Below, one piece after another: positions 1 to 37,965 of a DNA stretch of 37,965 nt; the stretch's first letter is position 1; every line of letters starts with the position of its first letter. Below the pieces are notes generated by a model that saw only the letters and a list, made by a program, of their open reading frames with translations, did not search any database and was not told where the DNA came from. The translations under genes and the position numbers were made by a program. This stretch comes from Fidelibacterota bacterium (GTDB taxonomy: Bacteria > Pseudomonadota > Alphaproteobacteria > Rhodospirillales > Rhodospirillaceae). The stretch spans positions 1 to 37,965 of the forward strand of contig CANJOI010000006.1 in the NCBI GenBank assembly GCA_947475365.1. Reading direction: 5' to 3'.

Positions 1-1
1 C

Positions 2-442
2 ACGCCGGATCCGGAGCGGATCAAAGCAGCGGACGGCAAGGGTGTTTCGTGGTCGCAGAACCCAAACCTGTGCTGCGAAATCCGCAAGGTGGAGCCGCTG
101 GCCCGGGCCGTGGCGCCGTTCGACGCTTGGTTCACCGGACGCAAGGCCTTTCAGGCCTCAACCCGCGCGAGGCTGCCGGTGTTGGAACTAGCCGAGGGCA
201 AGTTCAAGATCAATCCGATCGTCGGCTGGACCAAGGACGACATCGACGCCTACTTCGAGCGCTACGCGCTGCCGCGTCATCCCCTGGAAGCCGACGGCTA
301 CCTCTCGATCGGTTGCATGCCCTGCACCAGCCGGGTCGCGCCGGGCGAGGACGCCCGCGCCGGCCGCTGGCGTGGTATCGACAAGGTGGAATGCGGCATC
401 CATATGCCGTCCGTTCAGGCGGCGGCATCGCGTGAAATCTGA
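2..442 (+). CDS. cysH: Phosphoadenylyl/adenylyl-sulfate reductase, C-terminal part (5' truncated by the window edge)
   Basis: Open frame from the window edge: ...NPNLCCEIRKVEPL...GYLSIGCMPCTSRV...KVECGIHM. CCxxRKxxP, GCxPCT and ECGIH are the CysH C-terminal signatures. Confidence 0.93.
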   Translation, partial: TPDPERIKAADGKGVSWSQNPNLCCEIRKVEPLARAVAPFDAWFTGRKAFQASTRARLPVLELAEGKFKINPIVGWTKDDIDAYFERYALPRHPLEADGYLSIGCMPCTSRVAPGEDARAGRWRGIDKVECGIHMPSVQAAASREI

Positions 443-485
443 AAACAGGTGAGCCGGGGCGGCGCTCTGGCCTAGACTGGGCATC

Positions 486-1297
486 ATGACTTATGTCCTC
501 AACACCCGTCCGGTCGAACATCGCGCGCGGTTTCATGCCGCTTTCGGGGAAGTCCTTGGCGCGGATTGGACGATCGTCGATTGCCCGGTCCTGACGGCCG
601 AGCCGGTGCCGGCGCAGCTCCCGTCCGCCGGCGGCTTTGATCTGATTCTGTTCACCAGCCAGATCGCAGCGGCGCTATTCCCGATCGGGTCCGCCTGGAC
701 GGAAAGCAAAGTGCTCGGCGAGGGGGTAGAGACTGCCCAGGTCATCAGCGCCGCGCGGCAGGTCTCTCTGGGGTCTGCCTGGTCCGGAAAGAAGGTCCTG
801 GCGGTGGGGGAAGCTACGGCCAGCGCCGCACGCGCCGCCGGGTTCACCTATGTCCTCGATACCGGCAAGGACGTCGATGACATGCGCGCCTATCTGGCGC
901 GGGCCGGGTTCGGCCGGGCGCTTTATCCATCGGCTGAAGACGTGAGCGCCGACCTGGCGCAGGAGTTCGCGGGACGGGTGCAGCGCATCGTCACCTACCG
1001 CATGGTGCCGCGCGCGGGCCTCGATCTGGACGCCGTGGCGCCGGGCTGGAGAACAGCGCCCGTGCTGGCGCCGTTGTTCTCCCGCCGCAGCGCCGAGACG
1101 CTGGCGGATTTGTTGTCCAAGGCGCTTCCCACCGGCACCGGTCCGGCTAATATCACGGCTGTCGCCATCAGCGCCGAAGCGCTGACGCCCGGCCCATGGA
1201 CGCGGACAGTGATCGCCGGCGAGCCGACCCTCGCGGGCGTGGCCGCGGCCTGTGCCGCGGCCGCGAATGGAGCCGCTCTATCAACGGATAAGACCCC

Positions 1298-1301
<4 letters not shown>
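486..1301 (+). CDS. hemD: Uroporphyrinogen-III synthase (HemD family)
   Basis: NTRP start, FTSQIAA, VLAVGEATASAARAAGF and YPSAEDV...YRMVP fit the U3S fold; overlaps hemB by ATGA. Confidence 0.8.
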
Positions 1302-2298
<997 letters not shown>

Positions 2299-2302
<4 letters not shown>

Positions 2303-2898
2303 CCTCATCGCCGCCGGCCATGTTTCCGCTGATGCTGGACGTCAGCGCGGCGCCGGTGATGCTGATCGGCGGCGCGAGTCTGCCCGGCCGGCTCCAGGCC
2401 TTGCGGGACCACGGCGCCACCAACCTTCATATCTTCGGGCCCGAGGCCTCGCCCGAACTCGCGGATACGGCCGGAGTCAGTCTTCAGCGGCGCTGGCCCG
2501 AAGCGGCCGATTTCACCGCCGTAGCGCCGATACTCGCGTTTATTTCCGACATGGATGACACCCAAGCCGCGGCCTTTCGGGCGCTGGCGAAAGAGGCCGG
2601 CGCCCTGGTGCATGTCCATGATCGCATCCCGCTGTGCGATTTCCATTTGCCGGCCAAGGTCAGGCGTGGACGCCTGCAGGTGACGGTGTCCACAGATGGT
2701 CAGGCGGCGGGACTTTCGCGCATCATCCGCCAATACCTGGAGGCCGAAGTCTTTGGCCCCGAATGGGGGCCCAGGGTTGAAGAGCTGGCGGCGGCGCGGA
2801 TGGCGTGGAAGGCCCAGGGCATCGGCATGGCTGAGTTGGCCGCCAAGATCGAGGCATTTGTCGCCGAACGCGGCTGGCTCTCGGTAAAAAAACCTTGA
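2299..2898 (+). CDS. Siroheme synthase N-terminal-like protein (precorrin-2 dehydrogenase/sirohydrochlorin ferrochelatase family), divergent nucleotide-binding motif
   Basis: FPLMLDVSAAPVMLIGG..., HDRIPLCDFHLPAKVRRGRLQVTVSTDGQAAGLSRIIRQYLE resembles the CysG-N/Met8 core; ATGA overlap with hemB. Confidence 0.75.
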
Positions 2899-2977
2899 AT
2901 TTCAACATACTATCTATTTGCGTCGCCGCCGGTTATGGGCTGAATTAGGGGCATCGTCCGCGCCGGGGGAAGCGGCC

Positions 2978-5900
2978 ATGGATATCTCCGAAGCCGTATT
3001 GGTTGTGCCCGACGTGATCGTGGTCGCCGCGGGCGTGCTGCTCGCCGTCGCTGTGATCTTCCTCGGGCTGACGCTGTTTCAGCGCCGGCGCCTCGCCGAA
3101 CAGTTTGCCGGTCTTGCCGCGGACGTGGCGCTGACCGAGGACGTCACCGGGCTCGGTTCCTGGTCCCACGGCATCAACGATGCCTCCGCGCGCTGGTCGC
3201 CGGGCCTTTACAAACTGTTCGGCGTCGACCCCAAAACCTTCGTGCCGGCGCGCGAGGCGATCCTTTCCAGGGTCCACCCCGACGACCTTCCCGCGTTCGC
3301 GCGGATCGCGGCGCACGAAGCCAGCGGCGGCCAGGGCGGCGACGCCGAAGTGCGCCTGTTTTGCTTCGATGGGTCGGTCAAGGACGTATTGGTCGTGGTG
3401 CGCTTCCGGAAGAACCGGCAGGGCGCGCCCAAGGACGTGGTCGGCGTTGTGTTCGACATTAGCTCCCGCAAGGCCGCCCAGCGCATGGTGGCTTTGCGCG
3501 AGGAGCAGCTGCAACTCGCCATGGACGCCATGGACGCCATGGGCGCCGGCGTGTGGAATGTTGACCTCGTCACCGACACCCGTTCAGCCAGCGCGCTGTG
3601 GGTGAAGCTGCTCGGGCGCGACCCCACAAGCTTTACGTTGACGCGCGAGAACCACTACGCGCTGACCCACCCCGACGATCGGGAACGCGTGCATGAGGCC
3701 TACCGCGTCCATATCGCCGCGGCCAAGCCGGTCGATATCGAATACCGCATGCGCCATGCCGACGGCCGCTATATCTGGATTCACAGCCGCGGCCGGGTGC
3801 TGCACGACGGCGAAGGCAAGCCTGTGAGGATGATCGGCACGGTGGTCGAGGTCACCGCGCGTAGACAGGCCTCCAAGCGCCTGGAAAAGCGCGCGCTGGA
3901 AGCGACCCTGCTGCATGAAGGCGTGAAACTCGCCGCCGAGGCGGACTCGTTGCCGGCGGCGCTTGAGGCCCTGATCAGCATGGTCTGCCGCACCATCGGC
4001 TGGCCCACCGCGCATGTCTTCATGGTGGCGCCGGGCGGGACCGAGCTGCTATCCACCGATATCTGGCACGACCACGATCCCGCCCGCTATGCCGAGCTGC
4101 GCCGGATCAACACGGGCATGAAGTTCGAACCTGGCGTCGGCCTGCCGGGCAATGTCTGGATGGCAGGGCGTCCGATCTGGTCCGCCGACATCGCCAGTGA
4201 CCCAAACTTCGCTCATTTGCGGGACCTCGCGGGGCTGCATACGGCGGTCGCGTTCCCGATCGTGGTCCACGGCGCGGTTCGTGCGGTGATCGAGTTCTTC
4301 TCCGACCGGGCGCGCCCCGAGGACCCCGATCTGGTCAGTGTGTTTGAGTCCCTCGGACGCCAGATCGGCGGCGTGATCGAGCGCCAGGAGTCGGCTGAGA
4401 ATCTCAAGCGCCAGGCGCGCGAGCAGTATCTGCTGCATGTCGGCATGACGCTGGCCGCCGAGGCGCCGTCGTTCGAGGCCATCGTTCAGCGCACCATCGA
4501 CCTGGTATGCCAGACCATCGATTGGCCCATCGGCCATGCCTATGTGCTGCACGATCCCGAGGCCGGGGAAATGCAGCCGACCAATATCTGGCACCTCAGG
4601 GATGGCGCCGCATACCGGCCGTTCCGCGAAGTCACCGCGCGCACGACATTCCGCAAGGGACAGGGGCTGCCGGGGCGCGTGTGGGAAACCCAGCGCGCGG
4701 CCTGGATCGAGGACCTTGCCAAGGACGCCAATTTTCCGCATGGCAAGGTTTTGCCGGGACTGTCCTTGCGCACGGCGGTGTGCCTGCCGGTGCATGTAGG
4801 CGGGGTATTTCGGGCGGTATTGGAGTTCTTCACCGACAGGCCGGTGGCGCGCGACATGGACCTCCTCAGGGTGTTCGGCACACTCGGCCTGCAGATCGGC
4901 GGGATGATTGAGCGCCAAGAGGCCTACGATGAGTTGCGCCGATCGCGGGAATCCCTCGAGCTTGCGATCCAGGCGTCGGAGGCCGGGCACTTCGACATCG
5001 ACGCCAGGACCGGCACGTCCTACTGGTCGCCGCGTGTGCGCGAGATCCTGGGCATCACGCCGGCTGACGCGCGCATGACGCTGGAGATGCTGGCGCGCAT
5101 CGTCCATCCCGACGAGCGGCTCGAGTTCCTCGCCGACCTTGAGGAATACCGCGCGCGCCGCACGCCCCTGAACGTCGAAGTGCGAGTCAGAACCCCCGCG
5201 GGCGAGCTGGTCTGGGTGCATATCCGCGCGGTGTGCCAGCTCGACAAGGCGGGTCAGCCCCTGCGGTCGGTGGGTTTCATCCGCGACATTTCAGTCCAAA
5301 AGATGGCCCAGCGCGCGCTGGCGGAGAGCGAACGTAAATTCCGCGGCCTGGTCGAGGGCTCGGTCCAGGGGCTGGTCATCCACCGGCGTTATAAGCCGCT
5401 GTTCTGCAACCTCGCATTCGCGCACCAGCACGGTTATGCGACCACCGAGGAGGTGCTGGCGCTCGAGTCCCTGGCGATCCACCGGATCCCCGAAGACACC
5501 TATGACATCGACGACCTGTGGCGCCGGGGCTTGGCAGGTGAATTCAATGGTGTCGCCCGCGAAATCGCGATTCTCGACCGGCATGGCGACCGCAAATGGT
5601 TTGAAACCTTCTGGCACATGATCGACTGGGAAGGCGAACCCGCCTGCCAGATGATTGTCATGGACGTCACCGAGCGCAAGCAGCGCGAACGGCAGCTGGC
5701 GGCCGCGCGCGACCGTCTTAAGGCCCAAGCCGACGAACTGGCGGCGCTGGCGCAGAACCTGACATTCGAACGCAAACGCGCCGAGGACGCGAGCGCCGCC
5801 AAATCCCAATTCCTGGCGATGATGAGCCACGAACTGCGCACACCCATGACCGGCGTGCTCGGCATGGCCGACCTGCTGCTGATGAGCGAGCAGACCGCCG

Positions 5901-7348
5901 AGCAGAAGGAGCTTACCCAGCTCCTGATCCGCTCGGCGCGCTCGCTTCTGGATCTGCTGAACGACGTTCTGGACTTCTCCAAAATCGAGGCCGGCCAGCT
6001 TGAGATTGAATCCATACCGTTTCGCCTGAGCGATGTGATCGCGGATGTGAGGAATCTGTTCGGCGCGTTGGCGGCGGACAAAGGGCTGTCGCTGGAAATC
6101 CGCTTGCCGCCGACCTATTGGAACCGCGTGATCGGCGATCCCAAGCGGTTGCGCCAAGTGCTCTACAACCTGATCGGCAACGCGGTGAAGTTCACCGCCG
6201 AAGGCAACGTTATTCTGGGCCTGGCGCAGGAACGGGCCGAGGGCGGCGGACTGTGGCTGAGGTTCTCGATTTCAGACACTGGCATCGGCATCTCGGCCCA
6301 GGATCGGGACCGTCTGTTCCGGCCGTTCATGCAGGCGGACGCATCGACCGCGCGTAAGTACGGCGGCACCGGCCTCGGCCTTGCGATCTCCAAACGCCTG
6401 GTCACGGCCATGGGCGGCGACATCAACGTCGAGAGCGCGCGAGGGAGCGGTTCGGTGTTCACCTTCGCGATTAAAGTGGGCCATAACCGGCTGGGCGAGG
6501 GCGCGGCGCGGTCAGGGTCCATCGTGGTCGAGCGCGCGGTCCCCACCGCGCCGGCGGCGCCCGCCGATAAGCGCAGGATTCTCGTGGCTGAGGACAGCGA
6601 AACCTCGCGCCGTTTGATCACCATGATGCTGACACGCCTCGGGCATACGGTGGACGCCGCCCAGGACGGTGTCGAGGCCGTCGCCATGGCCAAGGCCAAT
6701 GTCTACGACCTGATTTTGATGGATATGCAGATGCCGGTGATGGACGGCCCCGACGCCTCGCGGGAGATCCGCAAGATTGGCGGCGACCGGGCCACAATCC
6801 CCATCATCGCGTTGACGGCCGACGTCATTGCCCACAACCGCGCGGCCTATTTCGCCGCCGGCATCAACGCCATCGTCGCCAAACCCGTGGACTGGGCGGC
6901 GTTGGAGGCCGAAATGGCGCGCCAGATGGCTGGCGCCGCCGCCCGGGGCGCCGCACCCGCACCACCGGAGGCAGTGTCCGAACCCGCGCCGGAGCCCGTG
7001 TCCGAGGTGCTGGATGAAGGCATCATCGGCGGCCTGTTGGAGGCGTTGGGGGAAGAGGCGCTCGCACCCATGATCACCACCTTTCGCAGCAATATGGCGC
7101 AATACCGCGATGAGCTCGCGGCCGCGGTCAAGGCCGGGGACTTGCGCCAGGCCAAGCGCACCGCCCACGCCCTCAAGGGCCTGTGCGCCCAGTTCGGCGC
7201 GCCCCGCGCCAGCAGCATCGCCAAGGCCATTGAAGCGGATGCCGGGAGCCTGGACGAAATCGCGCCGCTGCTCGCCCAGGTCGCCGCCGCCGTCACCGAT
7301 ACCGAACGCGCGCTCGCGGAGCGCTTTCCCCGCGTGGTGAAGATTTAG
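2978..7348 (+). CDS. Hybrid sensor histidine kinase: TM, PAS, PAS, GAF, GAF, PAS, PAS, HisKA, HATPase_c, REC, HPt
   Basis: HisKA SHELRTPMTGVLG; GTGLGLAISKRL; REC RILVAEDSETSRR...MDMQMPVMDG; HPt RTAHALKGLCAQFG. Two consecutive homologous GAF-like blocks. ATG at 2978 preferred over the track start at 2918. Confidence 0.93.
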   Translation: MDISEAVLVVPDVIVVAAGVLLAVAVIFLGLTLFQRRRLAEQFAGLAADVALTEDVTGLGSWSHGINDASARWSPGLYKLFGVDPKTFVPAREAILSRVHPDDLPAFARIAAHEASGGQGGDAEVRLFCFDGSVKDVLVVVRFRKNRQGAPKDVVGVVFDISSRKAAQRMVALREEQLQLAMDAMDAMGAGVWNVDLVTDTRSASALWVKLLGRDPTSFTLTRENHYALTHPDDRERVHEAYRVHIAAAKPVDIEYRMRHADGRYIWIHSRGRVLHDGEGKPVRMIGTVVEVTARRQASKRLEKRALEATLLHEGVKLAAEADSLPAALEALISMVCRTIGWPTAHVFMVAPGGTELLSTDIWHDHDPARYAELRRINTGMKFEPGVGLPGNVWMAGRPIWSADIASDPNFAHLRDLAGLHTAVAFPIVVHGAVRAVIEFFSDRARPEDPDLVSVFESLGRQIGGVIERQESAENLKRQAREQYLLHVGMTLAAEAPSFEAIVQRTIDLVCQTIDWPIGHAYVLHDPEAGEMQPTNIWHLRDGAAYRPFREVTARTTFRKGQGLPGRVWETQRAAWIEDLAKDANFPHGKVLPGLSLRTAVCLPVHVGGVFRAVLEFFTDRPVARDMDLLRVFGTLGLQIGGMIERQEAYDELRRSRESLELAIQASEAGHFDIDARTGTSYWSPRVREILGITPADARMTLEMLARIVHPDERLEFLADLEEYRARRTPLNVEVRVRTPAGELVWVHIRAVCQLDKAGQPLRSVGFIRDISVQKMAQRALAESERKFRGLVEGSVQGLVIHRRYKPLFCNLAFAHQHGYATTEEVLALESLAIHRIPEDTYDIDDLWRRGLAGEFNGVAREIAILDRHGDRKWFETFWHMIDWEGEPACQMIVMDVTERKQRERQLAAARDRLKAQADELAALAQNLTFERKRAEDASAAKSQFLAMMSHELRTPMTGVLGMADLLLMSEQTAEQKELTQLLIRSARSLLDLLNDVLDFSKIEAGQLEIESIPFRLSDVIADVRNLFGALAADKGLSLEIRLPPTYWNRVIGDPKRLRQVLYNLIGNAVKFTAEGNVILGLAQERAEGGGLWLRFSISDTGIGISAQDRDRLFRPFMQADASTARKYGGTGLGLAISKRLVTAMGGDINVESARGSGSVFTFAIKVGHNRLGEGAARSGSIVVERAVPTAPAAPADKRRILVAEDSETSRRLITMMLTRLGHTVDAAQDGVEAVAMAKANVYDLILMDMQMPVMDGPDASREIRKIGGDRATIPIIALTADVIAHNRAAYFAAGINAIVAKPVDWAALEAEMARQMAGAAARGAAPAPPEAVSEPAPEPVSEVLDEGIIGGLLEALGEEALAPMITTFRSNMAQYRDELAAAVKAGDLRQAKRTAHALKGLCAQFGAPRASSIAKAIEADAGSLDEIAPLLAQVAAAVTDTERALAERFPRVVKI

Positions 7349-7524
7349 GGCCCGCCAGCGACACGGGCGTGGGATACCTCCCAGCGGGGTTTGAAATGCG
7401 CCCCAAGCTGGGCAAAGATTGTTGGATTATGGGATTGTCGCGAGATTCGTTCCCGATGTCTGAACCACCTGTCGTTACCTCGTGCGAGACACGTCGCGTT
7501 TCGGCCATCCCCACGCAGGCCTGA

Positions 7525-10017
7525 TTGAATCCCACCCTCCCGATCGACGCGATCCTTGACGACCTGGATGCGGCCCTGGCGCAGAAGGCGTCGCTTGTCG
7601 TGCAGGCCGCGCCCGGCGCGGGCAAGACCACGCGCATTCCGCTGGCGCTTCTCAACCGGCCCTGGCTCCAGGGCCAGAAGATCCTGATGCTCGAGCCGCG
7701 GCGGCTGGCCGCGCGGATGGCCGCCGCGCGCATGGCGTCCACTCTCGGGGAGAAACCCGGCGAGACCGTCGGCTACAGGGTGCGGCTCGAGTCCGCCGTG
7801 GGTCCGCGCACCCGGATCGAAGTGGTGACCGAAGGCATCCTGACGCGCCGACTGCAGAGCGATACCGATCTCGCGGGCGTCGGCGTGTTGATCTTCGACG
7901 AGTTCCACGAGCGCAGCCTCGACGCGGACCTGGGGCTGGCGCTCGCCTTGGATATCCAGCGCGCACTGCGTCCCGACCTCCGGATCGTGGTCATGTCGGC
8001 GACGCTCGACCAGGGCGCCGTGGCCATGGTGTTGGGCGAAGGCACGCCGGTGATCACCGCGCCGCACCGGCCGTTTCCGGTCGAGACCCGCTATCTGGAC
8101 CGGCCGCGCGCCGGGAAGTCGTCCGGGGCGGACCTCGCCGCGGACATGGCGGCGCTGATCCGCCGGGCGCTGGCGGAAGAGACCGGCAGCGTGCTGGCGT
8201 TCCTGCCGGGTGAAGGCGAGATCCGGCGCACCCAGGATCTGCTGGGTGATCTCCCGTCCGGCATCATCGTGGCGCCCCTGTTCGGCGCGCTCTCACCGGC
8301 CGAGCAGGACCGCGCCGTGAATCCGGCGCCGGCCGGCACGCGCAAGGTCGTGCTGGCCACGACCATCGCCGAGACCAGCCTGACCATCGAGGGCGTGCGG
8401 GTCGTGGCGGACTGCGGCTACAAGCGCAGTCCCCGCTTCAATCCGCGCCGGGGCATGAGCGAACTCGACACCGTGCGCGTCTCCAAAGCATCGGCGGAGC
8501 AGCGGCGGGGCCGCGCGGGGCGTCTGGAACCCGGTGTGTGCTACCGCCTGTGGACCGCGCCCGAGGACCGCGCGCTCGCGGCCTATGACGAACCCGAGAT
8601 GCTCACCGCCGATCTCGCGCCGCTGGCGCTCGATCTCGCCGCCTGGGGTGTCGCCGATCCCGCGGCGCTCACCTGGATGACCCCGCCGCCCGCCGCGGCC
8701 TATGGGCAGGCGGTGGACCTCTTGAAGCGTCTGGAGGCGCTGGACGCCGCCGGCCGCATCACGCCGGAGGGCAAAGCCATGGCGGCGCTGCCGCTGCATC
8801 CGCGCCTCGCGCATATGATTCATCGTGCCGCAGGGGTCGGCGCCGCGGGCGTTGCCTGTGATTTGGCCGCGCTGCTGGCGGAACGCGACATCCTGCGCAG
8901 CCGCGATGCGGACCTCAGGACCCGGTTGGAGGCCCTCAGGGGCGAGCGGTCGGATGCGAACCGCGGCGCGATCCAACGCGTGCGGCAGGCGGCAAAGCAG
9001 ATCCGCGGCATCGCGCGCGTGAAGGATGACAGCGGATCGAGCGCCGACGCCGGCATCCTCGCGGCGCTCGCCTATCCCGACCGCATCGCCCAGCGCCGGG
9101 GGCCGGGCGGCAAGTACCGTCTGTCGGGCGGCGGCGGCGCCACCCTCGACCCGAATGACGCCCTCGCGGCTCAGGAATTCCTGGCTGTCGCGGATCTCGG
9201 GGGAAGCGGACGGGAAGGGCAGATATATCTGGCGGCGCCGGTGAGCCAGTCCGAACTGGAGACCACCTTCGCCGCCGACATCACCGAAACCGCGGAAGTC
9301 GCCTGGGACAGCCGCGCCAAGGCCGTGACCGCGCGCGCGCAGCGGCGCCTGGGCGCCCTTGTTCTGGCCGACAAGCCGTTGCGTGATCCCGATCCGGACA
9401 AACAGTTGGCCGCCTTATTGACCGGCGTGCGGGAACTTGGCCTCGGAGTCCTGCCGTGGACGCCCGCCAGCGAGGCCCTGCGAACCCGCGCGGGTTTTCT
9501 GCGGCGTGCGCTGGATGACGACACCTGGCCGGATATGAGCGAGGCCGCGCTGCTGGCGGCGCTCGAAATCTGGCTGGGGCCGTTCGCATCGGGAATCACG
9601 CGTATCGATGGCCTGGCGCGCATCGACCTGCACGCGGCGCTGATGACGCTCCTGCCGTGGCCGCTGCCCGCGAAACTGGATGAGTTGGCGCCCACGCACG
9701 TGCAGGTGCCGTCGGGCTCGCACATCGCCGTGGACTACGGCGCCGAGGGCGGGCCCGCCTTGTCGGTGAAAATGCAGGAAGTGTTCGGCCTCACCTCCAC
9801 GCCGCTGGTGGCCGGAGGACGCGCGCCCGTGACACTGCATCTGCTGTCGCCGGCGCAGCGGCCGCTCGCCGTCACACGCGATCTCGCCAGCTTCTGGGCC
9901 AATGTCTATCCGCAGGTGCGCGGCGAGATGCGCGGACGCTATCCGCGCCACAACTGGCCCGAGGACCCCGTGGCCGCCGCGCCAATGAAGAAGAGCCTGA
10001 AGCCGCGTGGAACCTAA
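7525..10017 (+). CDS. hrpB: ATP-dependent helicase HrpB (DEAH-type); TTG start likely
   Basis: QAAPGAGKTTRIPLALL (Walker A), DEFHERSLDADLGLAL, VMSATLD, TIAETSLTIEGV, QRRGRAGRLEPGVCYRLW, C-terminal ...RYPRHNWPEDP. Confidence 0.95.
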   Translation: MNPTLPIDAILDDLDAALAQKASLVVQAAPGAGKTTRIPLALLNRPWLQGQKILMLEPRRLAARMAAARMASTLGEKPGETVGYRVRLESAVGPRTRIEVVTEGILTRRLQSDTDLAGVGVLIFDEFHERSLDADLGLALALDIQRALRPDLRIVVMSATLDQGAVAMVLGEGTPVITAPHRPFPVETRYLDRPRAGKSSGADLAADMAALIRRALAEETGSVLAFLPGEGEIRRTQDLLGDLPSGIIVAPLFGALSPAEQDRAVNPAPAGTRKVVLATTIAETSLTIEGVRVVADCGYKRSPRFNPRRGMSELDTVRVSKASAEQRRGRAGRLEPGVCYRLWTAPEDRALAAYDEPEMLTADLAPLALDLAAWGVADPAALTWMTPPPAAAYGQAVDLLKRLEALDAAGRITPEGKAMAALPLHPRLAHMIHRAAGVGAAGVACDLAALLAERDILRSRDADLRTRLEALRGERSDANRGAIQRVRQAAKQIRGIARVKDDSGSSADAGILAALAYPDRIAQRRGPGGKYRLSGGGGATLDPNDALAAQEFLAVADLGGSGREGQIYLAAPVSQSELETTFAADITETAEVAWDSRAKAVTARAQRRLGALVLADKPLRDPDPDKQLAALLTGVRELGLGVLPWTPASEALRTRAGFLRRALDDDTWPDMSEAALLAALEIWLGPFASGITRIDGLARIDLHAALMTLLPWPLPAKLDELAPTHVQVPSGSHIAVDYGAEGGPALSVKMQEVFGLTSTPLVAGGRAPVTLHLLSPAQRPLAVTRDLASFWANVYPQVRGEMRGRYPRHNWPEDPVAAAPMKKSLKPRGT

Positions 10018-10847
10018 GCGGCCTGGTCGTCGGCCCGGAGCCAGCGCATGGCGTGTTTGCCGCCGAGCAGTTTCGCCAGCACCTTGCCGGTGTCGGCCAT
10101 CTCACTGTCGAATTTCCAGGGCGGATTGATCACCACGATGCCGGTGCCCTTGAGGCCCTTGTCCGGCGCCGCGGCGAAGCTCCACTCCGCGATCACGCTG
10201 GGGGCCGCGATGGCGGCGATACCGGTGAGCAGCGGGAGATGGCGCGCATCACCCAGCACCGGATACCAGACCATGAAGATGCCTTCGCGCCATTTGTCCA
10301 CGGCCTTGGCGAGGCGCGCGGGAATCTCGGTGTAGTCGGTCTTCATCTCAAAACTCGGGTCAACCAGCACCAAGCCCCGCCGCACTTTCGGCGGCACGAG
10401 GGCGAGCAACGCTTCCAGGCCGTCACGCTTATGCGTGTTGATGCGCGGATCGTTCCCGGCCCACCGCTTAAGGGCCGTGAACGCGCCTGGGTGGAGTTCA
10501 TTGAGGACAATATGATCGGTGTCGCGCAACAGCCGCTGCGCGATTTCCGGGGAACCCGGATACAGGCTGAGGATGCCGGGGTTGAGGCGTTTGACCACAT
10601 CCAGATACGCCGCGAAGGCCGGCGGCGGATTCGGCAGATCCCATAATTTCGCGATGCCGCTTTGGTACTCGCCGGTCTTCTGCGCCTCGGGCGCGGACAG
10701 GGCGTAAACCCCGTTGCCGGCATAGAGATCCACCACCGCCGCCGGTTTGGCTTTGGCGGTGAGATGCCTGAGGAGAAGGACGAGGGCCAGATGCTTGTGA
10801 ACATCGGCGGGCCCGCCGGCGTGGTAGCTGTGCTGGTAACTCAACAT
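10014..10847 (-). CDS. rlmJ: 23S rRNA (adenine(2030)-N(6))-methyltransferase RlmJ
   Basis: MLSYQHSYHAGGPADVHKHLALVLLL, DLYAGNGVY, YPGSPEIAQ, LVDPSFEMKTDY; RlmJ/DUF519 pattern. Confidence 0.95.
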   Translation of the reverse strand: MLSYQHSYHAGGPADVHKHLALVLLLRHLTAKAKPAAVVDLYAGNGVYALSAPEAQKTGEYQSGIAKLWDLPNPPPAFAAYLDVVKRLNPGILSLYPGSPEIAQRLLRDTDHIVLNELHPGAFTALKRWAGNDPRINTHKRDGLEALLALVPPKVRRGLVLVDPSFEMKTDYTEIPARLAKAVDKWREGIFMVWYPVLGDARHLPLLTGIAAIAAPSVIAEWSFAAAPDKGLKGTGIVVINPPWKFDSEMADTGKVLAKLLGGKHAMRWLRADDQAA

Positions 10848-11195
10848 GTGCGGGAGCCATAAACCTGCTGGTGGCGCGGTGCAGCAAAAAAATCCGTCGT
10901 GGCGGGCCGCATCCGAAGCTCAGCGGGCCGGACGGGAATCGGCCCCCGATTCGCGCCGGCCGCCCAAGGCCAGGCAGGCGGGGACACCAATACGTTCTTA
11001 ATCTTTCCGCTCGGCAGGGCCCAGAGAGCAATTTAGTTACGGTTTTTTACATAAAATGCGAACTCCGTTTCGCGCATTACGGCGGAATTGGGGCAGGTTT
11101 GGCGGCGGTCAAATGACCGCATGATTCTTTGATTTCAATTACTTCCGCGCCTTCTCGGGGTCCGGGGCCTCTGATATAAGGCAGGCGAGAAATGG

Positions 11196-11224
11196 CCGGG
11201 ACGGGTTCGTCCCGGTTTTTTCTT
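11196..11224 (+). terminator. Rho-independent terminator-like hairpin in the ndvB leader
   Basis: CCGGGACG-GGTT-CGTCCCGG perfect 8-bp stem followed by TTTTTTCTT. Confidence 0.75.
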
Positions 11225-11437
11225 AGGACTGCGGGGGCCGGGGGGTTGAGCAGTCCAAAACAGCGGCGCCGCGACTTATCCGTAAGGCGTCCATTTTCCC
11301 GCCATGATTACCCTCCACATGTAGCTCGCCTGCAGGAGAGACCAGGGGTCCTGCGGCGGCGCAACATGGGAAGCGCCAAGGAACAAGAGCCTGGACGGCC
11401 GCAACACCAACACGCAGTGAAAGCTGTAAACACACAA

Positions 11438-14062
11438 ATGAGAATCCTGATCGCGCTTCTGCTGGTCTCGCTGGGTTCCGTGGCGCTGTGGGCCGCCTTC
11501 GACCGCCCCCTCGATGCCCCCGACTGGAAGGGTCAGTTGCGCGGCATCTCCTACAGCCCGTCGCACACCTATACCGGCGCCGATCAGGAAGAGCGCATCA
11601 CCGACGCGCTGATCCGCGACGACCTGGAGAAGCTCTCCAAGTACACCAAGCGGGTGCGCACCTATTCCCAGGACTACAACCAGGACCGCATTCCTTACAT
11701 CGCCAAGGAACTCGGCATGAAGGTTTCGCTCGGCATCTGGCTGGGCAAGGACGAGGCGGCGAATGACGTGCAGATGGCCAAGGCGATCAAGGCCGTCAAC
11801 GACAATCCGGGTGTCATCGACCGCGTGTTCGTGGGCAACGAAGCCATCGGCGTGCGCGCCGAGCTGACGCCCGAACAGGTCGCCGGCTACATCAAGCGCT
11901 TCAAGAAGGCGATCATCAACAAACGTATCGAAGTCGGCACCACCGAAGTGTGGCCGACCTGGACCGAGCGCAAGGACATGGACGTGGTCGCCAAGGCCGC
12001 GGACTTCGTCGGCATCCACATCCTGCCGTACTGGGACGGCATCGCCGCCGACAAGGCGATGGACTACGTCAACACCAGCTACGCCCTGGTGCAGAAAAAA
12101 TACCCCGGCAAGAAGGTCGTGATCGGCGAAACCGGCTGGCCCTCGGAAGGCCGCGTCAAGAAGGGCTCCGTGCCGTCGGCTGCCGTCGAAGCCGCCTACC
12201 TGCGCAACTTCCTGCCGCTCGCCATCGCCAAGAACTATGACTACTACATCATGGAAGCCTTCGATCAGCCCTGGAAGGCCGAGCAGGAAGGCGCCGTGGG
12301 CGCGTTCTGGGGCATGTTCAATGCCGAAGGCGGCCCCAAATTCTCCTTCACTGGTCCGCTGTCGTCCTTCGACCAGTGGGCGCGCTACGGCACCGCCGCC
12401 GCCATCACCACCTTCGCCATCGGCCTTATCGTTTTCATGCTCATGCCCTCGGTCGGTATGGCCGGCTATATCCTGATGGCCTCGATCATCGCCCTGATCG
12501 TCTCGGGCGCCCTGTTCGTGGTCGACGCATCGAGCCTGACCTACATCTCGTGGGGTACGCTGGGTGCGGCCGTGTTCATCGTGCCGGTGACCGGGTTCAC
12601 CGCGCTGCTCTTGATCACCGAAACCGTGGAATGGGCGCTCTCTCTGTGGCGCGTGCGCCGCAGCCCGCTGCCGCAGGTGCAGATGACCCAGTTCCCCAAG
12701 GTCTCGATCCACGTCGCCACCTACAACGAGCCGCCGGAGATGGTGATCGAGACGCTGAACGCGCTCTCGCGCCTGGACTACGAGAACTTCGAAGTCATCC
12801 TGCTGGACAACAACACCAGCGACGAAGCCCTGTGGCGCCCGGTTCAGGCCCACGCCCAGGTCCTTGGCCCGCGTTTCCGCTTCTACCACTTCGAGAACAT
12901 GCGCGGCTTCAAGGCCGGCGCCCTCAACAAGGCGCTGGAGCTGACCCACCCCGACGCGCAGTTCATCGGCGTGGTCGACAGCGACTACCAGGTGAACCCG
13001 GAGTGGCTGAAGACCGTAATTCCGGCGTTCAACACGTCGAAGGTCGCCGTGGTCCAGGCGCCGCAGGATTACCGCGACGCCGGCGAAAGCCTGTTCAAGA
13101 AACTGTGCTTCGAGGAATACGCCACCTTCTTCCAGGTCGGCATGGTCGAGCGCAACGAGAGCAACGCGATCATCCAGCACGGCACCATGTGCGTCGTGCG
13201 CCGTTCGGCGCTGGAAGAAGTCGGCGGCTGGTCGGAGTGGTGCATCACCGAGGACACAGAACTGGGCTTGCGCCTGTTCGAAGCCGGCTACACGGCCAAC
13301 TACACGCCCAAGAGCATGGGTAAAGGCCTGATGCCGGACACCTATGACGCGTACAAGGCGCAGCGCTACCGCTGGGTTTACGGCGCCATGCAGATCATGA
13401 AGCGCCACACCGGGTCGATCTTCGCCGGCAAGTCGCAGCTGACCCTCGCCCAGCGCTATCACTTCGTCGCTGGCTGGCTGCCGTGGATGGCGGATGCCTT
13501 CGCGCTTCTGTTCGGCGTGCTGGCGCTGGTGTGGACGGCCCTGGTCGCGATCGCGCCCAAGATGTTCGACGTCCCGCTGACCGCGCTGTCGTCGGTCGCG
13601 CTGGCGCTGTTCACGGTCAAGACCCTGAAGACCCTGACCCTGCACCGCAGCAAGGTCAGCAAAGGCATCGTCGGCGCGCTCGCCGCCGCCGTGACCGGCC
13701 TGTCGCTGTCCTACACGGTGGGCAAGGCCGTGATCTCGGGCGTACTGACCTCCAACAAGCCGTTCATGCGCACCCCGAAGTGCGAGGACGCCGCGCCTTG
13801 GACCCACGCCCTGCGCATCGCCAAGTTCGAAGTCTGCATGCTGGCGGGCACGATCATCGCCATCGCCAACAGCTTCATCATGCACAAGGTGGATGACCCG
13901 GCGGACGTCACCTGGGTCGCGGCGCTGGCCGTGCTCGCGGTGCCTTACGCTTCGGCGGTGCTCGTGGCCCTGGGGTCGTCGGCCGGCCTCGGCCAGCGCG
14001 CCCTGCCGGCCCAGGATCTCACACCGGCGTACCCCGCGCAGAAACTCGAGCAGGCGGCCTAA
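11438..14062 (+). CDS. ndvB: GH17-like domain fused to a GT2 glycosyltransferase with TM helices; beta-(1,3)-glucan synthase of NdvB type
   Basis: GH17: GISYSPSHTYTG, VFVGNEAIGVR, VVIGETGWPSEG. GT2: VDSDYQVNPEW, TEDTELGLRLFEAGY, QRYRWVYGAMQ. Start set at ATG 11438 (MRILIALLLVSLGSVALWAAF). Confidence 0.88.
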   Translation: MRILIALLLVSLGSVALWAAFDRPLDAPDWKGQLRGISYSPSHTYTGADQEERITDALIRDDLEKLSKYTKRVRTYSQDYNQDRIPYIAKELGMKVSLGIWLGKDEAANDVQMAKAIKAVNDNPGVIDRVFVGNEAIGVRAELTPEQVAGYIKRFKKAIINKRIEVGTTEVWPTWTERKDMDVVAKAADFVGIHILPYWDGIAADKAMDYVNTSYALVQKKYPGKKVVIGETGWPSEGRVKKGSVPSAAVEAAYLRNFLPLAIAKNYDYYIMEAFDQPWKAEQEGAVGAFWGMFNAEGGPKFSFTGPLSSFDQWARYGTAAAITTFAIGLIVFMLMPSVGMAGYILMASIIALIVSGALFVVDASSLTYISWGTLGAAVFIVPVTGFTALLLITETVEWALSLWRVRRSPLPQVQMTQFPKVSIHVATYNEPPEMVIETLNALSRLDYENFEVILLDNNTSDEALWRPVQAHAQVLGPRFRFYHFENMRGFKAGALNKALELTHPDAQFIGVVDSDYQVNPEWLKTVIPAFNTSKVAVVQAPQDYRDAGESLFKKLCFEEYATFFQVGMVERNESNAIIQHGTMCVVRRSALEEVGGWSEWCITEDTELGLRLFEAGYTANYTPKSMGKGLMPDTYDAYKAQRYRWVYGAMQIMKRHTGSIFAGKSQLTLAQRYHFVAGWLPWMADAFALLFGVLALVWTALVAIAPKMFDVPLTALSSVALALFTVKTLKTLTLHRSKVSKGIVGALAAAVTGLSLSYTVGKAVISGVLTSNKPFMRTPKCEDAAPWTHALRIAKFEVCMLAGTIIAIANSFIMHKVDDPADVTWVAALAVLAVPYASAVLVALGSSAGLGQRALPAQDLTPAYPAQKLEQAA

Positions 14063-14092
14063 CCGCCGGCTTCTGATCAGGCGTTCAAGACC

Positions 14093-14126
14093 AAAAGGGC
14101 CTCCAGCGGTGGAGGCCCTTTTTTCT
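14093..14126 (+). terminator. Rho-independent terminator after ndvB
   Basis: AAAAGGGCCTCCA-GCGG-TGGAGGCCCTTTTTTCT, long perfect stem with T tract. Confidence 0.92.
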
Positions 14127-14893
14127 TAGGTCAGGGATTTGTAGTCCCGCCATTCGGGACTGAGCACGCCCGCCACCTCCCGGATCGCGTCGCGCTGTTC
14201 CGGCGGCACCTGTTCCCATGGAGTCACCGTGGTGCGGATCGAGAACACGACGGCCGCGGTGACCGGCAACTTCAGGAATCCCTGTTCCTCGCGGCGCAGG
14301 AAGAACCCGGTGTCCGCCGCGGGATCCACCGGTGCGACGGGCAGGGGAAGATGCAAAGCAGAGGAGGACGCGAGGCCCCAGTTGCCGCGGGTATAGGCGC
14401 GCTCGGGCCGCAGGCGCGCGAGGAAGCGGTCCACCGGCCCGGCCAGCGCCGTCTCATACTCCGGCACGGGACCGTGGATCGCGGACAGACCCTTGCCGAT
14501 CTTCTCCGCCAGGCGCCAGCGATTGGGAAAGCACAACACGCCGGCGACAAGCCGGTACGTTTCGCCGTCGGCCGCGAGCAGCAGCAGGTCCTCGGCCACG
14601 GCGCCGGCCATGGCGGCGAGCACCGGCAAGGCGCCGCCTTCGGCGATGCGGAGGCCGCGCGCGCGTAAGACAGCCGCAAGCTCCGCCACCGGCGCGTCGC
14701 CTTCCGGGATGGCCGCCAGCACCTCGGCGGGCTTTTCCGCTGCCAGGGCGCGGCGCTGCGCGAGCAAGACCGCGTCGCCGGGTCTGGGCGCGAGCCATGC
14801 CGCCGTCTCCAATGGACCCAAGCCGATCCTGAGCGGGTTCAGTTCCGCCGGCGAGAGGACCGGATCGCTCAGGTTTGGATCACGGGCGCTCAA
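14126..14893 (-). CDS. DUF3445 / heme-dependent oxidative N-demethylase-like protein
   Basis: FPNRWRLAEKIGKGLSAIHGPVPEYE...VDRFLARLRPERAYTRGNWGL matches my recollection of the DUF3445 core. Confidence 0.75.
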   Translation of the reverse strand: MSARDPNLSDPVLSPAELNPLRIGLGPLETAAWLAPRPGDAVLLAQRRALAAEKPAEVLAAIPEGDAPVAELAAVLRARGLRIAEGGALPVLAAMAGAVAEDLLLLAADGETYRLVAGVLCFPNRWRLAEKIGKGLSAIHGPVPEYETALAGPVDRFLARLRPERAYTRGNWGLASSSALHLPLPVAPVDPAADTGFFLRREEQGFLKLPVTAAVVFSIRTTVTPWEQVPPEQRDAIREVAGVLSPEWRDYKSLT

Positions 14894-16496
14894 TGCGCAT
14901 CCAGCGGGTGCGGTGTGTGCTGGTGGCGTTTTCCGCGTACCCCTTTACATGCGGAGCCACCAATTCCCGGTATGAGGACACTGCCAGCGGGATCACGCCA
15001 CTTTCATCCAAGGCCAGTTGCTCTGCCTTAGCGAGAATGCCGGCGCGTAAATCCAGATCCTGAGTGTTCTGGGCCTCGTCCATCATGCGGTCATAAGCTT
15101 GATTGGCGTAGCCTTGGTAGTTGTACGGGCCGGCGCGGGAGTCGAGGAGGGATAAGAAGGTCAGGGGGTCGTTGTAGTCCGCGCCCCAGGCCGCCACGCC
15201 CAGGGTGAAGTCAAACATCTGCAGGGCGGTGTAATAGACCTTGGATTCACTGAGAAAGATGTGTGGGACGATGCCGCATTCCTGCAGTAGCGCTGCTGCA
15301 GTGATGATCACCCGGCGGGTGTTGGGAAGCGCCATGGTTCGGAATTCAAATTCCAGAGGATGCTGGGCGGTATACCCGGCCTCCGCCAACAGGCGGCGCG
15401 CTTCGGCCCGCCGTCTGTCCATGGGCCAGTCCTTGAAATCGAGCTGTGCTGCGTTGTGGTACCCGGCGGTGCCGGGGGGTACGAAGGAATAGGCCGGGAC
15501 CGCACCCGCTTTGATAACCTTTTCGGTTAGGAGTTCGCGGTCCAGGCACAAGGAAACCGCTCTGCGCGTCCTGGCATCGCTGAAGGGCGGCTTGCGGACA
15601 TTGCCGACGATGTAGTCGATAGCAAGCTGGGGGACCACATGCGCCTGGCCCGGGAAATCTCGGTTGATGATCGGCATATCGTCGATCGGGAAACCGTACT
15701 TGCCGAGAAAAGCGTCGATCTGTCCGGCGCGATAACGGGCGAAGGCCGTGGACTCGACCTCCAGCGGGATGAACTGGACGGTGTCGATTGCGACGTTGGC
15801 GGCGTCGTAGAATTTCGGGTTCTTCCGGAGGGCAATGTGGTCGTGGGGGACCCATTCGGTCAGAGTATAGGCGCCGTTGGACACCATGACCCCGGGCTTG
15901 ACCCAGTCGTCGCCGTACTTCCGCACCGCGTGCTCGGGGATGGGGTAGGCGGTGTAATGGGCCAGAAGGCCGGGGAGGAATGGCGTGGGCTTTTCTAAAA
16001 TGATCTCCAGCGTGCTGTCGTCGAGCGCGCGCACCCCCACCTGATCCGTTGGCAATTTACCGGCGTTGACCTTTTCGGCGTTCTTGATGGCGTATTGGAT
16101 AAAGGCATAGCGGGACGCGGTTTTGGGATCGAGTACGCGCCGGAACCCGAACACGAAGTCCGAGGCCTTCAAAGGTTCGCCGTCGGACCAGACCTGACCT
16201 GGCCGCAAAGTGAAAGTCCAGGTCAGGCCGTCCGGGCTGGTGGTCCAGCGCTGGGCGGCGCCGGGAATCGGGTCGGCCTTGGCGTCTTCGGTGGTCAGGG
16301 GCAGAAACATGTCGCCCAGGATGGCGTTTTCCCAATGGCTGCCGGCACGGTGGGGATCGAGGCTCTCGGGCTCGGCATCGTTGCCACGGCGCAGGATGGT
16401 CTCGGCGCGCGCATCTGCCGGAACGGCAGTCACGCCAAGGGTCAAGGTCCAGCTGCAGGACCAAGCCAGCATCACGTTGCGGAGCACGGCTCTCAT
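14880..16496 (-). CDS. Peptide/oligopeptide ABC transporter substrate-binding protein (SBP_bac_5)
   Basis: Signal peptide, RRGNDAEPESLDPHRAGSHWENAILGDMFLPL, LTWTFTLRPGQVWSDGEPLKASDFVFGFRRVLDP; start at MRAVLRNVMLAW preferred (track start 16538). Confidence 0.9.
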   Translation of the reverse strand: MRAVLRNVMLAWSCSWTLTLGVTAVPADARAETILRRGNDAEPESLDPHRAGSHWENAILGDMFLPLTTEDAKADPIPGAAQRWTTSPDGLTWTFTLRPGQVWSDGEPLKASDFVFGFRRVLDPKTASRYAFIQYAIKNAEKVNAGKLPTDQVGVRALDDSTLEIILEKPTPFLPGLLAHYTAYPIPEHAVRKYGDDWVKPGVMVSNGAYTLTEWVPHDHIALRKNPKFYDAANVAIDTVQFIPLEVESTAFARYRAGQIDAFLGKYGFPIDDMPIINRDFPGQAHVVPQLAIDYIVGNVRKPPFSDARTRRAVSLCLDRELLTEKVIKAGAVPAYSFVPPGTAGYHNAAQLDFKDWPMDRRRAEARRLLAEAGYTAQHPLEFEFRTMALPNTRRVIITAAALLQECGIVPHIFLSESKVYYTALQMFDFTLGVAAWGADYNDPLTFLSLLDSRAGPYNYQGYANQAYDRMMDEAQNTQDLDLRAGILAKAEQLALDESGVIPLAVSSYRELVAPHVKGYAENATSTHRTRWMRIERP

Positions 16497-16600
16497 GCCG
16501 GCACGGTATCGCAGAATCCCGCCGTGAGTCTCTTGCATGAAGCGGGTGATGCTGGCACAGGATGCGCCTTACCTTATGCCGTCGCACCCCAGGCTGGGTT

Positions 16601-18430
16601 ATGCCCTTTACGTCCACCCGCCGCCGTTTCCTGCTTGCAACCGGAGCCGCTTTCGCGTCCCTCGGGGCGCCGGCAATCCGGGCCGCGAACGATCCCGCGC
16701 TCGCGACCATGCGCCTTAATGGCTGGCTGGAAACCCGGTTTGACGCCTGGCTGGCGGCCAGCCCCCTGCAGCAGACCGCCCTCGGCCTTAAAACCAACCT
16801 CGACCGGTGGGATGACCTCACGCCGCAGCGCTTCGCCGCCGACAAGGCGCGCGCCGAGAAGGATCTCGCGGACCTGCGCGACAATTTCGGCGCCGACGAG
16901 CTGTCCACGGAAGGGCGGCTCAGTTACCGGCTCTATGAGTACGAGTCGGAAAAGCGCATCAGTGACGCGCGCTGGCGGGGTCTCGACTATCCCGTCAACC
17001 AGCAGTCCGGCTGGCAGCAGCAGATCGCCAGCTTCCTCATCAATATCCATCGCATCGACACCGTCGAGGACGCCCAGGCCTACGTCGCCCGCCTGAACGG
17101 CGTGGCCGGGCTGATCGACCAGGTGATGGCGCTCATGCGCGAGGCCGAGGACAAAGGGGCGCTGGCGCCGCGCTTCGTCTATGGCCACGTCCTGCGCGAC
17201 TGCCGCAACCTGCTCACCGGCGCGCCGTTTGGCCCCGGGACCGATAGCCCGTTGTACGCGGATTTCACCGCCAAGCTCGACGGCGTCAGGGATTCTGGGA
17301 ATAAAGAAGGCCGGGTGATCAAGCAGGCCTTGCGCGCCGATGCGGCCCAGGCTTTGAGCGATGTGGTGGCGCCGGCCTACCGCAAGCTCATGGCCCTTGC
17401 CGAGGCCCAACGGTCGCGGGCGGGGACGGACGACGGCGTCTGGCGCTTGCCGGAGGGCGAGGCCTACTACGCGCATCAGCTGGCCGCCGCCACCACCACC
17501 GCCATGACCGCGGCCGAGATCCACGCGTTCGGCCTGAGCGAAGTGGCGCGCCTCCAGGACGAGATCCGCGCGCGCATGCCCAAGGTGGATTTCACCGGAG
17601 ACTTGCCGGGGTTCTTTTCCTTTCTCCGGTCCGACGCCCGTTTCCGCTATCCGCAGACCTCCGGCGGCAAGGCGGCGTATCTCGCGCGCACCCGCGAGGT
17701 CATCGCCGCCATGGACGCACGACTCCTGGAGGCGTTCTCGCGCCGGCCGGCGGGAGACCTTGTGGTGCAGGCGGTGCCGGCGTTCCGCGAACAGTCGGCC
17801 ACCAGCGCCTTCTACCAGGGGCCGGGGGCCTACGACGGGCGGCCCGGAACCTATTTCGTCAACACCTACGATATGGCCGCGCTGCCGACCTATGAACTGG
17901 AAGCGGTCGCCTATCACGAGACCATTCCCGGCCATCACCTGCAGGTGTCCTATGCCCGGGCGTTGTCGGACCTGCCGCGCTTCCGGAGATTCTCAGGCAG
18001 CTTCATTGCCTATAGCGAAGGCTGGGGCCTGTACTGCGAGCGTCTGGCCAAGGACATGGGGTTTTACCAGGACCCCTATGCCGACATCGGCCGGCTCACC
18101 AGCGAGTTGTGGCGCGCCTGCCGGCTGGTGGTCGATACCGGGATCCACGCGCCGGAGACAAAGTGGAGCCGCGAGAAGGCCATCGCCTATCTCCAGGAGA
18201 ACACCCCCAACACCGCCGGCGACATCGTCAATTCGGTCGAGCGTTATATCGTCAACCCCGGCCAGGCCACGGCCTACAAGGTCGGCATGAACCGGATCAT
18301 CGCCGCGCGCGAAGACGCCAAGGCCCGGCTCGGGGACAGATTCGACCTCAAGGAGTTCCACGATGTGGTGTTAAACCACGGCCCCCTGCCGCTGACGATG
18401 CTGGCGGAGAATGTCGCGGCTTTAATTTAG
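16601..18430 (+). CDS. DUF885 family protein, Tat-type signal
   Basis: N-term MPFTSTRRRFLLATGAAFASLGAPAIRA (RRRFLL Tat motif); YELEAVAYHETIPGHHLQVS, YSEGWGLYCERLAKDMG (HExxxGHH metal site of DUF885). Confidence 0.9.
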   Translation: MPFTSTRRRFLLATGAAFASLGAPAIRAANDPALATMRLNGWLETRFDAWLAASPLQQTALGLKTNLDRWDDLTPQRFAADKARAEKDLADLRDNFGADELSTEGRLSYRLYEYESEKRISDARWRGLDYPVNQQSGWQQQIASFLINIHRIDTVEDAQAYVARLNGVAGLIDQVMALMREAEDKGALAPRFVYGHVLRDCRNLLTGAPFGPGTDSPLYADFTAKLDGVRDSGNKEGRVIKQALRADAAQALSDVVAPAYRKLMALAEAQRSRAGTDDGVWRLPEGEAYYAHQLAAATTTAMTAAEIHAFGLSEVARLQDEIRARMPKVDFTGDLPGFFSFLRSDARFRYPQTSGGKAAYLARTREVIAAMDARLLEAFSRRPAGDLVVQAVPAFREQSATSAFYQGPGAYDGRPGTYFVNTYDMAALPTYELEAVAYHETIPGHHLQVSYARALSDLPRFRRFSGSFIAYSEGWGLYCERLAKDMGFYQDPYADIGRLTSELWRACRLVVDTGIHAPETKWSREKAIAYLQENTPNTAGDIVNSVERYIVNPGQATAYKVGMNRIIAAREDAKARLGDRFDLKEFHDVVLNHGPLPLTMLAENVAALI

Positions 18431-18453
18431 AAGCGGAGAGTTGGGGGCGGGAT

Positions 18454-18897
18454 CTAAAGCCTGCGGGTCATGCGGACGTGCTCGATGTCCGCCTCAACGA
18501 AACGGCCGCCCTCGGATGCGAACCCCATGGCGGCATAGAAGCCTTCCACCGCCACCTGGGCGTTGAGAACCGCCGTGGCGTATCCCTGCTTCCTGGCGTG
18601 CGCCAGAACGGCCTCCATCAGGGCCCAGCCGGCCTTGCGATTCCGGTGCGCTGCCAGCACCGCCACCCGCTCGATCTTGGCAAGGCCATGGTAGTCCCGG
18701 AGCCGTGCCGCGCCGATGGCGGTGTCGCTGTCGAAAATCAGGAAATGGTCGCAAGCCGGATCGCGCCCATCCCACTCGATCTCCGGCGGCACCCGCTGCT
18801 CCCCGCAAAACACCTCGGTGCGGATGCGCCGGGCGTCAGCCAAGCGCGCGTCGTCCCCTCCCGCCTCATCAAGGCTGAAATGGACAATCCGCAACAT
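18454..18897 (-). CDS. GNAT family N-acetyltransferase
   Basis: IRTEVFCGEQRVPPEIEWDGRDP...AIGAARLRDY...IERVAVLAAHRNRKAGWALMEAVLAHARKQGY...YAAMGF. Confidence 0.9.
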   Translation of the reverse strand: MLRIVHFSLDEAGGDDARLADARRIRTEVFCGEQRVPPEIEWDGRDPACDHFLIFDSDTAIGAARLRDYHGLAKIERVAVLAAHRNRKAGWALMEAVLAHARKQGYATAVLNAQVAVEGFYAAMGFASEGGRFVEADIEHVRMTRRL

Positions 18898-18904
18898 CAG
18901 GCCC

Positions 18905-19933
18905 CTATGGGTGGTCGAGCCAGGATGGGACGGGCAGGCCCTTGGATTTCAGGAACGCCACGTTGAACAGCTTGCTCTGGTAGCGGGCGCCGGAATCGGT
19001 GAGGAAGGTGACGATGGTTTTGCCCGGCCCCAGCTTCTTGGCCAGGCGCATGGTGCCGGCGATATTCACCCCGGTGGAGCCGCCCACGCAGATGCCCTCA
19101 TCCTTCACCAGGTCGAACACAATGGGCAGGGCTTCGGCGTCGGTGATCTGGAACTGATCGTCCACCGGCGCGCCGTCCATATTGGCGGTGATACGGCCCT
19201 GGCCGATGCCTTCGGTGATGGACGTGCCCTCGGCCTTCAACTGGCCGTGGGCGTAGAAATTGTAAAGCGCGGCGCCCATGGGATCGGCCAGGGCGATGAC
19301 CACATCGCGGTTGCGTTCCTTCAGGCCCATGCCGACGCCGGCCAGGGTGCCGCCGGTGCCGACCGCCGAGACGAAGCCGTCGATGCGTCCATCGACGTCC
19401 GCCCAGATTTCGGCGGCGGTTTCGCGGGCATGGCCGTTGCGGTTGGCCAGGTTGTCGAACTGGTTGGCCCAGATGGCGCCATGGGCTTCGCTCCGCGACA
19501 GCTCCTCGGCCAGCCGCTGGGAGAATTTGACATAGTGGTTGGGATCGGCCGCCGGCACCGCCTTCACCTCGCGCACATCCGCGCCCATCAGGCGCAGCAG
19601 GTCCTTTTTCTCCGTGCTCTGAGTCTCCGGAACGACGATGACGCAGCGGTAGCCCTTGGCGTTGCCGACCACGGTCAGGCCGATGCCGGTATTCCCGGCC
19701 GTGCCTTCCACGATCACCCCGCCCGGCTTCAACAGGCCGCGGGCCTCGGCGTCCTCGATAATGAATTTGGCGGTGCGGTCTTTGATGGAGCCGCCCGGGT
19801 TGGCGTATTCGGCCTTGGCCAGGATGGTGCAGCCGGTCAGCTCCGACGCCTTGCGCAGCTTGATCATCGGGGTGTTGCCGATGGCGGCGACCACATCTTT
19901 GACCGGGGCGCGGCCGAGGGACGGTGAGGGCAT
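18905..19933 (-). CDS. cysK: Cysteine synthase A (O-acetylserine sulfhydrylase family)
   Basis: IGNTPMIKL, AEYANPGGSIKDRTAKFI (PLP lysine), EGTAGNTGIGL, VGTGGTLAGVG, GGSTGVNIAGTM. Alternative upstream start 19975. Confidence 0.93.
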   Translation of the reverse strand: MPSPSLGRAPVKDVVAAIGNTPMIKLRKASELTGCTILAKAEYANPGGSIKDRTAKFIIEDAEARGLLKPGGVIVEGTAGNTGIGLTVVGNAKGYRCVIVVPETQSTEKKDLLRLMGADVREVKAVPAADPNHYVKFSQRLAEELSRSEAHGAIWANQFDNLANRNGHARETAAEIWADVDGRIDGFVSAVGTGGTLAGVGMGLKERNRDVVIALADPMGAALYNFYAHGQLKAEGTSITEGIGQGRITANMDGAPVDDQFQITDAEALPIVFDLVKDEGICVGGSTGVNIAGTMRLAKKLGPGKTIVTFLTDSGARYQSKLFNVAFLKSKGLPVPSWLDHP

Positions 19934-20119
19934 GGGTCTAAATCCTGAGGACAGCCTGGAATGGGAGTGGGCCATATCCCGGAGCCACCCGCAAAGACAA
20001 AACCGGCGGGCCCGGGGCGGCGGGGAAAGGCCGGCGGGAGAAAATGCTTCTCTGACGCCCGCGGCCGCATAGTAGTCTTATCTCTCTCAGGTCCCCCACC
20101 CCGAACCCCGGGAAAACGC

Positions 20120-21085
20120 ATGGTTCCGTTCCGTTCCCGCACCTATACCTCGTTCGACGGGGTGCAGCTTCACTACCGTGATTACGCCCCGGCGAGCGCC
20201 GCTGGCGGTGCGGGCCGCGCGACGGTGTTGTGCCTGCCGGGCCTCACCCGCAACGCCCGGGATTTCGAGGATCTGGCGGCGCACTTGTCCCGCCGGGGTC
20301 ACCGGGTCCTGTGCGCCGACCTGCGGGGCAGGGGCGGATCGGCTTTTGCTCCCGACCCCATGACCTATGTGCCGGCGATCTATGTCCGGGATATCGAGAC
20401 CCTGCTGGATGTGAACGGCTTGGCCGAGGTCGCCATCGTCGGCACGTCACTGGGCGGCATCATGGCCATGATCATCGCGGCGGTGATGCCTTTCCGGCTG
20501 CTGGGCGCGGTGCTCAACGACGTTGGCCCCGACCTCGACCCCGCCGGCATGGCGCGGATCGGCCAATTCGTGGGCAAGTCGGTGCCGGTGGCGACCTGGG
20601 ACGATGCCGCCGCGGCGATCAAAAGGGGCGAGGCGGCGTTCTATCCCGGCTTCGGCCCGGACGACTGGATGCGTCAGGCCAAGCGCCGGTTCGTGCTCAT
20701 GCCCGATGGCCGCCTGCGGGCCGACTACGATCTCGATATCGCCAAACCGTTCGCGGTGGCTTTCGCGCCCGTCAGCCTGTGGCCGTTTTTTGCCGCCTTC
20801 CGGGACATTCCGGTATTGGCGGTGCGCGGGGGATTGTCGGATTTGCTCTCCGCCGAGGGCCTTGCGCGCATGCAGCAGGTTAAGCCGGACCTGGAGCATG
20901 TGACCGTCCCCAACCGGGGGCACGTTCCGTTGTTGGACGAACCGGAAATCGCCCCGGTCCTGGACCGGTTCCTGGAAGGTTTACCGCCGCGTCTCGCCGC
21001 ACTGACCCGGCTCAAGCGGCGGTGGCGGGCGGCTCTGTTTCTTTGGGCGGCGCGCCGCGCGGTCAAAAACGCCCGCCGGCAATGA
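20120..21085 (+). CDS. Alpha/beta hydrolase
   Basis: VLCLPGLTRNARDFEDLAAHLSRRGHRVLCADLRGRGGS, VGTSLGGIMAM (G-x-S-x-G nucleophile elbow), VPNRGHVPLLDEPE (catalytic His). Confidence 0.93.
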   Translation: MVPFRSRTYTSFDGVQLHYRDYAPASAAGGAGRATVLCLPGLTRNARDFEDLAAHLSRRGHRVLCADLRGRGGSAFAPDPMTYVPAIYVRDIETLLDVNGLAEVAIVGTSLGGIMAMIIAAVMPFRLLGAVLNDVGPDLDPAGMARIGQFVGKSVPVATWDDAAAAIKRGEAAFYPGFGPDDWMRQAKRRFVLMPDGRLRADYDLDIAKPFAVAFAPVSLWPFFAAFRDIPVLAVRGGLSDLLSAEGLARMQQVKPDLEHVTVPNRGHVPLLDEPEIAPVLDRFLEGLPPRLAALTRLKRRWRAALFLWAARRAVKNARRQ

Positions 21086-21087
21086 AA

Positions 21088-21117
21088 AACCCGCCAGACC
21101 GTTAAGTCTGGCGGGTT
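21088..21117 (+). terminator. Terminator-like hairpin after the alpha/beta hydrolase gene
   Basis: AACCCGCCAGAC-CGTTAA-GTCTGGCGGGTT, 12-bp perfect stem; the trailing T tract is short (TTCTC). Confidence 0.7.
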
Positions 21118-21273
21118 CTCACAATCGGATATCGCACCGGTACAAACTGTTCAGGGCGGAGCCCTTAAAAGCCCTGCGACGAAACGTCTGCCGACTTTCC
21201 GTTCGCGCCGATGTCGTAACCGTTCTTGTGTGCAGTCCCTATTCGTCCATCAGTCTAATGACTGACGTCCAAG

Positions 21274-21345
21274 TTACTTCTTTTTGGCCTTCTTTTTGGC
21301 CTTCTTTTTCGCAACTTTCTTCTTCGCCTTTTTCTTGGCAGCCAT
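21274..21345 (-). CDS. 23-aa Lys/Ala-rich microprotein (histone H1-like/AlgP-like tail composition)
   Basis: MAAKKKAKKKVAKKKAKKKAKKK*; AGGGGA Shine-Dalgarno-like sequence 8-9 nt upstream of ATG on the minus strand (CAGGGGATTATCACCATG). Confidence 0.65.
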   Translation of the reverse strand: MAAKKKAKKKVAKKKAKKKAKKK

Positions 21346-21927
21346 GGTGATAATCCCCTGTTTCAGGTGTTGAACGTCTGGATGCCACAACAAAAAAATC
21401 GAACTCACATTCGCAACTACATCCAAACGCCGATGAGATAAACGCACTTGACAACAATGCACAAGAGATTTTGCGAACGCATTCTACTTTCCTCTTGATT
21501 TCTGTCGCGAGCTTACTTCGATCGGATTGTTTTTCGCCGTCGTGCGGCGTCGCAGACGGCGCTCGCGTCCGCTGTTCGCGGCGTGCGCCTGTCCGCGAAC
21601 ACACCACGGCGCACGGCGCCTGTCGCACGCCACATCGCGCATCGCGCGGACACGGTTCGCCGCCGCGGCATCCACCCTCGCGGGTTTGGGACGCCGCGGC
21701 CGACGCTTCGCGAGGTGATGCAGAAATTCAAATATCATGCGGCTTTCTGAAATTTTTGCCGCGCGCATGAGTACATCGCAAGGGCGCGCGCGCCGCCGCC
21801 GCGCGCGTGTCCTTGCCTGCGAGGCCGGATGTCATGCGCGGCCGAAAATGCGTCGCGATCCGCGCCGTGGCGCCGCGTCTTCGATGACGCTAGCCGCGCG
21901 GCGGACGCCCCGCGTACCCCGCCGGGA

Positions 21928-21950
21928 CGCGCGACCGCCGCGGTCGCGCG
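21928..21950. repeat. Inverted repeat in a CpG-rich noncoding region
   Basis: CGCGCGACCGC-C-GCGGTCGCGCG, 11-bp arms around a single base. Confidence 0.6.
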
Positions 21951-22040
21951 CGGAGCGGCTGAACCGCGTTTAGGCCGGTGCGGCCGCAAATTTTTTTTCG
22001 AAGAAGGGGCGCGCACAGCGCCGCGGAAGGGGGCCGGTGC

Positions 22041-22063
22041 AAAAATTCGCGAATCGATTCGCG
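22041..22063 (-). terminator. Palindrome plus T tract, probable terminator of the AI-2E transporter gene
   Basis: CGCGAATCGATTCGCG is a perfect 16-bp palindrome; on the minus strand it is followed by AATTTTT and lies 9 nt past the stop at 22072. Confidence 0.55.
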
Positions 22064-22071
22064 GACGGCGG

Positions 22072-23139
22072 TCAGTTGACCTCGCCGTTCTCCGACATGA
22101 AGACGGCGATCGGCCGGGTCTTGGGGAACTGCGCGAGGGTGATCATGGTCATCACCATCAGGGGCACCGAGAGCAGCATGCCGGCGACGCCCCAGATCGA
22201 GCCCCACACCGCCAGCGCCACGATCATCAGCAGCGGGGACAGGTTGAGCGACCGGCCCATCATGCGCGGTTCCAGAACGTTGCCGATCAGGGCATGGGTG
22301 GCGACCAGAACCCCCATGACCACGGCGGCCAGGCTCCATTCGCTGGTCTGGAGCAGGGCGATAATGGCCGGCGCGGCGATGCCGACCGCGGACCCCAGGT
22401 AGGGGATGTAGTTCGCGAGGAATGCGAGCAGGCCCAGGAAGGCCGCGAAGTCGATGCCCACCGCGGTCAGCGTGACATAGGTGATCGCCCCGATGATCAC
22501 GCTGATCACGGTCTTGATCAGCACGTATTTCTCGGTGCGCCGCCCGATTTCCAGGAGGATTCCGCGCAGGCGCTTCTCCCGGTTCGCGTCGGGGAACATC
22601 GCCGAAAGTTTGAGGTCGAAAGCCCGGCGCTCCAGCAGCACGAACACCAGATAGATCAGGATCTCGAAAGTGTTGCCGACCACGGCCTGCAGGGCGCCCG
22701 CGAACTTGGCGGCGGCCGCGGAGAGATCGATCTGTTGCAGGATGGTGGTCAGCGTCAGGGGTTCCTGGCGGTTGACGACCGCGGCCAGCAAGTCGTTCAC
22801 CTGTCCCAGCACCGTTTCCAGCCGCGTCTGGTATTGCGGTGCGGCAGCTACCGCATCCGCGACATTGCCGGCGATCACCTGGACCACGGCGGTCAGGAAC
22901 AGGATGAAAAACACGATCGCCAGGGTGAGCGACAGCCAGCCGGGGGGCGGCTTACCGCCGAATTTGACGCGCTCAATAACGTGGGACAGGGCCACCAGCA
23001 GATAGGCGATGAAGATCCCGAGCACGAGCGGGATCAGGACGTCCTTGCCCACCACCAGAAAATAGGTGGTCACCGCCAGGATGATCAGCGCTGTGGCGAC
23101 CGAGAAGATCGTGGTCCCGGAGGACGGGGCGGGCGTCAT
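22072..23139 (-). CDS. AI-2E family transporter (PerM/YdiK-like membrane protein)
   Basis: Multiple TM helices; IPLVLGIFIAYLL...; FLANYIPYLGSAVGIAAPAIIALLQ; IGNVLEPRMMGRSLNLSPLLMIVALAVWGSIWGVAGMLLSVPLMV. Confidence 0.93.
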   Translation of the reverse strand: MTPAPSSGTTIFSVATALIILAVTTYFLVVGKDVLIPLVLGIFIAYLLVALSHVIERVKFGGKPPPGWLSLTLAIVFFILFLTAVVQVIAGNVADAVAAAPQYQTRLETVLGQVNDLLAAVVNRQEPLTLTTILQQIDLSAAAAKFAGALQAVVGNTFEILIYLVFVLLERRAFDLKLSAMFPDANREKRLRGILLEIGRRTEKYVLIKTVISVIIGAITYVTLTAVGIDFAAFLGLLAFLANYIPYLGSAVGIAAPAIIALLQTSEWSLAAVVMGVLVATHALIGNVLEPRMMGRSLNLSPLLMIVALAVWGSIWGVAGMLLSVPLMVMTMITLAQFPKTRPIAVFMSENGEVN

Positions 23140-23157
23140 GAAGGGCGGGGCCAGGGA

Positions 23158-24459
23158 CTAGGGGACGGAGGCAAGGAAGAACAGCCGGAAGCTTAGCATG
23201 ACTTGGTTTTCAATGGCGTGAGCCGGTAGCCCGATCGCGGCCCGCTCAGGCCGGGTGCTGTTCACACGCAGGCCTTCCAGTGTGATGCGGGTCTTGGCGG
23301 TCGGCCGGAAATTGTAAGCCAGGGTCAGGGCTGATCCCCGCTCGTTGGTGTCATCCAGCGTAATGTTGTCGCTATGGGTTCCGAAACGGTCGAACCGGAA
23401 GCTCAGCCGATGTTGGCCCCACTCCTTGCTGATCAGCCCGTAGGCCGACCAGAATTCGGCGTAGTCGAGCGGGTAGGGCCGGTTGGGGATGGTGACCACG
23501 GTAGTCTTGCCGTTCATGTACTGGGCAACGAAGTCCACGTCCCACGGCAGCGTGGCGGTGTAGCCCAGGGCCCAGAATTTCGTATCCCAGGCCCACTGGC
23601 CGAGCGCCAGCGCCCGGTCGTTGGCGTTGTTGTCGTACCACAGCAGCGTCGCCTTGCCCCAGTCGGCGTGTTCCACGTAACCGGCGGCGTAGTAGCCCAC
23701 GCGCATGTCGATCTCGTGGAAAGGCCTCTCGGTCGGCGCCTGCCTGGACAACGTGCCGGTGGGCGGCTTGATGATCGGGATCTGGGTGAGCTGGATGCGG
23801 TCGAACAGCCCGACCTCCCGGTCATGCAGCGCCCATCCGCGCCAGGTGAGTTGGGTGCCCGCCGGATCGTTGGCGGTGTAGAGCGCACCGGTGACGCCGG
23901 CTTCCAGGTCATCGTTATGGTAGAAGGCCGTGGCCTCGCCGCCGATGGTGCGCAACTCCTCGCCGACCCAGGTATTGATGGCCGAAGAGGTGACGGTATA
24001 TGGGCTGGTCCAGGCGAGGCTGGTGTTCTCCAGCGAGATCGGCGGGAAAAAGAACCCGCCGCGGGCGCGAAAACCGAAATCGCCGGTCGGCGCGGGTTTG
24101 TATTGCAGGTAGGCCTCCTGCACGCTCAGGGCCTGGGCCTGCTCGGCGGCCACGGACACCACGATCCGGCCGGTGAGATCGAAGCCGAACTTGGGCTCGA
24201 TGATCAGGGCGCCTTCACCCCGTACAACGGCGTCGCCGGTGCCGCCGTAGCGGGTCTTGCCGAGGCCATTGCGTTCCCAGGTTTTGGTGTCGTCGGCGGC
24301 GACCACCCGGCCTTCCAGGTAGCCCTTGAGGTCGAGCTGAAAGTCCCCCAGGAAATTTGGCGGGAGCAGGCTGTCCGCATGCGCGGGCGCCGCGGCGAAA
24401 ACCAGGGGGCCGGCGATCAATCCGGACAGCAGCGCCGCGGACTGCACTCCCCCCCGCAT
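23158..24459 (-). CDS. Predicted outer-membrane beta-barrel/porin-like protein
   Basis: Signal peptide (MRGGVQSAALLSGLIAGPLVFAAAPAHA), alternating aromatic/amphipathic strands, C-terminal ...ENQVMLSFRLFF. Start at 24459 avoids overlap with the upstream gene (track start 24513). Confidence 0.7.
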   Translation of the reverse strand: MRGGVQSAALLSGLIAGPLVFAAAPAHADSLLPPNFLGDFQLDLKGYLEGRVVAADDTKTWERNGLGKTRYGGTGDAVVRGEGALIIEPKFGFDLTGRIVVSVAAEQAQALSVQEAYLQYKPAPTGDFGFRARGGFFFPPISLENTSLAWTSPYTVTSSAINTWVGEELRTIGGEATAFYHNDDLEAGVTGALYTANDPAGTQLTWRGWALHDREVGLFDRIQLTQIPIIKPPTGTLSRQAPTERPFHEIDMRVGYYAAGYVEHADWGKATLLWYDNNANDRALALGQWAWDTKFWALGYTATLPWDVDFVAQYMNGKTTVVTIPNRPYPLDYAEFWSAYGLISKEWGQHRLSFRFDRFGTHSDNITLDDTNERGSALTLAYNFRPTAKTRITLEGLRVNSTRPERAAIGLPAHAIENQVMLSFRLFFLASVP

Positions 24460-24464
24460 GCCGC

Positions 24465-26894
24465 CTATTCCCCCGCCACGGCTATGGGGCCTTGGGCTCG
24501 GCGCGGTGACCACCGCGATACCGCGTAGAACGTCTCGAAATCCTCGGCCGGGATCGGCTTGCTGATGAAGTAGCCTTGCCCGGTCTCGCAGCCATAGGCG
24601 GCGAGGATCTTGAGCGACTCCTCATCCTCGATGCCCTCGGCCGTGACCTTGAGCCCAAGATTGTGTCCAAGCTCGATGGTGGATTTGACCAGGATCGCAT
24701 CGCCCCGGTTGCTCGCGAGCTTGAGGACGAACGATTTGTCGATTTTGATCTCATGGACCGGAAGCCGTTTCAGGTAGGCCATGGACGAATAGCCCGTGCC
24801 GTAGTCGTCGATCGACAGCGTGAGCCCCATGCGGTGAAGCTGCGCCAGCACCTCGAGGGCGTGGCTGGGGTCCTGCATCACCGCGCTTTCGGTGATCTCC
24901 AGGATCAGCGCGCCCGGCGATACGCCGTGGGTATCGAGGAGGTTGCCGATGGCGGCCGGCAGGTCGCGGTTGGAGAGATCGCGGGCGGACAGGTTGCACG
25001 CGATCCTGACGTCGATGCCCTTGTCGCGCCAGGCGCGCGCCTGCCGGATCGCGGCGCCGAGCATCCAGGTGGTCAGCTTGCGGATATTGCCGGTCTGCTC
25101 GGCCAGCGGAATGAAGCTGTCCGGCGGCAGGAACCCGCGCTTGGGATGTATCCAGCGGATCAGGGCCTCGACCGCGGTAATGGCGCCGCGCGCGATGTCG
25201 ATCTTGGGCTGGTAGTAGAGGCGGAACTGGCCCTCGTCGAGCCCCTGACGCAACTCGCCCATCATGGACAGCCGCTCGGGCTTGTGAGGATCCAGTTCAG
25301 GGTCGTAGAGCGCGTAGTTGAGTCCAAGGCGCTTGGCCTCGAAGATCGCGGTATCGGCGTGCTGCATCAGGGTGCGCGCGGTTGTCCCATGCTCCGGGTA
25401 GTGGGCCTCGCCGACGATGGCGGTGATGTCGATGGCAAGGCCCGCAAGCGTGAACGGCTTGTCGAACAGGTCCAGCACGCGCTTGACGGCGGTCTGCACC
25501 TCGGCGGCGTCGGCGATGTCGAGCACCAGGGCGAACATGTTGTTGGAATGACGGGCAACCGCGTTGGTCTGCGGGACGAGCCGCTGCAGGCTCTTGGCGA
25601 CCTTGCGGACGAGTTGCTCGCCGGTGTCGTGGCCGAGCGTGTTGTTGAGCTCCGAGAAGCGGCCGATCTGCACCAGGAGGACGCTGAACACCTGGCTCGC
25701 GCCCGTCTTCTGGCGCGTGGCGATCATATCGGCTAGGTGGCCTTCAAACGACATGCGGTTGGGCAATCCTGAGGACGCGTCGTGGCGCGCCTGGAACGCG
25801 ATGCGCTCTTCGCGCTCGGCAATCCCCTCCATCATCTGATTGAAGGTCTCCGACAGGCGCCCGACTTCGTCGTTCTGGTGGATGTTGACCTTCTCATCGT
25901 AACGGCCGGCGTAGATGCGCTGCGCGGCCAGATCGAGGGCGCGGATCGGCCCCGCGATGCGTCGTGCGATCAACACCGAGCCGATCAGCGACAGCGCCAG
26001 CGCGACGCCGGCCACCAGCAGGAGGAAGATGTTGAGGCGGCGGTAAGGCGCGTAGGCGTCATCTAGCGAGTACTGAAGGACGGCCTGCACCTGGGAGGTG
26101 TCCGAAGGGCCCGCCAACGCGGCGGTCAGGGTCACATAATCAGCATTGTGAAGCTTGACCGTGTACGGGGCCGGGCTTGGATCGATCTTCTCCGGCAGGC
26201 CGGCCATCAATTCCGCCGCGGTGTCCTCGGCCAGCGTGGTGGCGGTCGTTTTCCAGGCCCCGTTCTCGCGGAAAGCCAGCGTGATCTCCACCGGCACGGT
26301 CGAGCTGTGCTGCAACTCGCTGGCGAAGAGATTGCTGCGCTCCATCGCCACCACGATCCAGGCAATGGGATCCGGCGCCAGGATGGGCACCACCACCAGC
26401 TGGTAGATGCGGTTGTCGAGCGTGGTGGTGGCGGCGGCCCGGCCGTCCGCGTCGGCATTCTCGATCATTCCGGGGTAGGCGAACGGCGCGCCGGGCTTTC
26501 CAACCGCGACAAAGTTTCCGGACTCGACCGCATCCGCCATGGTGCCGGTGTCCACCAGCACCTTGTTCTCCAGCGACACCAGCAGCATGCGGTCGGCGCG
26601 GTAGCGGGCGCCGAGATTATGCAAGGCGGACCGGATAGTGGGGCGGTCGTCGCTGGCCACGGCCTGGCGAAAACCGAAATCGCGCGCGAGGATGGCGGAG
26701 CCTTCCGCCAAGGTATCGACCGTCGATGTGATGCGGCTATCGACCACGCGCTTGGTGACGACCAGCTCGTTGCGGGCCTGTTCCAGAATGTTGGTGCGGA
26801 CGACGTTCTGCACCAACGTGAAGGTGACGACCTCCACGCCGACAAACAGCAGCCATGAGAACAGGATCAGCTTGGTCTGGAAGCTGCGAAACAC
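24465..26894 (-). CDS. Membrane c-di-GMP signalling protein: periplasmic sensor, HAMP, degenerate GGDEF, intact EAL phosphodiesterase
   Basis: N-terminal TM and periplasmic region; RRIAGPIRALDLAAQRI...EKVNIHQNDEVGRLSETFNQMM (HAMP); GGDEF site reads HSNNMFALV; EAL motifs YYQPKIDI, EALIRW, LEITESAVM, DYGTGYSSMAYLKRLP, IDKSFV, EGIED. Confidence 0.92.
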   Translation of the reverse strand: MFRSFQTKLILFSWLLFVGVEVVTFTLVQNVVRTNILEQARNELVVTKRVVDSRITSTVDTLAEGSAILARDFGFRQAVASDDRPTIRSALHNLGARYRADRMLLVSLENKVLVDTGTMADAVESGNFVAVGKPGAPFAYPGMIENADADGRAAATTTLDNRIYQLVVVPILAPDPIAWIVVAMERSNLFASELQHSSTVPVEITLAFRENGAWKTTATTLAEDTAAELMAGLPEKIDPSPAPYTVKLHNADYVTLTAALAGPSDTSQVQAVLQYSLDDAYAPYRRLNIFLLLVAGVALALSLIGSVLIARRIAGPIRALDLAAQRIYAGRYDEKVNIHQNDEVGRLSETFNQMMEGIAEREERIAFQARHDASSGLPNRMSFEGHLADMIATRQKTGASQVFSVLLVQIGRFSELNNTLGHDTGEQLVRKVAKSLQRLVPQTNAVARHSNNMFALVLDIADAAEVQTAVKRVLDLFDKPFTLAGLAIDITAIVGEAHYPEHGTTARTLMQHADTAIFEAKRLGLNYALYDPELDPHKPERLSMMGELRQGLDEGQFRLYYQPKIDIARGAITAVEALIRWIHPKRGFLPPDSFIPLAEQTGNIRKLTTWMLGAAIRQARAWRDKGIDVRIACNLSARDLSNRDLPAAIGNLLDTHGVSPGALILEITESAVMQDPSHALEVLAQLHRMGLTLSIDDYGTGYSSMAYLKRLPVHEIKIDKSFVLKLASNRGDAILVKSTIELGHNLGLKVTAEGIEDEESLKILAAYGCETGQGYFISKPIPAEDFETFYAVSRWSPRRAQGPIAVAGE

Positions 26895-26899
26895 GGGAC

Positions 26900-27583
26900 T
26901 CAGTATTCCTTCTCGTCGACAGCGCCAGGCTTGCGTTGGCGCCGCTCGCGTTTCATTTCGATCTTGAGGTCGACGGTGAGGGTATCGTTGGCGGCAAGGG
27001 TCACGTCCTTGGCGACCACTTCACTGGTCTTTTGACCCGGATGCCACACCTTCACGGTATAGGCGCCCGCGGGAAGCTGTTCCACCCGGCCCGCGCCGTC
27101 CTTGCCGCTCAATGCGAAGAACGGCGTGGCGACGACGTAGATATACGCCAGCATGTTGTCGTGAATGTTACACCCGAGGGCGACCACGCCCTCCTTGTCG
27201 AAGGTGACGCTATTGACCTCGTTGTTGCCGTAAAGCTTGAGCTCCAACGGCTTGGCCGCGGAAAATGAATAGACCTGGTGGCGGAACGGATCACGGTTGG
27301 GAAATTCGACCGTTGTCCCGAGTTGTACCGGCAGGACAAAGGGCGCGAACTGGCGGTCCTGCTGGATCATCACCGCACGGGCGCCGGCCTTTGCCGAGAG
27401 GGGCGGCTGACCGGTCCGCGAGACCGTCACCACCGCGCCCTCGGTGGCGCCCTTGTCGGACGTGATATGCGCCACCACGGTCGCCGACAGGGCCGGACCG
27501 GCCCAGCCGCAGGCGCCAAAAAGCGCCGCACGGGCCACCAGACCCGCGCCAAAAACGCCGTGCCGCCAAAGGCTTCTACCCAC
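26900..27583 (-). CDS. Secreted cupredoxin-domain protein ('methylamine utilization protein'-like)
   Basis: Signal peptide; VEFPNRDPFRHQVYSFS and GCNIHDNMLAYIYVV give His...Cys-x2-His-x2-Met type I copper ligands. Confidence 0.82.
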   Translation of the reverse strand: MGRSLWRHGVFGAGLVARAALFGACGWAGPALSATVVAHITSDKGATEGAVVTVSRTGQPPLSAKAGARAVMIQQDRQFAPFVLPVQLGTTVEFPNRDPFRHQVYSFSAAKPLELKLYGNNEVNSVTFDKEGVVALGCNIHDNMLAYIYVVATPFFALSGKDGAGRVEQLPAGAYTVKVWHPGQKTSEVVAKDVTLAANDTLTVDLKIEMKRERRQRKPGAVDEKEY

Positions 27584-27824
27584 CGCGCGTCCCCGTTTCC
27601 CCCGGTCATAGTGATTATCGCCCGCTAACAGGCCGAACGCCAGAGCCAGCGGGCAGGCTGAGAAGGGGTGTTAACACTTGGTAGTATTGAAGAAATTCGC
27701 CTTTCCGGCGTGAAAGCGGTGCCCGGGGGCCGCACACATAATATGTAGGCGCCGCTGATCTTGCCGGCTCACCCCCGCCGGTCTTGCCACCGCATCAACC
27801 AATAGGAGAACAGATGCTCAGGCC

Positions 27825-29543
27825 TCAGGAGGCAGGTTGGGCTCCGATCTGGCGGTATTCCAGGGGACCTGGCGCCTTCATCTTGGGGGTCCATTCCACG
27901 CGCAGGACCCGGCGTTCGATTTCGGTGCCCTTGAGCAGTTTCGGGCCCAGGTCCACAAAGCGCAGATTGCTTCCTCCGGTGCGCGCCGCGATCTCTTCGC
28001 TGCATGTGATCTGTCCGGCCTCGCCGGCGGCGCAGATGCCGTCGAGGAGCAGCACCGCCTCACCATGATATTCGCCTTCCTCCGCCGCCGCCTGGCCGGT
28101 GTGAAGCCCGACGCGCAGGGACAGGGGCGCCTCAGGATTGTCGGCGGCGTAGGTATGCGCGTCCTGCTGAATGGCGATCGCAGCGCGCGCGGCGGTGACC
28201 GCATCGGGGAACGTGAGCAGCATGCCGTCGCCGGTGTGCTTGATCTCACGGCCGCGGAATTCCTTGACCGCGGCGCGCGCGACCGTGTTGTGGGCGCGCA
28301 CCACGCGTTGCGCCGCCGAGTTTCCCAGTTTCGCGGTCAGCGCGGTCGAGCCGACAATGTCGGTCAGCAGGAAGATGACGGCCACCGACTTGGCGCCGCG
28401 CGCGGCGGGATCCGACCACTCCCGCAGCAGGGCGTCGAGTTTCTCGTGCCTGGGTTTGCCGTCCTCACCGGGCGGCGCGGTAAAGGCCTCGGCGCCCGCG
28501 TCCGCCAGGGCCTTGTAGCGCGGCCGTCCGAGAGAGGGTTCGAGGCGCTCGACGAACGACTGCACGGTCCCGGCGTTCGTGCCCGCGCGCTCCAGGGTTT
28601 GCGCCAAAATCTCGCGCCGGACTTCCGGCGGCAGTGAAACCCCTGACGCGGCGGTCAGGTCGCAGGCTCTGATCGCGGCGCCGCCGAGATAGAGGTTGAG
28701 CCCGAAGCGCTCGAACGCCTGCATCTCCGGCCGCGACAGCGCGAGCAGTCCCAACGCCGCGTCGGTGAAGATGAACAGCGTGTTACGGGCGACCTCGCGC
28801 GCCGCTTCGACCTCCGGCGGCCATGCGGGCACGAGCGGCACCGTCGCGGCGATGGGCTGGGCGGGCTCTTGCGGCAGCTCGCTGATCTGGAATGAGGTCT
28901 GGAGCGGGGCGGGCTCCCCGGGCGCGCGGGACGGTGTCGCGGACGGCGCATCGGACGCCAGCGGCGGCGCCACGGCGGCCTCGCGAAACCCCGGACGCAT
29001 TGGCCGTGGTTGAAACTCGCTGCGTCCGCCGTGAACAAGCGCGTCGATGCAGCGGGCGCGCGCTTCCGGGGTCTTGCCGCGCCACAGGATCAGTTCCATG
29101 GGCACGTACACCTTGAACAGCAACAAGGCGCTCGCCAGCATTGACGCGGCGAAGATAAAGAACAGCAACATGTTATAGGCGCCGGCCTCGGCATTGGCCG
29201 CCTTGAGAGGTTGCAGGCCGATCATGGCGAGCACCGTGACGATGGCGCCCACGCCGATGGCGTTGATCACCACCATGACAATGCGCGAAGCGATATCCGT
29301 GTCCTCGGGCGGGCCCTTGACCTCAGGGGCTGCCTTACCGAACCGTTTGACGACGCGCAGCGAGACTTCGCCGGTTTCCTGGTTCTCCGTCTCCTCGAGC
29401 ACCTGAACCGGAATCCCGGTGCTCGCCTCCAGCACACGCCCGGCCTCGATCGCCTTGTCCTGGTCGTGCGCGGCCAGCCGCTGGTGCAATGCCCAGCGGT
29501 CGAACTTGACCTGGTACACCTCGTAGGTGGTGATCGGCTTCAT
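27825..29543 (-). CDS. Class III adenylate/guanylate cyclase, membrane anchored
   Basis: Two TM helices then FLLTDIVGSTALTAKLGN, EIKHTGDGMLLTFPDA, LSLRVGLHTGQ; both metal-binding Asp present. Confidence 0.9.
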   Translation of the reverse strand: MKPITTYEVYQVKFDRWALHQRLAAHDQDKAIEAGRVLEASTGIPVQVLEETENQETGEVSLRVVKRFGKAAPEVKGPPEDTDIASRIVMVVINAIGVGAIVTVLAMIGLQPLKAANAEAGAYNMLLFFIFAASMLASALLLFKVYVPMELILWRGKTPEARARCIDALVHGGRSEFQPRPMRPGFREAAVAPPLASDAPSATPSRAPGEPAPLQTSFQISELPQEPAQPIAATVPLVPAWPPEVEAAREVARNTLFIFTDAALGLLALSRPEMQAFERFGLNLYLGGAAIRACDLTAASGVSLPPEVRREILAQTLERAGTNAGTVQSFVERLEPSLGRPRYKALADAGAEAFTAPPGEDGKPRHEKLDALLREWSDPAARGAKSVAVIFLLTDIVGSTALTAKLGNSAAQRVVRAHNTVARAAVKEFRGREIKHTGDGMLLTFPDAVTAARAAIAIQQDAHTYAADNPEAPLSLRVGLHTGQAAAEEGEYHGEAVLLLDGICAAGEAGQITCSEEIAARTGGSNLRFVDLGPKLLKGTEIERRVLRVEWTPKMKAPGPLEYRQIGAQPAS

Positions 29544-29697
29544 CGCCCTTCCGGGTTCATCCCGGTTACCCCAACTGCGGATAGTTTACGGGGGTGGAGG
29601 CGGAAAGGGAATTGGCGGCCCGAGCGCTTTTTAACGGCCGCGCCGGAAATCGGGACGCCCGTTAGTCTCGCCGGTTAATAACCGGGCCAACCAAAAC

Positions 29698-30486
29698 TTA
29701 CAGCGCGGGGGTCTGGCCCTGGGCAAGCATGGCGTTGCGGGCGATCAGCAGTTCCCAGTTGTTCATGGACTGCAGATGGAAATAAATCCCGTACATATAG
29801 CCCTTCTTAAACCAGTCCAGCACGGTCGCGTCGGGCAGCTGGCGGAACTTGTCCTCGGACACGCGCTTGAATGAGCCGAGGGTGGTCTTCTGCCCGCCCG
29901 GGCCGGCTTCGACCTCCAAGGTGCGCTCCTCGATGATGTCGGCGTCGAGCAAGGCCTTGGAGAAATCGCGGGTGAAGGTGAAGGCCTGGTGGAACTGCTC
30001 GCACAGCTCCACGGCCTGTTTGGTGGCGGCGGTCTGCTCGCCTTTTTCAAACAGCGCGCGCGCGCCGGGTTTGCTCGACGCGGCGACGCCGTCGATGCCC
30101 AGGTGCAAAAGGTCGCTGCCTTCGGCGCCCAGCAGGATGAACGGATAACGGCGGACGTACGCCGGCACATACTGGCCCAAGGCCCATTCGCCCTTGTCAT
30201 TGACGAACAGGTTGTGCTGCGGATTGAAGCCGAGCGCCGCGGTCGGGACCAGGTCGGGGCCCAGGAACATGATCGGATAGTGGCGCGCGACCATCATGAA
30301 CTCGGGCAGCGTCACCGGCACCGTGTTGACGTGGGCGGCGAAGGAGAAGTCGAGCTCGGGGCGGATGCTCACGCCGACATGGGCCTCCGCGCGCACCGGC
30401 TCGGGGCGGGTGTAGAACATCGGCGGCTGCGCGTCCTGCGCTCCGGCGGCGGGCGCGGTCTGGCCATTGGCGGTCTTGGTATTCAC
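29698..30486 (-). CDS. SapC family protein
   Basis: SFAAHVNTVPVTLPEFMMVARHYPIMFLG...LGFNPQHNLFVNDKGEWALGQYVPAYVRRYPFIL is the typical SapC core. Confidence 0.9.
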   Translation of the reverse strand: MNTKTANGQTAPAAGAQDAQPPMFYTRPEPVRAEAHVGVSIRPELDFSFAAHVNTVPVTLPEFMMVARHYPIMFLGPDLVPTAALGFNPQHNLFVNDKGEWALGQYVPAYVRRYPFILLGAEGSDLLHLGIDGVAASSKPGARALFEKGEQTAATKQAVELCEQFHQAFTFTRDFSKALLDADIIEERTLEVEAGPGGQKTTLGSFKRVSEDKFRQLPDATVLDWFKKGYMYGIYFHLQSMNNWELLIARNAMLAQGQTPAL

Positions 30487-30608
30487 GAGGCGCTTCCTTG
30501 AAAACAGTAAGGCGGCCTCAAGGTCCCCCCGAAAGGCCTGCCACGCACAAAAGAGGCCGGGAGAATAGGCTGGGGGGCATAAAAGACAAAGCCGTTTTTA
30601 GCCCAATA

Positions 30609-30631
30609 ATCGCAATGAGTTATCGCAATGA
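30609..30631. repeat. Pair of 10-bp direct repeats in the sapC upstream region
   Basis: ATCGCAATGA-GTT-ATCGCAATGA (minus strand TCATTGCGAT-AAC-TCATTGCGAT). Confidence 0.6.
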
Positions 30632-30649
30632 TTTGCCGCCTGAACCACC

Positions 30650-32482
30650 TTATTTGACAGGGGCCTGGAGCCCGACCGTCCGGCCCGGGAAGCCGGCCGC
30701 GTCGAAATAGAGCGTCGGGCCGACGGCCTGGTAGTTGAGCACCGTGACTTGGCCGTTCGCGGCGGGCGCCGAGGAGAGAGACCGCTGCTCGAACGTGACC
30801 GGCTGACCGCCCTTGAGGGCCTCGGTCAACACGCGGCCGGTGAGTTTGCCGGTGCTCTTGGGCGTGAGTCCCAGAATCTGGGCGATGGTGCGGCCGACAT
30901 CGGCGTTGCTGGTAGGCGCGGGATTCTTGAAGCCGGACTGGAAGCTCGGGCCGATGGCGGCCTGGAAATTATGGCTGTCGGCGCGGTTGAAGCTGCCGTG
31001 TTGGCCCTGGCCTTGGGTATTTGTCGTGTCCGCCACGGTTGCCGCGCACAACACGGCGCTGCGCCCGCAATCGGTGGCGAACGACCGGAAGCCGACAAAG
31101 ATCGCCGGCGGGCCGGTGATGGCCGATCCCTTCCAATTGATGGCGGTCATGGGCAGCGTGCCGGGGATCTTGCCCAGCGCATCATCCACGAAAATTCCGC
31201 TGACGTAGTCCTGGGTGGTGAGGAAGGTGACGATGCGTTTGGCGAGATCGCTCCGGTTCTTGCCCGGCAGGTAAATCAGGTCCGACCCGCCGCTGGCCAG
31301 CACGGCGACCTCGGGTCGCGCCGGATCGCCGAGAATGACGTGGCCATGCGACGAGAACTGGCTCTTGGCGGGAATGACCGCCTTGCCGGTATCGGGATCG
31401 CTGGCGGGAAGATTCAGCGCCTTCGCGAGGTCATTGCCGAGGAAGCCGGGCGCCACGCCGCTGACACCCGCGCACTCGAATTGCACCGAGGTGGTCTTGC
31501 TTTCCTTGGCGATGGTCGAGAAGCCATGGTCGGCGGAGATGATGATGTCGGTGGTGGCCTCGAGGCCCAGCTGCCGCAAAGTCCTGCGGATCTGGCGCAG
31601 GCTGTCGTCGGCATTGGTGATGGCGCGCAGCGAGGTTTCGCCGTTGATGCCCGGCGTCAGTTTGCCGAAGCTGTCGCCGTTGTTGTGCTGGGTGCCGTCC
31701 GGATCGCGCGACCAGAACACCAGGAAGAACGGCTTACCCGCCTCTTTGAACTTGGGCAGAATCACACGGGTGGTGACGTCGGTGAACCAGCGCCCCTGGA
31801 CCTCGTTGGCGGCGCGCGCGCCCGGGTGGGCGCAGTCTCCGCCGCCATTGGCGACGCGTGCCGGCGCCGCCGTGGGGCCGACCTTGGCCGCCACGTCCGG
31901 CGCGAGGTCGGCGGGCATCTGGATCGCAGCGCCCGTGGAATCGTCAATGATGATGGAAGCTTTGCCTTCCAATCCCGGAATATCCATCAAGCCCACCGGC
32001 CCCAGTTTGCCGACGGCGGCGGTGGAAAGACCCGCCGCGTACGCTGCCGCCAGCAGTGTCTCGGGTTCCAGCAGGCCGTGGGGATACGCGGGCGGCTGCA
32101 TGGCTTTGAGCGTAATGTCGTTCTCGAAGAACGGGGTTACGGTGGACTCCTCCGGGTTTCCGCTGACCGGAATTTTCCGCCCCATGTACATGGCGTTTCC
32201 GAACATGCCGGTGTCGCCGATGTAGTGGCCGGTCGATAGCGCCGAGGCGTTGGGCAAAGTGAAGGTGGGGAACAGGGAGTGGGAGTTGGTGAAGTCCACG
32301 CCCTGGTCGCGCACCTCCGCCATGGCCGGCGCGATCTCAGGCGTAACGATGGTGGCGCGCAGTCCGTCCGGTACGAAAAGGATGACGTTGTGCGGCGGTG
32401 TCCGCGGCGCGTCCGCCGCCTGCGCGAGAGATGCCAAGGCGACGCCGGCAAGGGCGGTGAAAGCAAGCAGGCGTCTGGTCAT
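30650..32482 (-). CDS. Alkaline phosphatase family / type I phosphodiesterase-nucleotide pyrophosphatase, secreted
   Basis: Signal peptide MTRRLLAFTALAGVALASLAQAA; NVILFVPDGLRATIV, FPTFTLPNASALSTGHYIGDTGMFGN, ISADHGFSTIAK, FSSHGHVILG. Confidence 0.9.
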   Translation of the reverse strand: MTRRLLAFTALAGVALASLAQAADAPRTPPHNVILFVPDGLRATIVTPEIAPAMAEVRDQGVDFTNSHSLFPTFTLPNASALSTGHYIGDTGMFGNAMYMGRKIPVSGNPEESTVTPFFENDITLKAMQPPAYPHGLLEPETLLAAAYAAGLSTAAVGKLGPVGLMDIPGLEGKASIIIDDSTGAAIQMPADLAPDVAAKVGPTAAPARVANGGGDCAHPGARAANEVQGRWFTDVTTRVILPKFKEAGKPFFLVFWSRDPDGTQHNNGDSFGKLTPGINGETSLRAITNADDSLRQIRRTLRQLGLEATTDIIISADHGFSTIAKESKTTSVQFECAGVSGVAPGFLGNDLAKALNLPASDPDTGKAVIPAKSQFSSHGHVILGDPARPEVAVLASGGSDLIYLPGKNRSDLAKRIVTFLTTQDYVSGIFVDDALGKIPGTLPMTAINWKGSAITGPPAIFVGFRSFATDCGRSAVLCAATVADTTNTQGQGQHGSFNRADSHNFQAAIGPSFQSGFKNPAPTSNADVGRTIAQILGLTPKSTGKLTGRVLTEALKGGQPVTFEQRSLSSAPAANGQVTVLNYQAVGPTLYFDAAGFPGRTVGLQAPVK

Positions 32483-32650
32483 CGGTGTCCACCCCAAGGA
32501 ATATGTCAGGCGGTATCCTGGTGACGGGAACGCCGTGGGTCAACGCCGCCCGGTGGGCTGGTCACAAAAACTTATTGTGTTCCGGCGGGCGCAGGAGACG
32601 AAAAGGAGAGCGCCGCGCTATACTTCAGCGCCGCTGTTGGGGAAGTGTTC

Positions 32651-34219
32651 ATGACGAATCTGGGCTCACGCCGCCGGTTCCTGCGCAACGCAGCGCTGTG
32701 GGCAGGAACCGCATTAGCCGCATTGAAAACCGGCACCCGCGTCGCGGTCGCGGCGCCTGTGTTCATCAACGACCCCTTCCAGCTGGGCGTGGCCAGCGGC
32801 GATCCGTCCGCCGACGGCTTTGTGTTGTGGACGCGTCTCGCGCCCGACCTGTTCGATCCGCAGGCGCTGCCGCAGGAAGCCATTCCGGTGGCCTGGGAGA
32901 TCGCCAGCGACCGGGCCATGAAGAAGATCGTCGCCCACGGCCAGGTCCTGGCGCACCCTGAGTTCGCGCACAGCGTCCATGTGGATGTCACCGGCCTTAT
33001 GCCGGGGCGCGAATACTTCTACCGCTTTCACGCCGGCGCCGCCGTAAGCCGCGTGGGCCGCGCGCTCACCTGGCCGACGCCACGCGGCCCCGCCGACCGC
33101 GTGCGCTTCGCGGTTGCCTCCTGCCAGGCCTATGACGAGGGCTATTTCTCCGCCTACCGCGACATGGTTGCCCAGGATCCGGCGTTCATCCTGCATCTCG
33201 GCGACTACATTTACGAGACCACGCGCATCCCGCCGGTGCGCCGGGTCCCGGTCGCCGACGCCTATACGCTCGAGGAATACCGGTTGCTGCACGCGATTTA
33301 TAAGACCGACCCGGACCTCCAGGCGGCCCATGCCCACTGCCCCTGGCTCTATATGTGGGACGACCATGAGGTCGCCAACGATTACGCGCGCGACCAGTCC
33401 GAACGTACGCAGGACCCCGCCGTGTTCGTGAAACGCCGGATCGCCGCCTACCAGGCGGTCTACGAGCATATGCCGCTGCGTATTTCGGCGCGCGCCGACG
33501 CGTCGGGCCGGTCCTATATGTTCCAGCGCAGCGATTACGGCGACCTCGCGGCCTTTACCTTGCTCGACCTGCGCCAGTTCCGCGATCGCGTCGCCTGCCA
33601 GACCGAAACCGATCACAGCGGCCGGGTGGCCGACACCACCGTCTGCACCGAGATCACCAACCCCAAGCGCACCGTGCTTGGCGACACCCAGGAACGCTGG
33701 TTCGGCTCCAATTTTGTGAAAAATCCCGCGGCCTGGAACGTGATCGCCCAGACCCTCATGCTCTCGGAATTCGATCAGACCACCAATGGCGGCTATGCCG
33801 TGTTCACCGACAGCTGGGGCGGCTATCCGGCGGCGCGGCGCAAGATCATCAACCTCGTGCGCGACCGGAAGGTCCCGAACTGCATTTCGCTGGGCGGCGA
33901 CATTCACAGCTACTTCGTGTCGGACATCCGCGACAACGATAAGGACGAGCGTTCGCCGATCCTGATGAGCGAGTTCGTCGGCACGTCGATCACGTCGGAG
34001 AGCACCAACTACGCGCTCTACACCTCGTTCCTGCCGAGGAATCCCCAGATCAAATTCTTCGACGACCGCAAGCGCGGCTACATGCTGTGCGATGTGGACC
34101 GCACTGTCTGGAAGACCGCCCTGCGCACGGTCGACGATGTGCGGGTGCGCGAGGGCAGATTCGCAACCTTGCGGAGCTTCGCGGTCGAAAACGGGAAATC
34201 CGGCGTCCAGGCTACGTAA
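32651..34219 (+). CDS. phoD: PhoD-type alkaline phosphatase, Tat-exported
   Basis: Tat signal SRRRFLRNAALWAG; FQLGVASGDPSADGFVLWTRLAP; LHLGDYIYE; YMWDDHEVANDY; ISLGGDIHSYFVSDI. Confidence 0.93.
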   Translation: MTNLGSRRRFLRNAALWAGTALAALKTGTRVAVAAPVFINDPFQLGVASGDPSADGFVLWTRLAPDLFDPQALPQEAIPVAWEIASDRAMKKIVAHGQVLAHPEFAHSVHVDVTGLMPGREYFYRFHAGAAVSRVGRALTWPTPRGPADRVRFAVASCQAYDEGYFSAYRDMVAQDPAFILHLGDYIYETTRIPPVRRVPVADAYTLEEYRLLHAIYKTDPDLQAAHAHCPWLYMWDDHEVANDYARDQSERTQDPAVFVKRRIAAYQAVYEHMPLRISARADASGRSYMFQRSDYGDLAAFTLLDLRQFRDRVACQTETDHSGRVADTTVCTEITNPKRTVLGDTQERWFGSNFVKNPAAWNVIAQTLMLSEFDQTTNGGYAVFTDSWGGYPAARRKIINLVRDRKVPNCISLGGDIHSYFVSDIRDNDKDERSPILMSEFVGTSITSESTNYALYTSFLPRNPQIKFFDDRKRGYMLCDVDRTVWKTALRTVDDVRVREGRFATLRSFAVENGKSGVQAT

Positions 34220-34605
34220 AAAGGGCCTCTTATCCCCAGCCCTGTGGACAAAAACGCAAGATAAATCAGATATTTAAAAATAATTGCTGCGGCGCGGTAC
34301 GGCAAATTTATGCAGCTTATGTGGGATTGTTACGAATTTTTTTGCGTAAAAATGACGGCTCCCGGCACCCTGTTGCCCAAATATCGCAGTGTCGCAGGCA
34401 ATACACGCTACGCCTGAACACCCCGAATTTGAAACAATTCCTACCCCAAACCGTCACACACCTCTGATATTGAACCATTACGGCGACGTCATATTGGGCG
34501 TCTTGGGGGTGAGGGAAGCAGCGGTTATCGCGCTGCACCCATCATCAGAAAACTTCTCGCCGCGGCCCGCTCGGGCGGCGCATGTGTGGGACGAAATAGG
34601 AGACG

Positions 34606-37119
34606 ATGATGCGATTTAAGAAACTACTGGCGCTCGGCACCAGCCCGGTTGCCCTGGCTTATATGCTCACCCTGCCGACCGCGGCCTTCGCCCAGTCGAC
34701 CGGCACCCTGGAAATGGAAGAAATCGTCGTCACCGGCCGCGCCGTGACCGAAAACCTCGGCGGCACCATCGTCGCCGAAACGGTGTCGAAGTCGCGCTCC
34801 ACGGTGACCGAGGAATATCTGGAAACCCAGGTCGCCGGTCAGTCCATCATCCAGTCGATCAACCTGCTCCCGGGCGTCAGCTTCACCAACAACGATCCAT
34901 ACGGCTCGTCGGGCGGCAACCTGCGCCTGCGCAGCTTCGACGGCCCGCGTATTTCGGTGACCTTCGACGGCATGCCGCTGAACGATACCGGCAACTATGC
35001 GCTGTTCACCAACCAGCTGCTCGACGGCGAAGTGATCGACAAGACCACCGTCAACCTCGGCACCACCGACGTCGACAGCCCGACCGCCTCGGCCACCGGC
35101 GGCACCGTCAACGTGCTGTCGCGCAAGCCCTCGGACAAGTTCCTGCTCACCGGCGTCGTGTCGGGCGGCTCGTTCTCCAACCGCCGCTTCTACGGCTCGG
35201 TCGATACCGGCGCGCTCACCGAAACGGGCACCTCGGCCTTCATCACGTCGTCTTATCAGAAGTACGACAAATTCAAGGGCCCGGGCACGCTCGAGAAGTA
35301 CCAGTTCAACGGCAAAATCTACCAGCCGATCGGCGACCGCGACTTCTTCAGCATCGGTTTCCACTGGAACCGCAACCGCAACAACGCCTACCGCACGCTC
35401 TCGACCGCCGACATCGCCGGCACGACCGCGTTCCCCAACCCGCTCGGCACCAACCTGGATTACATCCCGAATTGCGTGCGCTCCACGCCGCGCAACGGCC
35501 AGGTGGACAACGACAACCTCGGCAATGCCGCAGACACCACCGCGACCGCGAGCTGCACCAACTACATCGGCCACCGCATCAACCCGTCCAACACGGGCAA
35601 CATCCGGATGCAGTTCGGTTATCACATCATGGATAACCTGCAGCTGACCATCGACCCGAACTTCCAGTACACGCTGGCCACCGGCGGCACCACCAACAGC
35701 ACGCTGTCGGAAAGCGACGGGCGCCTGCGCGGCTCCAAGTCGACCATCACCGGCACCGGCGTCGACCTCAACGGCGACGGCGACTTCCTCGACAGCATTC
35801 GCGTCTACGCGCCGTCGGTCACCAACACCTACCGCTACGGCGTCACGGCCTCGCTGATCTACCGCTTCGACGAAAGCCAGGCGATCCGCGCGTCCTACAC
35901 CCTCGACTACGGCCGCCACCGCCAGACCGGCGACGGCGCCAAGTTCGACAGCAACTACAACATCGTCGATCTGTTCCCGCACTATAACCGCGTCGCCAAT
36001 ATTCAGTCCCTCGACGGCCTGACCTACCGCTTCCGCGACCGCTTCTCGATCGCCGAGCTGAACCAATTCTCGGCCAGCTACAGCGGCTCGTTCTTCGACA
36101 ACCAGATCAAGGTCGATGCCGGCCTGCGTCTGCCGTACTTCCACCGCGAACTGAACCAGTATTGCTACACCCAGCGCGGCACCAGCACCGCCTACTGCAC
36201 CACGCAGGTGGCGAGCGCCCCGAACGCCGAAGGCTATGTGACCTTCGCCGGCTCGGCCACGCAGTACCTGAAGCCGTTCGCCGCCACCCGCGACTACGAC
36301 AAGGCCCTGCCGTCGTTTGGCCTGTCGTACCGTCCGGACCAGGGCCCGCACATGGTCTACGCGAGCTTCTCGCAGGGCCTGTCGGCGCCGCGCACGGACG
36401 ACCTGTACACCGCCAGCCTGCCGCCCGGCGGCTCGCAGGTGGCCCAGGTGCCGACCGTGCTTCCGGAAACCACCGACTCCTATGAAGTCGGCTACCGCTA
36501 TCAGACCTCGAATCTGATCTCGTCCTTGGCGCTGTGGAAGATCGACTACGCCAACCGCATCGTCACCTCGTTCGACCCGATCACCCTGATCTCGGTCGCG
36601 CGTAACATCGGCGACGTACAGCTGTACGGCGCGGACGCGGAAATCGGCTTCTCGCCGGCGGAAGGCCTCACGGTCTACGCGTCGGCGTCTTATGACCACT
36701 CGAAGCTGATCAATAACCTGCAAGTCACGGCGACCACGGTCGCCCCGACCGCCGGCAAGAAGCTGGTGGAAACCCCGGACTGGACGTTCTCGCTGCGCGG
36801 CCAGTACGAAATCGGCGACTTCCAGTTCGGCGCGCAGGTGAAGTACACCGGCGATCGCTTCTCGACCGACGTCAACGACGAAGTGGCGCCGTCCTACACG
36901 CTGGTGGACCTGGATGCCCGCTACAAGCTGGACGCTCTGCTCGGCATGAAGAACACCTTCATCCAGCTCAACGTCACCAACCTGTTCGACAAGGCCTACT
37001 TCGGCTCGATCTCCAGCCGCATCACCGCGGTGTCGAGCGTGCCTGGCTTCTCGGGTCTGCCGGCCTACAACATCGGCGCCCCCCGCACCGTCCAGGGCTC
37101 GCTGCACGTCGAGTTCTAA
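34606..37119 (+). CDS. TonB-dependent receptor
   Basis: Signal peptide, EIVVTGRAV (TonB-box-like), plug ...SINLLPGVSFTNNDPYGSSGGNLRLRSFDG, C-term ...VTNLFDKAYFGSI...RTVQGSLHVEF. Confidence 0.95.
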   Translation: MMRFKKLLALGTSPVALAYMLTLPTAAFAQSTGTLEMEEIVVTGRAVTENLGGTIVAETVSKSRSTVTEEYLETQVAGQSIIQSINLLPGVSFTNNDPYGSSGGNLRLRSFDGPRISVTFDGMPLNDTGNYALFTNQLLDGEVIDKTTVNLGTTDVDSPTASATGGTVNVLSRKPSDKFLLTGVVSGGSFSNRRFYGSVDTGALTETGTSAFITSSYQKYDKFKGPGTLEKYQFNGKIYQPIGDRDFFSIGFHWNRNRNNAYRTLSTADIAGTTAFPNPLGTNLDYIPNCVRSTPRNGQVDNDNLGNAADTTATASCTNYIGHRINPSNTGNIRMQFGYHIMDNLQLTIDPNFQYTLATGGTTNSTLSESDGRLRGSKSTITGTGVDLNGDGDFLDSIRVYAPSVTNTYRYGVTASLIYRFDESQAIRASYTLDYGRHRQTGDGAKFDSNYNIVDLFPHYNRVANIQSLDGLTYRFRDRFSIAELNQFSASYSGSFFDNQIKVDAGLRLPYFHRELNQYCYTQRGTSTAYCTTQVASAPNAEGYVTFAGSATQYLKPFAATRDYDKALPSFGLSYRPDQGPHMVYASFSQGLSAPRTDDLYTASLPPGGSQVAQVPTVLPETTDSYEVGYRYQTSNLISSLALWKIDYANRIVTSFDPITLISVARNIGDVQLYGADAEIGFSPAEGLTVYASASYDHSKLINNLQVTATTVAPTAGKKLVETPDWTFSLRGQYEIGDFQFGAQVKYTGDRFSTDVNDEVAPSYTLVDLDARYKLDALLGMKNTFIQLNVTNLFDKAYFGSISSRITAVSSVPGFSGLPAYNIGAPRTVQGSLHVEF

Positions 37120-37140
37120 TAAGCGCCACTGCGTAAGATG

Positions 37141-37170
37141 AAAGGGCCTCCCGCAAGGGAGGCCCTTTTC
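37141..37170 (+). terminator. Rho-independent terminator between the converging TonB receptor and DNA glycosylase genes
   Basis: AAAGGGCCTCCC-GCAA-GGGAGGCCCTTTTC. Confidence 0.9.
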
Positions 37171-37182
37171 ATTTGCGCTTGG

Positions 37183-37881
37183 TTATTTGCCCTTGGCTTT
37201 GGGCTTGGCGCGGGCTTTGATTTTTGCCTTGGCCTTTGGTTTCTTTGCCAGGGGCGATTTATCGGCGCCGCGCGTGGCGCCGTAATAGTGCCAGAGCAGA
37301 ACCGCGGCGCTGCTGCGGTACGGCCGCCAGATTTCGGCGATGGCTTCGATCTGCTTGGCGGTGGGGCGTTTCTTGAGGCCCTGCAGGTGCTGGATCCCGG
37401 CCTGGAGCGCGAGGTCCGCCGCCGGCCAGACGTCGCCGCGGCCCATGCAGAGCATCAGGTAGATGTCGGCGGTCCAGTTACCCACGCCTTTGTAGGCGGT
37501 AAGAGTGTCGCGCACAGTGTCGGTGTCGGCCTTGTGCAGTTTCTTGAAATCGAGCGCCCCGCCGACGGTGGCTTCGGCGAGGCCCAGGGCATAGCGGCTC
37601 TTCTGGCCGCTGAAGCCGGAGGCGCGCAGGCCGGGCTCATTCAGGGCCAATATTTTCTCAGGGGTGACTTTGCCGCCGCAGTTCTTTTCCAGCTTGGCCC
37701 AGATGCCGGCGGCGGCCGAGGTGGACACCTGTTGCCCGGCGATGATGCGGATCAGGGCGTCGAACCCCGGCCGTGTAACCCGCGGGCCGGGCATGCCGGC
37801 CACTTTCAGCGCGCGCGCCATGTGACGGCACTGCTTGGCCAGCGCCTTCAGGTCAGTGGCGAGATCGTAGGGTGCGGTCAT
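37183..37881 (-). CDS. DNA-3-methyladenine glycosylase II (AlkA/HhH-GPD) with Lys/Ala-rich C-terminal tail
   Basis: IRIIAGQQVSTSAAAGIW, YKGVGNWTADIYLMLCMGRGDVWPAADLAL (HhH and catalytic Asp), IAEIWRPYRSSAAVLLWHYY; tail KKPKAKAKIKARAKPKAKGK. Confidence 0.92.
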   Translation of the reverse strand: MTAPYDLATDLKALAKQCRHMARALKVAGMPGPRVTRPGFDALIRIIAGQQVSTSAAAGIWAKLEKNCGGKVTPEKILALNEPGLRASGFSGQKSRYALGLAEATVGGALDFKKLHKADTDTVRDTLTAYKGVGNWTADIYLMLCMGRGDVWPAADLALQAGIQHLQGLKKRPTAKQIEAIAEIWRPYRSSAAVLLWHYYGATRGADKSPLAKKPKAKAKIKARAKPKAKGK

Positions 37882-37965
37882 TTCGCTTTCCGGGTGAAGA
37901 CCAAGGTGTCACCGGTCGAGGCCCTCGCGTCGAACGCATATCCATCCGTGTCGAAGTGCTTGAGC
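37878..37965 (-). CDS. Partial CDS, C-terminal 28 codons of an unidentified protein
   Basis: ...LKHFDTDGYAFDARASTGDTLVFTRKAK*, ATGA overlap with the downstream glycosylase start. Confidence 0.5.
   Translation of the reverse strand, partial: LKHFDTDGYAFDARASTGDTLVFTRKAK

Follow-up and report, generated by a model that had tools for sequence, protein, structure and literature searches.

A predicted type 1 cupredoxin encoded beside a dCache-HAMP-GGDEF-EAL protein suggests a family of copper- or redox-fed sensors in Proteobacteria

Introduction

The dCache-like domain of LuxQ reads the periplasmic protein LuxP, which binds AI-2, and the signal is passed to a histidine kinase output. In the YfiBNR (TpbB) system the components are a periplasmic regulator, YfiR, an inner-membrane c-di-GMP enzyme, the cyclase YfiN, and an outer-membrane part, the lipoprotein YfiB. 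For most GGDEF-EAL receptors, to our knowledge, the input is not established. One described case is MbaA of Vibrio cholerae, which detects polyamines through periplasmic NspS (PMC8967002). The genes of many sensor kinases also lie next to that of their binding protein (PMC11113362). Periplasmic Cache-like metal sensing, with copper as a reported ligand, feeds into the GGDEF-EAL proteins IsmP (PA2072) and PA14_37690, in which the metal binds the protein's own sensor domain and no cupredoxin is mentioned (PMC13277305).

The locus described here spans positions 22072-27583 on the minus strand of the window, the whole 37,965-nucleotide stretch of DNA that was analyzed, and consists of genes for a cupredoxin, a sensor protein and a barrel together with an AI-2E transporter neighbor. 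As with NspS-MbaA, in which the receptor reads its periplasmic partner, a periplasmic protein is encoded with a membrane GGDEF-EAL receptor (PMC8967002). However, NspS is a polyamine-binding solute-binding protein whereas the proteins here are a cupredoxin and an outer-membrane barrel, and MbaA is bifunctional whereas the GGDEF motif is degenerate in most members of the present family. The dCache-like sensor domain is shared with LuxP-LuxQ, the LuxQ structure 3c38 being a fold match of the sensor. Both the AI-2 binding partner and the histidine kinase output of LuxQ differ from those here. By analogy, the module would work like NspS-MbaA and LuxP-LuxQ, yet it is not a member of either system as the partner is a cupredoxin. 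In contrast to IsmP and PA14_37690, the sensor is without conserved metal ligands. The likeness to YfiBNR is one of three-part layout. YfiR is not a cupredoxin, and neither the lipoprotein YfiB nor the cyclase YfiN corresponds in type to the proteins of the locus. The type 1 copper ligand order and the C-x2-H-x2-M loop are common to the cupredoxin and to amicyanin and pseudoazurin, although here the copper domain appears to be inserted in a CarboxypepD_reg domain, the partner would be a sensor and the profile similarity to those proteins is weak. No description of the module was found in the open-access literature. PdeB of Shewanella was considered as a studied member and set aside: papers on the protein exist, and no link to a cupredoxin emerged.

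Results

Open reading frame calls bore out the arrangement of three almost contiguous minus-strand genes claimed in the first-pass annotation of this DNA. The cupredoxin gene (26900-27583) is separated by 5 nt from that of the EAL protein (24465-26894), which in turn lies 5 nt from the ATG (24459) of a barrel gene that extends to 23158. An AI-2E family transporter gene (22072-23139, minus strand; Pfam E 8e-47) begins 18 nt past the barrel, also as claimed. The AI-2E gene was near the cupredoxin in close relatives only, and the transporter probably is a lineage-specific neighbor outside the module. The order cupredoxin-sensor was found repeatedly in alpha-, beta- and gammaproteobacteria, which argues that the gene arrangement is not due to chance.

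The cupredoxin (227 aa, GTG start) possesses a signal-like N-terminus and the type I copper ligands that the earlier annotation had noted. Alignment of homologues identified His102 in the motif FRHQVYSF (codon 27278-27280, minus strand) as a predicted type 1 copper ligand, with Cys138, His141 and Met144 predicted as the others in CNIHDNM (27152-27172, minus strand), which has the pattern C-x2-H-x2-M. The His102 position is occupied by histidine in 150 of 151 aligned homologues, the single exception being truncated. The C-x2-H-x2-M motif is kept in 125 of the 126 homologues that were recovered by profile or protein search alone, the exception lying at a contig end, and in all 65 homologues that were found using a pattern; the loci of the GTDB contig scan were picked partly by copper-ligand motifs. 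Overall, truncated sequences aside, the H-C-H-M ligands in cupredoxin order were invariant across ~190 homologues, the histidine having been checked in 151, and remained so whatever the output type of the neighboring dCache protein. On ligand order and profile similarity the protein is assigned to the type 1 copper class and is predicted to bind copper. The cupredoxin profile weakly matched the copper nitrite reductase CuNIR 6hbe (E 7.7e-5, profile positions 43-118), and the similarity to the pseudoazurin profile also was weak (E 0.02). The whole protein scored 30.4 bits for CarboxypepD_reg (cut-off 32.3), which rose to 39.3 bits when the two halves were joined; two relatives scored 43.9 and 34.9 bits. 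As the score rises on joining the N- and C-terminal parts, a CarboxypepD_reg-like beta-sandwich seems to be split by the insertion of the copper domain (residues ~70-150).

The adjoining gene (24465-26894, minus strand) encodes an 809 aa protein for which Pfam identified dCache_3 (residues 40-214, E 8e-7), HAMP (308-358, E 8e-12), GGDEF (369-525, E 8e-30) and EAL (547-780, E 1.5e-74) domains. The first-pass annotation had correctly described a membrane protein with a periplasmic sensor, which proves to be of the dCache type, and HAMP and EAL domains, but had overlooked the GGDEF domain. Residues 1-310 (25965-26894, minus strand), which make up the membrane portion and the periplasmic sensor, were modeled by AlphaFold2 with a mean pLDDT of 92.5 as a long N-terminal helix and two stacked PAS-like modules. 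Foldseek comparison of this model gave DctB (3e4o) as the top match (E 2.5e-10), along with LuxQ (3c38; E 5.9e-6) and the dCache domains of chemoreceptors. Searches for sequence-related solved structures of either the sensor or the barrel found none. dCache_3 is present in all 70 sensor relatives, 21 of which score as CHASE4 too. The sensor displayed no conserved His, Cys or Met: no alignment column held any of these residues in at least half of the rows. In the EAL domain (24555-25256, minus strand), all of the catalytic residues that were tested by alignment, namely E576, N634, E666, D696, D697, K717, E753 and Q773, are identical in 88 of 88 homologues, and with this intact set the domain is predicted to be a phosphodiesterase. 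The GGDEF motif instead is degenerate, reading SNNMF in the window protein, which departs from the GG(D/E)EF active site of diguanylate cyclases, and exactly GGDEF in 15 of the 88 homologues.

The scan of GTDB contigs identified 241 stretches that encode a relative, the best 80 of which are from alpha-, beta- and gammaproteobacteria. A set of 399 Proteobacteria genomes was searched separately with the cupredoxin and with the sensor domain, and counts were made on 398 with the window's genome left out. Both proteins were found in 48 genomes, the cupredoxin only in four and the sensor only in one (Fisher p 5e-56, in a test that takes genomes as independent despite their kinship). The pairing, which thus co-occurs near-perfectly, extends far outside the genus, to 33 genera in 14 families, and so decisively escapes the first refutation named in the first-pass annotation, a lack of synteny beyond the genus. 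Among the genomes with the cupredoxin only, two (G081 and G112) carry a diverged sensor attached to a histidine kinase; G292 ends on a short contig. Both genes were present yet unlinked in five genomes (G186, G218, G202, G434 and G075; locus pairs L176/L213, L146/L214, L144 and L177/L215, L174/L216, and L175/L217). As the two genes are kept in these genomes, hitch-hiking within an operon alone is insufficient to explain their co-occurrence. At 120 of the 146 cupredoxin loci with wide flanks, an EAL-type sensor is encoded within ~5 kb, usually as the next gene. Fusions of the cupredoxin with the sensor were not seen in the sample, and no copper-homeostasis gene, whether exporter or regulator, recurred among the neighbors of the cupredoxin loci. 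A cupredoxin-EAL pair also is located on a Comamonas aquatica plasmid (L180, 5935-8927), adjoining genes for type IV and conjugative pili. Wider relatives of the cupredoxin at L168, L170, L259 and L262 lie beside metallophosphoesterase-like and cytochrome genes or a di-haem peroxidase gene, without a sensor.

Diverged cupredoxins are found beside dCache proteins with other outputs. Genes for dCache-Ser/Thr kinase proteins adjoin the cupredoxin at L165, L277, L284 and L285, and at L164 and L167 the partner is a dCache-PAS-histidine kinase-receiver protein, with a CCP/MauG gene in between. At L276 the output is a class III cyclase; Pfam scored HAMP and cyclase domains only in that protein, the periplasmic part of which looks dCache-like by inspection alone. 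The C-x2-H-x2-M ligands are kept at all loci with other outputs. The diverged relatives stay with dCache while the output varies, which is the strongest indication of a place for the cupredoxin on the input side. CCP/MauG di-haem peroxidases adjoin the cupredoxin at L164, L167, L169 and L170. Genes for a PP2C phosphatase and an unassigned, possible barrel protein are nearby at three loci with the cupredoxin-dCache-Ser/Thr kinase arrangement (L277, L278 and L280).

The third gene of the window locus (23158-24459, minus strand) specifies a predicted outer-membrane beta-barrel, in agreement with the earlier annotation. The AlphaFold2 model (pLDDT 87.5) has 16 strands and a porin fold, and Foldseek matched solved porins, namely VhChiP (E 8.5e-11), Omp32 and OprP, with TM-scores of about 0.4-0.66. 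An alternative GTG start at 24513 overlaps the EAL gene. The window barrel itself gave no Pfam or NCBIfam match over the cut-off, and its relatives give weak BBP2/Porin_4 matches. Involvement of an outer-membrane barrel, which also had been suggested, now has the form of an association that recurs across loci: among the 146 wide-flank cupredoxin loci the main outer-membrane partners are the window barrel family (64 loci) and DUF3034 (46 loci), the latter being a putative barrel on its sequence. Homology between the two families was considered and rejected (hhalign probability 0.4%). There are approximately ten switches between the two partner types on the cupredoxin tree, a FastTree phylogeny with many weak branches, and both types stand back to back at L072, L089 and L095. 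A truncated globin usually accompanies the DUF3034 type and is common in beta and gamma lineages. The pair of DUF3034 and truncated globin recurs with the cupredoxin-EAL module at L182 (4590-5977), where the globin has a signal-like N-terminus, and at ~45 other loci. A globin search of the window's genome, which is ~80% complete, gave no match whereas positive controls matched. At L172-L176 the cupredoxin and a barrel are found without an adjoining sensor, and the distant relatives L166 and L171 have the globin and DUF3034 without a sensor nearby.

Upstream of the cupredoxin gene is a promoter-like element of putative function, CTGGCGTT-N14-GCGATAAT (27614-27643, minus strand). The consensus CTGGYNTT-N(12-15)-GCRATAAT recurs upstream of the cupredoxin in loci of the same genus, and the element has only one match in the genome and none in a reversed control. 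It may be a dedicated promoter of the cupredoxin. In the regions preceding 165 cupredoxin genes, FNR and CRP-type sites were not above the level in shuffled sequences. Directly upstream of the cupredoxin gene, positions 27825-29543 (minus strand) encode a 572-aa protein with a class III adenylate/guanylate cyclase domain (E 1e-6), and 13 related loci have a homologue of it close to the cupredoxin; the class III cyclase output at L276 may be compared. Further upstream (29698-30486, minus strand) is a gene for a SapC family protein (E 7.5e-58) that is conserved in close relatives.

Discussion

We propose that the locus would encode a three-part envelope signaling module in which the secreted type 1 cupredoxin would serve the dCache domain of the membrane c-di-GMP phosphodiesterase as periplasmic input. 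The copper-loaded or redox state of the cupredoxin would set whether it docks on the dCache domain, and docking would alter EAL activity via HAMP and the degenerate GGDEF domain. The outer-membrane barrel probably would let in whichever copper species or redox-active solute determines the state of the cupredoxin. We infer copper binding, the contact between cupredoxin and dCache, the sign of its effect and the barrel's role. In our judgement it is somewhat better than an even proposition that the dCache domain has the cupredoxin as its periplasmic input partner, reporting copper or redox state. The adjacency of the genes can be read as partnership since many sensor kinases are encoded beside their binding protein (PMC11113362). 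The suggestion in the first-pass annotation that the cupredoxin serves the sensor domain has been strengthened, the additions being the kinase and cyclase dCache partners of relatives and the five genomes in which both genes are kept unlinked. When direct coupling analysis was applied to 136 pairs (effective 120), too few to be informative on contact, 40 of the 100 strongest couplings were inter-protein, where a random draw would give 49%. The barrel-only loci L172-L176 and the sensor-less L166 and L171 indicate that the cupredoxin may do work apart from the sensor too.

Other readings of the locus draw on much of the same evidence. The cupredoxin and barrel, with the globin or di-haem peroxidase elsewhere, could together serve electron transfer or detoxification in the periplasm, for example against NO, peroxide or oxygen stress, as a unit with which the EAL sensor is merely co-regulated, reading a small molecule tied to that chemistry without touching the cupredoxin. 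The truncated globin and DUF3034 that join the module in many beta and gamma lineages, the CCP/MauG peroxidases that adjoin the cupredoxin at four loci, the cupredoxins with an adjoining barrel and no adjoining sensor gene, and the top structural match of the sensor to DctB, a small-molecule sensor, are in keeping with this view. However, the window's genome is without a globin match and most alpha modules are without globin and peroxidase; the added genes vary whereas cupredoxin and sensor co-occur almost perfectly, and the sensor type is constant while outputs change. We regard such a unit as unlikely, if a serious contender. The companion globins and peroxidases lean toward redox or NO/oxygen chemistry as the signal, and the invariant copper site fits both copper and redox.

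In a copper-handling reading, copper would enter through the barrel, be buffered or carried by the cupredoxin and be sensed directly by the dCache domain. This reading finds a precedent in the CHASE4 domain of the GGDEF-EAL protein PA14_37690 that binds copper 1:1 (PMC13277305), and both the CHASE4 scores of 21 of the 70 sensors and the invariant cupredoxin ligands accord with it. The sensor family is without conserved His, Cys and Met, such that copper would need to come on the cupredoxin, and neither an exporter nor a regulator of copper is a recurring neighbor. We judge this reading quite improbable. Hardly credible is the role of amicyanin-like electron acceptor in methylamine oxidation that is implied by the label 'methylamine utilization protein' in public records. 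The C-x2-H-x2-M spacing matches that of amicyanin. However, the cupredoxin is larger with its split CarboxypepD_reg domain, and mau-type genes are absent among the recurring neighbors. A search for the methylamine dehydrogenase heavy chain in the genome gave no match, a weak negative as control genomes gave none either. The label probably is misleading, as the first-pass annotation had maintained.

The cupredoxin as periplasmic input partner of dCache may extend to a more general arrangement. We put forward only tentatively, and as something short of an even prospect, that a trans-envelope device is widespread in Proteobacteria, in which the dedicated task of the cupredoxin is to report redox or copper to dCache receptors whose outputs (c-di-GMP phosphodiesterase, Ser/Thr kinase, histidine kinase or nucleotide cyclase) and outer-membrane barrels are swappable. 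If so, periplasmic electron-transfer chemistry or copper would be read directly as a protein-protein signal.

In many Proteobacteria the cupredoxin is encoded beside, and almost never without, a predicted c-di-GMP-degrading membrane sensor, which points to sensors fed by copper or redox as a family that apparently has gone undescribed. The tight co-occurrence with a copper-type protein names a specific input that can be tested for a large number of GGDEF-EAL receptors. If true, the proposal would explain a gene family that is mislabeled as 'methylamine utilization protein' in databases, and would link the switch between motile and sessile states to the copper or redox state of the periplasm, joined in some lineages by a globin or peroxidase.
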